Assembly (NCBI RefSeq): GCF_003324185.1
Contig: NZ_PXUP01000012.1
Location: 1-64,000 of the forward strand
DNA length: 64,000 nucleotides
Direction of reading: 5' to 3'
Source: Faecalibacterium prausnitzii
GTDB lineage: Bacteria; Bacillota; Clostridia; Oscillospirales; Ruminococcaceae
Position 1 is the first letter of the stretch, and each line of letters begins with the position of its first letter. Shown in pieces: positions 1 to 64,000 of this stretch. The notes beneath the pieces were generated by a model. It was not told the origin of the DNA. It searched no databases and saw nothing but the letters and a program-made list of their open reading frames with translations. Both the position numbers and the translations under genes were made by a program.

Positions 1-1277
1 ATGGTAGCCACCAGCTTTTCCAGCTGCGGAATCTGACCGATGTTAGCACACTCATCGATCAGGCACCGCACATGGACTGGCAGTTTGCCGCCGTATTGGT
101 CATCTGCCTTATCACAGAGCAGATTGAAAAGCTGTGTGTAGATCATGGAGATCAGGAAGTTAAATGTACTGTCCGTATCGCTCATGATAAGGAACAGCGC
201 CGTTTTCCGGTCACCCAGCTTGTCCAGTTCCAGCTCATCGTACATGGTGGCATCCCGGACTTCCTGAATATCGAAGGGTGCGAGCCGGGCACCGCAGGAA
301 ATAAGAATCGACTTGGCCGTTTTGCCGGCAGCTAGCTTGTAAAGTTTGTACTGCCGCACTGCAAAGGATTTTGGTTTTTTCTTACCCAGATCCTCAAACA
401 ACAGGTCTATCGGATTCTGATAAGTTTCATCGTCCTCAGACACCTGCATAGTATTCAACATTTCCAACAGTGTTGCGAAGTTTTGCTCCTCAACCGGGGC
501 TTCATAATGCAGATAGGCAATCAATGAAACCAGCAAAAGCCGTTCGGCCTTGTCCCAGAAAGGGTCGCCACCTTGACCCTCACCTTTGGTGTTGGTCATC
601 AGTGCGGTGACAAGTTTCAAAATATCCTTTTCGCTGTGGATATAGGCCATTGGATTGTATTTCATACTCTTGGAAAAGTTGATGGTGTTGAAAATCTTTA
701 GCTTATAGCCCTTTTGTAACAGGGCATTGCCGCACTCGATCACGATACTACCTTTCGGATCGGTGACCACATAGGAACTGTGACATTGTAAAAGGTTGGG
801 CTTGAGCCAAAACCGGGTCTTACCGCTGCCGGAGCCGCCCACCACCAGCACGTTTTTATTCCGGGCATTCTTGGGGTTCGGTGGGCGGTTGCTCATCATC
901 AGCCGTTCCGTTTTGGTTAGGATGATGTTGTCGGCGAACTTTGGTGCCATGAACGGCTCAATGTCCTTCGGAGTGCCCCACCGGGCGGAGCCGTACTCCA
1001 TGCCGTGACGGTACTTCTTGGCGTTTTTGCCTTTCAGGTACACCGCCAGCCGCATTCCAGCGCCGCAGCACAGACCAATGAACAAGTCAAATGGGTGCAG
1101 GCTGGGCAGCGGATTGGCAAACGCTGCCGGGATAGTTCCCATCAGCGATACGATTTTATCGCCCAGTTCCTTGCCCACGGCCAGCCGCCACGCCTCGCCC
1201 AGATTGGTGGCTAGCAAGCCAATTACCACATAGGGCAGATAGAGCGCCAGCAGCTTGGAAAGTTTCTTTTTGCTCAT
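1..1277 (-). CDS. VirD4/TraG-type IV secretion coupling protein (C-terminus cut by window edge)
   Basis: This is the conjugative coupling ATPase that brings the relaxase-DNA complex to the mating channel at the membrane. About 425 residues are visible. Two hydrophobic stretches (roughly residues 8-26 and 62-80) would anchor it. A Walker A motif, GGSGSGKT, sits near residues 147-154, followed by the VVTDPKGS block typical of TraG/VirD4 proteins. The Walker-B-like LIDECANIG is near the window edge. The ATG at 1277 has an AGGAGG about 10 bases upstream and overlaps the stop of the preceding PcfB-like gene as ATGA, so the two are translationally coupled. The reading frame is open to base 1, so the end lies outside the window. 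Confidence 0.93.
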   Translation of the reverse strand, partial: MSKKKLSKLLALYLPYVVIGLLATNLGEAWRLAVGKELGDKIVSLMGTIPAAFANPLPSLHPFDLFIGLCCGAGMRLAVYLKGKNAKKYRHGMEYGSARWGTPKDIEPFMAPKFADNIILTKTERLMMSNRPPNPKNARNKNVLVVGGSGSGKTRFWLKPNLLQCHSSYVVTDPKGSIVIECGNALLQKGYKLKIFNTINFSKSMKYNPMAYIHSEKDILKLVTALMTNTKGEGQGGDPFWDKAERLLLVSLIAYLHYEAPVEEQNFATLLEMLNTMQVSEDDETYQNPIDLLFEDLGKKKPKSFAVRQYKLYKLAAGKTAKSILISCGARLAPFDIQEVRDATMYDELELDKLGDRKTALFLIMSDTDSTFNFLISMIYTQLFNLLCDKADDQYGGKLPVHVRCLIDECANIGQIPQLEKLVAT

Positions 1278-1732
1278 AGGCCGCGCTCCTCCTGCTTGTG
1301 CCGCACTTTGTCCGGCAGATTTGCAACGGACTGTGCCAGATCATGCAGCTTTGCCAGCACGGAAGGACGCTTGGTTTTATCCAGCACCGATGCCGAATAT
1401 TCCTTGAATGCTGCGCTCAAAGCGTCCGTGTCCTGTGCCTTGAAGTAGACCAGATACCGGGGCGGCGTGCAGGACAGGTCTTTCTGGATGGAGTAGTCGA
1501 TGTGATACCGCTTAGCATAGCGGTCAAAATCCTTGATGCCGGTTTTCTGGATCTCCACATTGGTCACGCCACGGTTCTGCCGTACCAGCCGCTTCATGGA
1601 CTGCTTGCCCTGCGAAGCGTTCTTGTCGTACTGCCGTAGCAGAAACTGCATCCCACGCAGCAGGGTGCGCGCAGACAGTTTTGTGGTCGAGATGGCAAGG
1701 TTGACCGTCTTATGCTCGATTTCTTCCTGCAT
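1274..1732 (-). CDS. PcfB-like (DUF3801) conjugation protein
   Basis: This 152-residue protein resembles the PcfB/DUF3801 family, which in Gram-positive conjugative elements is encoded directly before the coupling protein and helps recruit the relaxase complex. The family call rests on the position next to the VirD4 gene, the length, and the general pattern of a helical N-terminus followed by a mixed domain containing YLVYFKAQD. I chose the ATG at 1732 because a GGGAGG lies about 10 bases before it; upstream in-frame GTG codons sit too close to that site. The stop overlaps the VirD4 start by four bases (ATGA). No signal peptide or membrane segment is visible, so it should be cytoplasmic. Confidence 0.78.
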   Translation of the reverse strand: MQEEIEHKTVNLAISTTKLSARTLLRGMQFLLRQYDKNASQGKQSMKRLVRQNRGVTNVEIQKTGIKDFDRYAKRYHIDYSIQKDLSCTPPRYLVYFKAQDTDALSAAFKEYSASVLDKTKRPSVLAKLHDLAQSVANLPDKVRHKQEERGL

Positions 1733-1761
1733 TGTCACCACCTCCCTGAGAGAACCTCAGC

Positions 1762-2208
1762 TTAACGGTCATGTTCCACCGGGGGCTTACTCACAGCCTT
1801 TTCTGCGTCATTCTGAACCGATTCATCCGGAACCGGAATGACCATCAGGCGATGCCCCAGAGGGAGAAAGGCTTCGGGTTGATGGAATTCTTCTTCATAC
1901 TTCTGCGCCAACTCCGGAGAGAGCGATACAAAATCCTCCTCTCCCAGCCCCACCACCAGAAAGGTTCCGGCAATGACATCGTACATCAGCCCGTCCTCGT
2001 CCCACAGGGCACGGTTCAGCGGCAGACCCATGAGCTTGCCGTCATCGTTGTAGACGATGGCAACCGGATCTTCAAAAGGGTAGCTTGCGCCGATGGAGCC
2101 GCCGACAGCCTGCTGCAATGCTTTCAGGTCGTTATCGATCTCGACCTGCTGCGGATACTGCCCCGGCGCAATTTTCAGCACCGACAAGGTGTTCTCGGTC
2201 TGTTCCAT
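1762..2208 (-). CDS. DUF3846 domain protein
   Basis: This 148-residue acidic protein is of the DUF3846 type, common on conjugative elements of gut Firmicutes and without a known function. The recognisable part runs from residue 15 to about 115 and includes a short block of small residues (GGSIGASYPF), the YNDDGKLMGLPLNRAL segment and the FLVVG segment. The start at 2208 has a GAGGAGG seven bases upstream; a longer frame reaching 2250 has no such site. The gene lies between the small membrane protein and the PcfB-like gene in the same direction, so it is probably part of the transfer operon. Confidence 0.75.
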   Translation of the reverse strand: MEQTENTLSVLKIAPGQYPQQVEIDNDLKALQQAVGGSIGASYPFEDPVAIVYNDDGKLMGLPLNRALWDEDGLMYDVIAGTFLVVGLGEEDFVSLSPELAQKYEEEFHQPEAFLPLGHRLMVIPVPDESVQNDAEKAVSKPPVEHDR

Positions 2209-2332
2209 TATCTTCCTCCTCGAATTTGATAGTGATTTCCTGCCCAGCACGGGCGGCGTTCAACAGAGCTGCCACAAAGAGGCCGAAAAAGGCACCAGCT
2301 TCAAAAATGATAAACGAATAAATAAAATTCAT
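2132..2332 (-). CDS. Small membrane protein, DUF3789-like
   Basis: This short ORF encodes 66 residues. Residues 1-27 form one hydrophobic helix (FIIFEAGAFFGLFVAALL), and a charged tail follows. Very small proteins of this shape (DUF3789) are common beside DUF3846 genes on such elements. The case for translation is the AGGAGG placed six bases before the ATG at 2332. The 3' part overlaps the DUF3846 gene by about 77 bases in another frame, which is long, so the true protein might be read-coupled or the tail might be unimportant. Function is unknown. Confidence 0.55.
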   Translation of the reverse strand: MNFIYSFIIFEAGAFFGLFVAALLNAARAGQEITIKFEEEDNGTDREHLVGAENCAGAVSAAGRDR

Positions 2333-2373
2333 AGCAAACCTCCTACATTGACTGAACTGTGAGAAGAATCCTC

Positions 2374-2613
2374 TTAGGGAGGACGAGGAGCGCTAGACGC
2401 GGTGACGATATGCTTAGTGGAAACATTGGCATGAGTATGCGGTGCGGCATCGGTAGAAAAATAGTCGTACAGAGCATCCCGCAGAGAATGGAAGCAACGA
2501 GCATGGTAGTCGTGCAGACGGAGAACCAGAATCTTCAAAACATCAACGGCGGAACAGTAAAAGTCCTCCGTGACTTCTGCGAAACTCTCATAGCGGGTCA
2601 TTTCGGTATCCAT
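2374..2613 (-). CDS. Small hypothetical protein of the conjugative element
   Basis: This ORF encodes 79 residues from the ATG at 2613, which has a GAGAGG upstream. An in-frame start six codons earlier lacks such a site. The N-terminal 45 residues look like a small helical domain with aromatic and leucine residues; the tail is low in recognisable content. It starts 10 bases after the stop of the next upstream gene (2624-3094), so it is likely part of the same transcript. I do not recognise a family. The coding case rests on operon position and the ribosome binding site. Confidence 0.5.
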   Translation of the reverse strand: MDTEMTRYESFAEVTEDFYCSAVDVLKILVLRLHDYHARCFHSLRDALYDYFSTDAAPHTHANVSTKHIVTASSAPRPP

Positions 2614-2623
2614 GCTGCACCTC

Positions 2624-3094
2624 TCAGTCAATGCAGATGCAGACCATCTTCTCGCGGCCAGCCATCAGAGGGACGCTGTTCTCGCCCAGATAACACTGGA
2701 TCAGGTACAGGTCGGCGGTGGTAAGTGCAACAAAATTGCCATCGGTGTCGTAGCGTACAAAGATGACTGCGCCGGACAGGTAACGCTTTCCAGCCAGTGT
2801 GATGACCTGACGAGGGTCGTAACAGAGAGCCAGCGGCACATCTTCGCTGATGCTGTAGCAGGAATCTGCTTCATCGAAGCAAGGCAGGTAACTGCGAACA
2901 TTCGCCAGCGGGGTGATGGTCAGTTCGATCTCCGGGGCAATCACGGCGGCGTAAACTTCATCATCGCCGAGCTGCCGCTCCAGCACATCGCTCATCTTGT
3001 TGAAGAAGTCGGTCACAGCATTGTCCATGTGGTTGATCTTCTGGTTCATGGCTTCGATGGTCTTTGCGGTCTTGAGATCAATAGTAGTGTTCAT
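2624..3094 (-). CDS. Hypothetical protein of the conjugative element
   Basis: This ORF encodes 156 residues and starts at an ATG with a GGAG 12 bases upstream. The N-terminal third is polar and helical. Residues 45-150 look like a compact mixed alpha-beta domain with repeated short hydrophobic strands (YAAVIAPEIELTI, GAVIFVRYD). There is no signal peptide or membrane helix. It lies between parB and a small hypothetical gene, all in one direction. I do not recognise the family and assign no function. Confidence 0.65.
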   Translation of the reverse strand: MNTTIDLKTAKTIEAMNQKINHMDNAVTDFFNKMSDVLERQLGDDEVYAAVIAPEIELTITPLANVRSYLPCFDEADSCYSISEDVPLALCYDPRQVITLAGKRYLSGAVIFVRYDTDGNFVALTTADLYLIQCYLGENSVPLMAGREKMVCICID

Positions 3095-3160
3095 AGTGCT
3101 TTTTCTCCTAATTTTTGCAAAAAAGAAAGACCCGGTTGGGTCTTACATTCAAAATGTGTG

Positions 3161-4090
3161 TTAGCGTTCATTCTGCCGCTGCTGTTTGCGTTGCCACTGA
3201 TCCAGCAGCTTGATGATAGTGTCCTCCATCTGTTTCGGGGTGTAGCTGCGCGGGAAATACTTCCGCAGGGTGTCGTTTTTGATGACCACTTTGTCCAGCT
3301 CGTCCTTTTTCTCTTCTCCCATGACCGCAAAGGCAACGTCATACGAGAAGTGCCCTTCCTGCGCCAGCTTTTTAAGCCGCTGCGCTTGGGAAAGGGACGG
3401 CGCATTCTGGGTGTCGTTCATCGCTTCTAAAAAATCCCGCTGTTGGCTTTCGTCCAGATAGGACAACTCCACAGCGGGATTGAAGGCAATTTTCTTTTCG
3501 TCTACCATGTCCAGCAATTCGGGAATAAGGTTGGTCAGGCGGATAAAACGCTGGACGGTTTTATATCCCTCGCCAGCATCTTCCGCAACCCGTTCAATGG
3601 ACAACTTCGACTTCTGGACAATTTGTCCAGAAGTTAAATCCGACCTAGCACCTTGATTTTTTATTGCTTCCAGCTTCATTTTGTAGGCGAAAGCTCTTTC
3701 ACTGGGCAAGATGTTTTCACGTTGGAGATTGCTGTCCACCATGAGCAAAACTGCGGCATCATCATCCATCTGACGGACGATGACAGGCAGGGCATCCAGC
3801 CCAGCAAGCTGTGCAGCGTGCTGACGGCGGTGCCCAGAGATGATCTCGTAGCCACCTTCCGGGCGTGGACGTGCAATCAGCGGAGAAAGCACGCCGTACT
3901 GTTCTACGCTTTCCACCGTGCGCTGCATGGACTCATCATCCAAGACCTTAAAGGGGTGGTTCTTGAAAGGGAACAGCTCCCCGATGGGAATTTGCTGAAC
4001 CTGTTCCCGCTGCTGTTCCTGTCGGGATTCTTCGGTGGAGAAGATGTCATCTGCCCCTTTCAGCGACACGTTTAAGCTGTTTTTCGGCAT
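3161..4090 (-). CDS. parB: ParB/Spo0J-family partition protein
   Basis: This 309-residue protein would bind a centromere-like site and segregate the circular form of the element together with ParA. Residues about 33-135 form the ParB N-terminal (CTPase) domain with the GHRR box (EIISGHRRQHAAQL) and the NLQRENILPSERA helix region. Residues 150-215 contain the helix-turn-helix part (KLSIERVAEDAGEGYKTVQRFIRL). The C-terminus is charged. The ATG at 4090 has a GGAGG nine bases upstream and lies 44 bases inside the end of parA, so the pair is tightly coupled. Presence on an integrated element suggests a plasmid-like phase. Confidence 0.92.
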   Translation of the reverse strand: MPKNSLNVSLKGADDIFSTEESRQEQQREQVQQIPIGELFPFKNHPFKVLDDESMQRTVESVEQYGVLSPLIARPRPEGGYEIISGHRRQHAAQLAGLDALPVIVRQMDDDAAVLLMVDSNLQRENILPSERAFAYKMKLEAIKNQGARSDLTSGQIVQKSKLSIERVAEDAGEGYKTVQRFIRLTNLIPELLDMVDEKKIAFNPAVELSYLDESQQRDFLEAMNDTQNAPSLSQAQRLKKLAQEGHFSYDVAFAVMGEEKKDELDKVVIKNDTLRKYFPRSYTPKQMEDTIIKLLDQWQRKQQRQNER

Positions 4091-4880
4091 TCGCCATCAC
4101 CTCCTTTGTCAGAGAGCGGTAGGCTTCTGTCACCTTGCCTTTGGGGTCGTGCTGGAAAATACTCTTACCCACGGCACTGATTTCCGCAGCACGGACAGAC
4201 CGGGGAATGGTCTGGTCGAACACCTTGATCTTGCTGCCATAGGCACCTCGAATCAGGTTGTCAATCTGCTGCCCGTAGTTGGTGCGGCTGTCGGTCATAG
4301 TCAGCAGGATGCCCTCAATTTTCAGCTTGGGGTTGATCTGCCGCCGGACTTTCTGCACAGTCTGCAAAAGCTGCTCCAGACCCTTTGCAGACAGGTACTG
4401 CGCCTGCACCGGAATCAGGGTGGTGTCTGCCGCCGCCAGTGCATTTACGGTCAGCATCCCAAGGGAAGGGGTGCAGTCCAGCAGAATGAAATCGTATTCA
4501 TGCTTCGCACCTTCCAACACCTGTTTCAGCATTTTTTCCCGGTTCATGCAGTTAACGAGAGACACTTCCATCCCTGCCAATTCGATGTTGGCTGGAATCA
4601 GGTCAACGCCCTCCGCATGGTGCAGGATGCCTTCACCGGGCGGAATGCTCTGATCGTTCATGGCTTTTGCCATCAGGGTGGAAAGGGTGGTGGGCAGTTC
4701 GTCGGGCTGCTGCCAGCCCATGCTGATGGTCAAGCTGCCCTGCGGGTCAGCGTCCACCAACAGAACCTTTTTGCCCTCCATCGCCAGCCCGATGCCCAGA
4801 TTTTCACAGGTGGTGGTCTTGCCGGTGCCGCCTTTCTGGTTGACGATGGCTATTGTGGTTGCTTTCTTTGAAATTTTCAT
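4047..4880 (-). CDS. parA: ParA-family partition ATPase
   Basis: This is a 277-residue Walker-type ATPase for partition of the excised element. The deviant Walker A motif KGGTGKTT is at about residues 15-22, the A' motif VDADPQGS near residue 42, and the Walker B DFILLDCTPSLG near residues 118-129. It lacks an N-terminal helix-turn-helix, so it resembles small ParA/Soj proteins rather than P1-type ParA. The ATG at 4880 overlaps the repA stop (TGATG) just after a GGAGG. The gene order repA-parA-parB is typical for Tn1549-like elements. Confidence 0.94.
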   Translation of the reverse strand: MKISKKATTIAIVNQKGGTGKTTTCENLGIGLAMEGKKVLLVDADPQGSLTISMGWQQPDELPTTLSTLMAKAMNDQSIPPGEGILHHAEGVDLIPANIELAGMEVSLVNCMNREKMLKQVLEGAKHEYDFILLDCTPSLGMLTVNALAAADTTLIPVQAQYLSAKGLEQLLQTVQKVRRQINPKLKIEGILLTMTDSRTNYGQQIDNLIRGAYGSKIKVFDQTIPRSVRAAEISAVGKSIFQHDPKGKVTEAYRSLTKEVMANAEKQLKRVAERGR

Positions 4881-5776
4881 CACCTCCGCATCGCTAAGTC
4901 ATGGTTGGTTTGGTTCTGATAGAAAAGCTGCATTGTGGTGGGTGCATTATATAGAGAAGCAAGCAGATACTGTTTCATGTTTCGGATCGGGCTGCTGTTC
5001 TCTGCAAGGCACTTCAGCACAAAGCAAATATGGTCGGCGTTCAGCTTCATAAACCGGCTGCGTACCACCTCGGCGGGCTTATCGTCCCCGGCAATGCGCA
5101 GCGTCTTGCGGTTGGTGGCACAGGTATCCACCAGCAAATCCACGATTTGGTAGAGGGTATCTTCATCATCCGGGTAAAGCCGGAGAAGAAGGTCCATCTC
5201 CAAAGAACGTGAAAAATATTCTTCCAGTTGGGCGCGTTTGCTCATCCAGTCGTTTTCATCGGAATAGATAGGATCAGTATCGCTTACCTCTGTGTTATTT
5301 CTATCAGTCTTATTACATCGTAGTTTGGCCGGGTCTTGAAGCGTATTCTGGACGACTCCAGAATCGTCATTATCACGATTCAGAAAGCGTAGTTTTGACG
5401 ATTCTGACGAAAAATTCTTCACATAGATGAGATCGGGCTTGCCCAGCCCCCTCCGTTTGCGTTCAATCAGGCCGTACTCTTCCAGTTCTCGCAGCAGCTT
5501 GGTCGCCTTTTTATCGGCACAGCCCAGTGAATCCTGCACCTCCTGCACAGTATAGATGATGAACACCCGCCCAGCTTTGTCCAACCAACCATTCCGGGCT
5601 GAAAGGCTCATGCGGTCCAGCAGGATACCGTACAGGGTTTTGGCATCTGTGGAAAGCGGTTGGAAGCGGCTATCCTGAAACAACAGCTTGGGAATCCGGT
5701 AGAAGGAGAACAGCTCGCTGGACTGCCCATAGAAGTAATCAAGGTCTGCGGTTCTTGTCGGCTTTTTTTCGGGCAT
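4880..5776 (-). CDS. repA: Replication initiator protein A (RepA-N type)
   Basis: This 298-residue protein has the RepA N-terminal domain of Gram-positive plasmid and conjugative-element initiators. The block FYRIPKLLFQ...LSTDAKTLYGILLDRMSLS is at about residues 22-62. A winged-helix follows (EVQDSLGCADKKATKLLRELEEYGLIERKRRG, quoted in pieces). It would open the replication origin during the circular phase. I chose the ATG at 5776; a longer frame to 5911 is low-complexity and overlaps the upstream Cys-rich gene over most of its length. The remaining overlap with that gene is 38 bases. The C-terminal half is less conserved and contains a polar linker. Confidence 0.88.
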   Translation of the reverse strand: MPEKKPTRTADLDYFYGQSSELFSFYRIPKLLFQDSRFQPLSTDAKTLYGILLDRMSLSARNGWLDKAGRVFIIYTVQEVQDSLGCADKKATKLLRELEEYGLIERKRRGLGKPDLIYVKNFSSESSKLRFLNRDNDDSGVVQNTLQDPAKLRCNKTDRNNTEVSDTDPIYSDENDWMSKRAQLEEYFSRSLEMDLLLRLYPDDEDTLYQIVDLLVDTCATNRKTLRIAGDDKPAEVVRSRFMKLNADHICFVLKCLAENSSPIRNMKQYLLASLYNAPTTMQLFYQNQTNHDLAMRR

Positions 5777-5993
5777 AGAGAATATCCCATTTTTCAGGTG
5801 TGGAACGGAATACATTGACCTGCTTCTTATAAGGGCAGTGGGCATACAGGCAGGTGCGGAACTTGAAATCGGGTCGATAGTACGGGCACAGCTTGCAACT
5901 GTCCGGGGCACGGTCGGAACCTTCGCCAGCGGCGATCACATGGTGCATGGAGTGCTGAACATGGCGCAGAGCTTCGTTTCGCTTGTGGCTCAC
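5739..5993 (-). CDS. Small Cys-rich protein B of the conjugative element
   Basis: This ORF encodes 84 residues with five cysteines and two histidines in the middle: CKLCPYY, then RTCLYAHCPY. The spacing recalls small zinc- or iron-binding knuckles. The start at 5993 overlaps the stop of the upstream Cys-rich gene by four bases (ATGA), and the 3' end runs 38 bases into repA. Both Cys-rich proteins share the CxxCPY element, so they may be related or work together. Function is unknown; a regulator of repA is one possibility suggested only by position. Confidence 0.62.
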   Translation of the reverse strand: MSHKRNEALRHVQHSMHHVIAAGEGSDRAPDSCKLCPYYRPDFKFRTCLYAHCPYKKQVNVFRSTPEKWDILYARKKADKNRRP

Positions 5994-6250
5994 TTGGCAT
6001 CACCTCGTTTCTCCAGCGGTGCCATCAGGTCTTTGTAGCAGGGAACCAGCACACAGGGCTTTGCCCGCTTGTAGGGGCACCCTTCGCACTTGCTGGGGCC
6101 TTTGGGCGGCTCGATCAGGTAGTAGCAGTTCTCTTTGCCGAGAACGCAGCCCTTCTTTCGATTCTTCCAGAAGAAGCAGTGCTGGCAATCTGCCGGGCGG
6201 GAAGCATGGTAGCGGATACCGTCGATCGTGACGGTCAGAACTTTTTTCAT
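5990..6250 (-). CDS. Small Cys-rich protein A of the conjugative element
   Basis: This ORF encodes 86 residues with nine cysteines arranged as CQHC, GC, NC, then CEGCPY, PC and PC. A family with this many paired cysteines in so short a chain is likely to bind metal. It is the first gene of the repA operon. Its ATG at 6250 follows a GGAGG, and it ends in a four-base overlap with the second Cys-rich gene. A hairpin with a T-run on the minus strand stands immediately upstream (6291-6346). I do not recognise the family. Confidence 0.65.
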   Translation of the reverse strand: MKKVLTVTIDGIRYHASRPADCQHCFFWKNRKKGCVLGKENCYYLIEPPKGPSKCEGCPYKRAKPCVLVPCYKDLMAPLEKRGDAK

Positions 6251-6290
6251 CGGTAAACCCTCCTTTGGTGGATTCGGGAAGTTCGGCCCG

Positions 6291-6346
6291 AAAACAAAAA
6301 AGCGCGTTCCTCTTTCTGTTCCGAGAGAACAGCGAGTGAACGCGCT
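6291..6346 (-). terminator. Hairpin with T-run upstream of the repA operon (terminator or attenuator)
   Basis: The arms AGCGCGTTC (6301-6309) and GAACGCGCT (6338-6346) pair, with a second inner stem CTGTTC/GAACAG. On the minus strand the stem is followed by a T-rich run (complement of 6291-6300). It lies 40 bases before the first ribosome binding site of the operon. It could stop transcription entering from the tRNA side or attenuate the operon if a promoter lies between 6390 and 6440 (a GATAAT-like -10 is visible there on the minus strand). Confidence 0.7.
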
Positions 6347-6502
6347 ATGTATGGAGAAAAGTGTTTTGCACGGCTTCCAGCAGAAAGGTGGAAAATAGAT
6401 TCACACAGATTATCTTGTATTTACATGGATTTACAGGAAAGCGTTTACCAATCTTAGCAGAGAGCCAGAAAACAGGGTTCAAAAGGCGCTTTATGAGGCT
6501 TC

Positions 6503-6563
6503 ATTAGCTGGAAAGCCGATTTTATTAGCTGGAGCTGAAAATTCTGCTAATGGCATTAGCTGG
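6503..6563. repeat. Iteron-like ATTAGCTGG repeats
   Basis: The nonamer ATTAGCTGG occurs three times in the same orientation at 6503-6511, 6524-6532 and 6555-6563. Shorter inverted or partial copies (GCTAAT) lie at 6545-6550 and 6562-6568. Directly repeated short sites near a repA gene suggest initiator binding sites of a replication origin. Spacing is 21 and 31 bases, so it is not strictly helical-phase regular. The rest of 6251-6646 holds the hairpin above, a possible promoter and the tRNA terminator; I see no gene in it. Confidence 0.45.
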
Positions 6564-6587
6564 CTAATTTTGGTGATAGGTTCAAAA

Positions 6588-6636
6588 TGAAAAATGCGAA
6601 GATCGTCTTTCACATGGAAAAATGACCTTCGCATTT
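6588..6636 (-). terminator. Terminator downstream of tRNA-Arg
   Basis: A 13-base stem with one mismatch (arms 6592-6604 and 6624-6636) lies 10 bases past the 3' end of the tRNA on the minus strand. It is followed by a short T-run (complement of 6591-6594). Confidence 0.65.
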
Positions 6637-6646
6637 CTTAAAAGGA

Positions 6647-6720
6647 TGTCCCTACCCGGGTTCGAACCGGGGGCGTTTCGCTTAGGAGGCGAACCCTCTA
6701 TCCAGCTGAGGTATAGAGAC
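6647..6720 (-). tRNA. tRNA-Arg(CCT), complete but divergent
   Basis: The minus strand folds as a full cloverleaf of 74 bases. The acceptor stem is GTCTCTA with TAGGGAC, the D stem CCTC/GAGG, the anticodon stem TTCGC/GCGAA around loop CTCCTAA (anticodon CCT), and the T arm CCCGG-TTCGAAC-CCGGG. No CCA is encoded. The D stem begins with C10 instead of the usual G10 and is reversed relative to the chromosomal half-copy at 7155-7194. The 5' half is part of the 237-bp repeat unit, while the 3' half (6647-6680) occurs once. It therefore looks like a tRNA formed at, or carried by, the element end. Confidence 0.85.
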
Positions 6721-7154
6721 ATATATGTATTATCGTTGATTTTTGACTTTTCTGCACTTTGTATGGAATGCTTTTCACAACGAAGTGACCGACTGCGTTG
6801 CAACCGGAACGGTGTTAAACTTGTTGCATCAAAAATTGTTGAGAAAACTTCGATTCCCGGTCTTGCTTTTGATTAGAGCAATCACTTCTGCCCCCAAGGT
6901 ATCAGGTTGACCGAATTCTTAGGAGGCGAACCCTCTATCCAGCTGAGGTATAGAGACATATATGTATTATCGTTGATTTTTGACTTTTCTGCACTTTGTA
7001 TGGAATGCTTTTCACAACGAAGTGACCGACTGCGTTGCAACCGGAACGGTGTTAAACTTGTTGCATCAAAAATTGTTGAGAAAACTTCGATTCCCGGTCT
7101 TGCTTTTGATTAGAGCAATCACTTCTGCCCCCAAGGTATCAGGTTGACCGAATT
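6681..7154. repeat. Two perfect tandem 237-bp direct repeats ending in half-tRNA sequences
   Basis: Positions 6681-6917 and 6918-7154 are, as far as I can compare by eye, identical. Each unit begins (plus strand) with the anticodon core CTTAGGAGGCG and a 40-base 5' half of the divergent tRNA-Arg, and ends with CCGAATT. A third core starts at 7155 and continues into the chromosomal half-tRNA. The units contain no convincing gene. Short frames in them are by-products of the repeat. Confidence 0.9.
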
Positions 7155-7194
7155 CTTAGGAGGCGGACGCTCTATCCAGCTGAGCTACGGAGAC
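7155..7194 (-). pseudogene. 5' half of the chromosomal tRNA-Arg(CCT)
   Basis: On the minus strand 7194-7155 reads as acceptor 5' strand, a standard D arm (GCTC...GAGC) and the anticodon arm up to CCTCCTAAG. It then breaks off into element sequence (GAATTCGG...). The missing 3' half is not found in the window next to it. The only 3' half present (6647-6680) does not pair well with this 5' half: the acceptor has mismatches at positions 6 and 7 and the anticodon stem has one. The real partner is expected at the far left end of the element. Confidence 0.75.
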
Positions 7195-7241
7195 ACAGTT
7201 CTGCATCCTTGGGGCAGAAAACCCCAAAAATACAGTACCAT

Positions 7242-7268
7242 ATTATAATACCGCAACCGAGCTGTAAA
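7242..7268 (-). promoter_or_regulatory. Possible promoter of the tRNA-Arg locus
   Basis: On the minus strand TTTACA (7268-7263) and TATAAT (7247-7242) are separated by 15 bases, shorter than ideal. The site points at the 5' half-tRNA at 7194. Confidence 0.35.
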
Positions 7269-7274
7269 ATCAAG

Positions 7275-7303
7275 TTGAACCTGCGGGCAAAATGGTGTAT
7301 GCT
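7275..7303 (+). promoter_or_regulatory. Promoter of the TrkH-like gene
   Basis: TTGAAC and TATGCT are separated by 17 bases, 45 bases before the start codon at 7348. Confidence 0.6.
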
Positions 7304-7347
7304 ATAAAGGAATGCAAAGCGGCTGTGTGCTGCACAGGGAGGATGCT

Positions 7348-8745
7348 ATGGAAAAGATAAAAAATATCCGCAAAAGGCTGCGGCACCAGAGGTCAGTTCG
7401 GCGAAGAAAGCTGGGACTGAGCACCCCGACCCAGATCATCTGCGTCAGCTTTATTATCGTGATCGCGCTGGGCACGCTGCTGCTCACCCTGCCTATTGCC
7501 AGCAGGCACGGACGGCTGGATGTGCTCAACGCCATGTTCACAGCCACCAGCGCCACCTGCGTCACCGGTCTGGTGGTGCGGGATACGTGGACGCAGTTCA
7601 CATGGTTCGGGCAGGCGGTGGTGCTGCTGCTCATTCAGGTGGGCGGCCTTGGTCTTGTTACCCTTACCAGCTTTTTTGCGCTGGCCATGCGCCGGCGCAT
7701 GGGCTTCCGGGATCTGCGGTTGCTGGGCGAAAGCGTTTCGGCGGACGGCTACGATCAGGCCAAAAGCGTGCTGAAGATCGTGGTGGGGCTGGCAGCGATG
7801 TTTGAAGGCATCGGCATTCTGCTGCTGATGTTCGCCTTTGTGCCGCAGTTCGGGCTGGAGGGCGTCTGGATCAGCGTGTTTACCGCCATTTCGGCCTTCT
7901 GCAATGCGGGCTTTGACCTGTTCGGCCGGTTCGGGGCGTACTCCTCGCTGGTGCCCTATGTCAACAACTACTATGTGCAGGCGGTGATCATTTTCATGAT
8001 CATCTCCGGCGGTCTGGGCTTTATGGTCTGGGTGGAGCTGTGCCAGTGGTACCAGAAACGCCGCCTGTCCCTGCACGCCAAGGTGGTGCTGTCCTTCTCG
8101 GTGATCCTGTGGCTGGGCGGCGCGCTGGGGCTGGGACTGATGGAGTGGAACAACCCCGCCACGCTGGGCGGACTGTCGGTGCCCGGCAAGGTGATGGCTT
8201 CACTGTTCCAGTCGGTATCCACCCGTACCGCCGGCATGAACACCGTGGATCTGGCCTCCTGCGGCACCCTGAGCAAGCTGCTCATGAGCGTGCTGCAATT
8301 CATCGGCGCAGCGCCCGGCTCTACCGGCGGCGGCGTGAAGGTGACCACCTTCGCTGTCATCATCCTGACCATCCGCAGCGTGGCGCAGGGACGCGATGAC
8401 TGTGTGATCGCTGACCATCATATCGAGTCCAAGACCGTCTACCGCGCCCTGACCATTATCGTGCTGGGCGCTGTGGCGGTCATCGGCTCGGCCATTGTGG
8501 TGTACTACAACACCTCGGACGCCGTGTCCGTGGTGGATGCCATCTTCGAGTCCTGCTCGGCCTTTGGTACGGTGGGCCTTTCCGTAGGCGTAACCAGCCA
8601 GCTGAACAACGGGGCAAAGATCCTGTATATGCTGGTCATGTTCATGGGCCGTGTAGGCCCGGTGGCCTTTGCCATGAGCCTGACTGCCAAACCGGACGAC
8701 AACAAGCGCAAGATCATGCCGGTGGGGCATATCAACGTAGGTTAA
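7348..8745 (+). CDS. TrkH/KtrB-family potassium uptake membrane subunit
   Basis: This 465-residue integral membrane protein forms the K+ pore of a Trk/Ktr system. The four selectivity-filter loops with their glycines are visible: TCVTGLVV, CNAGFDLF, TRTAGMNT and GTVGLSVG. Length and the basic N-terminus (KRLRHQRSVRRRK) fit KtrB-type proteins. The start at 7348 follows GGGAGG; an upstream in-frame ATG at 7312 has no ribosome binding site. A regulatory TrkA/KtrA subunit normally partners this channel, but none is adjacent or anywhere else in the window, so it must be encoded elsewhere. The gene is monocistronic, with its own promoter and a strong terminator. Confidence 0.93.
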   Translation: MEKIKNIRKRLRHQRSVRRRKLGLSTPTQIICVSFIIVIALGTLLLTLPIASRHGRLDVLNAMFTATSATCVTGLVVRDTWTQFTWFGQAVVLLLIQVGGLGLVTLTSFFALAMRRRMGFRDLRLLGESVSADGYDQAKSVLKIVVGLAAMFEGIGILLLMFAFVPQFGLEGVWISVFTAISAFCNAGFDLFGRFGAYSSLVPYVNNYYVQAVIIFMIISGGLGFMVWVELCQWYQKRRLSLHAKVVLSFSVILWLGGALGLGLMEWNNPATLGGLSVPGKVMASLFQSVSTRTAGMNTVDLASCGTLSKLLMSVLQFIGAAPGSTGGGVKVTTFAVIILTIRSVAQGRDDCVIADHHIESKTVYRALTIIVLGAVAVIGSAIVVYYNTSDAVSVVDAIFESCSAFGTVGLSVGVTSQLNNGAKILYMLVMFMGRVGPVAFAMSLTAKPDDNKRKIMPVGHINVG

Positions 8746-8753
8746 ATGAAAAC

Positions 8754-8790
8754 AGGCGGCTGCACAAAGCATTGTGCAGCCGCCGCTTTT
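8754..8790 (+). terminator. Terminator after the TrkH-like gene (likely bidirectional)
   Basis: A 13-bp stem (GGCGGCTGCACAA with its complement) is followed by CTTTTA. It lies between two convergent genes and may also serve pepT. Confidence 0.85.
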
Positions 8791-8850
8791 ATGTTGAACG
8801 ATAGGGACAGACCGTTTTCACGCTGAAAGTTTTTTCGCAGAAAAAGCAGA

Positions 8851-10068
8851 TCACTCTGCGTACAGGGAGATAATATTCAGCACGATCTCGGTGCAGCGGT
8901 CCATCCGCTCCACGGTGGTGCACTCGCATACGCCGTGGAAGTTGAAGCCGCCGGTGCCCAGATTGGGGCAGGGCAGACCCATCCAGCTCAGGGTAGCGCC
9001 ATCGGTGCCGCCGCGCACGGGCACCTCCACCGGCTCCAGACCGGCCATGCGCACAGCCTTATGGGCGGTCTCGATGAGGTGGAAGTGGGGTTTGATCTTT
9101 TCCAGCATATTGCGGTAGCTGTCCTTGATCTCCACTTCCACGGTGCCTGCGCCGTACTTGCCGTTCAGGTAATCGGCAATGTCCTGCATATTGTCCTTTT
9201 TGAACTGCAGCTTGGCGGCATCGTGGTCGCGCAGGATGTAGCCCAGCTTTGCGGTGGTAACGTCGCCGTACATCTGGCACAGGTGGTAGAAGCCCTGACG
9301 TCCCTCGGTGGTCTCGGGACGTGCCATCACAGGCAGGGCACCGTGGAACTCCATGGCAACGTTGGAAGCGTTGATCATGGTGTCCTTGGCAGAGCCGGGG
9401 TGCACCGAGAAGCCGTGGATGGTCACGGTGGCGGCAGCGGCGTTGAAGTTCTCGTACTCGATGTCGCCGGCATCGCCGCCGTCCACTGTGTAGGCAAAGT
9501 CTGCGCCAAAGCCGGGGATATCGAACAGGTCGGCACCCTCGCCGATCTCCTCGTCCGGAGTAAAGCCGATGCACAGCTTGCCGTGGGGGCGGCCCTCGCG
9601 GATAACGGTCTCCACAGCGGTCATGATCTCAGCCACACCGGCCTTGTCGTCTGCACCCAGCAGGGTGGTGCCGTCGGTGGTGATCAGGGTCTCGCCCTTC
9701 ATGGAGGCAAGGAAGGGGAAGGCGGAGACCTTCATCACCTTGCCGGTGGCGGGCAGCACCACGTCGCCGCCGTCATAGTTCTCGTGCAGGATGGGGTTCA
9801 CGTTCTCGCCGCTGGCATCCGGGGCGGTGTCCATGTGGGCGATCAGACCCAGCGCGGGCTTTTCCTCGCAGCCGGGGGTGGCGGGCAGGGAACCGTAGAC
9901 GTAGCAGTGCTCGTCCACCCGGGCATCCTCTACGCCCAGAGCCTTCAGCTCCTCCACCAGCTTGTGAGCCAGATCAAACTCCCGCACAGCGGAAGGATGG
10001 GTGCCGGACTCTGGGTCCGAGGTGGTGTAGACCTTGACGTAATCAAGCAGTCGTTCATAGGCGCGCAT
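8851..10068 (-). CDS. pepT: Peptidase T (tripeptide aminopeptidase)
   Basis: This 405-residue zinc aminopeptidase of the M20B family removes the N-terminal residue of tripeptides in the cytoplasm. The metal-binding pattern is present: AHMDTAP (about residues 78-84), GADDKAG (near 140), the catalytic pair PDEEIG (near 173), the VDGGDAG region, and the C-terminal GGTDGA and NFHG. Length matches the family. I chose ATG at 10068, since a GTG start four codons upstream lies directly against the AAAGGAG site. The gene is single, with its own promoter at 10126-10154. Confidence 0.95.
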   Translation of the reverse strand: MRAYERLLDYVKVYTTSDPESGTHPSAVREFDLAHKLVEELKALGVEDARVDEHCYVYGSLPATPGCEEKPALGLIAHMDTAPDASGENVNPILHENYDGGDVVLPATGKVMKVSAFPFLASMKGETLITTDGTTLLGADDKAGVAEIMTAVETVIREGRPHGKLCIGFTPDEEIGEGADLFDIPGFGADFAYTVDGGDAGDIEYENFNAAAATVTIHGFSVHPGSAKDTMINASNVAMEFHGALPVMARPETTEGRQGFYHLCQMYGDVTTAKLGYILRDHDAAKLQFKKDNMQDIADYLNGKYGAGTVEVEIKDSYRNMLEKIKPHFHLIETAHKAVRMAGLEPVEVPVRGGTDGATLSWMGLPCPNLGTGGFNFHGVCECTTVERMDRCTEIVLNIISLYAE

Positions 10069-10125
10069 AACAAAGCACACTCCTTTAACAATATTGAAGG
10101 ACCGCAGCTTTGCGATCCAGCTCTT

Positions 10126-10154
10126 ATCATACCCTGTTTTTCCTGTTTTGACAA
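10126..10154 (-). promoter_or_regulatory. Promoter of pepT
   Basis: On the minus strand TTGTCA and TATGAT are separated by 17 bases, about 60 bases before the start codon. Confidence 0.65.
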
Positions 10155-10248
10155 CCTTTTTTGCGCACTTGGGACAGAAAGCGCAGCTTCAACGGCAAAA
10201 TTTACCGTAAAAAGCCGCTCGCCAACCCTTTTGCGCTGCCCATAACAT

Positions 10249-10294
10249 AAAAAGAGACACCGGAAAGTCAGCAGACTTTCCGGTGTCTCGCTTT
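10249..10294 (-). terminator. Terminator after phosphofructokinase
   Basis: A 16-bp perfect stem (10254-10269 with 10274-10289) is followed on the minus strand by TTTTT. Confidence 0.88.
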
Positions 10295-10322
10295 TCTCAG
10301 TGTTCCCGCTTGCAGGCAGGGC

Positions 10323-11402
10323 TTAACCCAGACAGACGCCCATGCGGCGTGCCACGCTCAGCAGCTCGCAGTTTTCGGGCACATTGCGAGCCTTACCGGC
10401 AATGTCTGCCAAACGGTTCTCGGTCACCCGGCGGTTTACCATGGCCACGGTCACGCCGTAGCGCTCCACCTCCACCAGCTGTGCGGCATAGCTGCCGAAC
10501 TGGGTGGCCAGCACACGGTCGTAGGCGCTGGGGCTGCCGCCGCGCTGCATGTGACCCGGGATGCACACGCGGGTCTCCATGCCGGTCTTTTTCTGCACGG
10601 CCTGTGCAATGCGGTTGGTGGCGGTGGTGCCAAGGCCGGCCTCGGCGCGCTTGGCCATCCAGTCCTTGCGCTTCATGCGGGCTTCCTCGGTGTTGATGGC
10701 ACCCTCGGCCACGGCAAGGATAGAGAAGTTGGAACCCTTCTTGGCACGGCGCTCCACGGCCTCGCACACGCGGTCGATATCGTAGGGCAGCTCCGGCAGC
10801 AGAATGATGTCCGCACCGCCGGCAATGCCGGAGTACAGGGTAAGCCAGCCGGCCTTGTTGCCCATGATCTCAATGCACATCACGCGGCTGTGGCTGCCGG
10901 CGGTGGTGTGGATGCGGTCGATGACGTCTGTGGCAATATCCACAGCGGTGTGGAAGCCGAAAGTCACATCGGTGCCGTAGATATCGTTGTCAATGGTCTT
11001 GGGCAGGCCGATGATGTTCAGCCCCTCCTGAGAGAGCAGGTTGGCGGTCTTGTGGGTGCCGTTGCCGCCCAGACACAGCAGGCAGTCCAGCTTTGCCGCC
11101 TTGTAGGTCTTTTTCATGGCGGCGACCTTATCAATGTTGTCGTCCTCCACCACACGCATCAGCTTGAAGGGGGTGCGCTTGGTGCCCAGAATGGTGCCGC
11201 CTAAGGTCAGGATGCCGCGGAAGTCGTCCTCGTTCATTTCACGGTAGTCGCCGTTGATCAGGCCGCTGTAACCGTTGGCGATGCCCACGATCTCCACGTT
11301 ATCTCCCATGCGGGCGTACAGTGCTTTTGCAACGCCGCGGATGGTGGCGTTCAGGCCCGGACAATCGCCGCCGGAGGTCAGGATACCAACACGTTTTTTC
11401 AT
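10323..11402 (-). CDS. pfkA: 6-phosphofructokinase, group III type
   Basis: This 359-residue enzyme phosphorylates fructose 6-phosphate in glycolysis. The nucleotide site begins with LTSGGDCPGLNATIRG. The donor-selecting positions read GGNGTHKT (glycine at the position equal to E. coli Gly104) and PKTIDND (lysine at the position equal to Gly124). Glycine plus lysine is the combination of long group III enzymes that are expected to use ATP; PPi-dependent forms have aspartate at the first position. The substrate motif MGNKAGWLT and PGHMQRGGSP are intact. It is transcribed alone, with a promoter at 11494-11522 and a terminator at 10249-10294. Confidence 0.93.
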   Translation of the reverse strand: MKKRVGILTSGGDCPGLNATIRGVAKALYARMGDNVEIVGIANGYSGLINGDYREMNEDDFRGILTLGGTILGTKRTPFKLMRVVEDDNIDKVAAMKKTYKAAKLDCLLCLGGNGTHKTANLLSQEGLNIIGLPKTIDNDIYGTDVTFGFHTAVDIATDVIDRIHTTAGSHSRVMCIEIMGNKAGWLTLYSGIAGGADIILLPELPYDIDRVCEAVERRAKKGSNFSILAVAEGAINTEEARMKRKDWMAKRAEAGLGTTATNRIAQAVQKKTGMETRVCIPGHMQRGGSPSAYDRVLATQFGSYAAQLVEVERYGVTVAMVNRRVTENRLADIAGKARNVPENCELLSVARRMGVCLG

Positions 11403-11493
11403 TCAAATACCCTCTTTCATTATCATTCAGGCAAAGCCGAACGGTCCGGCAAAGGGTGCCGGGCTGACCGGGATCCTACCTTTTTATAGTATT

Positions 11494-11522
11494 AGAGTAT
11501 TCCGAAAGGGGAGTGCTGTCAA
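11494..11522 (-). promoter_or_regulatory. Promoter of phosphofructokinase gene
   Basis: On the minus strand TTGACA and TACTCT are separated by 17 bases, about 90 bases before the start codon. Confidence 0.55.
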
Positions 11523-11601
11523 GAGAAAAACCAAAAAATTACAAGCCTGTGTGCATCGGAAAACCGCTGCGAAAACTTTTGCAGAAAAACTGAAAAAATG
11601 G

Positions 11602-11630
11602 TTGACAAGCAGCCCGCCGGCGTGTATAAT
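11602..11630 (+). promoter_or_regulatory. Consensus promoter of the tRNA-Gln/tRNA-Pro pair
   Basis: Perfect TTGACA and TATAAT are separated by 17 bases, 45 bases before the tRNA-Gln. Confidence 0.88.
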
Positions 11631-11674
11631 ATCCCTTGTCAGCAACGCACGGCGCGGCTGACACAACCGAATAT

Positions 11675-11748
11675 TGGGGATTTGCATAGTGGTAGTGCGG
11701 TAGACTCTGACTCTACTTGTGGGAGTTCGATTCTCTCATCCCCAACCA
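11675..11748 (+). tRNA. tRNA-Gln(CTG)
   Basis: The cloverleaf has acceptor TGGGGAT/ATCCCCA, anticodon stem GTAGA/TCTAC around CTCTGAC (anticodon CTG) and T loop TTCGATT. CCA is encoded at 11746-11748. It is followed 31 bases later by tRNA-Pro in the same transcript. Confidence 0.93.
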
Positions 11749-11779
11749 GTTACCGCAGCCGAATAAGCTGCGGTATTTT

Positions 11780-11855
11780 CGGGGCATAGCGCAGTTGGTA
11801 GCGCGCCTCGTTCGGGACGAGGAGGCCGTGGGTTCAAATCCCGCTGCTCCGACCA
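11780..11855 (+). tRNA. tRNA-Pro(CGG)
   Basis: The acceptor is CGGGGCA/TGCTCCG with the C1 typical of bacterial tRNA-Pro, and the anticodon stem is CCTCG/CGAGG around TTCGGGA (anticodon CGG). CCA is encoded at the end. A small hairpin (CCGCAG/CTGCGG) lies between the two tRNAs. Confidence 0.93.
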
Positions 11856-11892
11856 AAAAGACCAGTACACATTTGTGTACTGGTCTTTTTTT
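11856..11892 (+). terminator. Terminator of the tRNA pair
   Basis: A 14-bp stem (AAAGACCAGTACAC with its complement) is followed by a run of seven T. Confidence 0.92.
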
Positions 11893-11907
11893 GCTTTTGC
11901 GAGAACA

Positions 11908-11958
11908 GGCTGTAAAAAAGTGGCTCGGAAACACCGACAGGCGTTTCTGAGCCACTAA
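11908..11958 (-). terminator. Terminator of the queT-HAD operon
   Basis: On the minus strand a 14-bp stem with one mismatch (AGTGGCTCAGAAAC with GTTTCCGAGCCACT) is followed by six T, just past the HAD stop codon. Confidence 0.85.
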
Positions 11959-11960
11959 TA

Positions 11961-12611
11961 TCATATCGTTTCCAGCAGTGCGGGCAGCTGGGCAAGGTCG
12001 TCGATGACGTAGGGACTGACCTTTTCCAGCCGGGCGCGGGACTGGTGCCCGCCGGTGTACAGCACACAAGTTGCACCGATGGCCGCAGCCACTGCGGCAT
12101 CGTGGTCTGTGTCGCCGACCATCACACAGGCCGCCGGGTCGATGCCGGTGCGGCGCAGATAATCGGTGCCAAGCTGTACCTTGCTTACGCCGTAAATGTC
12201 CGCAAGGCCGAGCAACTCGGTAAAAAAGCCTTGCAGACCCCGGGCGGATACCTGCTCGATCAGGTAATCACGGCGGGAGGCGGAAAGCACTGCCTGCTGC
12301 CAGCCCATGCGAGCCAGCGTTTGCAGGGTGTCAACGGCGTGTGCCGTTACAGCGCAGCCGGGCACACCGGCGTTGTAGTGCTCCATAAAGCGTGCGGCAA
12401 GTTCCGGGTAGGGGTGCCGCGCAAAATCGAACCCGGCACAGCGGTAGTAGTCCTCAATGGGAAAGCCGAACAGCTCCCGGTAGGCTGCCAGATCGTACCG
12501 CTGGGGGTAGCCGTGGGTCTCAAGCATCCAGTTCAGGCAGCTGTGGGTAAAATCCACATCGTCCATCAGGGTACCGTTCCAGTCCCAGAAGATCATACCG
12601 TTTGGCTGCAT
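11961..12611 (-). CDS. HAD-family hydrolase (phosphoglycolate-phosphatase-like)
   Basis: This 216-residue cytoplasmic protein is of the haloacid dehalogenase superfamily. The nucleophile motif is WDWNGTLMDD at residues 9-18, where the general-acid aspartate is followed by N instead of the common D-x-D-G order (DWNGT). Motif II is VLSASRR near residue 108 and motif IV is VMVGDTDHDA near residue 165. An alpha-helical cap (residues 20-90) sits between motifs I and II, as in phosphoglycolate-type phosphatases. It starts 15 bases after queT and shares its riboswitch, so a role in queuosine metabolism or salvage is possible, but the substrate is not known. Confidence 0.85.
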   Translation of the reverse strand: MQPNGMIFWDWNGTLMDDVDFTHSCLNWMLETHGYPQRYDLAAYRELFGFPIEDYYRCAGFDFARHPYPELAARFMEHYNAGVPGCAVTAHAVDTLQTLARMGWQQAVLSASRRDYLIEQVSARGLQGFFTELLGLADIYGVSKVQLGTDYLRRTGIDPAACVMVGDTDHDAAVAAAIGATCVLYTGGHQSRARLEKVSPYVIDDLAQLPALLETI

Positions 12612-12626
12612 GGAAACCTCCTTGCG

Positions 12627-13154
12627 TTATTCCGTCACAAACACCTTGCGCAGTGCGGCGTTGCTCTCAATCAGCTTTACCAGCACAACGCCCAGCACGG
12701 TGCAGCTGATCAGCTCGCCGATGCCCACCGAGATGCCGTTGGTGATGCAGGCCAGCCAGATGGGGGCGCTGGACGTGGGGTCCGGGAACATCACGGCGAT
12801 CTCAATGCCGATGATCACCGCGTTGAACAGCACCGGGGGCAGGCTGGCGGCAATGGCCAGACCCTTGAAGCGCACATTGCGCAACTTGTAGGTGACAAGG
12901 CAGGCCAGCAGGGTAGCCAGTGTGCCAAAGATCACATCCACGATGGTGGAGCCCAGCAGGTTTGCCAGGAAGCAACCCAGCACCACGCCCACGATGTACT
13001 CTGCACCGAACACGGGCAGCAGGCACAGAGCCTCGGCCACACGCACCTGCACAGCACCATAGGAAAGGGGCTGCAGTGCCAGACACAGCACCACATAGAT
13101 GGCTGCCACTACACCGCAGTGCACCAGCTTACGGACGGAAGAATTCTGATTCAT
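12627..13154 (-). CDS. queT: QueT-family queuosine-precursor transporter
   Basis: This 175-residue integral membrane protein has five to six hydrophobic helices and is of the QueT type, the substrate-binding subunit of an ECF importer for preQ1 or preQ0. The ATG at 13154 uses a GGAG that forms the last bases of the preQ1-III riboswitch, so ligand binding should hide the ribosome binding site. The longer frame to 13187 starts inside the riboswitch and is rejected. It is followed by a HAD hydrolase gene in the same operon. ECF energy-coupling subunits are not in the window and are presumably shared from elsewhere. Confidence 0.93.
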   Translation of the reverse strand: MNQNSSVRKLVHCGVVAAIYVVLCLALQPLSYGAVQVRVAEALCLLPVFGAEYIVGVVLGCFLANLLGSTIVDVIFGTLATLLACLVTYKLRNVRFKGLAIAASLPPVLFNAVIIGIEIAVMFPDPTSSAPIWLACITNGISVGIGELISCTVLGVVLVKLIESNAALRKVFVTE

Positions 13155-13161
13155 GATAATA

Positions 13162-13259
13162 CTCCAGCGGTTTGATTTTGACCGCACAGGAACCGCCAGC
13201 TCCTGTGGGTTTTGCCCAGCGCCGCTCGAGTGGCACCGGGGAGCCTAAAATCCTAAGTT
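13162..13259 (-). ncRNA. Class III preQ1 riboswitch (preQ1-III)
   Basis: The minus strand from 13259 to 13162 closely matches, from memory, the F. prausnitzii preQ1-III aptamer solved by crystallography. It begins AACTTAGGATTTTAGGCTCC, has CGCTGGGCAAAACCCA in the middle, and the distal block GCGGTCAAAATCAAACCGC-TGGAG (given in parts). The last bases GGAG are the Shine-Dalgarno of queT. In this class ligand binding favours an arrangement that sequesters the site, which gives translational repression. Confidence 0.95.
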
Positions 13260-13299
13260 GCTCTTTGAGGATACTGTACAAAAAAGCACAGCAGTAGGG

Positions 13300-13328
13300 A
13301 GTATATCACAAAATCGGACGGAATGCAA
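13300..13328 (-). promoter_or_regulatory. Promoter of the queT operon
   Basis: On the minus strand TTGCAT and TATACT are separated by 17 bases, about 40 bases before the riboswitch. Confidence 0.65.
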
Positions 13329-13431
13329 CGGGAATCGGACGATTGAAAATGCCTGCTGCGCTGCTCTGGGCAGATTCGGCAGAAAGAAAGCTTTTATTAT
13401 AGAGCCGAAGCTGCTGCCTGCGAAAATGGAA

Positions 13432-13466
13432 AAAGCTGAGCACCTGACTTTCTCGGATGCTCAGCC
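13432..13466 (-). terminator. Terminator after the flavin reductase gene
   Basis: On the minus strand GCTGAGCA and TGCTCAGC form a stem followed by TTTTT. Confidence 0.85.
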
Positions 13467-13495
13467 TTGCTGTACTTGTTTTTGCGGAGTTGCCT

Positions 13496-14083
13496 TTACT
13501 GTTTCTTGCGTTTTGCGGGCTTTTTCTTCCGCACGCTGTAACCAAAGGAACCCAGCTTTTTGCCAAGGGCCAGATACTCGCCGTGGCTGTACACGATGAG
13601 GTTTGCCTTGTCCAAGCACAGCTTGCCTTTTTCGTCCAGCAGGCTCTCGTCCACATCGCAGGCCACCACCTCGGCCAAAAACAGGTCGTGGCTGCCCAGC
13701 GGGATGCGCTGGGTGATGCGGCACTCCAGATTGACCGGGCTTTCTTCCAGCACCGGGCAGTCGGTCAGCACGCTGCCGGGGGCGGCGTGCAGGCCGCAGG
13801 CGGCAAACTTGTCCACCTCGCGGCCGCTCTTCACGCCGCACCAGTCGATGGCGCGCACCAGCTTTTCAGTGGGCAGATTGATGGCAAACTGCCCGCTCTC
13901 GCATAGCAGCTGATGGCTGTACCGCTCCGGGCGCACGCTGATGGATACCATGCTGGGCTGGGTGCAGATGGTGCCTGTCCAGCCGATGGTGATAAGGTTG
14001 GGCTTATCCAGCCCGCCGCAGGATACCAGTACCGGCGGCTCCGGGTTCAAAAGGGTGCTGCCCTTCCAACTTTGCTTGCTCAT
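13496..14083 (-). CDS. Flavin reductase-like protein
   Basis: This 195-residue protein has the split-barrel flavin reductase fold. The N-terminal pattern PVLVSCGGLDKPNLITIGWTG, and then PSMVSISVRPERYSH (in pieces), is that of FMN-binding proteins of the flavoredoxin group. A Lys/Arg-rich tail (KKKPAKRKK) closes it. It probably binds FMN and passes electrons from NAD(P)H or ferredoxin. The start overlaps the stop of the glycosyltransferase gene (ATGA), so it is the last gene of the operon crp-like regulator, glycosyltransferase, flavin reductase. The electron acceptor is not known. Confidence 0.85.
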   Translation of the reverse strand: MSKQSWKGSTLLNPEPPVLVSCGGLDKPNLITIGWTGTICTQPSMVSISVRPERYSHQLLCESGQFAINLPTEKLVRAIDWCGVKSGREVDKFAACGLHAAPGSVLTDCPVLEESPVNLECRITQRIPLGSHDLFLAEVVACDVDESLLDEKGKLCLDKANLIVYSHGEYLALGKKLGSFGYSVRKKKPAKRKKQ

Positions 14084-15060
14084 CCGTGATATTTCCTTTC
14101 GTAGGGAGCCCATGTGCGCTCCGAGATGATATAGCGCGGGCGGGCCTTTGTTTCCATATAGATCTTGCCGATATACTCACCGATCACGCCCAGACACACC
14201 AGCTGCACGCCGCCCATAAAGCAGACGATGCAGACGGTGGAGGCCCAGCCTGCCACGCTGCTGCCCATGGCAGCGCACACGATGGCCCAGATGACCCCGA
14301 TAAAGCTGACAAGGCTCACCACGATGCCCGCTCCGGTGATGATGCGGATAGGCTTGTTGGAAAGGCTGGTAATGCCGTCAAAAGCCAGCGCCAGCATCTT
14401 GCTCAGGGGGTAGTGGCTCTCGCCGGCCAGACGCTCGTGGCGCTCGTAGGTGACCACATCGTGGGCAAAGCCCACCAGCGGCACCATGCCGCGTAAAAAG
14501 ATGTTGACCTCCTTGTAATCCGCAAAGCTTTCCAGCACGCGGGTGCTGATCAGGCGGTAGTCTGCGTGGTTGAACACGATATCCGCGCCCAAGGCGTTCA
14601 TCACATGATAAAAGCCCTCGGCGGTGAACCGCTTGAAGAAGGTGTCAGTGTCCCGGCGGCTGCGCACACCGTACACCACCTCGGCACCGTCCAGATACTT
14701 TTTCACCATCTCGTCCATGGCGTTGATGTCGTCCTGACCGTCGCAGTCGATGGAGATGGTGATGTCGCAGCTGTCGCTGTGCAGTGCCTCCATCAGCCCC
14801 GCCAGCACGGCGTTCTGGTGGCCGCGGTTGCGGCTCTGGGAAATGCCGATATAGTGCTCGTCCTGTGCGGCAAAGCCTTGGATCAGCTCCCACGTTTTGT
14901 CGCGGGAGCCATCGTTGACAAAGAGCACCCGGCTTTTATCGCTGACCAGCCCCTGTGCGGTCAGACTGTGGATCTTTTCCAGAAACATGGGTGCTGTAAT
15001 GGGCAGTACCTGCTCCTCGTTGTAGCAGGGAATCACGATCCAGAGTACGGGCTTGGACAT
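14080..15060 (-). CDS. Family 2 glycosyltransferase with two C-terminal membrane helices
   Basis: This 326-residue membrane protein belongs to the DPM1/GtrB-like group, which moves a sugar from a nucleotide sugar to a lipid carrier on the inner face of the membrane. The GT-A domain spans about residues 5-230, with VIPCYNEE at the start, VNDGSRD near residue 49 and the metal-binding IDCDGQDD near residue 104. Two hydrophobic segments lie at about 240-262 and 273-297. The last residues are basic. It sits 38 bases after the Crp-like regulator gene and overlaps the flavin reductase gene. Confidence 0.92.
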   Translation of the reverse strand: MSKPVLWIVIPCYNEEQVLPITAPMFLEKIHSLTAQGLVSDKSRVLFVNDGSRDKTWELIQGFAAQDEHYIGISQSRNRGHQNAVLAGLMEALHSDSCDITISIDCDGQDDINAMDEMVKKYLDGAEVVYGVRSRRDTDTFFKRFTAEGFYHVMNALGADIVFNHADYRLISTRVLESFADYKEVNIFLRGMVPLVGFAHDVVTYERHERLAGESHYPLSKMLALAFDGITSLSNKPIRIITGAGIVVSLVSFIGVIWAIVCAAMGSSVAGWASTVCIVCFMGGVQLVCLGVIGEYIGKIYMETKARPRYIISERTWAPYERKYHG

Positions 15061-15098
15061 TGTTTTATCGCTCCTTATTGATAAAAGTAGTCAGATGG

Positions 15099-15779
15099 TC
15101 ACTGCACCATCTGCTGCAAGGCATCCGGCTCCAGCAGCTTGAAGCTGCTGCGGTAGGTGTCGATGAGCCCTTCCTTCTGCATGGTGCTCAACTCCCGGGA
15201 AAGGGCGCTGCGGTCGCAGTTGAGGTAATCCGCCAGCTGGATGCGGGAGAAGGGGATGCTGAAGGTCAGGCTGTGGGCGCGGGCGGCCTCGCTGAGCAGA
15301 TAGGCCGCCACCTTGGCGCGCAGGCTCTTCATTACCAGCAGGTCGATGCGGCGGGAGAGGGAAAAATATTTATCGCTGATGGTGCGCACAAGGTTCTGCA
15401 CCACCCGCTGGTGGGCGGGGCTGCCGTCCGAGAGCAGCAGCCGCTCGTAGGGCAGCAGCAGCACCTCACAGGGGGCGGCAGCCAGCACGGTGACCGGGCT
15501 GGACAGGCTGGAGCCTCCCAGCACGTCCCCGAACACCCCGCCCGGCTCTACCTGGGCGATGGGGATGCGCACCCCGCCCGGTGCCGGGCGGTAGGCCTCC
15601 AGCTCGCCGGACAGCACGATGCCCACCCGGCGGCTGGGCTCCCCCGCCAGCACAAGGGCTTCGCCCTTGCCGTAGCTGCGCACACTGCCCCCCAGCCTGG
15701 ACAGCAGCGTGCTGAGCTCCGCAGCGGAAAGCCCCGCGAACAGCGTGGTGGTTTGTAACAGCGGCAGATAATTATTCAT
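15099..15779 (-). CDS. Crp/Fnr-family transcription regulator
   Basis: This 226-residue regulator has a cyclic-nucleotide-binding-like beta-roll (about residues 8-125) and a C-terminal winged helix (about 150-215) with the recognition region RIQLADYLNCDRSALSRELS. The beta-roll lacks the RER/ARAA signature of cAMP binding and there is no N-terminal cysteine cluster as in Fnr, so the effector is unknown. The ATG at 15779 follows GCGGAG. It is divergent from the binding-protein gene at 15967. A GTTGCG-type inverted repeat lies between them and is a natural candidate operator. Cotranscribed with glycosyltransferase and flavin reductase. Confidence 0.9.
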   Translation of the reverse strand: MNNYLPLLQTTTLFAGLSAAELSTLLSRLGGSVRSYGKGEALVLAGEPSRRVGIVLSGELEAYRPAPGGVRIPIAQVEPGGVFGDVLGGSSLSSPVTVLAAAPCEVLLLPYERLLLSDGSPAHQRVVQNLVRTISDKYFSLSRRIDLLVMKSLRAKVAAYLLSEAARAHSLTFSIPFSRIQLADYLNCDRSALSRELSTMQKEGLIDTYRSSFKLLEPDALQQMVQ

Positions 15780-15826
15780 CGCAACTCCGCAGAGAAAATA
15801 GCGTTCTCCGCAGCCTCCTGCAATTA

Positions 15827-15842
15827 CGTTGCGCACGCAACG
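15827..15842. promoter_or_regulatory. Inverted repeat in the divergent region: candidate Crp-like operator
   Basis: CGTTGCG and CGCAACG are separated by two bases. The centre lies about 35 bases before the likely start of rightward transcription (a TATTATAGT -10 region at 15856-15864), so it overlaps the -35 region. Confidence 0.55.
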
Positions 15843-15966
15843 GTATTTTTACCCCTATTATAGTAAACTGGAACGCGCAAAGCAAATGATTTTGCAAAAT
15901 TTTTCAAAAAAAGACCGGTTTCCGCTTCCCGTACTGGGGCGTGCCGGGTGTGAAAAGGAGTATTTC

Positions 15967-17019
15967 ATGAAAAAGATCCTGTCCTTACTGCTGGCGTTCA
16001 GCCTTGCACTGAGCCTTGCAGCCTGCGGCGGCAGCGCAAGCTCTGCCGTTTCCAGCACGGTGGTGTCCGAGGCTGCTTCCTCTGCGGCTGCTTCTGAGAA
16101 AGAGACCGCAGCGCCGCTGTCTGCCACCGAGCCGCTGCGCATTGCGGGCCTGAAGGGCCCCACCACCATGGGGCTTGTCAATCTGCTCTCGATGGAGCAG
16201 GCCAGTACTGCCGCCATGGACTACGATCTGCAGCTTTACGGCGCTGCGGATGAGATCGTGCCGCTGCTCATCAAGGGCGAGCTGGACATGGCTGCCATCC
16301 CGGCCAATCTGGCTGCGACCCTGTACCAGAAAACCAGCGGCGGCATTCAGGCCGTGGCGGTGAATACTTTGGGCGTTTTGTATGTGGTGGAGCAGGGCGA
16401 CACAGTCCACAGTATGGCCGACCTCAAGGGACGCACCATCCTGTCCACCGGCAAGGGCACTACCCCGGAGTATGTGCTGCGCTATCTGCTTACCGCCAAC
16501 GGCCTTGACCCGGACAAGGATGTGGACATCCAGTATTACAGCGAGGCTACCGAGGTGACCGCCCAGATGGCAACCACGCAGGATGCCATTGCCGTTTTGC
16601 CCCAGCCCTATGTGACCGCTGCCGGGCTGAAGGACGACACCCTGCGGGTAGCCCTTGACCTGACCGCCGAGTGGGACAAGGTGGCAGACACCCAGCTGAT
16701 CACCGGTGTGACCGTGGTGCGCAAGGCCTACGCCGAGGAGCACCCGGACGTGGTAGCCGCCTTTCTGGCAGACTACGCCCAGAGCGTGAACGCCGCCAAC
16801 ACCGATCTGGACGGCACCGCCGCCCTGTGCGAGGAGCAGGGCGTGGTGGCAAAAGCCGCCATTGCCAAAAAGGCACTGCCCAACTGCAACATCGTCTGCT
16901 TGACCGGCGAGGAACTGAAAGCAGACGTCTCCGGTTACCTGCAGGTGCTCTACGATGCCGACCCTGCCGCCGTGGGCGGTACGCTGCCCGGCGAGGATTT
17001 CTACTGGGCAGCCCAGTAA
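15967..17019 (+). CDS. ABC transporter substrate-binding lipoprotein (NMT1/SsuA-like), orphan
   Basis: This 350-residue exported protein has a signal peptide with lipobox LAAC near residues 18-21, then a Ser/Ala-rich linker (residues 22-55) and a periplasmic-binding fold similar to NitT/TauT/ThiY-type proteins (pieces PTTMGLVNLL, AAIPANLAA, TGKGTTPEY, VAAFLADY). No permease or ATPase gene is next to it, so it must use components encoded elsewhere or act as a sensor. I chose ATG at 15967, after GGAG; the longer frame from 15829 covers the promoter and operator. The ligand is not evident. Divergent from the Crp-like regulator. Confidence 0.85.
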   Translation: MKKILSLLLAFSLALSLAACGGSASSAVSSTVVSEAASSAAASEKETAAPLSATEPLRIAGLKGPTTMGLVNLLSMEQASTAAMDYDLQLYGAADEIVPLLIKGELDMAAIPANLAATLYQKTSGGIQAVAVNTLGVLYVVEQGDTVHSMADLKGRTILSTGKGTTPEYVLRYLLTANGLDPDKDVDIQYYSEATEVTAQMATTQDAIAVLPQPYVTAAGLKDDTLRVALDLTAEWDKVADTQLITGVTVVRKAYAEEHPDVVAAFLADYAQSVNAANTDLDGTAALCEEQGVVAKAAIAKKALPNCNIVCLTGEELKADVSGYLQVLYDADPAAVGGTLPGEDFYWAAQ

Positions 17020-17043
17020 CAGCCTGAAAAAAGCATTCCATCT

Positions 17044-17083
17044 CCCGCCGCTCTGCCGTGGTACGCAGCGCGGCGGTTTTTGT
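17044..17083 (+). terminator. Terminator after the binding-protein gene
   Basis: The stem CCGCCGC/GCGGCGG with inner pairs is followed by TTTTTG. Confidence 0.85.
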
Positions 17084-17090
17084 TTCCCGG

Positions 17091-17119
17091 TTGCAATTCC
17101 GCTGCAAAAGTTCTACAAT
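17091..17119 (+). promoter_or_regulatory. Promoter of the C69 dipeptidase gene
   Basis: TTGCAA and TACAAT are separated by 17 bases, 33 bases before the start codon. Confidence 0.65.
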
Positions 17120-17152
17120 AGAGTCACATTATAGAATATGGAGGGAAAACCT

Positions 17153-18637
17153 ATGGCTTGCACTACCATTCTGGTCGGCAAGGCAGCATCGTACGATGGC
17201 TCTACCATGATCGCCCGCAACGATGACTCCGGCTCCGGCCATTTCACCGCTAAAAAATTTACCGTGATCCACCCGGAGGATCTGCCCAAGACCTACCGCA
17301 GCGTCCTCTCCCATGTGGAGATCCCCCTGCCGGAAGGCGCTCTACGGTTTACCGCTATGCCCAACGCCGTGGAGGGCAAGGGCATCTGGGCGGCTTCCGG
17401 TGTCAACGCCGCCAATGTGGGCATGACCGCCACCGAGACCATCACCTCCAACCCCCGCGTGCTGGGCGCAGACCCGCTGGTGGAGTATCAGCCCGCCAAG
17501 GGTGAAAAGCCCGAGGTGCCCGGCGGCATTGGCGAGGAGGATATCGTCTATCTGGTGCTGCCCTATATCCACTCTGCCCGTGAGGGCGTGCTGCGTCTGG
17601 GCAGCTTGCTGGAACAGTACGGTACTTACGAGATGAACGGCATCGCTTTTCAGGACGTAAACGAGATCTGGTGGCTGGAGACCATCGGCGGTCACCACTG
17701 GATCGCCCGCCGCGTGCCGGACGATGTGTATGTGGTCATGCCCAACCAGCTGGGCATCGACACCTTTGATCTGGAAGATGCCTTCGGTGCACAGGAAAAC
17801 TACCTCTGCTCTGCCGACCTGCGGGAGTTCATTGCCAAGAATCACCTCGACCTTTCTTTGGACGGCGCGCTGAACCCCCGGGACGCCTTTGGTAGCCACG
17901 ATGACGCCGACCACGTTTACAACACCCCCCGTGCATGGTATATGCTGCGCTACCTCAACCCCCGCACATGGGTGTGGGAGGGTGCCGACGCCGACTACAC
18001 CCCCATGTCTGACGACCTGCCGTGGTGCATGGTGCCGGAGCGCAAGGTGACCCCGGAGGACATCAAGTATATGCTGTCCAGCCACTATCAGGGCACCCCC
18101 TATGATCCCTACCTGAGCTACGGCGACAAGTCCGCAAAGGGTGCGTACCGTTCCATCGGCATCAACCGCAACGACTTTATGGCGCTGTTGCAGATGCGTC
18201 CCGACCAGCCGGAGGAATCCCGCGCTGTGGAGTGGGTGGCCTATGCCTCCAACGCCTTCAACACCATGGTGCCCTTCTACGCCAACGTGGAGCGTACCCC
18301 GGAGTATCTGGCCAACACCACCGGCACCGTGTCCACCGATAACTTCTACTGGACCAGCCGTCTGATTGCCGCCATGGCAGACGCCTCCTATAATAAATCC
18401 CTCTTCCACCTCGAGCGCTATGAGGAGGCCGTGCTCTCCGAAGCCCGTGCACTGGTGAACGGGTACGATGCAAAGCTTGCCGCCGAGCCGGACGCTGCCC
18501 GCCGCGCTGCCCTGCGGGAGGAAGCCAACACCGCCATCGCCGCCATGCTGCAGGAGAAGGCCGCCGACACACTGGACAAAGTCCTGTTTGAGCTGAGCAG
18601 CCAGATGAAGAACGCCTACTCCCGCTCGGATGCCTGA
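17153..18637 (+). CDS. C69-family dipeptidase (N-terminal nucleophile hydrolase)
   Basis: This 494-residue dipeptidase resembles the PepD enzymes of lactic acid bacteria. Family members expose a cysteine as the N-terminal nucleophile. Here Cys3 in MACTTILVGK, followed by DGSTMIARNDD, is the candidate. The start at 17153 is used because the ATG five codons upstream contains the GGAGGG ribosome binding site itself. The protein lacks a classical signal peptide, so it should act in the cytoplasm on peptides taken up as nutrients. It is monocistronic between its promoter at 17091 and a terminator at 18693. A perfect 16-bp palindrome, ACCGGTCGCGACCGGT, lies just after it at 18661-18676. Confidence 0.92.
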   Translation: MACTTILVGKAASYDGSTMIARNDDSGSGHFTAKKFTVIHPEDLPKTYRSVLSHVEIPLPEGALRFTAMPNAVEGKGIWAASGVNAANVGMTATETITSNPRVLGADPLVEYQPAKGEKPEVPGGIGEEDIVYLVLPYIHSAREGVLRLGSLLEQYGTYEMNGIAFQDVNEIWWLETIGGHHWIARRVPDDVYVVMPNQLGIDTFDLEDAFGAQENYLCSADLREFIAKNHLDLSLDGALNPRDAFGSHDDADHVYNTPRAWYMLRYLNPRTWVWEGADADYTPMSDDLPWCMVPERKVTPEDIKYMLSSHYQGTPYDPYLSYGDKSAKGAYRSIGINRNDFMALLQMRPDQPEESRAVEWVAYASNAFNTMVPFYANVERTPEYLANTTGTVSTDNFYWTSRLIAAMADASYNKSLFHLERYEEAVLSEARALVNGYDAKLAAEPDAARRAALREEANTAIAAMLQEKAADTLDKVLFELSSQMKNAYSRSDA

Positions 18638-18691
18638 GGTAAACCAGCCGGAGCACAAAAACCGGTCGCGACCGGTCACATAAACGCAGAA

Positions 18692-18728
18692 AAGACCACC
18701 GCATACACAAGTGCGGTGGTCTTTTTGC
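18692..18728 (+). terminator. Terminator after the dipeptidase gene
   Basis: The stem AAAGACCACCGCA with its complement is followed by TTTTTG; the left arm begins with AAAA, so it may work in both directions. Confidence 0.85.
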
Positions 18729-18814
18729 GTGCAAAAAGCTCTTGTATCCAAGGCGTTGGAAATTCTGCACAAAAATGATGAAAATTCTTTGTGATCGAAA
18801 ATGACCGAAGCTGA

Positions 18815-18842
18815 TTGATTTTGACAAGATTTTTGCTATAAT
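18815..18842 (+). promoter_or_regulatory. Promoter of the fru operon
   Basis: TTGATT and TATAAT are separated by 16 bases, about 78 bases before fruR. A TTGACA at 18821 is only 10 bases from the same -10 and cannot pair with it. Confidence 0.65.
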
Positions 18843-18863
18843 AAAGATGCAAACAACCAAAAC

Positions 18864-18894
18864 ACGCCAAGACCGTGCGGAAACGGTCAGGCGT
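18864..18894 (+). promoter_or_regulatory. Inverted repeat in the fru leader: candidate operator or leader hairpin
   Basis: Arms ACGCC...GACCGT and ACGGTC...GGCGT form an 11-bp stem with a small bulge just after the likely transcription start. The place suits binding of the DeoR-type repressor FruR, which is encoded next. Confidence 0.5.
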
Positions 18895-18920
18895 GGGAAG
18901 GAAAGAAGGAAAAAGACACC

Positions 18921-19676
18921 ATGCTGGCGGAGGAACGTTTTGCGCTGATCCTAGAGCAGCTGAACGAGCAGCGCACCGTGACGGTGCAGCAGCTGTGTGA
19001 GGCGCTGCACACCAGCGAATCCACGATCCGGCGTGACCTGACCGAGTTGGACCGGCAGGGCAGGCTGACCAAGGTACACGGAGGGGCCACCCTGCCGGAC
19101 AGCCGCTTTCTGGCAGACGAGCCTACCATGGAGGCTAAGGAGACGCTGGCGGTAGCCGAAAAGCGCAGCATTGCCGCAGCCGCCGCAGCGCTCATTGCTG
19201 CCGAGGATTTTGTATTCATTGATGCAGGCACCACCACGCTGGAGCTGGTGCGGGCGTTGACGGGTGTGGCGCTCAAAGCCACCTATGTGACCAATGGCGT
19301 GGCGCACGCCCGGCTGCTGGCGCAGAAGGGTTGTCGGGTGTATCTTCCCGGCGGGCTGCTGCGCCCCCAGACCGAAGCCATCGTGGGCGCTCCGGCGGTC
19401 AGCAGCATCCAGCAGTATAACTTCACCAAAGCGTTCATGGGTGCCAACGGCGTGGCGCTGGAGGCGGGCTTTACCACCCCGGACCCCGAGGAAGCAGCGG
19501 TAAAGGCCGCTGCCGTCCGCCGCGCCCGGGAAAGCTGGTTCCTTGTGGATGACGCCAAATTTGCTAAAATTTACCCGGCGGTCATCACGGACCTGCACGG
19601 CGGTGCCATCCTGACCAACCGCTGCCCGAACCCGAAATATAAGCAGTATACGTTCGTAAAGGAGGCAGAAGCATGA
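18921..19676 (+). CDS. fruR: DeoR-family regulator of the fructose operon
   Basis: This 251-residue repressor has an N-terminal DeoR helix-turn-helix (about residues 6-57; VQQLCEALHTSESTIRRDL) followed by the signature KVHGGA. The C-terminal sugar-phosphate isomerase-like sensor domain contains FIDAGTTTLEL and the GANG and PDPEEAAVK pieces. Its stop overlaps the fruK start (GCATGA), which fixes it as the first gene of fruR-fruK-fruA. It likely senses fructose 1-phosphate and represses its own operon from the leader region. Confidence 0.93.
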   Translation: MLAEERFALILEQLNEQRTVTVQQLCEALHTSESTIRRDLTELDRQGRLTKVHGGATLPDSRFLADEPTMEAKETLAVAEKRSIAAAAAALIAAEDFVFIDAGTTTLELVRALTGVALKATYVTNGVAHARLLAQKGCRVYLPGGLLRPQTEAIVGAPAVSSIQQYNFTKAFMGANGVALEAGFTTPDPEEAAVKAAAVRRARESWFLVDDAKFAKIYPAVITDLHGGAILTNRCPNPKYKQYTFVKEAEA

Positions 19677-20578
19677 TCTACACCGTTACTTTTAACCCGG
19701 CTATTGATTACGTTGTGCGTCTGGACGCACCGCTGGAGGTGGGTGAAGTGAACCGCGCCCAAGGCGAGGATTGCGTGCTGGGCGGCAAGGGCATCAACGT
19801 GTCCGGCGTGCTGGCGCAGCTGGGCTGCGAGAGCGTGGCACTGGGCTTTGTGGCCGGGGAGACCGGCGCATGGCTGGAGCGCGGTCTGGCGGCACAGGGG
19901 CTCAAGACCGACTTTGTGCATCTGGAAAACGGCATGACCCGCATCAACGTCAAGATCAAGGCCGGGCAGGAGACTGAGCTGAACGGCGCAGGCCCTGCCA
20001 TCCCGGAAAGCGCTTTGCAGCAGCTGGAAGCCCAGCTGGACAAGCTGGCCGAGGGCGATATCCTTATTCTGGCAGGCAGCATCCCGGCAAGCCTGCCGCA
20101 AAGCGTCTACGAGCGGCTGCTGGCGCGGCTGCAGGGCAGGGGCGTGCGCGCGGTGGTGGACGCCACTCGCGACCTGCTGGTAAACGTGCTGCCCTACCAC
20201 CCCTTCCTCATCAAGCCCAACAACCATGAGCTGGGCGAGATCGTAGGCAAGGTACTGACCACTGACGCAGAGATCGTGGCAGCTGCCCGCACTTTGCAGG
20301 AAAAGGGCGCGCGCAACGTGCTGGTAAGCATGGCCGGGGACGGTGCGCTGCTGCTGGACGAACAGGGACAGGTGCACCGCATCGGCTGCCCCAAGGGCAA
20401 GGTGGTCAACAGCGTGGGCGCAGGCGACAGCATGGTGGCCGGTTTTGTGGCCGGGTATCTGCAAAGCCGCAGCTACGCGCAGGCACTGCGTCTGGGCACG
20501 GCCTGCGGCAGCGCAACGGCTTTCAGCCTTGGGCTTGCCACAAAGGAAAAGATCGACGAGCTGCTGGCGCAGCTTTGA
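19673..20578 (+). CDS. fruK: 1-phosphofructokinase
   Basis: This 301-residue kinase of the PfkB/ribokinase superfamily converts fructose 1-phosphate to fructose 1,6-bisphosphate. The N-terminal signature TVTFNPAIDYVV, the GGKGINVSGVL motif (near residue 37) and the C-terminal ATP/catalytic motif VNSVGAGDSMVAGF (near residue 245) are all intact. It overlaps fruR by four bases and is followed 30 bases later by fruA, the usual order of the fructose PTS operon. Confidence 0.96.
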   Translation: MIYTVTFNPAIDYVVRLDAPLEVGEVNRAQGEDCVLGGKGINVSGVLAQLGCESVALGFVAGETGAWLERGLAAQGLKTDFVHLENGMTRINVKIKAGQETELNGAGPAIPESALQQLEAQLDKLAEGDILILAGSIPASLPQSVYERLLARLQGRGVRAVVDATRDLLVNVLPYHPFLIKPNNHELGEIVGKVLTTDAEIVAAARTLQEKGARNVLVSMAGDGALLLDEQGQVHRIGCPKGKVVNSVGAGDSMVAGFVAGYLQSRSYAQALRLGTACGSATAFSLGLATKEKIDELLAQL

Positions 20579-20608
20579 TAGGATAAAAGGAACAAAGGAG
20601 GAACGTTT

Positions 20609-22537
20609 ATGCGCATTACCGAGTTATTTACCGCACAGTCCATTGCGCTGGACGAGGCGCTGCAGACGCAGGAGGAGATATTGAGCCGTCTGGTGGAACT
20701 GCAGGCCACCCACGGCAACATCACCGACAAGGAGGCTTACAAAAAGGCGCTCTACGCCCGCGAGGCCGAGGGCTCTACCTATGTGGATAACGGCATCACC
20801 GTGCCCCACGCCAAGACCAATGTGGTTACCCGCCCCAGTCTGGCCGCCCTGCGGCTGAGCACCCCGGTGCAGTACAACGCCGAAGATGACGGCACCACCG
20901 ACCTGCTGTTTGCCATTGCCGCACCGGAAAACGGCAGCCTGCATGTGGATATGCTGGCCCGCATGATGCAGATGCTGATGAACGAGGACTTTGTGGAAAA
21001 GCTTAAAGCCGCCAAGACCCCCAAGGAGTTCTTGGAGTGTATCGACGCGCAGGAAGAAGCACAGTTTGGTGCAGAGAGCTTTACCCAGCAGGCTATCCCG
21101 CAGGACGGCTACCGCATTCTGGCTGTGACCGCCTGCGTCAACGGTATTGCCCACACCTACATGGCCGCCGAGGCACTGACCAAGGCCGGTGACAAGCTGG
21201 GTCTGCCCACCAAGGTGGAGACCAACGGCTCGGACGGCGCAAAGAACATCCTGACCCGCGCCGAGATCGCCGCCTGCGATGGCATCATCGTAGCAGCGGA
21301 GAAAAAGGTGGAAACCGCCCGTTTCGACGGCAAACCGGTGCTGTTCACCCGCGTGGACGACGGCATCCATAAGCCGGAGGAGCTCATCAAGAAGATTGCC
21401 CACGGCGAGGTGCCTGTGTTCCACGCCGAGGGCGGCGCAGCAGCCGAGGACGACACCGCCGGTAAGGACAGCTTTGGCCGCAGCCTGTACAAGAACCTGA
21501 TGAACGGCGTTTCCCATATGCTGCCCTTCGTGGTAGGCGGCGGCATCATGATCGCGCTGGCCTTCCTGCTGGATGATTACAGCATCAACCCCGCAAACTT
21601 CGGCATGAACACCCCCGTTGCCGCCTTCTTCAAGACGGTGGGCAACGCAGCCTTCGGCTATATGCTGCCCATTCTGGCAGGCTTCATTGCCATGTCCATC
21701 GCCGACCGTCCGGGCCTTGCCGTAGGCTTTGCAGGCGGCGTGCTGGCTATGAACGGCACCAACTTCACCGACCTTGCCGCAGGCAGCACCACCGGCATCT
21801 CCGGCGGCTTCCTTGCAGCGCTGCTGGCCGGTTTTGCAGCGGGCTACATCGTGCAGTTCCTCAAAAAGATCACCGAAAAGCTGCCCGCCAGCCTGAACGG
21901 TATCCGGCCCATGCTCATCTACCCGCTGGGCGGCATTCTTATCGTAGGTGCGATGATGTGCGCCGTGAACCCGGTCATGGGCATGATCAATACCGCCATG
22001 ACCGACTGGCTGAACGCACTGGGCGGCAGCTCCAAGGTGCTGCTGGGCGCTATCGTGGCCGGTATGATGAGCGTGGATATGGGCGGCCCGGTCAACAAGG
22101 CAGCCTACGTCTTTGGCACCGCAGCCCTTGCCTCCGGCAACTACGAGGTGATGGCCGCCGTCATGGTGGGCGGCATGGTGCCTCCCATCGCCATTGCTCT
22201 GTCCACCACCTTCTGCCCCCGCAAGTGGACGTTGGACGAACGCCGCAACGGCATTGTGAACTACGTCATGGGCCTGTGCTTCGTGTCTGAGGGCGCTATC
22301 CCCTATGCAGCAGCCGACCCGCTGCGCGTCCTGCCCAGCTGCGTTGTCGGTTCTGCGGTCGCCGGTGCGCTGTCCATGACCTTCGGCTGCGCACTGCGCG
22401 CACCCCACGGCGGCATCTTCGTGTTCCCGGTGGTGGATCACGCCGTGCTGTACTGTGTGGCGCTGGCTGTGGGCAGTGTGCTGGGCGCAGTGATCCTGAG
22501 CCTTGTCAAAAAGACCCAGCCCGCCGAGGCAAAATAA
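20609..22537 (+). CDS. fruA: PTS fructose transporter, fused IIA-IIB-IIC
   Basis: This 642-residue fusion imports fructose with phosphorylation at C1. EIIA covers about residues 1-150, with the phosphorylatable histidine in ITVPHAKT (near 69). EIIB covers about 170-265, with the active cysteine in TACVNGIAHTYMAAE; the common form is TACPTGIAHT, so the two residues after Cys differ. EIIC (about 290-630) is a membrane domain rich in glycine loops (GMMSVDMGGPVNKAA). The gene closes the operon and is followed by a strong terminator. Phosphate comes from EI and HPr, which are not in the window. Confidence 0.95.
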   Translation: MRITELFTAQSIALDEALQTQEEILSRLVELQATHGNITDKEAYKKALYAREAEGSTYVDNGITVPHAKTNVVTRPSLAALRLSTPVQYNAEDDGTTDLLFAIAAPENGSLHVDMLARMMQMLMNEDFVEKLKAAKTPKEFLECIDAQEEAQFGAESFTQQAIPQDGYRILAVTACVNGIAHTYMAAEALTKAGDKLGLPTKVETNGSDGAKNILTRAEIAACDGIIVAAEKKVETARFDGKPVLFTRVDDGIHKPEELIKKIAHGEVPVFHAEGGAAAEDDTAGKDSFGRSLYKNLMNGVSHMLPFVVGGGIMIALAFLLDDYSINPANFGMNTPVAAFFKTVGNAAFGYMLPILAGFIAMSIADRPGLAVGFAGGVLAMNGTNFTDLAAGSTTGISGGFLAALLAGFAAGYIVQFLKKITEKLPASLNGIRPMLIYPLGGILIVGAMMCAVNPVMGMINTAMTDWLNALGGSSKVLLGAIVAGMMSVDMGGPVNKAAYVFGTAALASGNYEVMAAVMVGGMVPPIAIALSTTFCPRKWTLDERRNGIVNYVMGLCFVSEGAIPYAAADPLRVLPSCVVGSAVAGALSMTFGCALRAPHGGIFVFPVVDHAVLYCVALAVGSVLGAVILSLVKKTQPAEAK

Positions 22538-22579
22538 CAAGCCATTCTCTTCTCCATACGGATAGTTCTTCATAAGAGC

Positions 22580-22618
22580 AAAGGGGACTGCCGCACACTG
22601 CGGCGGTCCCTTTTGCGT
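22580..22618 (+). terminator. Terminator of the fru operon
   Basis: The stem AAAGGGAC-GCCGC type (arms around 22582-22596 and 22599-22612) is followed by TTTTGCGTTTT. Confidence 0.8.
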
Positions 22619-22710
22619 TTTGCGCAGGCACCATTTCCACAAAAAACAGGACAATATACCGCCCAAAACGGCCTATCCTGCCGGAATTGCGTTCAGCGCT
22701 TTGTTTTGCA

Positions 22711-22739
22711 TTGCACCCCACCCCGGGCTGTGGTATACT
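22711..22739 (+). promoter_or_regulatory. Promoter of the DUF1846 gene
   Basis: TTGCAC and TATACT are separated by 17 bases, 60 bases before the start codon. Confidence 0.65.
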
Positions 22740-22799
22740 TATATTCGTGATTTTAAAGCCCGGGTATGGTGTGCCGGGCCACCAGAGAGGAAACGAACG

Positions 22800-24293
22800 A
22801 TGAAAATAGGATTTGACAACGACAAATATCTTGCGATGCAGTCCGAGCATATCCGCGAGCGCATCAAGAAGTTTGACAATAAGCTGTATCTGGAATTCGG
22901 CGGCAAGCTGTTCGACGATTACCACGCCTCCCGCGTGCTGCCCGGCTTTCAGCCGGACTCCAAGCTGCAAATGCTTTTGCAGCTCAAGGAGCAGGCCGAG
23001 ATCGTCATCGTCATCAGCGCCGAGGACATCATCAGCAGCAAGGTGCGCGGCGACTACGGCATCACCTACGATCTGGACGTGCTGCGTCTCATCGACGCTT
23101 TTCAGGAGATGGGGCTGTATGTGGGCAGTGTGTGCGTGACCAAGTACACCGCCGCCGCCGAGGTGGAAGCCTTTGAAAAGCGGCTGAGCAGTCTGGGCAT
23201 CCGCACCTTCCGCCACTACAAGATTCCCGGCTACCCCAACGATGTGGCCCGCATTGTCAGCGACGAGGGCTACGGCCGCAACGAGTACATTGAGACCGAG
23301 CGCCCGCTGGTGGTCATCACTGCGCCCGGCCCCGGCAGCGGAAAAATGGCCGTCTGCCTGTCCCAGCTGTATCATGAATATAAGCGGGGCGTCAAGGCTG
23401 GTTACGCCAAGTTCGAGACCTTCCCCATCTGGAACATTCCCCTGAAGCATCCGGTCAATTTGGCCTACGAGGCTGCTACCGCCGACCTGAACGATGTGAA
23501 CATGATCGACCCCTTCCATCTGGAAGCCTACGGCGTGACCACCGTGAACTACAACCGCGACATCGAGATCTTCCCGGTGGTGAACGCGATGTTCGAGTTG
23601 ATCGCAGGCCAGAGCCCCTATAAGTCTCCCACGGACATGGGTGTGAACATGGCCGGCAACTGCATCGTGGACGACGCAGTCTGCTGCGAGGCCTCCCGCA
23701 AGGAGATCGTGCGCCGGTACTACAAGTGCCTGTGCGAGCAGAAGATCACCGGCACTGCCAAGGAGAGTGAGCGCTACAAGCTGGAGCTGCTGATGAATCA
23801 GGCCGGGCTGACCATGGGTGCACGTGAGGTGGAAAAGCAGGCACACGCCCGCAGCGAGGCCACCGGCGGCGCACCGGCTGCTGCCATTGAGCTGAGCGAC
23901 GGCACTGTGATCACTGGCAAGACCGGCCCGCTGCTGGGCGCTACCGCAAGCGCCCTGATCAATGCGCTCAAGTATCTGGCGGGCATCCCGCAGGAGACGG
24001 ATCTGGTCAGCGCCGCTGCCATCGAGCCTATCCAGACCCTCAAGACCAACTATCTGGGTGGCAAGAACCCCCGTCTGCATACCGACGAGATCCTGATCGC
24101 CCTGTCCAGCTCTGCTGCTTCCAGCGAGCTTGCCGCAGCAGCCATGCACCAGCTGCCCAACCTCAAGGGCTGTGATGTACACTCCACCGTGCTGCTTTCC
24201 AGCGTGGACAGCAGCACCCTGAACCGTCTGGGCATGTACCTGACCTGTGACCCCGTCTACGAGGAAGAGGATCGCAAGTATCATAAGCTGTAA
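22800..24293 (+). CDS. DUF1846 (UPF0371) family protein
   Basis: This 497-residue cytoplasmic protein belongs to the DUF1846/UPF0371 family of Firmicutes, whose biochemical role I do not know. Conserved features include the opening KIGFDNDKY, the P-loop-like PGPGSGKMAVCLSQLYHEY near residue 180 and a C-terminal ALSSSAASSELAAAA segment. Length equals the family standard of about 500. The ATG at 22800 follows AGAGAGG; an in-frame extension to 22620 runs through the promoter. Monocistronic with its own terminator. Confidence 0.88.
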   Translation: MKIGFDNDKYLAMQSEHIRERIKKFDNKLYLEFGGKLFDDYHASRVLPGFQPDSKLQMLLQLKEQAEIVIVISAEDIISSKVRGDYGITYDLDVLRLIDAFQEMGLYVGSVCVTKYTAAAEVEAFEKRLSSLGIRTFRHYKIPGYPNDVARIVSDEGYGRNEYIETERPLVVITAPGPGSGKMAVCLSQLYHEYKRGVKAGYAKFETFPIWNIPLKHPVNLAYEAATADLNDVNMIDPFHLEAYGVTTVNYNRDIEIFPVVNAMFELIAGQSPYKSPTDMGVNMAGNCIVDDAVCCEASRKEIVRRYYKCLCEQKITGTAKESERYKLELLMNQAGLTMGAREVEKQAHARSEATGGAPAAAIELSDGTVITGKTGPLLGATASALINALKYLAGIPQETDLVSAAAIEPIQTLKTNYLGGKNPRLHTDEILIALSSSAASSELAAAAMHQLPNLKGCDVHSTVLLSSVDSSTLNRLGMYLTCDPVYEEEDRKYHKL

Positions 24294-24313
24294 AAATAAA
24301 AAGAAACTGGTAA

Positions 24314-24356
24314 ACACCCCGGTCAGCGCCGTCAGGCGCTGACCGGGGTGTTATTG
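24314..24356 (+). terminator. Terminator after the DUF1846 gene
   Basis: The stem ACACCCCGGTCAGCGCC with its complement is followed by TTATT. Confidence 0.85.
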
Positions 24357-24357
24357 C

Positions 24358-24386
24358 TTGCCAGTTGTACGCAGTTGTGGTACACT
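24358..24386 (+). promoter_or_regulatory. Promoter of the sodium-dependent transporter gene
   Basis: TTGCCA and TACACT are separated by 17 bases, 46 bases before the start codon. Confidence 0.55.
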
Positions 24387-24432
24387 TGTTCTGCTTAATT
24401 TTTATAGCAGATAGGAAAAGAGGAACAACAAC

Positions 24433-25803
24433 ATGGAACAACAACACAAGCGCAGCGCATTCTCCGGTAAGATCGGGTTCGTGCTGTCAGCCGCAGGCGC
24501 TTCGGTGGGGCTGGGCAACATCTGGCGCTTCCCGTATCTGGCAGCCAAATACGGCGGCGGCATTTTTCTGCTGGTATACATTCTGCTGGCAGTCACCTTT
24601 GGCTATACCATGATCGTGGCCGAGACCGCGCTGGGCCGTATGACCCACAAAAGCCCGGTCAGCGCCTACGCCCACTTTGGCAAGGGGAAAGGCATCCGCT
24701 TCGGCGGCTGGATCAACGCCATCATCCCCATTTTGATCGTGCCGTATTATTCGGTCATCGGCGGCTGGGTCATCCACTATCTGGCCGAGTATCTGTGCGG
24801 CCGCGGCAGTAATCTGGCAGCAGACGGCTACTTCTCCGGCTTTATCACCAACGGCTTGCAGGCAGAACTAGCCTTTTTGCTGTTCAGCCTGTTCACGCTG
24901 GGCATTATCTTTGCCGGTGTGCGCAACGGCGTAGAGCGCGTCTCCAAGGTGATGATGCCGGTGCTGGTGGTGCTGTCGCTGGTCATTGCGGGCTACTCTG
25001 TCACCCGTCCCGGTGCACTGGCGGGTGTGAAGTATTTTCTGGTGCCCAACCCCAAAAACTTCTCTTGGATGACCGTGGTCACCGCCATGGGGCAGATGTT
25101 CTATTCTCTGTCCATTGCCATGGGCATTCTGGTCACCTTCGGCTCCTATATGAAGAAGGACGTCTCTATCGAGGAGTCCACCGAGAACGTGGAGGTGTTT
25201 GATACCGCCATTGCCATCATGGCGGGTCTGATGATCATCCCGGCGGTGTTCGCCTTCTCCGGCGGCGACCCGGACACCCTGCAGGCCGGTCCTGCGCTGA
25301 TGTTCATCACCATCCCCAAGGTGTTTGCCAGCATGGGTCTGGGCACCGCTGTGGGTGTGCTGTTCTTTGTGCTGGTGCTGTTTGCAGCCATTACCAGCTC
25401 CATCGCCCTGACCGAGAGCGCTGTCTCCACCTTTGAGGACGAGCTGGGCTGGGACCGCACCCGCTCCACTGTGCTCATCGGCGCCATCATGGTGGCACTG
25501 GGCAGCCTGTCGGCACTGGGCTACGGCCCGCTGGCCGGGGTGACGGTGTTCGGGATGCAGTTTTTGGACTTCTTCGACTTTTTGACCAACTCGGTCATGA
25601 TGCCCATTGCAGCCATTGCCACCTGCCTGCTGGTGTCCCGCGTCATCGGCGTGGAGCAGATCGCGCAGGAGGTGGAGCAGGACGGTCAGCGCTTCCGCCG
25701 CAAGCCTGTGTTCAATTTTATGATCCGCTGGCTGTGCCCCATTTTTGCAGCCATTATTCTGGCAAGTTCGGTGGCAAACGCCTTTGGCTGGATCGCCATG
25801 TAA
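24433..25803 (+). CDS. Sodium-dependent neurotransmitter-symporter (NSS) family transporter
   Basis: This 456-residue membrane protein is of the NSS/SNF family and imports an amino acid or related compound with Na+. Transmembrane helix 1 carries the family signature GASVGLGNIWRFPYLAAKYGGG (quoted as two parts: GASVGLGNIW and RFPYLAAKYGGG). About eleven further hydrophobic segments can be counted, fitting the eleven-helix bacterial branch related to LeuT. The substrate cannot be read from the sequence. It is followed after 64 bases by adenine deaminase in the same direction, possibly on a shared transcript because no terminator is seen between them. Confidence 0.9.
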   Translation: MEQQHKRSAFSGKIGFVLSAAGASVGLGNIWRFPYLAAKYGGGIFLLVYILLAVTFGYTMIVAETALGRMTHKSPVSAYAHFGKGKGIRFGGWINAIIPILIVPYYSVIGGWVIHYLAEYLCGRGSNLAADGYFSGFITNGLQAELAFLLFSLFTLGIIFAGVRNGVERVSKVMMPVLVVLSLVIAGYSVTRPGALAGVKYFLVPNPKNFSWMTVVTAMGQMFYSLSIAMGILVTFGSYMKKDVSIEESTENVEVFDTAIAIMAGLMIIPAVFAFSGGDPDTLQAGPALMFITIPKVFASMGLGTAVGVLFFVLVLFAAITSSIALTESAVSTFEDELGWDRTRSTVLIGAIMVALGSLSALGYGPLAGVTVFGMQFLDFFDFLTNSVMMPIAAIATCLLVSRVIGVEQIAQEVEQDGQRFRRKPVFNFMIRWLCPIFAAIILASSVANAFGWIAM

Positions 25804-25867
25804 AGTAAAGAAAACAGTTCTTTCAAGCAGCAGAACGCAGGCTTTTTAACAGGATAAGGGGGTTCTT

Positions 25868-27607
25868 ATGAAAATGGAAACCTTGAAGCAGCAGATCCTG
25901 ACAGCAAAGGGTGACGTGCGGGCAGAGCTTGTGCTGAAAAACGCCCGGGTCATCAACGTGTTCACAAACGAGATCGAGCAGGCCGATGTAGCCATCCGTC
26001 AGGGGGTCATCCTTGGCGTGGGACACTATGCCGGCGAGACTGAGCTGGACTTGCAGGGCAGGTATGTCTGCCCGGGGCTTGTGGATGGGCACATCCACAT
26101 TGAAAGCTCCATGCTCTGCGGCCCGGCCTTTGAACAGGCAGTGCTGCCCCACGGCACCACGGCGGTGGTCACCGACCCGCACGAGATCTCCAATGTAGCC
26201 GGTACGGCGGGGCTGGACTTTATGCTGGAGACCACAAAAGATCTGGCGCTTTCGGTCTACTTTATGCTGCCCTCCTGCGTGCCTGCCACCGGGCTGGACG
26301 AGTCCGGCGCGGTGCTGGAAGCGGAGCAGCTGCGCCCCTACTATCAGCAGCCCCGGGTACTGGGACTGGCTGAGCTGATGAACTCCTACGGCACAGTGCG
26401 CGCGGACGAAAAGATCCTGCAGAAGATATGCGACTGCACCGCTGCGGGTAAACGCATCGACGGGCACGCCCCCTTCCTCAGCGGGGAGGAACTGAACGCT
26501 TATATCGCCGCCGGGGTGCAGTCCGACCATGAGTGCTCGGACATCCATGAAGCCATGGAAAAGCTGCGGCGCGGACAATACATCATGGTGCGGGAGGGTA
26601 CCGCAGCCCAGAACATGGACAGCCTGCTGCCTCTGTTCCGGGAGCCCTATTGCAGCCGCTGTATGCTGGTGACCGATGACAAGCATCCCGGAGACCTGTT
26701 GCAGGGCGGGCACATCGACTATATCATCCGCAAAGCCATTGCTGCCGGGGTAGACCCGGTGGTGGCGGTGCGGATGGGCACCCTTGTCCCGTGCCAGTAC
26801 TTCGGTCTTGCGCACAGCGGCGCGGTAGCCCCGGGCTATACCGCCGATTTGATCGTGCTGTCGGATCTGGAAAAGTTCACGGTGGAGCAGGTGTACAAAA
26901 AGGGCAAACTGGTGGCGCAGCAGGGCAGAATGCTGCACCCCGCCGCCCTTACTGTGGACAAGGCACGCTTTGCGAGGGTGTTCGATTCCTTCAACATGGA
27001 TGAGATCACCCCGGAGCAATTGCAGCTGAAGCAGACCGGCACCCGGCAGCGCGTGATCTGCCTGACCCCGCACGCCCTGCTGACCACGGAAAAAATCGTT
27101 CCGTTCTGCCAGCATCCGGGCACAGCGCCCGGCGTGGATGTGGCGCAGAAAATCGTCAAACTGGCGGTGTTCGAGCGGCATCACCGCTCCGGCCATGTGG
27201 GCTTGGGCTTTTTGGGTAACTACGGCCTGCAATGCGGCGCGGTGGCTTCCAGCATCGCCCACGACTCCCACAACCTCATCGTGGCGGGCACCAACGATGC
27301 CGACATGGTGCTGGCGGGCAACACGGTGCGCAAAAATAAGGGCGGCCTTGCCTTTGCACTGAACGGACAGGTGGTAGGGGAGCTGCCGCTGCCGGTGGCA
27401 GGGCTTATGAGCACCGAGAGCGCCGAATCCGTGGAGGAAAAGCTGCAGGCGCTCAAGGCGGCACTGAAAGCCCACGGCATCTCGGAGGACATCGACGCTT
27501 TTATGACCCTTGCTTTTGTAAGCCTGCCGGTCATCCCGAAGCTGCGGCTGAACACCTACGGCATCGTGGATGTGGATGCCCAGCGGATCGTCCCGGCCGT
27601 GTTCTGA
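25868..27607 (+). CDS. ade: Adenine deaminase
   Basis: This 579-residue amidohydrolase deaminates adenine to hypoxanthine for purine salvage. The metal-binding HxH is in DGHIHIESSM near residue 78. TDPHEISNVAGTAGLDF is near residue 108, HAPFLSG near residue 201, and SDHECSD near residue 220. The C-terminal adenine-deaminase domain has the VGLGFLGNYGL and NLIVAGTNDADM stretches. Length matches bacterial Ade. The ATG at 25868 follows an AAGGGGG. I saw no purine riboswitch upstream. Confidence 0.95.
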   Translation: MKMETLKQQILTAKGDVRAELVLKNARVINVFTNEIEQADVAIRQGVILGVGHYAGETELDLQGRYVCPGLVDGHIHIESSMLCGPAFEQAVLPHGTTAVVTDPHEISNVAGTAGLDFMLETTKDLALSVYFMLPSCVPATGLDESGAVLEAEQLRPYYQQPRVLGLAELMNSYGTVRADEKILQKICDCTAAGKRIDGHAPFLSGEELNAYIAAGVQSDHECSDIHEAMEKLRRGQYIMVREGTAAQNMDSLLPLFREPYCSRCMLVTDDKHPGDLLQGGHIDYIIRKAIAAGVDPVVAVRMGTLVPCQYFGLAHSGAVAPGYTADLIVLSDLEKFTVEQVYKKGKLVAQQGRMLHPAALTVDKARFARVFDSFNMDEITPEQLQLKQTGTRQRVICLTPHALLTTEKIVPFCQHPGTAPGVDVAQKIVKLAVFERHHRSGHVGLGFLGNYGLQCGAVASSIAHDSHNLIVAGTNDADMVLAGNTVRKNKGGLAFALNGQVVGELPLPVAGLMSTESAESVEEKLQALKAALKAHGISEDIDAFMTLAFVSLPVIPKLRLNTYGIVDVDAQRIVPAVF

Positions 27608-27653
27608 GAGCGATGCCTGAGAGGGCAAACTGTAAATCTGACGTTTTGATCGC

Positions 27654-27695
27654 AATGCCGGACAGTCTGCGGGCTGTCCGGCGTTGTGTTTTTAC
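27654..27695 (+). terminator. Terminator after adenine deaminase
   Basis: The stem GCCGGACAG and CTGTCCGGC is followed by GTTGTGTTTTT. Just before it, 27612-27625 shares a 14-base match with the palindromic repeat at 53981-53994. Confidence 0.75.
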
Positions 27696-27708
27696 GGCAA
27701 GATAGCTC

Positions 27709-27737
27709 TTGACTTTTTGACACAGAACCGGTATGTT
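27709..27737 (+). promoter_or_regulatory. Promoter of fdhD
   Basis: TTGACT and TATGTT are separated by 17 bases, 51 bases before the start codon. Confidence 0.6.
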
Positions 27738-27788
27738 GATACTGTCCGTCTGACACACAGCATTGCATTTATAATATAAGGAAACTTT

Positions 27789-28559
27789 ATGGAAAAACGC
27801 AGTACACCCTCTTTGCAGATCACCGACCGCTTTGGCGCGCAGACGGCCTTTGCCAGCCTGCGCCTGCCGGACGGCACCGAAGCCACCATACCGGCAGAGC
27901 ACGCCGCCGCCATTTATGTCAACGAGCAGCCCGCCTTCCGGGTGGTATGCACCCCGGCGCTGCTGCCGCAGCTGGCCTTGGGGCGGCTGCTCACCGAAGG
28001 ATGGATCGCGTCTGCGGACGAGGTGGAGCAGATCGCCGTCTGTGCCGAGGGCGCAAAGGTGCAGGTATATCTGCGCCACCCGCTGCCTACCCGCCGCGCC
28101 GCCGCGCAGGAGGTGGCCAGCTGCTGCACCGATAATATCGCGCTGGGCAGCCCGGTGGAACTGCAGCCCCTGCGCCCTGTGCCGGGGCTGGCCTTGCAGT
28201 CGGAATGGGTGGAGCGCCTGACCGCCGCCATGCACGCCGGGCTGCCGCTGTACCGCGCCACCCGGGCGGTGCACAGCTGCTTTGTGCTGCACAAAGGGGA
28301 AATTGTTTTTGCCTGTGAGGATCTGGGGCGGCACAACGCGCTGGATAAGGCGGTGGGCTGCGCGGTGCTGGCAGGGCTTCCGCTGGCAGAATGCGTGCTG
28401 TACACCAGCGGCCGAGTGCCGCTGGATATGGTGCGCAAGGCCATCCGCGCCGGGGTGCCGGTGCTGGTAAGCAAAAGCATGCCCACCGTGCAATCCGCAG
28501 AACTTGCTGCGGAATACGGCCTGCAGCTGGTGTGCGGACGCAAATTCCCTAAAGTTTAA
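27789..28559 (+). CDS. fdhD: FdhD-family sulfurtransferase / cofactor chaperone
   Basis: This 256-residue protein is related to E. coli FdhD, which moves sulfur from a desulfurase to the molybdenum or tungsten cofactor before insertion into formate dehydrogenase. Recognisable parts are the YVNEQPA opening, the LGRLLTEGWI helix, EDLGRHNALDKAVG (near residue 177) and the C-terminal TSGRVPLDMVRKA and VSKSMPTVQSAELA. The conserved cysteine pair appears here as adjacent Cys112-Cys113 rather than CxxC. No formate dehydrogenase gene is in the window; the next operon encodes an AOR-family enzyme, so the AOR is a possible client. Confidence 0.92.
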   Translation: MEKRSTPSLQITDRFGAQTAFASLRLPDGTEATIPAEHAAAIYVNEQPAFRVVCTPALLPQLALGRLLTEGWIASADEVEQIAVCAEGAKVQVYLRHPLPTRRAAAQEVASCCTDNIALGSPVELQPLRPVPGLALQSEWVERLTAAMHAGLPLYRATRAVHSCFVLHKGEIVFACEDLGRHNALDKAVGCAVLAGLPLAECVLYTSGRVPLDMVRKAIRAGVPVLVSKSMPTVQSAELAAEYGLQLVCGRKFPKV

Positions 28560-28611
28560 GCAAATATTACAAAAACAATAGTTACAAAACGGAAAAGCCT
28601 GTCTGTTTCTG

Positions 28612-28641
28612 TTGACATACTCCGCGCACGCATGTTAATAT
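28612..28641 (+). promoter_or_regulatory. Promoter of the AOR operon
   Basis: A perfect TTGACA and TAATAT are separated by 18 bases, about 97 bases before the first start codon. Confidence 0.7.
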
Positions 28642-28644
28642 ATT

Positions 28645-28737
28645 ATCGAAGAGACCGCTCCGCTGTTGCAGCAGCCAGAGCGGCCTCAATTGCTGTCCGG
28701 GGTTACCCGGCAAAATAAAAAACAGGCAGGTGATAAC
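28645..28737 (+). promoter_or_regulatory. Structured 5' leader of the AOR operon (possible cofactor-sensing RNA)
   Basis: Between promoter and start codon lie three possible helices. GAG-A-CCGCTC pairs with GAGCGG-C-CTC around an inner GCTGTTGCAGC hairpin. A second stem, CCGGG/CCCGG, closes GTTA. The leader is 90 bases long and sits before genes of a molybdopterin or tungstopterin enzyme, where Moco/Tuco riboswitches occur in other bacteria. I could not match it to that class by eye, so only the folding is claimed. Confidence 0.35.
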
Positions 28738-29655
28738 ATGAAGCAGGCAACCAACCCGTTTGCGCCCGTACCGCTGTGGCGTAAGCGGCTGCCGGGCTAT
28801 GCAGCCATGGGCGTTGCGACCATCGCCTTGGCGGTCGGTCTGACCACCTTGCAAAGCGCACGCACCACGGTTGCCGGTACCCTGCTGCCGGTGTCGGAGG
28901 CGGATGCAGCCGCCTACGGCATCAGCGCAGTGTACCAGCTCGACGATGGCAGCTACCGCGTGGAGGGCTCTCAGAAGGGCTTCCAGAGCGATGTGCAGGC
29001 TGCCGTGACCATTGACGCCGAGGGCAATGTTTCCGCAGTGGAGATTCTCTCTCAGGACGAAACGGAAAGCCTTGGCGGCCAGTGCGTCAATCCGGAGTTC
29101 ACGTCCCAGTATCAGGGCGCAGCTCCCTTCACGCTGGCGGGCAAAAGCTACACCGTAACGGACCCCGTTACCGGTGCCGCCTATGCCGCTGCCGGTGCAG
29201 CGGAGGAGCAGCCCGCTGCTGCCGGGGATTTTGACCCCGCACAGTGGCGCACCTTCGATACCTCTCCCGAGGCCGAGGCTACCCGCAAGATGTATGCTGC
29301 GGGGCTTACCTTCTCGGCGTTGAAGGGCGAGGCACTGGGCGATGAGCTGGCTCCGCCGCTGGATTCCAGCGCAGAGGCCGTGGCACGGCGCAAGCTGTAC
29401 GCAGCCATGCTCAGCAAGAGCGCACTGGACGGCGAGCCGATGGCGATCCCCTTTGCGGATCTCTCGGCAGAGGAGCAGTCCAAGGCGCGTCTGGAGCAGG
29501 CCAGCCTGACCACCACCGGCAATGCGTCCGGTGCCGTCAGCGCAGACCTGACCGAGGTGGACGCCCTTTCCGGCGCGACCATCACCTCTTCGGCTGTGAC
29601 GACCATCGTCAACAACTCGTATTTCTATGTGACCGGGGTACTCTGCGCAGAGTGA
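28738..29655 (+). CDS. Membrane-anchored FMN-binding domain protein with internal repeats
   Basis: This 305-residue protein has a basic N-terminus, one membrane helix (about residues 20-40) and an external domain. The C-terminal motif VDALSGATITSSAV (near residue 280) is the FMN_bind signature in which a threonine receives FMN covalently, as in RnfG and NqrC; this would need an ApbE flavin transferase. The first half of the FMN_bind fold is at about residues 60-140. Between them lies an inserted stretch with two copies of an EAxAxRKxYAA...SALxGE repeat. Position before ferredoxin and AOR suggests an electron-transfer role outside the membrane. The ATG at 28738 is preceded by AGGTGATAAC. Confidence 0.85.
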   Translation: MKQATNPFAPVPLWRKRLPGYAAMGVATIALAVGLTTLQSARTTVAGTLLPVSEADAAAYGISAVYQLDDGSYRVEGSQKGFQSDVQAAVTIDAEGNVSAVEILSQDETESLGGQCVNPEFTSQYQGAAPFTLAGKSYTVTDPVTGAAYAAAGAAEEQPAAAGDFDPAQWRTFDTSPEAEATRKMYAAGLTFSALKGEALGDELAPPLDSSAEAVARRKLYAAMLSKSALDGEPMAIPFADLSAEEQSKARLEQASLTTTGNASGAVSADLTEVDALSGATITSSAVTTIVNNSYFYVTGVLCAE

Positions 29656-29677
29656 CCTCAACGGAGGAATGGAACCT

Positions 29678-30322
29678 ATGGCAAAAACTGATTTCCTGAC
29701 GGCTGACATGACCCGCCGTCAATTCATGAAGATCTCGGGCAAGAGCCTTGCAGGGCTCACCCTGTCCGCTTCCATGCTGTCCCTGTTCGGCTGCTCTCAG
29801 CAGCAGGTGGATTCCGGCGCAGTGGCCACTTGGGCACTGCCGCAGGGCCTGCTGGTGGTCAACGCAGACCTGTGCACCGGCTGCCAGCGCTGCGAGATCA
29901 ACTGCACCCTGACCAACGATGGCGTGTGCTCCTCTTATATCAGCCGCGTCAAGATCCAGCGCCGTCTGAATCTGGACGGCGCAGGCAACGGCCTGCTGTC
30001 CGGCACCGATAACTGCTTTGTCTACTTCCCGGACACCTGCCGCCAGTGCGAGGACCCCGCCTGCGGCAATGCCTGCCCGCAGAAGGCCATCACCACCGAC
30101 GACCGCGGCATCCGCGTAGTGGATACCGACAAGTGCATCGGCTGCGGTGCCTGCCATGATGCCTGCCCGTGGCACATGCCCACCGTCAACCCCGAGACCG
30201 GCAAGTCCTCCAAGTGCATCGCCTGCGGTGCCTGCGTGGCAGGCTGCCCGTCCGGCGCTCTGTCCATCGTGGATTGGGATGCCGTTACCAGCGCAGCACA
30301 GGCTGCATACTTGGATCTGTAA
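29678..30322 (+). CDS. Tat-signal ferredoxin with four [4Fe-4S] motifs
   Basis: This 214-residue iron-sulfur protein has the twin-arginine signal TRRQFMK at residues 12-18, followed by a hydrophobic stretch and a possible lipobox, LFGC, near residues 33-36. Sixteen cysteines form four cluster motifs: CTGCQRCEINC, CRQCEDPACGNAC, CIGCGACHDAC and CIACGACVAGC. The plan matches electron-carrier subunits such as HycB, PhsB and the YdhY/YdhX proteins encoded beside AOR-type YdhV in E. coli. The start at 29678 is preferred because the ATG at 29669 abuts the GGAGG. It directly precedes the AOR gene (12 bases), so it is the likely electron partner. The export signal is notable because the AOR has none. 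Confidence 0.9.
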   Translation: MAKTDFLTADMTRRQFMKISGKSLAGLTLSASMLSLFGCSQQQVDSGAVATWALPQGLLVVNADLCTGCQRCEINCTLTNDGVCSSYISRVKIQRRLNLDGAGNGLLSGTDNCFVYFPDTCRQCEDPACGNACPQKAITTDDRGIRVVDTDKCIGCGACHDACPWHMPTVNPETGKSSKCIACGACVAGCPSGALSIVDWDAVTSAAQAAYLDL

Positions 30323-30334
30323 GGAGGAACTACA

Positions 30335-32491
30335 ATGGCTGAAAGTTATGGCTGGGCAGGCAAGATCCTGCGCGTCAACCTGACCACCGGCGAGATCACC
30401 ACGCAGGATGACGAAAAGTACCATAAGTATATCGGCGGTATGGGCATGGCCTACCGCATTATGTATGAGGAAGCTCCCATGGAGCTGGACCCCTATGACG
30501 AGAAGGCTCTGGTCATCTTCGGTGTCGGCCCCCTGACCGGCGCAGGCGTGCCCTGCTCCGGCCGTATGAACGTGACCTTCCGCTCTACCTGGTCCAAGGG
30601 TCACTCTATCATTGACGCACACATGGGCGGCCACATCGGCTCCATGCTGAAGTATGCCGGTTACGATGGCATCGTGGTCAGCGGCATCTCCGAAAAGCCC
30701 GTCTACCTGCGCATCGAGGACGGCAATGTCTCTCTGGAGGACGCAAGCGAGATTTGGGGCAAGGGCACCTTTGCTGCCAATAAGTGGATGGTAGAGCAGA
30801 ACGGCCGCGAGTTCGAGACCGCTTCCATCGGCCCTGCCGGTGAGAATCTGGTGGACTACTCCACCCTGAACACCAGCTTCGGCAACTCCGGCGGCGCCGG
30901 TCTGGGCGCTGCCATGGGCAACAAGAAGCTGAAGGGTCTGGCCATCCGCGGCACCGGCAGCGTCAAGGTGGCTGACCCCAAGAAGGTGCTGGAGCTCTCC
31001 AACTACATGATGGGCAACCTGATCGGCGGCAACAACAACCACAACGTGCCCGCACAGCCCCAGAGCTGGGCAGAGTACAGCGCCACCTCCGGCAAGAACC
31101 GCTGGTCCGGCGCCCCCGGCCGTATGTGGAAAAAGGCTCCCGGCGGCCCCGTGGATACCGGCGAGCAGCCCTACAACGATATTAACAAGGTGGCTCTGCG
31201 CTGCTTCAAGGGCTACTTCGACTTCGGCGCTCCCGCTGCCGAGTACACCGTGAAGAACGGCGGCTGCTCCTCCTGCCCCATCCGCTGCTACACCGAGTAT
31301 GATGTGGATCCGCTGGCAGATTACGATCTGCCTACCCACAACTCCAACACCTGTATGCCTGTGCTGTACGGCACCCGCGTCTACCCGGATGGCGTGCACG
31401 ACTTCAAGTACGAGGGCGATGGCACCATGGTCATCAATCTGGCATGGTCTCATGCAGTGGACGATATGGGTCTGTGGGACAACTACGGCAACCTGAACCG
31501 CGACCTGCTGTGGATCCTGCGGATGCCCCGCGAGGAGGCCACCAAGTACATCAGCGAGGCCGAGTACGACTCTCTGCCCTGGGAGTGGGAGAAGGCCGGC
31601 GATCCCCGCTGGGAGGTCGAGCTGATCCGCCGCATGGCTTACGGCGAGGGCGACCTGTCCGTCATTGCCAAGGGCACGCTGGCCATGATGGAAAAGTTCG
31701 GCCTGCCCAAGAGCTGGCTGGACCGCGACGATGGCGCGACCAACTCCAACCTGATCTACAACGGCTTCCCCAACCACCACGGCCCTGCTGAGGCATGGCA
31801 GGTAGGTATGCTGTACAACCTCGTCTATAACCGCGACTGCATGATCCACGAGATCGTCTGCGAGACCGGTTCCGGCGCTCCCTATGAAGTGACCAAGAAG
31901 GTCATGGAGGACTTCTTCGGCGAGGGCTGCTACGATAAGGCCAAGGCCTACACTCCCATCAACGAGAACAAGGCAAAGCTGGCTGCCTACTGCGTCAACG
32001 ATAAGAACTTCCACGACTCCGCTACCCTGTGCAACTGGATGTGGCCCATGACCCAGTCTCCCTCCAAGGAGCGCGACTACCACGGCGATCTGGACCTGCA
32101 GGCAGACTTTATGACTGCTGTTACCGGCGAGACCTATACCCAGGCCGGTCTGCAGGAGGACGGCGCCCGCATCACCCAGATGCTGCGCGCGATGACCGCC
32201 ATCAGCTTCCAGCAGAACTGCGGCAGCGCAAACCTGCGTCAGGAGCACGATGCCATCTGCGATTGGGTGTTCGATAAGGACCCCGACTTCAAGGCATTCG
32301 AGGAAGGCACCACCAAGCTGGATCGCGCCGACATGGAGAAGGCAAAGGATCTGTTCTACGACGTCTTTGGCTGGGACCGCACCACCGGTGTGCCCACCCG
32401 CGAGACGCTGGAGAAGTATGATCTGGCTGACATGGCCGATGATCTGGAAAAGCGCGGCATCTACGCCCAGAACACCGCAGCAGCTGAATAA
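30335..32491 (+). CDS. Aldehyde:ferredoxin oxidoreductase family enzyme (tungsten/molybdenum)
   Basis: This 718-residue enzyme of the AOR family, similar to E. coli YdhV, would oxidise an aldehyde or a related substrate at a bis-pterin tungsten (or molybdenum) site and pass electrons to ferredoxin. The start WAGKILRVNLTTG is the classic AOR opening. The cluster cysteines CSSCPIRC are near residues 311-318, and the fourth is likely in DSATLCNW near residue 566. SIGPAGEN near residue 168 belongs to the pterin-binding part. It is longer than archaeal AOR (about 605). No signal peptide is present. It is flanked by ferredoxin and a YdhW-like gene and followed by a cofactor operon. The substrate is unknown. 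Confidence 0.94.
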   Translation: MAESYGWAGKILRVNLTTGEITTQDDEKYHKYIGGMGMAYRIMYEEAPMELDPYDEKALVIFGVGPLTGAGVPCSGRMNVTFRSTWSKGHSIIDAHMGGHIGSMLKYAGYDGIVVSGISEKPVYLRIEDGNVSLEDASEIWGKGTFAANKWMVEQNGREFETASIGPAGENLVDYSTLNTSFGNSGGAGLGAAMGNKKLKGLAIRGTGSVKVADPKKVLELSNYMMGNLIGGNNNHNVPAQPQSWAEYSATSGKNRWSGAPGRMWKKAPGGPVDTGEQPYNDINKVALRCFKGYFDFGAPAAEYTVKNGGCSSCPIRCYTEYDVDPLADYDLPTHNSNTCMPVLYGTRVYPDGVHDFKYEGDGTMVINLAWSHAVDDMGLWDNYGNLNRDLLWILRMPREEATKYISEAEYDSLPWEWEKAGDPRWEVELIRRMAYGEGDLSVIAKGTLAMMEKFGLPKSWLDRDDGATNSNLIYNGFPNHHGPAEAWQVGMLYNLVYNRDCMIHEIVCETGSGAPYEVTKKVMEDFFGEGCYDKAKAYTPINENKAKLAAYCVNDKNFHDSATLCNWMWPMTQSPSKERDYHGDLDLQADFMTAVTGETYTQAGLQEDGARITQMLRAMTAISFQQNCGSANLRQEHDAICDWVFDKDPDFKAFEEGTTKLDRADMEKAKDLFYDVFGWDRTTGVPTRETLEKYDLADMADDLEKRGIYAQNTAAAE

Positions 32492-32517
32492 ATCCCATAG
32501 AAAGAGGAAAGATCGTC

Positions 32518-33435
32518 ATGTTGTTTGGCAGACGTAAACCCGGCTACACCACCACGGTGGATGGCAGCGTAGACCCGGAACAGGCCGTTCTGGAACTGCA
32601 AAAGGCAGAGCTGGCCGCCAAGAAAAAGCCCAAGGCAGAGGTGTTCGACATCGATGCCGCAAGCGAGACTGCCCGCCGCCTGAAGGAGACCGGCAGCACC
32701 TTTGACGGCAGCGCCGCCAAGACTGGCGAGGACGTAATCGCCGCAGTGGAGCGGGAGACCGCCGAGCTTGCCGCAAAGCAGGCCGCCGAGGCCGCACCCG
32801 AAGCCGCCGAAGCTGCGCAGCCTGATGCTGCAAAGCCGGAGCTGCTGGATTTTCTGGCCGGTGAACCGGAGGCAGAAAACGATCCCTTTGCGGATCGGCC
32901 CACCAAGACCGCCCCGGAGCTGCCGGAGCTGACCCCTGCACAGGAGCTGGCCGGTTACATCCGTGCCCGCTCTGCGGCTGCGCTGATTACCCCCCACGCT
33001 TTGCTGCTGGAGGAAGTGGAAAACGCCGACGAGCTGCTGGCGCAGATGCCCGCAGACCCCCAGTGCACCGATATCGTCACCCGCGCGGGTGCAAAGGACA
33101 CCTACTACTATTCCAACGCCAACATGAGCGATAACTACGCCATGATCGCGCAGCTCATCGAGGACAAGGATCTGTGTGTGATGTTCGCCGAGATGGTGCG
33201 GTTCAACGCCCGCATCTACCCCAGCGCCACCCCGCTCAAGTACTTCCAGCGCTCCCCCTACGGCCTTGCACCGGAGGTCATCGAGCAGACTTGGAAGGCC
33301 ATGCAGGAGAACCCGGAGTATGCCGATATCGAGGAGCTGACCAACAACCAGAACGAGCGGTTCCTCTTTTCCACCAAGCACCTCACCCGCCGCTACGCCA
33401 AGGCTATCAGCGACGTGGACGATTTCTGCGATTAA
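32518..33435 (+). CDS. AOR-operon protein, possibly YdhW-like
   Basis: This 305-residue protein is the last gene of the AOR operon, 26 bases after the AOR. Residues 1-130 are low in complexity: Ala, Glu, Lys and Pro rich, probably disordered. Residues 135-300 form a compact helical domain (pieces YIRARSAAALITPH, YYYSNANMSDNYAMI, FLFSTKHLTRRYAKAI). E. coli places ydhW, a gene of unknown function, at the equivalent position beside the AOR gene ydhV. I suggest the match from position and the shape of the C-terminal domain, not from a clear motif. No signal peptide or membrane segment. Confidence 0.6.
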   Translation: MLFGRRKPGYTTTVDGSVDPEQAVLELQKAELAAKKKPKAEVFDIDAASETARRLKETGSTFDGSAAKTGEDVIAAVERETAELAAKQAAEAAPEAAEAAQPDAAKPELLDFLAGEPEAENDPFADRPTKTAPELPELTPAQELAGYIRARSAAALITPHALLLEEVENADELLAQMPADPQCTDIVTRAGAKDTYYYSNANMSDNYAMIAQLIEDKDLCVMFAEMVRFNARIYPSATPLKYFQRSPYGLAPEVIEQTWKAMQENPEYADIEELTNNQNERFLFSTKHLTRRYAKAISDVDDFCD

Positions 33436-33875
33436 ACCAACCTACAATTGAATCAGGGTATAAGAGCTTCTTTGAGCAAAGGCGTCTAAACTCTCACAAA
33501 GAGCAGGACACCGCGCCGCAATGCTGCACCCGCAAGGGCGGGCATTCAAGGGTGGCGGGGGAAACCCCACCGCCTTCCCGCAGAAGAAACGCTGCAATTT
33601 GAAAAAAAGAACTCCTCCCATCTTCACAGGTGCTTTTGGGCTGTGTGCTGCCGCTGCAAGGGCGGCGCATAGCCAAAGGCTGCCACCGGCGTAGCAGACT
33701 GCAAGCTGTCGCAGCCGGTTTTGTGGGGATATTCTGCGGAGGCGTTTTGATTTTCCGGTCAAGACGTCTCCGCTTCTTTTTCACCTGCCTTTTTTGAAAA
33801 AAGAATACCCCCGCCGGTGTCCCTGTCTGAGCCATAGCAGAAGGGGAGAGCGGCGGGTCTATGGAGGAAGTTACA
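33436..33875. other. 440-bp intergenic region without a gene
   Basis: No convincing gene is present on either strand. The region holds a strong hairpin (GGTGGCGGGG-AAA-CCCCACCGCC at about 33549-33573), GC-rich blocks, and a TTTTTTGAAAAAA palindrome near 33791. Frames on the minus strand are low-complexity and look like translations of a dispersed intergenic repeat. It may contain the end of the AOR operon and the leader of moeA; no clear promoter is seen. Confidence 0.5.
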
Positions 33876-35114
33876 ATGAACCAGCCTTTCTGCTCCCCCG
33901 TTCAGGCGCTGCGCAGCGTGCTGGACGCGGCAGCGCTTCTGCCTTCTCCGTCCCCGGAGACCATCCCGCTGGAAGCCGCCTGCGGGCGTATTGCTGCCGC
34001 CGACCTCTGCGCCCGGATGGACCAGCCCCCCTTTGACCGCAGCCCGCTGGACGGCTACGCCCTGCACAGCGCGGATACTGCCGGTGCAAGCCGGGAGACC
34101 CCGGTCACCCTGCCGGTGGTGATGAAGCTTTACGCGGGCGATGCCCCGGCTGCGGCGCTGCCCGCAGGCTGTGCCGCCCGCATCATGACCGGAGCCCCCC
34201 TGCCGGAGGGTGCAGACTGCGTCCTGATGCAGGAGCTGACCGACAGCGGCGAAGAGAGCGTACAGCTCTATGCTGCCGTAAAACCGCTGCAAAACGTAGT
34301 GTTCCGGGGGGAAGATGTAGCCGCCGGTGCGGTCATTGCGCCCGCCGGGACGGTGCTCACCCCCGCCCATCTGGGCGTGCTGGCCGGGCAGGGCTACGCC
34401 GAAGTAGCCGTCTGCCGCCCGCTGACTGTGGGGATCCTTTCCACCGGCAGCGAACTGCTGGAACCCGGCGCACCGTGGACACCCGGTAAAATTTACGATG
34501 CCAACGGCATCCAGAACGCAGCCCGGCTGCGTCAGCTGGGCTTTGCCGTGGAACGGCAGCAGTGCTCCGACGACCCGGAGGTCATCACCGGTAAAATGCA
34601 GGAGCTGCTGACCCGCTGCGATGCCGTCATCACCAGCGGCGGCGTCTCCGTAGGGCAGAAGGATTATCTGCCCCTTGTGCTGGAAAAGCTGGGCGCACAG
34701 CTGGTGGTGGAGGGCGTAGCCCAGAAGCCCGGCAGCCCCATGCTGGCGGCAACGCTGGGCGGCAAGCTGGTGTTCTGCCTGTCCGGCAACCCCTTTGCCG
34801 CCGCTGCCACGCTGGAGCAGTACGCCATCCCTGCGCTGCTGCGCGCCGCCGGGCGGCGGGAGGAGAGCTGCATCCCCGCCCGCGCCGTCTGCACCCTGAC
34901 CAATGGCTTTTCCAAACCCAGCAAGGGCAACCGCTACCTGCGGGCGACTGCCTGCGGCGGCAAGGTGACCCTGCCCGGCGCGGGCAACACCGAGGCGCAC
35001 TCCTCCGGTGCGCTGTCCGCCATGATGGGCTGCAACTGTCTGGTGGAGATCCCCGCCGGCAGCGGGCCGGTAGAACCCGGTACAGAAGTGGAGGTGCTTT
35101 GCTTTGTACAGTGA
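33876..35114 (+). CDS. moeA: Molybdopterin molybdotransferase MoeA
   Basis: This 412-residue enzyme inserts molybdate or tungstate into adenylated molybdopterin. Domains follow the MoeA order: N-terminal domain with FDRSPLDGYAL, GAPLPEGADCVL, then the MPT-binding domain (GILSTGSELLE, ITSGGVSVGQKDY, FCLSGNPFAAAAT) and a C-terminal beta domain. The ATG at 33876 follows GGAGGA; the ATG five codons earlier is inside that site. The 3' end overlaps mobB by 11 bases. As first gene of a cofactor operon, it opens moeA-mobB-MPT-binding protein-moaC-moaA-MOSC/mogA-modABC. Confidence 0.95.
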   Translation: MNQPFCSPVQALRSVLDAAALLPSPSPETIPLEAACGRIAAADLCARMDQPPFDRSPLDGYALHSADTAGASRETPVTLPVVMKLYAGDAPAAALPAGCAARIMTGAPLPEGADCVLMQELTDSGEESVQLYAAVKPLQNVVFRGEDVAAGAVIAPAGTVLTPAHLGVLAGQGYAEVAVCRPLTVGILSTGSELLEPGAPWTPGKIYDANGIQNAARLRQLGFAVERQQCSDDPEVITGKMQELLTRCDAVITSGGVSVGQKDYLPLVLEKLGAQLVVEGVAQKPGSPMLAATLGGKLVFCLSGNPFAAAATLEQYAIPALLRAAGRREESCIPARAVCTLTNGFSKPSKGNRYLRATACGGKVTLPGAGNTEAHSSGALSAMMGCNCLVEIPAGSGPVEPGTEVEVLCFVQ

Positions 35115-35622
35115 ACAAAAACAGGCACTGGCCGAGACACAGGCGCTCAAGCGCCCGGCGGTGCTGGCGGTCAGCGGGGTGCACAACAGCGGTAAGACCA
35201 CTCTGCTGGAAAAGCTGCTGCCCGTGCTGCGCAGCCGCGGGCTAAAGGTAGGCGTCATCAAGCACGACGGCCACGATTTTACCCCGGACGTGCCCGGCAC
35301 CGACAGCTACCGTCTGCGGGAAGCCGGTGCCGGGGGCGTGGCGGTCTACTCCGGCATGCGCTACCTGCTGACCGAGGAATTCCGCCTGACTGAGCAGGAC
35401 CTGCTTGCCCTGTTCGAGCGTCACGGCTACGACCTTGTGCTGCTGGAGGGGTTCAAATCCAGCGGCTGGCCGAAGATCGAGGTGGTGCGCAGCGCCATCT
35501 CGGATGCGCCCGTCTCCTTCCAGCCGCTGGCGGTGGTGGGGGATATCCCCGGCGCAGATTTTGACCTGAACGATATTCCGGCACTGGCAGACTGGATCGA
35601 AGCCCAGATGCCCGCGCTGTAA
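35104..35622 (+). CDS. mobB: Molybdopterin-guanine dinucleotide biosynthesis protein B
   Basis: This 172-residue P-loop GTPase has Walker A SGVHNSGKTTL at about residues 24-34, the IKHDGHDF block near residue 53 and the conserved DLVLLEGFKSS near residue 111. MobB aids formation of the guanine dinucleotide form of the cofactor. Its partner MobA is not in the window, and AOR enzymes use the non-nucleotide form, so the role here may be helper or regulatory. The start is a TTG at 35104 that overlaps the end of moeA. Confidence 0.92.
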   Translation: MYSEQKQALAETQALKRPAVLAVSGVHNSGKTTLLEKLLPVLRSRGLKVGVIKHDGHDFTPDVPGTDSYRLREAGAGGVAVYSGMRYLLTEEFRLTEQDLLALFERHGYDLVLLEGFKSSGWPKIEVVRSAISDAPVSFQPLAVVGDIPGADFDLNDIPALADWIEAQMPAL

Positions 35623-35635
35623 GGAGAATGCCATC

Positions 35636-36655
35636 ATGAAACTGATCCGTACTGTTGACGCTGCAGGGCAGGTGCTCTGCCATGATATCACCCAGATCAT
35701 CCCGGGCGAGTACAAGGATGCCCGCTTCCGCAAGGGGCACGTCATCCAGCCCGAGGACATCCCTGTGTTGCTTTCCATCGGCAAGGAAAACCTCTACGTC
35801 TGGGAAAAGCACCCCGGCATCCTCCACGAGGACGAAGCAGCCGCCCTGCTGTACAAGGCCGCTGCGGGCAAAAATATCCACGGCACTGCGCCGAAAGAGG
35901 GCAAGATCGAGCTGATCGCGGACTGCGACGGCCTGTTGAAGATCAACCGCAAGGCGCTGATGGCTGTGAACAGCACCCCGCAGATGATGATCGCCACCAT
36001 CCACGGCGACCTGCCGGTGAAAAAAGGCCAGAAGCTGGCCGGTACCCGCATCATCCCGCTGGTCATCGAGCAGGAGAAGATGGACGCCATGCAGGCCGCT
36101 GCCGGGGCAGAGCCTATCCTGAACGTGTTGCCCATGCAGGCCAAGAAGGTGGGCATCATCACCACCGGCAGCGAGGTGTTCAAGGGACGCATCGAAGATA
36201 AATTTACCCCCATCCTGCAAAGCAAGCTGGCGGTTTACGGCTGCGAGATGGTTTTCCACAAGGTCTGCGATGATGACCCCGCCGGGATCACCGCTGCCAT
36301 TCTGGAGGCCAAGGCCGCAGGGTGCGAGCTGATCTTTACCACCGGCGGCATGAGCGTGGACCCCGATGACCGCACCCCGCTGGCCATCAAGAACACCGGG
36401 GCGGACATCATTACCTACGGCGCGCCGGTGCTGCCGGGAGCCATGTTCCTTGTCAGCTATCTGGACGGTGTGCCGGTGTGCGGCCTGCCCGGCTGCGTGA
36501 TGTACGCCAAGCGTACCATTTTTGACCTGCTGCTGCCCCGTCTGCTGGCGGATGACCTCATCACCGCCGAGGATATCGCCCGCTTGGGCGAGGGCGGCCT
36601 GTGCCTGAACTGCGAGGTGTGCCACTGGCCGAACTGCGGCTTTGGACACTGCTAA
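35636..36655 (+). CDS. Molybdopterin-binding protein with Cys-rich C-terminal tail
   Basis: This 339-residue protein has a MoeA/MogA-type molybdopterin-binding domain at about residues 170-300 (GIITTGSEVFKG, FTTGGMSVDPDD, PVLPGAMF and VCGLPGCVM). The N-terminal half (residues 1-165) is a different domain, with IPGEYKDARFRKGHVI, seen in clostridial paralogues of MoeA. The last 20 residues carry five cysteines as CxxCxxC, then C and C (from CLNCEVC to FGHC), which suggests a metal site. It stands between mobB and moaC. It may be a second insertase for tungsten rather than molybdenum; that is inference. Confidence 0.82.
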   Translation: MKLIRTVDAAGQVLCHDITQIIPGEYKDARFRKGHVIQPEDIPVLLSIGKENLYVWEKHPGILHEDEAAALLYKAAAGKNIHGTAPKEGKIELIADCDGLLKINRKALMAVNSTPQMMIATIHGDLPVKKGQKLAGTRIIPLVIEQEKMDAMQAAAGAEPILNVLPMQAKKVGIITTGSEVFKGRIEDKFTPILQSKLAVYGCEMVFHKVCDDDPAGITAAILEAKAAGCELIFTTGGMSVDPDDRTPLAIKNTGADIITYGAPVLPGAMFLVSYLDGVPVCGLPGCVMYAKRTIFDLLLPRLLADDLITAEDIARLGEGGLCLNCEVCHWPNCGFGHC

Positions 36656-36715
36656 GAAAGTCATTCCACCAAAGTTTCGAAATACGTTGAAAACTGCGGG
36701 AGTTAAAATAGATTT

Positions 36716-37213
36716 ATGAACGAAAATAATCTGACACATTTTGATGCCGCCGGCAACGCCGTGATGGTGGATGTGAGCGCAAAGCCCGTCACCGCCCGGG
36801 AAGCTACTGCACACGGCATTATTACCATGAACGCCGAGGCCTTTGCCGCCGTGCAGAGCGGCACCGTGAAAAAGGGCGATGTGCTGGGCGTGGCACGCAT
36901 TGCAGGCATCATGGCCACCAAGCGCACCAGCGAGCTGATCCCCCTGTGCCATCCGCTGCCCCTGACCAAGGCTGGCATCGAGTTCCGTCTGCTGCCCGAG
37001 CGGCAGGCGGTAGAAGCCCTGTGCACCGTAAAAACCAGTGGTGTGACCGGCGTGGAGATGGAGGCGCTGACCGGTGTTTCCACCGCGCTGCTGACCATCT
37101 ATGATATGTGCAAGGCCGTGGACAAGGGCATGGAGCTGGGCGAGATCCATCTGGTGGAAAAGACCGGCGGCAAGAGCGGCCACTATATCCGGGCGGAGGG
37201 CGGCTATGTTTGA
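36716..37213 (+). CDS. moaC: Cyclic pyranopterin monophosphate synthase MoaC
   Basis: This 165-residue enzyme acts after MoaA to form cyclic pyranopterin monophosphate. It is colinear with the family: opening [16 protein letters not shown], the [14 protein letters not shown] block, [10 protein letters not shown] near residue 82, and [24 protein letters not shown] (quoted in part) with the catalytic lysine in DKGM near residue 138. It begins 60 bases after the previous gene and overlaps moaA by eight bases. Confidence 0.96.
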
Positions 37214-38183
37214 TCGTTACCAGCGCGAGATCCATTATCTGCGCCTGTCGGTGACCGACCTGTGCAACCTGCGCTGCCGCTACTGTATGCCGGACGGCGT
37301 GGAAAAGCTGGAGCGGGAAGCTGTGCTGACCTACGAAGAATTTCTGCGTCTGGCCGCGCTGTTTGCCCAGTGCGGCATCGACACCGTGCGGGTGACCGGC
37401 GGCGAGCCGCTGGTGCGCAAGAACGTGGCGCAGTTGGTGGCAGGACTTAAAGCGACCCCGGGCATCCGGCGGGTCACCCTGACCACTAACGCCGTGCTGC
37501 TGGCAGAGCAGCTGCCCGCATTGCTGGACGCCGGGCTGGACAGCGTGAACATCAGTCTGGACACCCTGCGCCCGGAGGTGTTCCGGCAGATCACCGCCCG
37601 GGACGATTTTGCCGCCGTGCAGACGGGCTTGCAGGCGGCGCTGGAAAGCGGCCTGCCGGTCAAGCTGAACTGTGTGCCGCAGGCTGGCGTCAATGAGGGC
37701 GAACTGGAACAGCTTGCCGCGCTGGCAAAGGACAACGCCCTGCAGGTGCGCTTCATTGAGATGATGCCCATCGGCTACGGCGCTGCCATGCCCTGCATCT
37801 CCGGCCCGGAACTGCGGGCGCGGTTTGCCAGGCGCTGGCCGGAGCTTGCGCCCCTTTCCACTGCGCAGGAGCACGCCTTGGGCGACGGCCCGGCGGTGTA
37901 CTACACCGTGCCGGGCTGGCAGGGCAGCATCGGCTTTATTGCAGCGGTGCACGGCAAATTCTGCGCTTCCTGCAACCGGGTACGGCTGACCAGTCAGGGC
38001 TTTTTGCGCCCCTGCCTTGCCAGCGAGACCGGGTGCGACCTGCGCACCCTGCTGCGCAGCGGCGCAGACGATGCGCAGCTGCTGGCCGCTATCCGGGAGA
38101 CCATCTGGGCAAAACCCCGGGAACACCATTTTAACGACAGTTCCATGCCCGCTACCCGCGGGATGTATCGCATTGGAGGATAA
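37206..38183 (+). CDS. moaA: GTP 3',8-cyclase MoaA
   Basis: This 325-residue radical SAM enzyme starts cofactor synthesis from GTP. The SAM cluster motif CNLRCRYC is at about residues 20-27. The GEPL motif is near residue 66. The second cluster, [18 protein letters not shown], has the CxxC-x13-C spacing near residues 258-275. The protein ends in GG, as needed by this family. The ATG at 37206 overlaps the moaC end; an in-frame upstream ATG would translate moaC in another frame and is not credible. Confidence 0.96.
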
Positions 38184-38189
38184 ATAACT

Positions 38190-39122
38190 ATGGGTAAGCT
38201 TCTGGCAATCTGCACCAGCCCCAAGCGGGGCACCGTAAAAACTGAGGTGCCCAGCGCCGTCCTGACCCCGGAATGGGGCATCGTGGGGGACGCCCACGGC
38301 GGCAACTGGCACCGTCAGGTCAGTATGCTCAGCGCCGAAAAGATCGAGGCCTTCCGCAAGAAGATCTGGGTGGACTACGGTGCCTTCGGTGAAAATCTGG
38401 TCATCGAGGGCTTCGATTTCCGCAATCTGCCGGTGACCAGCCGGTTTGCCATCGGGGATTTGGTGCTGGAAATGACCCAGATCGGCAAAGAATGCCACAA
38501 CGACTGCGTCATCAAGCAGCAGACCGGCGAGTGCATCATGCCTCACGAGGGCGTGTTTGCTCGGGTACTGACCGGCGGCGAGATCCATGTAGGGGACGAG
38601 GTGACCCTGCTGCCCGCACTGGAAAACCCGCCCCTGCGTGCCGCCGTCATCACCCTTTCCGATAAAGGCAGCCGTGGTGAGCGGGAGGATAAAAGCGGCC
38701 CGCTGATTGTGGAAATGCTCACCGCCGCAGGCTATGTGGTGGAGGAGACCATGATCCTGCCGGACGAAGCCAAGGCGCTGAAAGCGCAGCTCATCCGCAT
38801 GGCAGACGGCCGTCAGGTGAACCTTGTGCTTACCACCGGCGGCACCGGCTTCTCCCCCCGTGACATCACCCCGGAAGCCACCTGCGCTGTGGCCGACCGC
38901 AACGCCCCCGGCATTGCCGAAGCTATGCGCTACCACAGCCTGAGCATCACCCCGCGCGGGATGCTGAGCCGCGGCGTCAGCGTGCTGCGCGGCAAGACTT
39001 TGATCGTCAACCTGCCGGGCAGCCCTAAGGCAGTGCAGGAGAACCTCGAGTACATCCTGCCCAGCTTGGAGCACGGAGTACGCATCGCCGCGGGTCTGGA
39101 CGGCGAGTGCGCCCGTAAGTAA
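38190..39122 (+). CDS. Fusion of MOSC domain and MogA-type molybdopterin adenylyltransferase
   Basis: This 310-residue protein joins two domains. Residues 1-142 are a MOSC domain, with GDAHGGNWHRQVS, GAFGENL and CHNDCVI, where a conserved cysteine could carry sulfur. Residues 148-305 are MogA/MoaB-like: AVITLSDKGSRGEREDKSG, LTTGGTGFSPRDITPEA and VNLPGSPKAV. The MogA part adenylates molybdopterin for MoeA; the MOSC part may deliver sulfur or bind cofactor. It follows moaA by seven bases. Fusions of this kind occur in Clostridia. Confidence 0.93.
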   Translation: MGKLLAICTSPKRGTVKTEVPSAVLTPEWGIVGDAHGGNWHRQVSMLSAEKIEAFRKKIWVDYGAFGENLVIEGFDFRNLPVTSRFAIGDLVLEMTQIGKECHNDCVIKQQTGECIMPHEGVFARVLTGGEIHVGDEVTLLPALENPPLRAAVITLSDKGSRGEREDKSGPLIVEMLTAAGYVVEETMILPDEAKALKAQLIRMADGRQVNLVLTTGGTGFSPRDITPEATCAVADRNAPGIAEAMRYHSLSITPRGMLSRGVSVLRGKTLIVNLPGSPKAVQENLEYILPSLEHGVRIAAGLDGECARK

Positions 39123-39196
39123 GGTTTCTTGCCCTGTTTTCCTTGACTGGGCGTATAAATATACTATTTTTTTACTTAAAGTAAGGAGAAACAGAG

Positions 39197-40081
39197 ATGA
39201 ACGACCATCGCATTTCCCGCCGGAGTTTTCTGGCCGCTGCCGGTATGGCCGGTGCAGCCGCTGCCCTCACCGCCTGCGGCGGTGCTGCTTCCAGCGCAGC
39301 ATCGTCCGTGGCTTCCTCTGCCGCCGCTTCCTCGGAAGCAGCCCAGAGCGTGGAGCTGATTGTGTTTGCCGCCGCCTCTCTCACCGAGACGTTGAACGCT
39401 ATCGGTGAGAGCTACACGGCAGAGCACCCGGAGGTGACCTTCCGGTTCAACTTCGACTCTTCCGGCACCCTCAAGACCCAGATCCAAGAGGGCGCGGATT
39501 GCGATCTGTTCATCTCTGCCGGTCAGAAGCAGATGAACCAGCTGGACATCACCGCTTCTGCCGATGTGAACAAGGACGGCCTTGACTTTGTGGATGCCGA
39601 CAGCCGTGTGAACCTGCTGGAAAACAAGGTAGTGCTCTGCGTGCCAGAGGGCAGCGACAAGGGCATTGACAGCTTTGACGCACTGGCCGAGCACCTGAAG
39701 GCACAGGATATCCTGTTCTGCATGGGCAACAGCGATGTGCCCGTGGGACAGTATACCCAGAAGATCCTTACCTACTACCAGTTGGACGAGGCTGCGCTGG
39801 CTGCTGCGGGCGTGATCACCTACGGCTCCAACGTCAAGGAGGTGACCACACAGGTCACCGAAGGCAGTGTGGATGCAGGTGTCGTTTACTGCACCGATGC
39901 GTACAGCGCCGGTCTGACCCCCGTGGACGAGGCCACCAAGGAAATGTGCGGTCAGGTCATCTACCCCGCCGCCGTACTGAAGGCCGCCCCCAACGCCGAG
40001 ACTGCCAAGGAGTTTTTGGCTTACTTACAGACCGACAAGGCCATGACCGTGTTCGAGGGCGTGGGCTTCAGCGCCGTATAA
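39197..40081 (+). CDS. modA: Molybdate/tungstate ABC transporter substrate-binding lipoprotein
   Basis: This 294-residue binding protein has a Tat-type signal, SRRSFLAAAG at residues 7-16, and a lipobox, LTAC, near residue 24, so it should be exported folded and lipid-anchored. The ModA fold shows VFAAASLTETLNAIG, the SSGTLKTQIQEGAD region, and VPVGQYT near residue 185. It might carry tungstate as well as molybdate, given the AOR client; the two cannot be told apart from sequence here. It is followed after 11 bases by modB. Confidence 0.93.
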   Translation: MNDHRISRRSFLAAAGMAGAAAALTACGGAASSAASSVASSAAASSEAAQSVELIVFAAASLTETLNAIGESYTAEHPEVTFRFNFDSSGTLKTQIQEGADCDLFISAGQKQMNQLDITASADVNKDGLDFVDADSRVNLLENKVVLCVPEGSDKGIDSFDALAEHLKAQDILFCMGNSDVPVGQYTQKILTYYQLDEAALAAAGVITYGSNVKEVTTQVTEGSVDAGVVYCTDAYSAGLTPVDEATKEMCGQVIYPAAVLKAAPNAETAKEFLAYLQTDKAMTVFEGVGFSAV

Positions 40082-40091
40082 AGGAGCAGAC

Positions 40092-40763
40092 ATGGACTGG
40101 TATCCGTTGTGGAACAGCCTGCGCATTGCTTTGATCAGCTGCGCGGCGGTGTTCTTTCTTGGCATTTTTGCAGCCTACTATATCGCCCGTCTGCCTCGGG
40201 TGGTCAAGGGTGTGCTGGATGTGCTGCTCACCCTGCCCATGGTGCTGCCGCCCACGGTGGTGGGCTACTTTCTGCTGCTGCTCTTCGGCGCAAAGCGGCC
40301 GCTGGGCATCTTTTTCATGCAGCATTTCGGGGTAAAGCTGGTCATGAACTGGTACAGCGCCATCTTTGCCTCCATCGTGGTGGCATTTCCACTGATGTAC
40401 CGCACCGCGCGCGGCGCGTTTGAAAGCTTTGACGAAACGCTGGCGTGGTCGGCGCAGACGCTGGGACAGTCCGATACATGGATCTTCTGGCGGGTGCGGA
40501 TGCCCGCCTGCCGTCAGGGCATTCTGGCGGGCACGGTGCTGGCTTTTGCCCGGGCACTGGGCGAATACGGCGCTACCAGCATGATCGCGGGCTACACCCC
40601 CGGCAAGACCGCCACCATTGCCACCACAGTCTACCAGCTGTGGCGCACCAACGATGAACTGGGTGCCATGCGGTGGGTGCTGGTGGATATTGCCATCTCG
40701 GCGGTGGTGCTGCTGGCTGTGAACCTGCTGGAGAAAAAACAGAAAGCGGGTGCCCGGAAATGA
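40092..40763 (+). CDS. modB: Molybdate ABC transporter permease
   Basis: This 223-residue inner-membrane permease has five to six hydrophobic helices and the EAA loop ARALGEYGATSMIAGYTPGKT (in parts) near residue 155, which docks the ATPase. LPMVLPPTVVGYFLL is the typical ModB segment near residue 50. Its stop overlaps the modC start as ATGA. Confidence 0.94.
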   Translation: MDWYPLWNSLRIALISCAAVFFLGIFAAYYIARLPRVVKGVLDVLLTLPMVLPPTVVGYFLLLLFGAKRPLGIFFMQHFGVKLVMNWYSAIFASIVVAFPLMYRTARGAFESFDETLAWSAQTLGQSDTWIFWRVRMPACRQGILAGTVLAFARALGEYGATSMIAGYTPGKTATIATTVYQLWRTNDELGAMRWVLVDIAISAVVLLAVNLLEKKQKAGARK

Positions 40764-41809
40764 GCCTTGAAGTCAACATTGAAAAAAAGCTGGACGGCTT
40801 CACCCTCCGCGCCGCCTTTACCGCCGGCAACACCTCCACCGCCCTGCTGGGCGCTTCCGGCTGCGGCAAAAGCATGACATTGCGGTGCATTGCAGGCATT
40901 TTAAAGCCGGATCGCGGACGCATCGTGCTGGACGGGCGGGTGCTGTTTGACAGTGCGCAGCACATCGACCTGCCGCCGCAGCAGCGGGGCGTGGGGCTGC
41001 TGTTCCAGAACTACGCCCTGTTCCCCAATATGACCGTAGAACAGAATATCCTCTGCGGTCTGAAGGCAGAAAAAGACCCCGCCGCCCGCCGCGCTGCCTG
41101 CGCCGAAATGCTGCGTGCCATGCGGCTGGAGACGCTTGCCAAGCGCTATCCCGCCCAGCTTTCCGGCGGGCAGCAGCAGCGCGCCGCGCTGGCACGCATT
41201 CTGGTGGGCAAGCCCCGCATCCTGATGCTGGACGAGCCCTTCAGTGCGCTGGACAGTTACCTGCGGGAAGAGGTAGAGGGCGAGGTAGGCAGCCTGCTGG
41301 CAAACTTTGCGGGCACCGCTCTGCTGGTGACCCACAACCGGGACGAGGCCTACCGCCTTTGCAAAGAAATGATCGTGCTGAACGAGGGGCAGGTGCTGCG
41401 CGCCGGTAGAACAAAAGAGGTTTTTGCCGACCCGCAGAGCATCGCCGCCGCGCGGCTGACCGGCTGCAAAAACATTCTGCCCTGCACCCCGCTGGACAGC
41501 CGCACCGTCCGGATGGACGGCTGGGGCACCACCTTGCGGCTGACGCTGCCCGTCCCGGCGGGCTGCACCGCCGTGGGCATCCGCGCCCACGACTTTACGC
41601 CCTGCGCTACGGATGCGCCCAACGCCATCCCGGTAAAGGCGGTCTCCACCAGTGAAAACCCCTTTGACTGGAACCTCATCTGCACCTCGCCGGAGGGTAC
41701 GGCGCAGCTGTGGTGGAAGGTGGGCAAAACCAGCCTTTCTGCCGCCGCCCCGGAGCCGCCCCAGTATCTGTGTGCCGCCCCGGAGAGCATCATGCCGCTG
41801 AAAGGTTGA
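40760..41809 (+). CDS. modC: Molybdate ABC transporter ATP-binding protein
   Basis: This 349-residue ATPase drives ModAB. Walker A GASGCGKSM is near residues 33-41, the ABC signature LSGGQQQR near residue 133 and Walker B RILMLDEPF near residue 153. The H-loop is VTHNRDEA. The C-terminal part (about 250-345) resembles a TOBE-type regulatory domain that can bind oxyanion. The ATG at 40760 overlaps modB; the longer frame from 40673 lies inside modB and is rejected. Confidence 0.94.
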   Translation: MSLEVNIEKKLDGFTLRAAFTAGNTSTALLGASGCGKSMTLRCIAGILKPDRGRIVLDGRVLFDSAQHIDLPPQQRGVGLLFQNYALFPNMTVEQNILCGLKAEKDPAARRAACAEMLRAMRLETLAKRYPAQLSGGQQQRAALARILVGKPRILMLDEPFSALDSYLREEVEGEVGSLLANFAGTALLVTHNRDEAYRLCKEMIVLNEGQVLRAGRTKEVFADPQSIAAARLTGCKNILPCTPLDSRTVRMDGWGTTLRLTLPVPAGCTAVGIRAHDFTPCATDAPNAIPVKAVSTSENPFDWNLICTSPEGTAQLWWKVGKTSLSAAAPEPPQYLCAAPESIMPLKG

Positions 41810-41886
41810 GAAAACGAATGGCCTGCACTGCGTTCCGGCCATATTCAGCGGAAAGAATCATTTGAAAATAGGGGATTTCCCCACAC

Positions 41887-41930
41887 GCAAAGCAGCCGCT
41901 GCACGGTAAGATGCAGCGGCTGCTTTGCTT
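41887..41930 (+). terminator. Terminator between the mod operon and the glp operon (bidirectional)
   Basis: An 18-bp stem (GCAAAGCAGCCGCTGCA with its complement) stands between converging genes. Confidence 0.88.
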
Positions 41931-41952
41931 ATTTGTGTAAAAAGGGGAGTGC

Positions 41953-42309
41953 TTATGCCATATCGCGGCAGGTCACAATGTCAGCCCCGGTGCCGCAGAC
42001 GTCGGTCAGCACCACATCGCCCACATGGATGGGAGCGTGCAGCACCACGCTGTCCAGCGCTGCGACTACCTCGGCCATCTGTCCCTTGGGCACAGGCTTG
42101 GAAGTCTTGACCGGGCAGCGGGAGTGCAGGCAGCCCTTGGCGCGCACGGTGCTGGTGATGATGCGGGTGGGGTGGGTCAGCTCTTCCTTGCCGTAGGCAA
42201 TGCCGTTGGGGCAGCCGTTACCGGTCACTTTATAGTCGTTGGCTTCATCCACCTGCAGATGGCAGCCCTGCGGGCAGCAGGTGCAAATTACTTCTTTCAT
42301 CTCGCTCAT
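41953..42309 (-). CDS. DUF1667 protein of the glp operon
   Basis: This 118-residue protein is of the DUF1667 family, which often follows the two FAD subunits of anaerobic-type glycerol-3-phosphate dehydrogenase in Firmicutes. Cysteines form CTCCPQGC near residues 9-16, GCPNG near residue 32 and GCLHSRC near residue 58, so an iron-sulfur or other metal site is likely. The start overlaps the stop of the preceding FAD gene by four bases. It may replace the GlpC electron-transfer subunit, which is not found here; that is inference. Confidence 0.87.
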   Translation of the reverse strand: MSEMKEVICTCCPQGCHLQVDEANDYKVTGNGCPNGIAYGKEELTHPTRIITSTVRAKGCLHSRCPVKTSKPVPKGQMAEVVAALDSVVLHAPIHVGDVVLTDVCGTGADIVTCRDMA

Positions 42310-43559
42310 GCCTCCTCGATCTCAATGGTCACTTCGTCCATGGGGGCTCTGTCCAGCAGCACTTTGGGCAGGGCAATGTGCTCCATCTCGCCGGGGGCAA
42401 GGCGGTCACGCTTGAAGCGTGCGATCACCGTATCACCGCTCTTGACAAGGATGGTGCTCTTGCCGCAGATGCGGCGGACGCGGAAGGACACGTTGGTGCT
42501 CTTTTCCACGCCTTCCAGACGGATGCGCTGCGGCAGGGTGTAGCCGAGGTCTGCGCCGGGCTTCACGGTCAGCACACGCCCCACAGCCACAGGGCCGTTC
42601 TGGATATAGTTGGCAGCGGCTGCGCCGGCCAGCTCGCTCTCGCCGGAAACAAAGTCCACCAGATCATGCACCTGCACCACGTTGCCGCAGGCAAACACGC
42701 CGGGGATGCTGGTCTCCATGTTTTCGTACACGATGGCGCCCTTGGTGCGGGGGTCCATCTCGATGCCGGCCTGTTTGGTCAACTCGTTTTCGGGGATCAG
42801 ACCCACGCTCAGCAGAATGGTGTCCACATCGAACTCCATCTCGGTGCCGGGGATGGGCTTGCGGTCGGGGCCAATCTCAGCCACGATGGCCTTTTCCACG
42901 CGGTCCTTGCCCTGAATATCCACGATGGTGTGGGAGAGATACAGGGGAATATCAAAGTCGTTCAGACACTGCACGATGTTGCGGGTCAGGCCGCCGGAGT
43001 AGGGCATTACCTCTACGCAGGCCAGCACCTTTGCGCCCTCAAGGGTCATGCGGCGGGCCATGATCAGGCCGATGTCGCCGCTGCCGAGGATCAGCACCCG
43101 CTTGCCCACCAGATAGCCTTCCATGTTCACATAGCGCTGTGCGGCACCGGCGGTGTACACACCGGCAGGGCGGGTGCCCGGGGTACCAATGGCACCGCGG
43201 GTGCGCTCGCGGCAGCCCATGCCCAGTATGATGCTCTTGGCTTCGATGATCTGGTAGCCGTGCTCCTTGGAGACGCAGTGCACCTTTTTGTCCGGGGTCA
43301 CTTCCAGCACCATGGTGTCCAGCTGCACCTTTACGCCGGTGTCCTTGAGCATCTCAATAAAGCGCCCGGCATACTCCGGGCCGGTGAGTTGCTCGCCAAA
43401 GCGGTGCAAACCAAAGCCGTTATGGATGCACTGGTTCAGAATGCCGCCCAGTTCCTTGTCGCGCTCCAGAATAAGGATGTCGCGCAGACCGCTTTCCCAT
43501 GCCTTGCAGGCAGCAGCAAGGCCCGCAGGGCCGCCGCCAATAATGACCAGATCAACCAT
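42306..43559 (-). CDS. FAD-dependent oxidoreductase, second subunit of a GlpA-like dehydrogenase
   Basis: This 417-residue flavoprotein has the N-terminal FAD motif VIIGGGPAGLAAA (residues 4-16), an inner NAD(P)/FAD motif VLILGSGDIGLIMARR near residue 155, and a VFACGNVV motif near residue 300. It resembles the pyridine-nucleotide-disulfide family, as in the large partner of the split GlpA-type system. The gene overlaps the previous one by eight bases and the DUF1667 gene by four, so three proteins are made in step and likely form a complex. Confidence 0.88.
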   Translation of the reverse strand: MVDLVIIGGGPAGLAAACKAWESGLRDILILERDKELGGILNQCIHNGFGLHRFGEQLTGPEYAGRFIEMLKDTGVKVQLDTMVLEVTPDKKVHCVSKEHGYQIIEAKSIILGMGCRERTRGAIGTPGTRPAGVYTAGAAQRYVNMEGYLVGKRVLILGSGDIGLIMARRMTLEGAKVLACVEVMPYSGGLTRNIVQCLNDFDIPLYLSHTIVDIQGKDRVEKAIVAEIGPDRKPIPGTEMEFDVDTILLSVGLIPENELTKQAGIEMDPRTKGAIVYENMETSIPGVFACGNVVQVHDLVDFVSGESELAGAAAANYIQNGPVAVGRVLTVKPGADLGYTLPQRIRLEGVEKSTNVSFRVRRICGKSTILVKSGDTVIARFKRDRLAPGEMEHIALPKVLLDRAPMDEVTIEIEEA

Positions 43560-44997
43560 TGTTCTTTCCTCCTACCTTCGTTTCGCTGAGCAGAACGTTC
43601 GAGCCGTCCTTGTCCTGCAGGATGTCCAAGGGGTCTATGCCCAGCTCGCGGCTGATCAGCTCCAGCACGCGGGGGCCGCAGAAACCGCCCTGGCACCGAC
43701 CCATGCCTGCACCGGCGCGGCGCTTGACGCCGTCGATGGTGTTGGCAGGCACCTCGCTGTGGAGAGCTGCCAAGATCTCGCCCTCGGTGATGGTCTCGCA
43801 GCGGCAGATCACGCGGCCGTAGGCGGGCTGCTCCTTGACCAGTGCTGCCTTTTCCTCTGCGGAAAGCTCCTTGAAGCGGATGTGGCGGCGGCCGTCCTTG
43901 TAGTCGGCCTTTTCTGTGCCCAGAACACCGCGCTGCTGCAGGATGGCAACGGCTTCCTCCGCAACCGCCGGGGCAGCGGACAGGCCGGGGCTCTTCATGC
44001 CGGCCAAATCGATCCAGCCGGGTGCTTCCGGCTCTTCGCCAATGATAAAATCGTCCACGTCCAGATTGGCGCGCACGCCTGCAAAGCTGCGGATGGACTC
44101 GCCGAAGTTGATACTGGGCACACTGCGCTGGGCAGTGGCCTTGACAAATTCCAGACCGCTGCTGGTGCAGGAGGTGTCGTTGCCCTTCACAGGCTCTGCG
44201 TTGGGGCCGACGAGCAGGTTGCCGTGCACGGTGGGTGCCACCAGAACGCCCTTGCCCAGCTCGTTGGGGCACTGGAAGATGACGTGGCTCACACGGGTGC
44301 CCTCGCTCTTGTCCAGCAGATAGTACTCGCCCCGGGTGGGAATGATGTGGAAGTTGGCGGGCTCCACCATGGAGTGTACTTTGTCTGCCCAGATACCGGC
44401 AGCGTTGATGACGCAGCGGGTCTCCACCGTGCCGCCGGGCACGGTCAGGCGGTAGCCGCCCTCGATGGCTTCGGCATTGGTCACTTTGCAGCTGCGGCGC
44501 AGCTCCACGCCGTTGCGTACCGCCACCTCGGTCATGGCCAGTGCATACTCCCACGGGTTCACGATGGCGGCGCTGGGTGCCCACAGTGCACCGCAGACCT
44601 TTTCAGAAAGGTTCGGCTCCATGGCAAGGGTCTCTTCCTTGGAAAGGATCTTCATGTCGGGCACGCCGTTTGCGGTGCCGTTCTCGAACAGATGCTGCAA
44701 ATGGGGCAGTTCCTTCTCGTCCAGTGCCAGCACCAGCGAGCCGCACTGCTTATAGGAGACATCCAGCTTTGCGCAGATCTCCTTTGCCAGCGCCACGCCG
44801 CGCACGTTCAGCCGTGCCATGCGGGTGCCGGGGGCGGGGTCGTAGCCTGCGTGGAGAATGGCGCTGTTGGCCTTGGTGGTGCAGTCTGCCACATCGTTCT
44901 CGGCCTCAAGAATGACCACCTTGTTGTCGTAGCGCGACAGTGCGTAGGCGGTAGCGGCACCGATGACGCCACAGCCGATGATTGCTACATCATACAT
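43552..44997 (-). CDS. glpA: Glycerol-3-phosphate dehydrogenase-like FAD protein with BFD-type iron-sulfur domain
   Basis: This 481-residue flavoprotein belongs to the DAO/GlpA family: AIIGCGVIGAATAYAL at residues 5-20 binds FAD. The C-terminal region (about 385-470) is a BFD-like [2Fe-2S] domain with CRCETITEGEI and CQGGFCGP. It should oxidise glycerol 3-phosphate to dihydroxyacetone phosphate. I chose the ATG at 44997 after GGAGG; the frame reaching 45078 runs through the leader terminator. It is the first gene of the operon controlled by the leader at 45061-45110 and the GlpP antiterminator encoded upstream. Confidence 0.87.
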   Translation of the reverse strand: MYDVAIIGCGVIGAATAYALSRYDNKVVILEAENDVADCTTKANSAILHAGYDPAPGTRMARLNVRGVALAKEICAKLDVSYKQCGSLVLALDEKELPHLQHLFENGTANGVPDMKILSKEETLAMEPNLSEKVCGALWAPSAAIVNPWEYALAMTEVAVRNGVELRRSCKVTNAEAIEGGYRLTVPGGTVETRCVINAAGIWADKVHSMVEPANFHIIPTRGEYYLLDKSEGTRVSHVIFQCPNELGKGVLVAPTVHGNLLVGPNAEPVKGNDTSCTSSGLEFVKATAQRSVPSINFGESIRSFAGVRANLDVDDFIIGEEPEAPGWIDLAGMKSPGLSAAPAVAEEAVAILQQRGVLGTEKADYKDGRRHIRFKELSAEEKAALVKEQPAYGRVICRCETITEGEILAALHSEVPANTIDGVKRRAGAGMGRCQGGFCGPRVLELISRELGIDPLDILQDKDGSNVLLSETKVGGKNNG

Positions 44998-45060
44998 TGT
45001 TCTTTTCCTCCTGTCCGTTCTGCCTTGGCCCGTCGGGAGCTGGGCAGCTGTTGATGGCAC

Positions 45061-45110
45061 AAAAAAAGAGCGAACCAAAACAAAGGCAACTGCCCTTGTC
45101 CGTTTCGCTC
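45061..45110 (-). terminator. Leader terminator of the glp operon, probable GlpP target
   Basis: On the minus strand GAGCGAA...TTCGCTC encloses ACAAGGGCA/TGCCTTTGT and is followed by seven T. It stands about 35 bases downstream of the promoter's likely start and about 65 bases before glpA. In Bacillus, GlpP bound to glycerol 3-phosphate lets RNA polymerase pass such a leader terminator. Confidence 0.82.
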
Positions 45111-45145
45111 ATATCTCCTGAAACAAACAGCACTTGTTTACTCTT

Positions 45146-45174
45146 ATGATACCCTGTCCCTGCACAAAAAGCAA
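45146..45174 (-). promoter_or_regulatory. Promoter of the glp operon
   Basis: On the minus strand TTGCTT and TATCAT are separated by 17 bases, between glpP and the leader terminator. Confidence 0.6.
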
Positions 45175-45238
45175 GGTGTTTTGCACTTTTTGTGAAACCC
45201 TTACAAAAAACACCGGTTGCTTTTGCGCAGAATGCGGG

Positions 45239-45805
45239 TCACATATCCCATACCGCCTGATTGGTGGTGGAAATGGCAGTGATTCCGGCTTCCAGCGCGG
45301 CCATCACGTCCTCTTTATCAGCAATAAGGCCGCCGGCGAGCACCGGCACTTTGGCGGTAGCGCACACCCGGCGCAGGATCTTGGGCATGGTGCCGGGCAG
45401 CAGGTCCAGACAGTCCGGCAGATTTGGCGGAATCTTATCCAAGCTTTCCAGTGCGATGGAATCCAGCAGGAATACCCGCAGAATGGCGGCCAGCCCAAGC
45501 TCCTTGGCACGGCGGATGAAGGACTGCCGGGTGGAGATGATGCCGTCGGCCTCGGTGGTGCTGCGGATAAAGTCCACCGCCACCTCCTTACCAGCAAGCC
45601 CTGCGATAAGGTCTACATGCACTGCGGCAAAGCGCCCGGCTTCGTGGATGCGGCGCACAATGGAGGCAATATTGCAGATATCTCCGTATAATACGAATAC
45701 CACCCGGATGTTCTCGTTGGTCAGCGCATTGCAAAGCCCGGCATCGTCCTTGACGGCCGCAATGACCGGTGTTTCCTGAATGGCATCCATCAGCTCCTGC
45801 TTCAT
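45239..45805 (-). CDS. glpP: Glycerol-3-phosphate-responsive antiterminator GlpP
   Basis: This 188-residue TIM-barrel-like protein is colinear with GlpP: PVIAAVKDD at residues 12-20, VVFVLYGDI near residue 35, VHVDLIAGLAGKEVAVDFI near residue 55 and PVLAGGLIADKEDV near residue 157. GlpP binds glycerol 3-phosphate and the leader RNA of glp genes. The ATG at 45805 follows GGAGGAAAG. The gene lies 35 bases after an M20 amidohydrolase gene and 241 bases before glpA, whose leader has a terminator. Confidence 0.92.
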   Translation of the reverse strand: MKQELMDAIQETPVIAAVKDDAGLCNALTNENIRVVFVLYGDICNIASIVRRIHEAGRFAAVHVDLIAGLAGKEVAVDFIRSTTEADGIISTRQSFIRRAKELGLAAILRVFLLDSIALESLDKIPPNLPDCLDLLPGTMPKILRRVCATAKVPVLAGGLIADKEDVMAALEAGITAISTTNQAVWDM

Positions 45806-45840
45806 AGCTTTCCTCCTGCCCGGCGTTCTGTGGGGCAATT

Positions 45841-47058
45841 TTACTGGTGCTCTGCCAGCCAGCGCAGCGCCATATAGGTGTAGGCTGCCGTGCCGCGGTA
45901 CAGGATGCTGTCATCAAAGCGCACCTTGGGGTGGTGCTGGCCGTAGGTGTAGCCCTCCTTGGCGTTGCCAGCAGCTAAGAACATGCTCACGGTGGGCACC
46001 TCGTGGCTGACAAAGGCGAAGTCCTCGCTGCCGCCGCCGGGCTTGCCGCCGGTGAGCGGGGTCATATCCATAGCGCCCTTGCCCAGCAACTCGGTCATAT
46101 AGGTCAGGGCGTTACCCGCCAGCGGGGTGTCCACCACCATGCAGGGGCAGTAATCGCTGAACTCCACCTCGGCGGTGCAGCGGTAGGCGGTGGCCACGCC
46201 CTGCGCAATTTCGGTCATGCGCTGATGGATAAGGGCACTGACCTTCTGCTCCGGGTCCACGGTGCGGATGGTGCCCCACATATCGGCAGTATCCGGGATG
46301 ACGTTGGAAGCCTTGCCTGCCTCGAACCGGCCGGTGGTGAACACGCCAAAGCCTGCGGGGTCCAGCTCGCGGCTGTTGATCTCCTGCAGGGCAATGTGGA
46401 TGTGCGCCGCTGCGGTGATGGGGTCGATGCAGGCGTTGGGCATGGAGCCGTGGCCGCCCTTGCCGTGCACAACGATGTGATACTGCTCACAGCTGGCCAT
46501 GGTGATGCCGCCGCCCGGCACCAGCACCATACCGGCGGGCAGGGGCATCCCGGCCAGCACATGGAACATGACCGCTGCGTCTACCTTGGGGTTCTCCAGC
46601 AGGCCACTGTTTATCATATCCAGCGAGCCCTGAAAGATCTCCTCTGCGGGCTGGAACTCCAGCTTTACCGTGCCTTCGATCTCGTCTTCATGCTCCTTGA
46701 GCAGCTTGGCTGCGCCCAGCACCATGGCAGTGTGCATATCGTGGCCGCAGCCGTGCATCTTGCCGGGCAGCTCAGAGGAAAACTCCTCGCCGGATTCCTC
46801 CTGCAGGGGCAAAGCGTCCATGTCGCCCCGCAGCAGGATCACCTTGCCGGGGCGTTTGCCCCCTGCAAGCGCCACCACGCCGCACTTGCCGCAGTCCTGC
46901 GGGGTGTAGCCCATCTCGGTCAGCGCTTTTTTGACCAGTGCCTTGGTCTGGGGCAGGTCAAAGCCCACCTCCGGGTGACGGTGCAGTGTGCGCCGCCATT
47001 CCTGCAGCTGCGGTTCCAGCGCCTTGGCGGTTTCCAACAGTTTTTCCGGTGCGATCAT
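45841..47058 (-). CDS. M20-family amidohydrolase (amino-acid N-deacylase type)
   Basis: This 405-residue zinc hydrolase is similar to hippurate or N-acyl-amino-acid hydrolases. Metal ligands are visible in GCGHDMHTAM near residues 100-109, PAEE near residue 138 and the C-terminal GSEDFAFVS near residue 355. RRTLHRHPEVGFD near residue 22 is the family opening. It has no signal peptide. The start at 47058 follows a GAGGGAG at some distance; the frame extending to 47106 is less likely. The natural substrate is not evident. It stands between secA and glpP and may be cotranscribed with glpP. Confidence 0.9.
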   Translation of the reverse strand: MIAPEKLLETAKALEPQLQEWRRTLHRHPEVGFDLPQTKALVKKALTEMGYTPQDCGKCGVVALAGGKRPGKVILLRGDMDALPLQEESGEEFSSELPGKMHGCGHDMHTAMVLGAAKLLKEHEDEIEGTVKLEFQPAEEIFQGSLDMINSGLLENPKVDAAVMFHVLAGMPLPAGMVLVPGGGITMASCEQYHIVVHGKGGHGSMPNACIDPITAAAHIHIALQEINSRELDPAGFGVFTTGRFEAGKASNVIPDTADMWGTIRTVDPEQKVSALIHQRMTEIAQGVATAYRCTAEVEFSDYCPCMVVDTPLAGNALTYMTELLGKGAMDMTPLTGGKPGGGSEDFAFVSHEVPTVSMFLAAGNAKEGYTYGQHHPKVRFDDSILYRGTAAYTYMALRWLAEHQ

Positions 47059-47084
47059 TGTAAAATCAACTCCCTCTGAATTTA

Positions 47085-47122
47085 TGCGGAAAGCCCTCTC
47101 GGCCACGGCAGGGAGGGCTTTG
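47085..47122 (-). terminator. Terminator after secA
   Basis: On the minus strand AAAGCCCTC and GAGGGCTTT form a stem, with the loop CCTGCCGTGGCC region inside; the final TTT is short. Confidence 0.65.
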
Positions 47123-47130
47123 CCTTACGG

Positions 47131-49971
<2,841 letters not shown>

Positions 49972-50041
49972 AGGTCACACCTCATAAATCTTAAAAATCG
50001 GGCTGTGATGCGCCCGGAATCGCGCATAACAATACAAGTAT

Positions 50042-50070
50042 ATGATACACCAAAGCAGCAGACACGTCAA
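50042..50070 (-). promoter_or_regulatory. Promoter of secA
   Basis: On the minus strand TTGACG and TATCAT are separated by 17 bases, about 70 bases before the start codon. Confidence 0.65.
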
Positions 50071-50236
50071 ACCTGCAAGGCTATTTTAGCCCGTTTTTAC
50101 ATGAACTTTCTGTAAAAAGATGCTGCAAGCCGTTCACAGATCCCCGATCTCCCGGCAGCACACTTTATTTTCGCCCTATCGCTTTGGGGAGAATCGTGGT
50201 AGAATAGGGCTATCATTGATAGGGAGGGCTGTACTT

Positions 50237-51073
50237 ATGCTCAAACGGCTGCGCACTGCGCACCCCATTCTTTATTGTATCCTGTCCGAGGTGCTGTTCC
50301 TTGGCAGCATGGTTTTGTTCAGCCTGCTGGCTACCATCGGGCTGGCAGCGGCAGGCGCGGATTTTGACACCATGGACGGCTATCTGCTGGGTTCTGTGCA
50401 GGAGGCTGTGGGGCTGGCGGTGGCGCTTTTGCTGCTGGCCCGCACCGGCAGACTTGATCTGTTGCACCGGCGCGGCTGCGGCTTTCTGAACGGAATGCTG
50501 GTGGGCATGTACCCGCTGTTCTTCATCGGGTATACGACCGTTGGGACGCTGGCCTTTGACCGCCCGGACACGCCGCTGCTGCCGCTGCCCCGCATCCTGA
50601 CCTTTATGCTGAACATGATCCTTGTGGGCGTGGCTGAGGAGCTGGTGTTCCGTGGCATCATTGCCCAGACCCTGCTGGAGCGCTACGGCACCGCCCGTGC
50701 CGGGGTGTGGAAGGCCTGCCTTGTGTCCGGCGTGCTGTTCGGCGCGGCGCACCTGAGCAATCTGCTCGGCTCGGAAGCCTTTGGCGTGCTGATGCAGTGC
50801 GTGTTTGCGGCCTCGCTGGGCGTGATGTTGGCCGCCATCTACTTCCGCACCGGCAATCTGTGGGTGACGGTGTTCCTGCACAGCGCCATGGACATTGCCG
50901 CCATGCTCATCGGTGGGCTGTACGGCACCACCAGTGTGGCCGAGAGCGTGAGCGGCTACGATGCCTCGCGGCTGCTGTCGGTGGCGGTGTACCTGATCCC
51001 CACCCTGTTTCTGCTGCGCAAAAAGAAGCTGCCGGAGGTGCAGCTGTACTGGGGCGGCATTGTAAAAAATTAA
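50237..51073 (+). CDS. CPBP-family intramembrane glutamic protease
   Basis: This 278-residue membrane protein has about seven hydrophobic helices and the motifs of CAAX/CPBP proteases: EELVFRG (near residue 134), FGAAHLSN (near residue 169), and HSAMD (near residue 216). In bacteria these enzymes are linked to bacteriocin immunity or cleavage of membrane substrates. The start at 50237 follows AGGGAGG. It is transcribed away from secA and lies 156 bases before rpsO. Confidence 0.9.
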   Translation: MLKRLRTAHPILYCILSEVLFLGSMVLFSLLATIGLAAAGADFDTMDGYLLGSVQEAVGLAVALLLLARTGRLDLLHRRGCGFLNGMLVGMYPLFFIGYTTVGTLAFDRPDTPLLPLPRILTFMLNMILVGVAEELVFRGIIAQTLLERYGTARAGVWKACLVSGVLFGAAHLSNLLGSEAFGVLMQCVFAASLGVMLAAIYFRTGNLWVTVFLHSAMDIAAMLIGGLYGTTSVAESVSGYDASRLLSVAVYLIPTLFLLRKKKLPEVQLYWGGIVKN

Positions 51074-51094
51074 GGCTTGCGGACAAAAATCTTC

Positions 51095-51123
51095 TTGCAA
51101 TCTGCTGTGCAATCTGGTATACT
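51095..51123 (+). promoter_or_regulatory. Promoter of rpsO
   Basis: TTGCAA and TATACT are separated by 17 bases, about 107 bases before the start codon, leaving a long leader. Confidence 0.7.
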
Positions 51124-51137
51124 GTATCTGTTACCGT

Positions 51138-51193
51138 GGCACGGGGCTGGGAGTATGCCCGTTTTTGGGAGAACCGTTTCCCGCCGCTGTGCC
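51138..51193 (+). promoter_or_regulatory. Structured leader of rpsO: candidate S15-binding autoregulatory RNA
   Basis: GGCAC (51138-51142) pairs with GTGCC (51189-51193). Inside, CGGGGC...GCCCG and GGGA...TCCC form two further helices, which gives a three-way junction. S15 represses its own translation through such leaders in several phyla, and junction-type structures mimic its 16S rRNA site. The exact class is not identified. Confidence 0.45.
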
Positions 51194-51229
51194 ATAGGCA
51201 GATAAATTACTTGAAAGAGGTACTGTATT

Positions 51230-51484
51230 ATGAATAAGCAGGAAGTTATGGCCAAAGTCGCTCTGACCGAGAAGGACACTGGCTCCCCCGAGGTTCAGGT
51301 CGCTCTGCTGACCGCTCACATCAACGAGCTGAACGAGCACCTGAAGAAGAACCCTAACGATCACCACAGCCGCCGCGGTCTGCTGAAGATGGTTGGCCGT
51401 CGCCGCAATCTGCTGGCTTATCTCCAGAAGAAGGACATCGAGCGTTACCGTGCTCTGATCGCAACTCTGGGTCTGCGTAAGTAA
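51230..51484 (+). CDS. rpsO: 30S ribosomal protein S15
   Basis: This 84-residue protein binds 16S rRNA early in small-subunit assembly. The [17 protein letters not shown] segment near residue 12 and [18 protein letters not shown] (in parts) near residue 45 are the family core. It is slightly shorter than the E. coli protein (89). It is followed by its own terminator, and pnp comes next, the classic rpsO-pnp order. Confidence 0.98.
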
Positions 51485-51492
51485 TTTTAACG

Positions 51493-51530
51493 GAGGGCAG
51501 GTACCGCAAAGGTACCTGCCCTTTGCTTTA
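51493..51530 (+). terminator. Terminator between rpsO and pnp
   Basis: The stem GGGCAGGTACC and GGTACCTGCCC is followed by TTTGCTTTAT. Confidence 0.85.
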
Positions 51531-51630
51531 TGTATAGCTCCATGTATCCCATGCGCACAAAATAGCGGTGGCAGCGTATTGCAGCAGTAAATCGAACGCC
51601 CGTGCCTGCGGGCAGGGACGCTGGATTTAT

Positions 51631-51639
51631 TGCTATAAT
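51631..51639 (+). promoter_or_regulatory. Extended -10 promoter element of pnp
   Basis: TGCTATAAT is a full extended -10 element 56 bases before the start codon; no good -35 is seen. Confidence 0.5.
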
Positions 51640-51694
51640 GCGCACGCCACGGCTTTTTGGATAGAACGATCCGAAAAACAAGGAGGCAGAAACA

Positions 51695-53836
51695 ATGGCA
51701 ATCGAATTTGGTTCCCGCAAAGAGACCTTTGACAACTTCAAGGTCTACGAAACCATGCTGGCCGGCCGCCCGTTCAAGGTTGAAATGGGCAAGATGTGTG
51801 GCCTGTCCAATGCCAGCGCACTGATCCGCTACGGCGAGACCTGCGTGATGTGCAACGTGGTCATGAGCCCCAAGCCCCGCGAGGGCGTGGATTTCTTCCC
51901 GCTGAACGTGGAGTACGAGGAAAAGCTCTACGCCGCAGGCCGCATTCCCGGCAGCTTTATGCGCCGTGAGGGCCGCCCCGGTGAGCGCGCTATCCTGACC
52001 AGCCGCGTGGTGGACCGCCCCATGCGCCCGCTGTTCCCCAAGGAGATGCGCAACGACGTGTGCATCACCATGACCGTCATGAGCCTTGACCCGGACTGCA
52101 GCCCCGAGATCGCCGGTATGATCGGCGCTTCTCTGGTGACCGCCGTGTCCGACATCCCCTGGAACGGCCCCATCGGCGGCGTGCAGGTGGGTCTGGTTGA
52201 CGGCGAGATCGTGCTGAACCCCACCCAGGAGCAGCGCAAGGTGAGCGACCTTGCTCTGACCGTTGCCGCCACTATGGATAAGATCGTGATGATCGAGGCC
52301 GGCGCCAACGAGGTGGACGAGGACACCATGCTGACCGCCATCAAGACCGCACACGTTGAGATCAAGAAGATCATCGAGTTCATCAACAAGATCGTGGCCG
52401 AGCGCGGCAAGCCGAAGATCGACTTCCAGGTGGTGGGTCTGGACATGGACGTGTTCCACGCCATCCAGAATAAGTACTTGGACGATTTCAAGGCCGCTAT
52501 GGACACCGACGACAAGAACGTGCGTGACGCAGCCCTGCTGCCCATCATGGACAAGATCGCTGAGGAATACCCCGACCTGTCTGCCGCCGATCTGGATCTG
52601 GTAAGCTACAAGATGCAGAAGTTCGTGGTGCGCCGCTGGCTGCTGGATGAGGGCAAGCGCGTGGACGGACGCGGCATCAACGAGATCCGCCCGCTGGCCG
52701 CAGAGGTGGGCATCCTGCCCCGCGTGCACGGCTCCGGTATGTTCACCCGTGGTCAGACGCAGGTGCTTACCACCTGCACGCTGGGCGGCACCAAGGACAA
52801 CCAGTTGATGGACGACCTGACCGACGAGCAGACCAAGCGCTATATCCACCACTACAACTTCCCGCCGTACTCTGTGGGCGAGGCACGCGCACCGCGCAGC
52901 CCCGGCCGCCGCGAGATCGGCCACGGCGCATTGGCTGAGCGTGCTCTGGTGCCGGTGCTGCCCTCCTTGGAGGAGTTCCCCTACACCATCCGCTGCGTGT
53001 CCGAGGTGCTCAGCTCTAACGGCTCCACCTCTCAGGCTTCCATCTGCGGCTCTACGCTGGCACTGATGGACGCTGGCGTGCCCATCAAGGCTCCGGTTGC
53101 CGGTATCTCCTGCGGCCTGATCACCGAGGGCGAGCGCTGGATGACCATGCTGGACATTCAGGGCGTGGAGGACTTCCACGGCGATATGGACTTTAAGGTT
53201 GGCGGCACCCGCAAGGGCATCACCGCCATCCAGATGGACATCAAGATCGACGGCCTGACCTACGACATCATTGCCGAGGCCTTCGAGAAGTGCCGCAAGG
53301 GCCGCCTGTATATTCTGGACGAGATCATCAAGCCGGTGATCGCCGAGCCCCGTCAGGAGCTGAGCCGCTGGGCACCCAAGATGTTCAGCATGATGATCCC
53401 CACCGACAAGATCAAGGACGTGATCGGTAAGGGCGGCAAGGTCATTCAGGATATCTGCGCTACCTGCAACTGCAAGATCGACGTGCAGGAGGACGGCCAT
53501 GTGTTCGTCTCCGCTGTGGATCAGGAGGACGCAAAGCGCGCCATCTTTACCATCAAGACCATTGTGGAGGACCCCGAGATCGGTGCCATCTACAAGGGCA
53601 AGGTGACCCGCCTGATGAACTTTGGTGCCTTTGTGGAGATCGCTCCGGGCAAGGAAGGCCTTGTGCATATCTCCAAGCTGGACACCAAGCGCGTGGAGCG
53701 GGTAGAGGACGTGGTTGCCGTGGGCGATGCCATCGTGGTCAAGGTGACCGACATCGACCAGCAGGGCCGCATCAACCTGAGCCGCCGCGACGCCATTCTG
53801 GCTCTGGAAGCCAAAAGGGCCGCCCAGCAGCAGTAA
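51695..53836 (+). CDS. pnp: Polyribonucleotide nucleotidyltransferase (PNPase)
   Basis: This 713-residue exoribonuclease degrades RNA 3' to 5' with phosphate. Two RNase PH domains (about 10-230 and 320-555), a helical linker, a KH domain (about 560-615; KIKDVIGKGGKVIQ) and an S1 domain (about 625-695; YKGKVTRLMNFGAFVEI) appear in order. GEARAPRSPGRREIGHGALAERAL (part) in the second core domain is intact. It ends with a strong terminator. Confidence 0.97.
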   Translation: MAIEFGSRKETFDNFKVYETMLAGRPFKVEMGKMCGLSNASALIRYGETCVMCNVVMSPKPREGVDFFPLNVEYEEKLYAAGRIPGSFMRREGRPGERAILTSRVVDRPMRPLFPKEMRNDVCITMTVMSLDPDCSPEIAGMIGASLVTAVSDIPWNGPIGGVQVGLVDGEIVLNPTQEQRKVSDLALTVAATMDKIVMIEAGANEVDEDTMLTAIKTAHVEIKKIIEFINKIVAERGKPKIDFQVVGLDMDVFHAIQNKYLDDFKAAMDTDDKNVRDAALLPIMDKIAEEYPDLSAADLDLVSYKMQKFVVRRWLLDEGKRVDGRGINEIRPLAAEVGILPRVHGSGMFTRGQTQVLTTCTLGGTKDNQLMDDLTDEQTKRYIHHYNFPPYSVGEARAPRSPGRREIGHGALAERALVPVLPSLEEFPYTIRCVSEVLSSNGSTSQASICGSTLALMDAGVPIKAPVAGISCGLITEGERWMTMLDIQGVEDFHGDMDFKVGGTRKGITAIQMDIKIDGLTYDIIAEAFEKCRKGRLYILDEIIKPVIAEPRQELSRWAPKMFSMMIPTDKIKDVIGKGGKVIQDICATCNCKIDVQEDGHVFVSAVDQEDAKRAIFTIKTIVEDPEIGAIYKGKVTRLMNFGAFVEIAPGKEGLVHISKLDTKRVERVEDVVAVGDAIVVKVTDIDQQGRINLSRRDAILALEAKRAAQQQ

Positions 53837-53860
53837 AAACCTAATACAGATTGCATAAAA

Positions 53861-53897
53861 CAAGAGCCGCTGTACTTTTTGTACGGCGGCTCTTTTG
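53861..53897 (+). terminator. Terminator after pnp
   Basis: The stem AAGAGCCGCTGTAC (one mismatch to its complement) is followed by TTTTGCG. Confidence 0.85.
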
Positions 53898-53902
53898 CGT
53901 GT

Positions 53903-53995
53903 ACCCCCTCAGGCTCACTGCGTTCGCCAGCTCCACCCCAAAAGCTCCCCCTTCGGGGGAGCTGGCATCGAGCAAAGCGAGATGCCTGAGAGGGT
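53903..53995. repeat. Palindromic dispersed repeat, about 93 bp
   Basis: The ends ACCCCCTCAGGC (53903-53914) and GCCTGAGAGGGT (53984-53995) are inverted copies with one mismatch. Inside, CGCCAGCTCC pairs with GGAGCTGGC around a GCTCCCCC-TTCG-GGGGGAGC tip. A 14-base piece of the right end also occurs at 27612-27625. This looks like a mobile or dispersed extragenic palindrome. The rest of 53837-54223 holds the next two entries and no gene. Confidence 0.65.
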
Positions 53996-54022
53996 TCGTG
54001 CCTAAACCCCACCCGTGAAAAG

Positions 54023-54058
54023 GCAATTCTGGAAAATCCGCAGATTTTCCAGAATTGC
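54023..54058. repeat. Perfect 16-bp inverted repeat
   Basis: GCAATTCTGGAAAATC and GATTTTCCAGAATTGC are separated by four bases. There is no T-run on either side, so it does not look like an ordinary terminator. AT-rich bases follow to about 54090. Confidence 0.6.
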
Positions 54059-54146
54059 AAATTTAAAAATATATTTTCCGCTGATTATGCGCAGAGCAAC
54101 GCGGAGCGCATTCAAAATCGTGCTGCGCCCGGCAGGGGAAAGGGCA

Positions 54147-54174
54147 CAAAAAATGCTCCCCCTTGCGGGGGAGC
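54147..54174 (-). terminator. Terminator of the pilus operon
   Basis: On the minus strand GCTCCCCC and GGGGGAGC are followed by ATTTTTTG, 50 bases after the last pilus gene. Confidence 0.8.
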
Positions 54175-54223
54175 AAATTCGGTACACAACGCCACGCTGT
54201 GCCGAAAAGAAAGGAGTGCAAAG

Positions 54224-55078
54224 TCAGTTTTCCTTTTTGCCCTGACGGTTCAGCACCCAGCCTGCGGCAAACAGCAGCACGCCGCTGCAGGCCAGCACCG
54301 GCACGGGCCAGTTCAACTGGCCGGTCTGGGGCAGAACAGGCTTATCGGGGTTGGAAGGGGAGACCGGGTTATCCGGATTTTCGGGGCTTACGGGGTTGTC
54401 CGGGTTGCCGGGACTTACCGGGTTATCAGGGCTGTCCGGGCTCACCGGCGTATCCGGGTTATCCGGCTGCTCCGGGAGATCGGGGGTGTCCGGTGTGTCG
54501 GGCGTATCGGGCACATCCGGGGTGTCGGGGGTGTCCGGCGTTTCCGGGATGGTAGCGCCTACCTTGGGGGTGGCGTCCACATCGTAGATCCAGTTGTCGC
54601 CATCGGGCATGGGGATGGACACAAGGAAGGGCTTGATGGCCTCGTAGCCGTGGGATGCCTCGGTCTGCACGACCAAGTACAGACCCTGCGGCAGCTTGGT
54701 AATGTTGGCATAGCCCTCTTCGTTCACGTCCTGCTGGGCGGCAATGGCGGGCACAGCGGGCAGATACTTTACCAGCTGGTCTGCCAGCGTGCTGTCGGAA
54801 AGATCGCCCAGCACGACACCGCAGCCCGTAAAATCGCCGGTATAGTCAAAGTACAGGTTGCCGTTGGTGCGCTTGACGGTGGCCACCTGATACAGGGTAA
54901 GCTCGCCGCCGCGCAGGGGCACATCGTTGTGGGTGTCGTACAGACGGACGTGGAGCGAGCCCAGACGCCCCAGTACAATGTTGGCACTGGTGGCAAACGC
55001 CGGCAGGGCGCAGCATACCACAAGGCACATAGCCAGCAGCACAGCCGCCAGACGATGACGCAAATCAATGCTTTTCAT
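54224..55078 (-). CDS. LPQTG-anchored minor pilin / surface protein with PDT-PDN repeats
   Basis: This 284-residue protein has a signal peptide (about residues 1-32), a pilin-type beta domain (about 33-170, with LPQGLYLVVQTEASHGYEAIKPF in part), a repeat region (about 175-255) made first of PDTPDTPD and then of PDNPVSP units, and the sorting signal LPQTG with a hydrophobic stretch and basic tail. Such proteins serve as cell-wall base pilins. The ATG at 55078 is used since it follows GAGAGG; an upstream GTG is too close. It overlaps the end of the sortase gene by 14 bases. Confidence 0.88.
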   Translation of the reverse strand: MKSIDLRHRLAAVLLAMCLVVCCALPAFATSANIVLGRLGSLHVRLYDTHNDVPLRGGELTLYQVATVKRTNGNLYFDYTGDFTGCGVVLGDLSDSTLADQLVKYLPAVPAIAAQQDVNEEGYANITKLPQGLYLVVQTEASHGYEAIKPFLVSIPMPDGDNWIYDVDATPKVGATIPETPDTPDTPDVPDTPDTPDTPDLPEQPDNPDTPVSPDSPDNPVSPGNPDNPVSPENPDNPVSPSNPDKPVLPQTGQLNWPVPVLACSGVLLFAAGWVLNRQGKKEN

Positions 55079-55910
55079 GTTCTTCACCTCTCGTTTTCTT
55101 GGGTTTGCGTGTGGAAATCAGCATACCGATCAGCAAGATCAGCAGCATGGGCAGCGCCATAATGGGCGCAACAATAATGGGTTCAATTTTAAGCGCTTCG
55201 GCGGTAACGCGGAGGTGCTTGTACTGATCCGGGGTCTCTACGCGGCGGCCGCGTACCAGCAGGCGGTGGGTGTTGATGCCGTAGGGGGTGCAGGTCATCA
55301 AGGTGACGTAGTCCTTGCCTTCGGCGATCTTCAGCTCATCGGTCTCGGTGGGCAGCACGATGGAAATTTTGTCCACCTCGTAGGTGAGCACCCGGTCCAG
55401 CACGGTGATGGTAAAGGTATCGCCCACTTCCAGCTGGTCGAGGTTGGTAAACAGCTTTGCGCTGGGCAGGCCGCGGTGCGCCGAGATGACCGCGTGGGTG
55501 CTCTCGCCGCCCACCGGCAGGCTGGTGCCCTCCAGGTGGCCTGCGGCGATCTGCAATACGCCGTCGCTGGTGCCGTGGTAGATGGGCAGCTCCACGCCGA
55601 TTTTGGAAATGGTGATGTAACCCATAATGCCGGTGCCGGTAATATCCAGCGTGTCGTTGTAGCCGGTAAGCTGATCCGGGCGGTAAAGGGCGTTTTTGTT
55701 GGCGGCCACCTGTGCGTTAAAGGCATCGGCGGCGTCAAAGTAGGCGCTGTAGTCGGCATCGGTCAGATTGTCCACATCCTCGGCATAGGTGGCCACAGCA
55801 CGGGACTGATGCAGTTGGTTGACGTAATCGCTGAGGGTAGGGTATAACATCACGGATAGACCCACGAAAAAGACGAGGATCAGGATGATGGTGCTTTTGT
55901 TCTTTTTCAT
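55065..55910 (-). CDS. srtC: Class C sortase (pilin polymerase)
   Basis: This 281-residue membrane enzyme links pilins by isopeptide bonds. It has an N-terminal helix (about 7-27), the catalytic histidine in VISAHRGLP near residue 145, the cysteine in TLMTCTPYG near residue 208 and the arginine in HRLLVRGRR. A second hydrophobic helix near residues 247-267 followed by a basic end is the mark of class C. It stands between the major pilin and the LPQTG protein. Confidence 0.94.
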   Translation of the reverse strand: MKKNKSTIILILVFFVGLSVMLYPTLSDYVNQLHQSRAVATYAEDVDNLTDADYSAYFDAADAFNAQVAANKNALYRPDQLTGYNDTLDITGTGIMGYITISKIGVELPIYHGTSDGVLQIAAGHLEGTSLPVGGESTHAVISAHRGLPSAKLFTNLDQLEVGDTFTITVLDRVLTYEVDKISIVLPTETDELKIAEGKDYVTLMTCTPYGINTHRLLVRGRRVETPDQYKHLRVTAEALKIEPIIVAPIMALPMLLILLIGMLISTRKPKKTRGEEHEKH

Positions 55911-55989
55911 GGGCTACTCCCTAATGTTATAAGGATAGGAGCGGGGGCCTTGCAGCCCCTTTGCTCCGGGTTCTTGGGGGAAATGGAGC

Positions 55990-57588
55990 TTACTTGTTCT
56001 CCATGCGCTTCTTGGTGACCAGCAGAACGATGGCCGCAACCATTAGGCCGCTGCCGACCACATAGAACAGGGTAGTGCCGATGCCGCCGGTGGAGGGCAG
56101 GGTAATGCCGCTGGCTTTGTTGATGATTTCATTATTCAGGTTGGATTCACCGGACAGATTAACATCGTGTTCGTCGTGCGTTGCAGAAATGACGATTTTA
56201 GTTTTGTCACAGGCACTGTAACCGGTGGGAGGGTTGGTCTCCTTCAGGTAGTAGGTGCCAGCGTCCAGACCTTTAACGTTGAACGTGCCATCAGCGGCGG
56301 ATTTCATTTCAACAGCGGTTTTACCGGTTGCGTTCTTGATGGGGTAGTAGAATTTGCCGTCTTGGTAGAGCTCCACTTCATTCGTACAATCCGCATCGCT
56401 GTACAGACGGAAGCCAGCGCCCTCCAGCTTGTTGTTCTCGTTAACTTCATCGCGGTACTTGGTGTTGTTCAGCTGGTAGGTGTACACACGGACTTCGCTT
56501 TCGGGAGTGAAGCCCCAGTATGCGCTGTTTCTGGGGTTATTAGAGTACTGGAGCTGTACTTTGTTTTTGTTATCGGTAGAGCCACTTGTAGAATTGACAG
56601 CGGCTTTGTCGTTCAGGTGTGCAGTATAGGTGACCGTAATAGTCGCGCCGTCATTCAAATTGAACCTTGGATCTTCAACACAGGTTTTGACATCAGGAAT
56701 GCCTACCACAAAATAGTTATGACTTTCAAGATCGGTAGTATCAATGGTATACTTCGAAGAATCGCCGGTGATATCATAGGGAATGCCATTGGATTCAATG
56801 ACTACACTATCGAGTCTGTCATAAGTAATGCCCTTGGACAAGGTATCATTGAACAAAACAGCGTACTCGTCATAGTAATCGTAAGCACGGCCATTGTCTC
56901 TGCTTGCGGGCAAGGTAGCAATCAGCTTGAACTGGAACTCTTCGTTGATCGCATGGTCAGCGCTGGAATAAAAACCTGCTTCGTTGGTGCCATCCTGATT
57001 GTCATAAACTTCCTTCTCAACATAGGGCTTTACAACCTTATGATTAACTAAAACGACATAGGGTGCTTGGGGAACATTCAGCAGGAAGAAGGAATTGTAG
57101 GCATGATAGAAATCGCGAAGGTTAAAGTAGGTAGTATCAACGATCAGATAATAACCTGACTCTGGAATGTTGATGCCACCGGTGTGATCTGTAATGACGG
57201 GTTTCGGGTTTGCATTGGCATCCGGGTAGAGATAGTGGCATACAACGCGCGCAAAAGCGATGCTGTAATCATCGGAATTATGCCATTTGCTGATAACCGC
57301 AAGAACGTCCTGAGCAGTGAAATTAGTTTTAAACTCACCGCCGATGGTAGGATCTGCCGTCAACTGCGCCAGAAACTCGTCAGGCTTAGTGATGCTGCTG
57401 CCCCACCCAACGTTGGAAAGCGTCTCATTGTCCTTACTAATAACACCCTTGAAGATCTGGAAAGCGCTGTAACCGTGGAGTTGGTTGAGGTCCTCCTCAG
57501 TGTCGTATGCAAACGCCGGGATCGCCATGGCGCACACCATGGCAACTGCCAGCAGAGCAGCCATGAGTTTCTTCATTGCTTTTTTCAT
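55990..57588 (-). CDS. Major pilin subunit (SpaA/SpaH type) with LPSTG sorting signal
   Basis: This 532-residue secreted protein would form the pilus shaft. It has a signal peptide ending at AIPAFA (residue about 27) and a candidate pilin-motif lysine in VNHKVVKP near residue 187. A Cna-B-like C-terminal domain carries the E-box YYLKETNPPTGY near residue 450, and the end has LPSTGG, a hydrophobic helix and KKRMENK. The gene is AT-richer than its neighbours in the middle part, which hints at a variable surface-exposed region. It is directly upstream of the sortase gene. Confidence 0.93.
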   Translation of the reverse strand: MKKAMKKLMAALLAVAMVCAMAIPAFAYDTEEDLNQLHGYSAFQIFKGVISKDNETLSNVGWGSSITKPDEFLAQLTADPTIGGEFKTNFTAQDVLAVISKWHNSDDYSIAFARVVCHYLYPDANANPKPVITDHTGGINIPESGYYLIVDTTYFNLRDFYHAYNSFFLLNVPQAPYVVLVNHKVVKPYVEKEVYDNQDGTNEAGFYSSADHAINEEFQFKLIATLPASRDNGRAYDYYDEYAVLFNDTLSKGITYDRLDSVVIESNGIPYDITGDSSKYTIDTTDLESHNYFVVGIPDVKTCVEDPRFNLNDGATITVTYTAHLNDKAAVNSTSGSTDNKNKVQLQYSNNPRNSAYWGFTPESEVRVYTYQLNNTKYRDEVNENNKLEGAGFRLYSDADCTNEVELYQDGKFYYPIKNATGKTAVEMKSAADGTFNVKGLDAGTYYLKETNPPTGYSACDKTKIVISATHDEHDVNLSGESNLNNEIINKASGITLPSTGGIGTTLFYVVGSGLMVAAIVLLVTKKRMENK

Positions 57589-57735
57589 GGAAAAGCCCCT
57601 TTCTTTTTTTTGCCCCTTGCCTCCCCCTGCATTTTGTGCAGGGGGGAGGGATGTGGTTTATGTTCGGATCATCGCGTAAACTTTGCGCTGGGCGGGCGGG
57701 GGCTCAGCCCCGGCACGCCAGCAGAAAAGTGCAGT

Positions 57736-60456
57736 TTAGTCATCTGCTCTCCCTTCGCGTCTGCGCTTGCGGTGGATAAAACTATATGCCAGCGCAGACA
57801 GCATCATTGTGCCGCCCACGGCTGTATACGGGAGTGTACCGGTGCCGCCGGTAGAGGGGAGCTCGTAGCCGGAGCTTTCGGTCTCCTTGTTGGTCGGCGT
57901 GAACTGACTGCCAGAAACCGAAATACGATCTTCAAAATTAGTCGTCCACCGCTTCCAATCATTTTCGTTGTTGGAACGGGCACGGTTCTGGAACTCAGAA
58001 TGACCGGCACCTGTAGCAGTGTTTTTGGTTATCTTAACGCGATAGGTCAGCCGATAACTTTCGCCGGAGTCTAATTTTTTCAGCTCTGTAATATGGAAGC
58101 TATCAGCGCTAAAAAAGTTGTTGTAGTCCGTTACCTCGCTCTCAGAGTTGCTTGCATCGATCTTTACCAGCTTAAAGCTGTCGGTTACATATTCGCCGGC
58201 GATCGTTTCAGTGTTTTGGAGCTCGTCCAGAATTTCAATGGGCTGAGACCAGCCATCCTTAGAGGAAACGATGACGGTGTAATCAATATAGGTAGTGCCG
58301 TCACTATCCACAACGGGGGTAGAGCCCTCCTTTTCAATAGCCAGATCGCGCGGCAGCGTGACGATAAGTTCCAGCCCGGTCGGGAAGCGGATCGTGTTGC
58401 TTTCCTGAGTGCCGACTGTGGAAGCTTCTGCCTCAAAATCAAAGTGTCCGGTAAAAAGCTTTGAAGTATCAAACTCTTCATTGAAAGTAAGTTGGACAAC
58501 ACCATTCGTATCAACTACACCGGTACCAACTTCCTGATTGGTGCTTTGGTCGACCAATGGGAACGACTTGTTTTCAGATAGCTCAATCCCAGCGGGAAGC
58601 TGATAGGTCAGGTTTTTTGTGGTAAGATCCTTAAGGGCATTTTCAGGGATATTAAAGGTGTAGTTCAGACTAAGCTTATCGCCATCCTTCAACTCGATCT
58701 GATCTTCCGGGTTAAGAACTTTTGTACCTTGCTTTACGGTGATATCGGTAATGCCGCCCTTATTCGTGCCCTCAGACGTTTCTACAAAGTAATCAAGATA
58801 GGTTCCCCCTGCCGCCGGTGCAGGCACACGGTTCGGGCGGCTGGGGGAGATGGTAGGCAGCTGGCTGGCGTACTGGGCGGCGGCAACATCCACCACGGCC
58901 AGAACCTCAGCATCGAAAAGCGTGACCTCAGCCACCTTGCCGTCCACGTCGCCGGAAATAACGGTCAGCGTGCCGGCGTCGCTGTCCACACTGCTCACGA
59001 TGCCCACGGTCTCCACCGGTTCAGCATCGGTCACGGTGGTGGTCTGCGGCTCGGCAGCGGGGGACACCACGCTGGGGATAAGGGTGTCCGCGCCGGATGC
59101 AGAGGTGCCGGTGCTGTCCGCCGGCTTTGCGGCGGGCTGCTCCGGGTTGGCGGTGTCGGGGAGATCAGGGGTGATCACGCTGTCGGCAGCGGGGGCATCC
59201 TCAGCGGCGGGGGCTGCATCCAACGAAGCGGCGCCGGATTCCTCAAGCTCTGCGCCGTTCTCACCCTCAGCGTCCATGCTGAACTGGTCGTCCAGATCGT
59301 CCGCTGCACCATCGGCGCTGCTGTCCACAGCCACGGTGCGGGTGACATACTTATTATAAATAACGATGTCGCCCACATTGGCGGCGCTGCCGTCCTCGCC
59401 GTCCAGCAGCCAGTCCATGTCGCTCATGGAGCTGCGCAGGGAAAGCACGCTGGCCTCCTGCGGGATGGCGCTCTGGGGGATACCGGCGTACTTCAGGCAG
59501 TAGGAGAGGAACATCACGTCCCACTCGCCGTAGGGGTTGCCGTAAGACTGGCCGTAGCGGGAGTAGTAGTGCAGGGTCACGCCGTCTGCGGGGTCGATCT
59601 CAAAGTTTTTCTCGCTCTACTCGTAGCCCAGCTGGGTCTTTGCCACGCTGAGCAGGTCCTCGTCCCAGTTGCCGGTCATCACGGCCTCGGCGTTGGCGGC
59701 CTGCCACTCCTCGGGGGTCTCAACGTCGGCGGAGGTGTCGCTCAGGCAGGCTACGGTGTGGTGATGCTCCGGCAGGGGGCAGGTAAGCACTTCCTCGTAG
59801 CAGGCGTCAGTGTGGTGGTGGTAGATGGGCTCCACGGTGTCCACCGTCGGCTCCAGTGCCACAGGCTCGGCCACAGCCATAGCCGCCAGCTCGGCGCTCT
59901 GGGTGGGCTCCACCACCTGCTCCACAAGCTCGCCCTCTTCCAGTCCACAGGTCAGCTCGTACTCGGTGGTATAGCAGTTTTCATCGTGGGTATGCTCAAA
60001 TTTGTCGCAGATCAGGCTGCCATCCTCAGGGTCGAAGCAGTCGTCACCGTGGACGTGCTCTTCTTCCATGCAGGTCAGGGTCTGCACCTCGGTGTAGCAG
60101 TCCTCGGTGTGCTCGTGGGGCACAAACTCGATCTGCGGCTCCAGTGCCAGCGGCGCGGGCTCAGCCTCAACGGTGGGCTGGCTGGTGGCAGCAGCGGCGG
60201 CCAGCTCGTCCGCATTTTCAAGCTCGCCTTCCTCGTAACCGCAGGTGAGCACCTTGGTGTAGCAATCCGCGGTGTGGGTGTGCTCCTCCTCGCCGCACTG
60301 GTACTGCGCGGTCATCGAGATGCCCACGCCATGCAGCTGCCAGTTGACGAACAGGGTGGTGATCATGGCAAGTGCCAGCACAAATGCGGTGTAGCGCCGC
60401 AGGGTGTGCCGGTTCTCACGGAACCGCTCCATGTACGTTTTAAGAATGTCGTTCAT
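57736..60456 (-). pseudogene. Large LPXTG surface adhesin split by an in-frame TAG codon
   Basis: Read without the stop, this is one frame of 906 codons. Residues 1-60 hold a long signal/anchor helix. Residues about 53-255 hold six H-x-H-T/G-x-x-C motifs (for example HTHTADCY, HEHTEDCY, HHHTDACY). Next comes a CHAP-like domain where the usual catalytic Cys is Asp (GEWDVMFLSYC), then an acidic linker, a beta-rich domain, and the sorting end LPSTGG with helix and KRRR. Codon 280 (59619-59617) is TAG; the frame continues unbroken on both sides. The N-terminal piece would be 279 residues without an anchor, and the rest lacks a signal peptide. It could be a nonsense mutation, read-through or a sequencing error. 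Confidence 0.82.
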
Positions 60457-60478
60457 AACGAAATACCTCCTCCCGGGG

Positions 60479-61069
60479 TCAATGGATCAACGAGAAGCTG
60501 GACAAGGGCCATACCCTTAGAAAAACCCTGCCCACGATCTGGCTTTTTTCAACGCAGCCTATCACGCTGCTGCGGCTGTCGATGGAGGTGGCACGGTGGT
60601 CGCCCAGCACGAAGTAGCGGTTTTCCGGCACCTGATAGGGGAACCGGATGTCGCATTCGCCCACGGTCAGCGCGTCCACATAGGGTTCGTCCAGCGCCAC
60701 GCCGTTTACCGAGACTACGCCATTCACGTCCATATCGATCACATCACCGGGCTGCCCGATGATGCGTTTGAGCAGCAGCTTGTTCTGCCAGTAAAACCCG
60801 CACAGCTCGCCGTTTTCAATGTGGTTGGATTTTACCAGCAGGATAATGTCTTTATCATTTAATGTAGGGTACATGCTGTCGCCGGAGACCTGAAGCACCG
60901 GCAGAAACAGCGTAGCCAGCAGCACAGCTACTGCGGCTACCACCACCAGAATATAGATCGTACTGCGCAGCACCCGCTGGTAGCGGTTCTGGTACGCAAG
61001 ACGCTCACGTTCTGCGGCCACTTCCTCGGTGGAAGGGATGGAAGCAAACCGGATATCGCGTTTTTTCAT
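60479..61069 (-). CDS. lepB: Signal peptidase I of the pilus locus
   Basis: This 196-residue membrane protease has one helix (about 38-60), the catalytic serine in SGDSMYPT near residue 65, the lysine in LLLKRIIGQPGD near residue 101 and VLGDHRATSIDSR near residue 152. Pilus loci in Gram-positive bacteria often carry their own signal peptidase that acts on pilins. Its start overlaps the preceding coiled-coil gene by four bases, and the adhesin gene follows 22 bases later. Confidence 0.94.
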   Translation of the reverse strand: MKKRDIRFASIPSTEEVAAERERLAYQNRYQRVLRSTIYILVVVAAVAVLLATLFLPVLQVSGDSMYPTLNDKDIILLVKSNHIENGELCGFYWQNKLLLKRIIGQPGDVIDMDVNGVVSVNGVALDEPYVDALTVGECDIRFPYQVPENRYFVLGDHRATSIDSRSSVIGCVEKSQIVGRVFLRVWPLSSFSLIH

Positions 61070-61605
61070 GTTTCCTCCGAAGGCAGACCGTCGGTGCTGC
61101 GGTACTGGTCCAGCAGCTCATTGGCCTTGTGGTCAAATGCCTGCCAGCGCTGCTGCACCTCCTGCTCGGCGCGCTCTACCATGGCCTTGCAGTCGGCCTC
61201 GGTCTGGGTGCGTTTTTGCGCGGCGGCGACGGTCATGGCGTCGCATTCCTGCTGCGCCTGCGCTTTCAGGCTGTCGGCGTCTGCCTGTGCCTGCTCCAGA
61301 ATGCGCTTGGCCTCGCTGCGCGCCTGCGAAAGGGTATTGGCGGCGGTGGCGTTGGTGTCCGCAAGACTGGCCTGCACTGAGTGCAGATAGTCATCGGCGG
61401 CGGCCTGCGCGGCGGCGAACACGTTGTTCAGCTCCAGCGCGGCCTGCGCGATGGAACCGGCGCTTTCCAGCCGGAGCTGCCGGTCCTGCAGCTGCGCGGT
61501 AAGCGCGGCGTTCTGCGCCTTGAGCTGGTCCTCGCTCTGCTTCAGCGCATAGATGATCTCTATCAGTTCAGCGCGGTGCATCCGCCGCAGTTCACGATCT
61601 GCCAT
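61066..61605 (-). CDS. Coiled-coil protein, first gene of the pilus operon
   Basis: This 179-residue protein is mostly a long alpha-helical coiled coil (about residues 22-165, rich in Ala, Gln, Glu, Lys). It has no signal peptide and no membrane helix. The general look is like DivIVA-type or cytoskeletal scaffold proteins, but no clear motif supports a family. It overlaps lepB by ATGA, so it is cotranslated with the pilus genes and may place the assembly machine at a site in the cell; that is inference. Confidence 0.7.
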   Translation of the reverse strand: MADRELRRMHRAELIEIIYALKQSEDQLKAQNAALTAQLQDRQLRLESAGSIAQAALELNNVFAAAQAAADDYLHSVQASLADTNATAANTLSQARSEAKRILEQAQADADSLKAQAQQECDAMTVAAAQKRTQTEADCKAMVERAEQEVQQRWQAFDHKANELLDQYRSTDGLPSEET

Positions 61606-61945
61606 TTGTGTACAAACTCCCGAATGTAAAGATAACGAAAATTTTTTCGAAAATACCGAAACAACTTAAAGGAAATGCCTGATAATTCACTTGTTGCCAC
61701 GCAATTTGCGCAGCGGGAGAGACCTTTTATAAACTATCTTAGTTTAGCACATTCCATGTAACAACAATATAACAAATCAGACACAAAATCAAGAGATAAA
61801 GCCGAAAAAATATCGCATTTTTTTGCTTTTTATATAGAAAAAGCCCAAAAAACGGCCACTGACCCCCCAAAAGCTTAAAAAGTTTGTTCACAATTCTGGA
61901 ACGTGAAGTACTGCGCAGTAATGCACTGAATTACAGCGTGTACGA
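61606..61945. other. AT-rich intergenic region upstream of the pilus operon
   Basis: About 340 bases without a gene and much richer in A and T than the surroundings. On the minus strand several weak -10/-35 combinations can be seen (for example TTGATT with TATATT 15 bases apart near 61765-61795), so the pilus promoter is likely here. The ribosome binding site before 61605 is weak (GGGAG). Confidence 0.5.
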
Positions 61946-61985
61946 AAAACGGGAGCCGCACTTTTCGAAAAAAGCGCGGCTCCCG
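61946..61985 (-). terminator. Terminator after the MAM-leader peptide gene
   Basis: On the minus strand GGGAGCCGC and GCGGCTCCC (with CTTTT/AAAAG inside) are followed by GTTTTT, about 25 bases after the stop codon. Confidence 0.85.
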
Positions 61986-62009
61986 GATCTGAACTTTGGG
62001 GTGATGCTT

Positions 62010-62243
62010 TTACTTGCCGAAGCTGCCCAGCAGGCTGTTCAGCGATACAAAGGACTGGTAGATGACGTTAACGTTGTTGATGATGGAGCTTGCACCGGAG
62101 AAGATGCGGGCAATGTAGTTGAACACCTTGCCGATGTCCAGGAAGGACTGATAAGCGTTGCTGGCGCCGCCGTCCAGATAGGTCATCTCCTCGGCTTCGA
62201 TAGCGGAATAGCTGGCGGGCATTTTCATGGTAGAAGTAGTCAT
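62010..62243 (-). CDS. Small secreted peptide with MAM-type double-glycine leader
   Basis: This 77-residue precursor has a leader ending in EMTYLDGG at residues 19-26, a form of the double-glycine site cut by C39-peptidase ABC exporters. The start KMPASYSAI...EMTY..GG resembles, from memory, that of the F. prausnitzii anti-inflammatory protein MAM (MMPANYSVI...EMTYVNGG). The remaining 51 residues (27-77) are rich in Ser, Ile, Asn and aromatics and could form an amphipathic or membrane-active helix; they do not resemble the MAM core. The ATG at 62243 has AAGGG upstream. It follows the InlB-repeat gene by 46 bases and ends before a terminator. No exporter or immunity gene is adjacent. Confidence 0.75.
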   Translation of the reverse strand: MTTSTMKMPASYSAIEAEEMTYLDGGASNAYQSFLDIGKVFNYIARIFSGASSIINNVNVIYQSFVSLNSLLGSFGK

Positions 62244-62289
62244 GGTAAGATCCCTTTCTTCAATGGTGTCATTGTGTTTACAGCAGTGT

Positions 62290-62748
62290 TCAGAACATGG
62301 TGGCGACCAGCAGGGTAGTAAGCAGGGCACCGGCCACAAGTGCAGGCCCTACATACTTTTGCCACTGGGTGGCGGCAGGCTGGGTGGTGGGCTGCGGCAC
62401 GGTAGAAGTACCGACCTTGGCAGTCCAGTGGGCGTAGATGGTGGCGTCGGAGGTGAACACGGTGGAGGTGGTCACCTTGCTGCCGCCCACCGGCTCAGTG
62501 TACCAGCCGTCAAAGGTGTAGCCCGTCATGGTAGGCTGCTCGGGCGTGCTCTCCAGTTTGCCGGACAGGTTCGTGTAGGTTACCACGGTGGAGCAGATGC
62601 CGCCCTGGGCATCCATACCAATGGCGTACACGTTCTCTTCCTTTTTGCTCCCTGAAGTTTTGTCGGCGGCAAATGCAGCCGGCAGTGCGCAGCACAGCAG
62701 CGTGAACAGGCAAAGCCCGACCACCAGCGTTTTCAGGAATTTTTTCAT
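62290..62748 (-). CDS. Exported protein with an InlB-type (Listeria-Bacteroides) repeat
   Basis: This 152-residue protein has a signal peptide (about residues 1-28, ending AAFA), one InlB B-repeat-like unit (about 62-110, GYTFDGWYTEPVGGSK and IYAHWTA), a Thr/Pro/Gln linker and a C-terminal hydrophobic helix (about 130-150). There is no LPXTG, so it is anchored by the helix. Its gene precedes the MAM-leader peptide and probably shares its transcript. A possible role is surface display; there is no direct evidence. Confidence 0.82.
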   Translation of the reverse strand: MKKFLKTLVVGLCLFTLLCCALPAAFAADKTSGSKKEENVYAIGMDAQGGICSTVVTYTNLSGKLESTPEQPTMTGYTFDGWYTEPVGGSKVTTSTVFTSDATIYAHWTAKVGTSTVPQPTTQPAATQWQKYVGPALVAGALLTTLLVATMF

Positions 62749-63117
62749 GAGATCCCTCGCTTTCCTTCACAAAGATGGAGACACTGCCCCGCCCGGGGAC
62801 AGCCCGGACATCGGCGTAGTTTCTTCAACTTATTTTTATCACATCCAGTGTACCAGAACCGCAACAAAAAATACAGTCTTTTGAGAAAATAATAAGAAAA
62901 ATCAGGAAAAAATAAATTTCACCTTTGCAATATGAATCTTGTGCCCCCTGCGGACTGTGTTTTTTGAAAAACGCATCCCGCAAAACTTGCCTTTCGTAAA
63001 AACATGGAAGGATATGGAAAACGCAGGACCCCGGCCGCAAAGCCCAAAAACCGACCCAAACCGCCGCAAGTGCGGCAGACAGCGCACAGAAAAAGCTGCA
63101 AAAATGCGGCGCACCTC
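62749..63117. other. Intergenic region, no gene
   Basis: About 370 bases. On the minus strand an extended -10 (TGGTACACT, complement of 62847-62855) may start the InlB-repeat gene. The stretch 62860-62930 is A-rich. No gene with a plausible ribosome binding site is visible. Confidence 0.45.
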
Positions 63118-63146
63118 TTGTGGAACAGCGGAAAATATGCTATACT
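63118..63146 (+). promoter_or_regulatory. Promoter of tRNA-Gln
   Basis: TTGTGG and TATACT are separated by 17 bases, 11 bases before the tRNA. Confidence 0.7.
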
Positions 63147-63157
63147 ATTTTGCATGA

Positions 63158-63231
63158 TGCGCCATCGCCAAGCGGTAAGGCAGGGGACTTTGACTCCCCC
63201 ATCGTAGGTTCGACTCCTGCTGGCGCAACCA
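63158..63231 (+). tRNA. tRNA-Gln(TTG)
   Basis: Acceptor TGCGCCA/TGGCGCA, anticodon stem GGGGA/TCCCC around CTTTGAC (anticodon TTG), T loop TTCGACT. CCA is encoded at the end. Confidence 0.94.
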
Positions 63232-63233
63232 GA

Positions 63234-63283
63234 AGAAGGCCGCTGCACAGTTTCCTGTGCAGCGGCCTTCTTTATTTTTTGTT
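63234..63283 (+). terminator. Terminator after tRNA-Gln
   Basis: A 16-bp perfect stem (63235-63250 with 63255-63270) is followed by TTTATTTTTTG. It overlaps the 3' end of the converging GntR gene. Confidence 0.9.
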
Positions 63284-63973
63284 CTCCGGCAGCTTGAAGT
63301 AGCCGCGGTATTCGTCGGAGTAGATCTTGCTGCCCATACGGCTCACACCGCCGTACAGGTGGGTGCGCATCAGCGGCTCGATGGCGTCCAGATCCTTCTC
63401 ACGCAGGATGCGCAGCATCTCGGCGTGCTCGCTGACGACGCTGGACACGTTGCGTGCACCCACGATGTCCAGACGGATAAAGCGGGAGTAGTCTGCCTGC
63501 GGACGGGTCATCTGCTCCCAGAGGTACTCCTTGCTGGTCTTGTGGAACCAGTACTCGTGCATGGCAAGGTCGCAGCTGAGGAAGTGGTTGAAATCAAAGT
63601 TCTCCGGGTCGCTGCGCCCTGCAGCGGCTTCCAGCAGCATATTATAAAGGTGTTCTACCGCAAGGATCTCCATGGGCGAGCAGCTCTGCACAAAATCCCG
63701 GAACACCATGCCCTCCACCGCAACACGCTGGAAGATGAGCTGGTCCACCACGCCGGTGTCGATGGCGGTAACAATGGTGCCCTTGCAGGGAATGATCTGC
63801 ACAAAGCGGTTCTGCTCCAGCCGCTGCAAAACGCTGCGGATAGGAGTGCGCGAAACGCCGAACCGCTTGCACAGCTGGTTTTCGCTCAGTGCTTCCCCGG
63901 GCAGGATCTTCAACGCGCAGATCTCGTCCTCGAGAATATGATAGAGCTCATCAGTGTGCTGTAATGTAGCCAT
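63272..63973 (-). CDS. GntR-family regulator with FCD-type sensor domain
   Basis: This 233-residue regulator has an N-terminal winged helix (about residues 8-70; LCKRFGVSRTPIRSVLQRLE) and an all-helical C-terminal FCD domain (about 78-215), where histidines and aspartates (for example CDLAMHEYWF near residue 135 and HAEMLRIL near residue 183) could hold a metal and a carboxylate ligand. It is a FadR/UxuR-type regulator of sugar-acid or organic-acid genes. Its target genes should lie beyond the right end of the window. Confidence 0.9.
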   Translation of the reverse strand: MATLQHTDELYHILEDEICALKILPGEALSENQLCKRFGVSRTPIRSVLQRLEQNRFVQIIPCKGTIVTAIDTGVVDQLIFQRVAVEGMVFRDFVQSCSPMEILAVEHLYNMLLEAAAGRSDPENFDFNHFLSCDLAMHEYWFHKTSKEYLWEQMTRPQADYSRFIRLDIVGARNVSSVVSEHAEMLRILREKDLDAIEPLMRTHLYGGVSRMGSKIYSDEYRGYFKLPENKK

Positions 63974-64000
63974 AGTTGTTCTCCATTTATCCGGTAAATG

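Follow-up and report, generated by a model that had tools for sequence, protein, structure and literature searches.

Sequence comparison places the MAM-type double-glycine leader ahead of several apparently unrelated core peptides in Faecalibacterium, one of them paired with a small InlB-repeat protein

At the level of sequence, the Faecalibacterium protein MAM appears to be one cargo among several that bear a common export address, and a short peptide precursor of Faecalibacterium prausnitzii, here designated family c3, appears to form a surface pair with the product of an adjoining gene. MAM is presented in PMC12184118 as a key anti-inflammatory effector of F. duncaniae and as a protein without relevant homology to others. 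The c3 precursor lies in a window of 64,000 nucleotides (the whole stretch of DNA analysed) from a genome that is 99.85% complete in 76 contigs (G000). The explanation that fits best, and which is considered fairly probable, is that a single exporter serves many cargoes, of which MAM is the best known, and that the c3 core would be an amphipathic helix acting together with a partner protein at the cell envelope.

The precursor gene (62010..62243, minus strand) encodes 77 residues, divided into the leader MTTSTMKMPASYSAIEAEEMTYLDGG and the core ASNAYQSFLDIGKVFNYIARIFSGASSIINNVNVIYQSFVSLNSLLGSFGK; minus-strand translation agrees with the original prediction of a 26-residue leader ending in GG and a 51-residue remainder. 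The segment KMPASYSAI, with which the precursor had been said to open, is present, but the true start is MTTSTM, ahead of it. Within the leader (62166..62243, minus strand), P(-18), A(-17) and Y(-15) come first and E(-8) further on; I(-12), M(-7) and L(-4), with the terminal GG, are the hydrophobic residues and cut site expected of GG leaders of PCAT substrates, and E(-8), M(-7) and L(-4) are kept in 13/13 c3 orthologues. The core, the predicted mature peptide, occupies 62013..62165 on the same strand. A Shine–Dalgarno-like AGAAAGGG, read from the sequence at 62252..62259 (minus strand), stands 8 bases ahead of the ATG; together with full-length relatives in 13/31 genomes of the genus and dN/dS values of 0.03–0.24, it sets the 77-residue frame apart from a chance open reading frame. 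These dN/dS values are those of the closest c3 relatives, with distant pairs reaching 1.15 (the G012 gene was taken a few residues short), and close c3 pairs are under purifying selection. A promoter scan at the locus found one candidate where 1.4 were expected. No family in Pfam or NCBIfam covers the precursor, the sole match (PF17896, E 0.15) being judged irrelevant, and a search of the PDB with the c3 family profile gave 22 matches at E ≤ 1, the best at 0.14.

Resemblance of this leader to the MAM N-terminus, as originally proposed, withstands a comparison designed to avoid circularity, in which a profile was built from MAM leaders only (34/35 members of the MAM cluster, 16 of them distinct, with one member left out). 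Among the 1310 frames of at least 25 residues in the window, this profile recovered the 77-residue frame at E 8.4e-7, the runner-up standing at 3.3, and the reversed profile reached no better than 1.4 on the same frames, which places the resemblance beyond chance. By eye, 12/20 leader positions are identical to the MAM N-terminus as printed in PMC12184118. The published MAM motif, MMMPANx(8,11)VxGG, matches 25/35 members of the MAM cluster, 0/13 members of the c3 family (this leader included) and 0/123 of all precursors other than MAM, so that a motif-based search would miss the non-MAM precursors.

Profile searches place the leader, among the matches listed, in 27/31 Faecalibacterium genomes, and in two further ones at weak values only (G018, E 0.27; G026, E 0.45), and the expectation that genes other than that of MAM would carry it is borne out. 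The 140 leader matches at E ≤ 0.005 among those listed were taken, those above this value being left out, and 158 precursors were extracted from the leader loci together with a few more (155 from the genus, three from two other genera). In a family sample of 197 genomes, convincing leaders outside the genus occur only in G209 and G086, four partial matches (E 0.013–0.043) remaining uncounted; the cores behind these MAM-type leaders (L224 on G209 C65; L225 on G086 C331) cluster with no Faecalibacterium core. Proline at -18 is found in 153/158 precursors. The search profile itself contains P(-18), and a fairer test is therefore given by the precursors that were found by routes independent of the leader profile (three of a family c13 and one second copy in G017), all four of which have it.

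Behind this leader the cores diverge. All-against-all comparison of the 158 cores gave 12 clusters, comprising a tandem family of 58 members, MAM (35), a 150-aa family (26), c3 (13), a follower family (13) and smaller groups; the tandem family occurs in 26 genomes, with two or three members per genome in 25, and the follower family stands right after the 150-aa family in 13/13 cases. Across eight clusters compared by sampled pairs, leaders are on average 33–60% identical over the last 18 residues, a similarity partly built in by the search, and core identity, which is free of that bias, differs by no more than 0.05 from the value for shuffled cores. For c3 and MAM (120 sampled pairs) the leaders share 0.54 identity and the cores 0.25, the same as shuffled cores, and hhalign gives the two cores a probability of 0.3%, in keeping with the original view of the 51-residue core as unlike that of MAM; its length is about half that of the MAM core. 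The idea that c3 is a short or degenerate MAM paralogue, suggested by its MAM-type leader, is thus confronted with a core that gives no signal by pairwise identity or profile comparison, and 12/13 c3 genomes also hold a precursor of the MAM cluster; it was rejected as extremely improbable. The c3 core profile likewise shows no relation to the other clusters tested, the best value (8%, to the 150-aa family, c2) not being counted.

A core fold common to all cargoes was considered and rejected, the sole hint being that between MAM (c1) and the 150-aa family (hhalign 47%, E 1.9e-4), which may be distantly related. The MAM-only leader profile recovers 47/58 members of the tandem family, 15/26 of the 150-aa family and 12/13 of c3, whereas the follower family and cluster 5, whose leaders are more diverged, escape it. 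Sequence comparison thus counts three apparently unrelated core families recovered by the MAM-only profile, with MAM and the 150-aa family taken as one, and at least six when the diverged leaders and c13 are included. Pfam matches of other cores (E 0.011–0.094) were dismissed.

The genome of the window illustrates this range, with five exact EMTYxxGG leaders, namely that of c3, those of MAM and of a 156-aa precursor, both on contig C35, and those of a tandem pair on C76, and with a sixth precursor, recognised by eye and with a diverged leader, directly after the 156-aa one. A DNA pattern search of the same genome allowing up to two mismatches gave 12 matches, against 16 for the backwards pattern, and is regarded as noise; only the five exact matches were used, and the backwards-pattern control does not discriminate exact matches. 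On C35 (L011:7219-8083), a precursor of the 150-aa family is succeeded by a follower whose leader lacks EMTY and keeps P(S)SYAxLxxEEQ..GG, and the tandem GG precursors on C76 (L009:8333-9172), 117 and 109 aa long, are members of the largest leader family. Elsewhere, a MAM copy in G021 (C16:11682-12023, L191) has an intact leader start and no GG, its EMTYV running straight into the core.

A C39-type exporter had been proposed to exist in the genome, and one locus was found, on contig C44 (C44:125306), encoding a 778-aa PCAT that scores 578 bits against the TIGR01193 cut-off of 523.85, has PCAT1 as its best PDB match, and has C, H, D and Q in place. It is the sole C39 locus in G000, and pilus and surface genes adjoin the peptide, as anticipated by the description of c3 as sitting in a surface-protein neighbourhood without its own exporter. 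The PCAT is succeeded by a 151-aa protein and by a putative HlyD-type adaptor and a putative Ig-domain protein, both assigned by eye and by analogy with the genes that PMC8836110 describes next to the PCAT. Across the genus, a C39 exporter is found in 26/27 leader-bearing genomes and 0/4 others (Fisher p 1.6e-4, kinship ignored); the exception, G025, has leaders and no C39 match in a genome that is 77% complete, and one of the four others, G020, has a weak C39 match (32.6 bits, over the family cut-off) in a 293-aa frame, which was not counted. With the leader and core surveys, this distribution supports, at sequence level, the first reading of a family sharing one leader and exporter and differing in the active part.

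Two observations concern the exporters themselves. In the single-contig genome G028 (C1:1947568, L059) a break near residue 191 divides the reading frame of the exporter, by sequencing error or real loss. The exporter at L008:8301-10637 is about 30 residues longer than PCAT1 between the C39 histidine and aspartate, with many of the residues charged; the histidine–aspartate distance is 44–47 in 25/26 exporter relatives, the aspartate of L064 being matched uncleanly by the pattern used.

The c3 core is modelled as an amphipathic helix. In 18-residue windows its hydrophobic moment is 0.28–0.62 at the helical angle and 0.06–0.25 at the beta angle, and AlphaFold2, supplied with eight sequences, predicts with moderate confidence one helix spanning residues 3–50 (pLDDT 74.7, pTM 0.36). 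The core encoded in the window has a net charge of +2 and a predicted pI of 9.4; among five c3 cores computed, four carry +2 and one (G013) carries -2.

As a family of its own, c3 numbers 14 copies in 13/31 Faecalibacterium genomes, and the named genomes with c3 relatives are Faecalibacterium in 7/7 cases. In a midpoint-rooted tree of 25 exporters (G028, with its split frame, left out), c3 is present in two clades, one large clade and G002 being without it, and the c3 genome counts therefore reflect few independent gains or losses. The fourteenth copy belongs to a second partner-and-peptide pair in one genome (G017 C1:1128384-1129137, L226), with strongly diverged leader and core; the peptide has 37% identity and a leader ending in PEEQAAVAGG, with E, Q and V at -8, -7 and -4, of which Q(-7) is not hydrophobic. 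A phage origin of c3 was set aside, no relative being found in viral contigs; the one such record with a full-length c3 match, MT835974.1 ('Bacteriophage sp.', L293), also bears the partner along with the signal peptidase, the pilin and the sortase, and looks like a fragment of a Faecalibacterium chromosome.

Beyond the original prediction, a conserved partner gene lies directly upstream of the peptide gene (62290..62748, minus strand), ending 46 bases before it and encoding 152 aa with one InlB/Listeria–Bacteroides repeat (Pfam PF09479, 1.5e-14). Inspection by eye also gave a signal peptide and, at the C-terminus, a membrane helix; the AlphaFold model of the protein, of low confidence (pLDDT 58.6) and used for secondary structure only, has helices at 2–28 and 133–151. 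The partner stands directly ahead of 12/14 c3 copies, preceding 11/13 orthologous peptides at a gap of 44–62 bases and the second G017 peptide, which has its own partner, at a gap of 28; the G003 and G013 copies have no adjoining partner, and the partner is therefore not strictly needed.

The association is equally close from the side of the partner. In the fetched leader loci, near-full-length partner matches lie only beside these 12 c3 copies. A search of the genus found 15 near-full-length partners in 12 genomes (nine of 24 matches being left out as repeats in larger frames or, in one G026 frame, for two internal stops), and 15/15 are followed by a GG peptide, three of them with a core unrelated to c3. 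These three partners, which adjoined no leader gene known beforehand, have a 4-base open-frame overlap with a GG peptide of 96–98 aa (family c13), whose strong matches occur only behind them, in 3/31 genomes; four others, weak at E 5e-5 to 6e-4, were omitted from this count. In the family sample of 197 genomes, the repeats found outside the genus sit mostly in large frames and not in a compact protein like the partner, shorter frames being those of G172 (236 aa) and G071 (104 aa). Co-occurrence of partner and peptide gives a Fisher value of 9e-8, which overstates the evidence, the genomes standing for few independent events.

The main rival explanation, judged unlikely, gives this pairing another meaning: the core would be a class II-type bacteriocin that kills competitors, and the InlB-repeat membrane protein an immunity protein or receptor decoy. 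A GG leader with a PCAT is the usual bacteriocin route according to PMC8836110 and PMC7018657, a predicted 51-residue amphipathic helix of net charge +2 would suit such a role, and the pairing of a membrane protein with this peptide, and also with an unrelated core, is compatible with it. Other cargoes faintly match bacteriocin models, a tandem-family precursor that of lichenicidin A2 (E 0.0018; 18.6 bits against a cut-off of 32.95) and MAM two of lactococcin G (E 0.042 and 0.067), all below curated cut-offs. For the c3 peptide itself, however, neither Pfam nor NCBIfam yields a bacteriocin model at E ≤ 1; its core is conserved between close species, the charge of the G013 relative is negative, and the two copies without an adjoining partner would lack the proposed immunity protein beside them. 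Immunity proteins are not known to carry an exported beta repeat, which was also counted against this explanation.

Downstream, the peptide gene is separated from the pilus genes by an intrinsic-terminator-like hairpin (61950..61985, minus strand; 16 pairs and a T tail), a feature that had gone unnoticed. Past this hairpin, all on the minus strand, lie a 179-aa protein, coiled-coil-like by eye (61066..61605), the first gene of the pilus/surface locus; its signal peptidase I, assigned from Pfam/NCBIfam and neighbourhood comparison (60479..61069); and surface proteins (279 aa; LPXTG, 614 aa), a SpaA/RrgB-type pilin (532 aa) and a class C sortase (55065..60456). A role for c3 as an accessory of this locus, for example in pilus capping, anchoring or assembly, is judged quite unlikely. 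The signal peptidase adjoins the peptide in 10/13 peptide genomes, and at E ≤ 1e-80 it occurs in 10/31 genomes, in all ten alongside partner and peptide; some link to the pilus is favoured because it was never found at that threshold without the peptide. Dependence on the pilus locus is disfavoured because the peptides of G014, G003 and G013 and the second G017 copy have no such signal peptidase beside them. Two further observations count against an accessory role: in G020 a 46% homologue of this enzyme goes without any peptide, and a hairpin lies between the units within 30 nt of the stop codon in 8/13 copies, that of the window included, whereas one copy has it at 121 nt and four gave none.

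The wider neighbourhood bears on the proposal that c3 is a pheromone, released as a signal and detected by a sensor. Some PCATs export pheromones (PMC7018657), and a GntR-type regulator, past a tRNA gene in the window, adjoins the locus in 3/13 genomes. The most recurrent neighbour, however, is the InlB-repeat protein. With 51 residues also being long for a pheromone, this explanation is highly improbable.

In the favoured explanation, partner and peptide would be co-transcribed, the transcript ending at the hairpin, as their spacing, the Shine–Dalgarno sequence and the hairpin suggest. The sole PCAT found in the genome, encoded elsewhere, would then recognise the leader through the GG and the hydrophobic positions -15, -12, -7 and -4, with P(-18)A(-17) serving as an N-terminal tag, cut after the GG, and export the 51-residue core. 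The partner, to judge from its sequence, would be exported by Sec and held by its C-terminal membrane helix with the InlB repeat outside. Least certain is the final step, in which the helical peptide and the partner would act at the cell envelope as a surface-held component or as a ligand, like MAM; a surface-held role seems most likely, over that of a freely diffusing toxin, because the partner looks membrane-anchored. A bolder generalisation, quite possible though somewhat less likely than not, is that the genus uses an address code, P(-18)A(-17)...E(-8)M(-7)xY..GG, together with exchangeable two-gene surface pairs of InlB protein and GG peptide, MAM then being merely the most abundant of several unrelated helical cargoes loaded onto the envelope by a single exporter. 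Neither other cores behind the MAM leader nor an InlB-partner/GG-peptide pair was found described in the literature searched, which covered the titles and abstract openings of the best matches among openly available papers.

Each element has partial counterparts in known systems. MAM (PMC12184118, PMC8836110) comes from the same genus, has PA, E(-8), M(-7), Y(-5) and GG in matching leader places, and is proposed to be exported via the same PCAT; c3 differs in having a core with no detectable relation to that of MAM, in a leader to which the published MAM motif does not fit, and in its InlB-repeat partner, none having been found in the fetched MAM loci. The pneumococcal exporters ComAB/BlpAB and RtgAB (PMC7018657) likewise act on peptides with a GG site and hydrophobic residues at -15, -12, -7 and -4, and one pneumococcal exporter takes several cargoes; RtgAB relies on an N-terminal signal motif in the region of -18, where RtgG has a proline. 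In Faecalibacterium, by contrast, the cargo genes are scattered in the genome, most cargoes are larger, P(-18)A(-17) is genus-wide, and export is predicted. With InlB B-repeat surface proteins (PF09479, TIGR02543) the partner shares one such repeat, but it is small, with a single repeat, a bare C-terminal membrane helix and no LPXTG by eye, and it differs from them also in being followed by a GG peptide in all 15 copies.

If the MAM leader is a common address, the exporter would serve a set of surface proteins, and phenotypes of MAM or of its exporter would need to be re-read. Each strain would then hold more candidate effectors, five besides MAM in G000 and seven besides MAM in G003. The first 42 residues of the G003 MAM are those printed for F. 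duncaniae in PMC12184118, and the eight G003 precursors can therefore be searched for in existing proteomes; the partner pairs, for their part, offer concrete protein pairs for binding tests.
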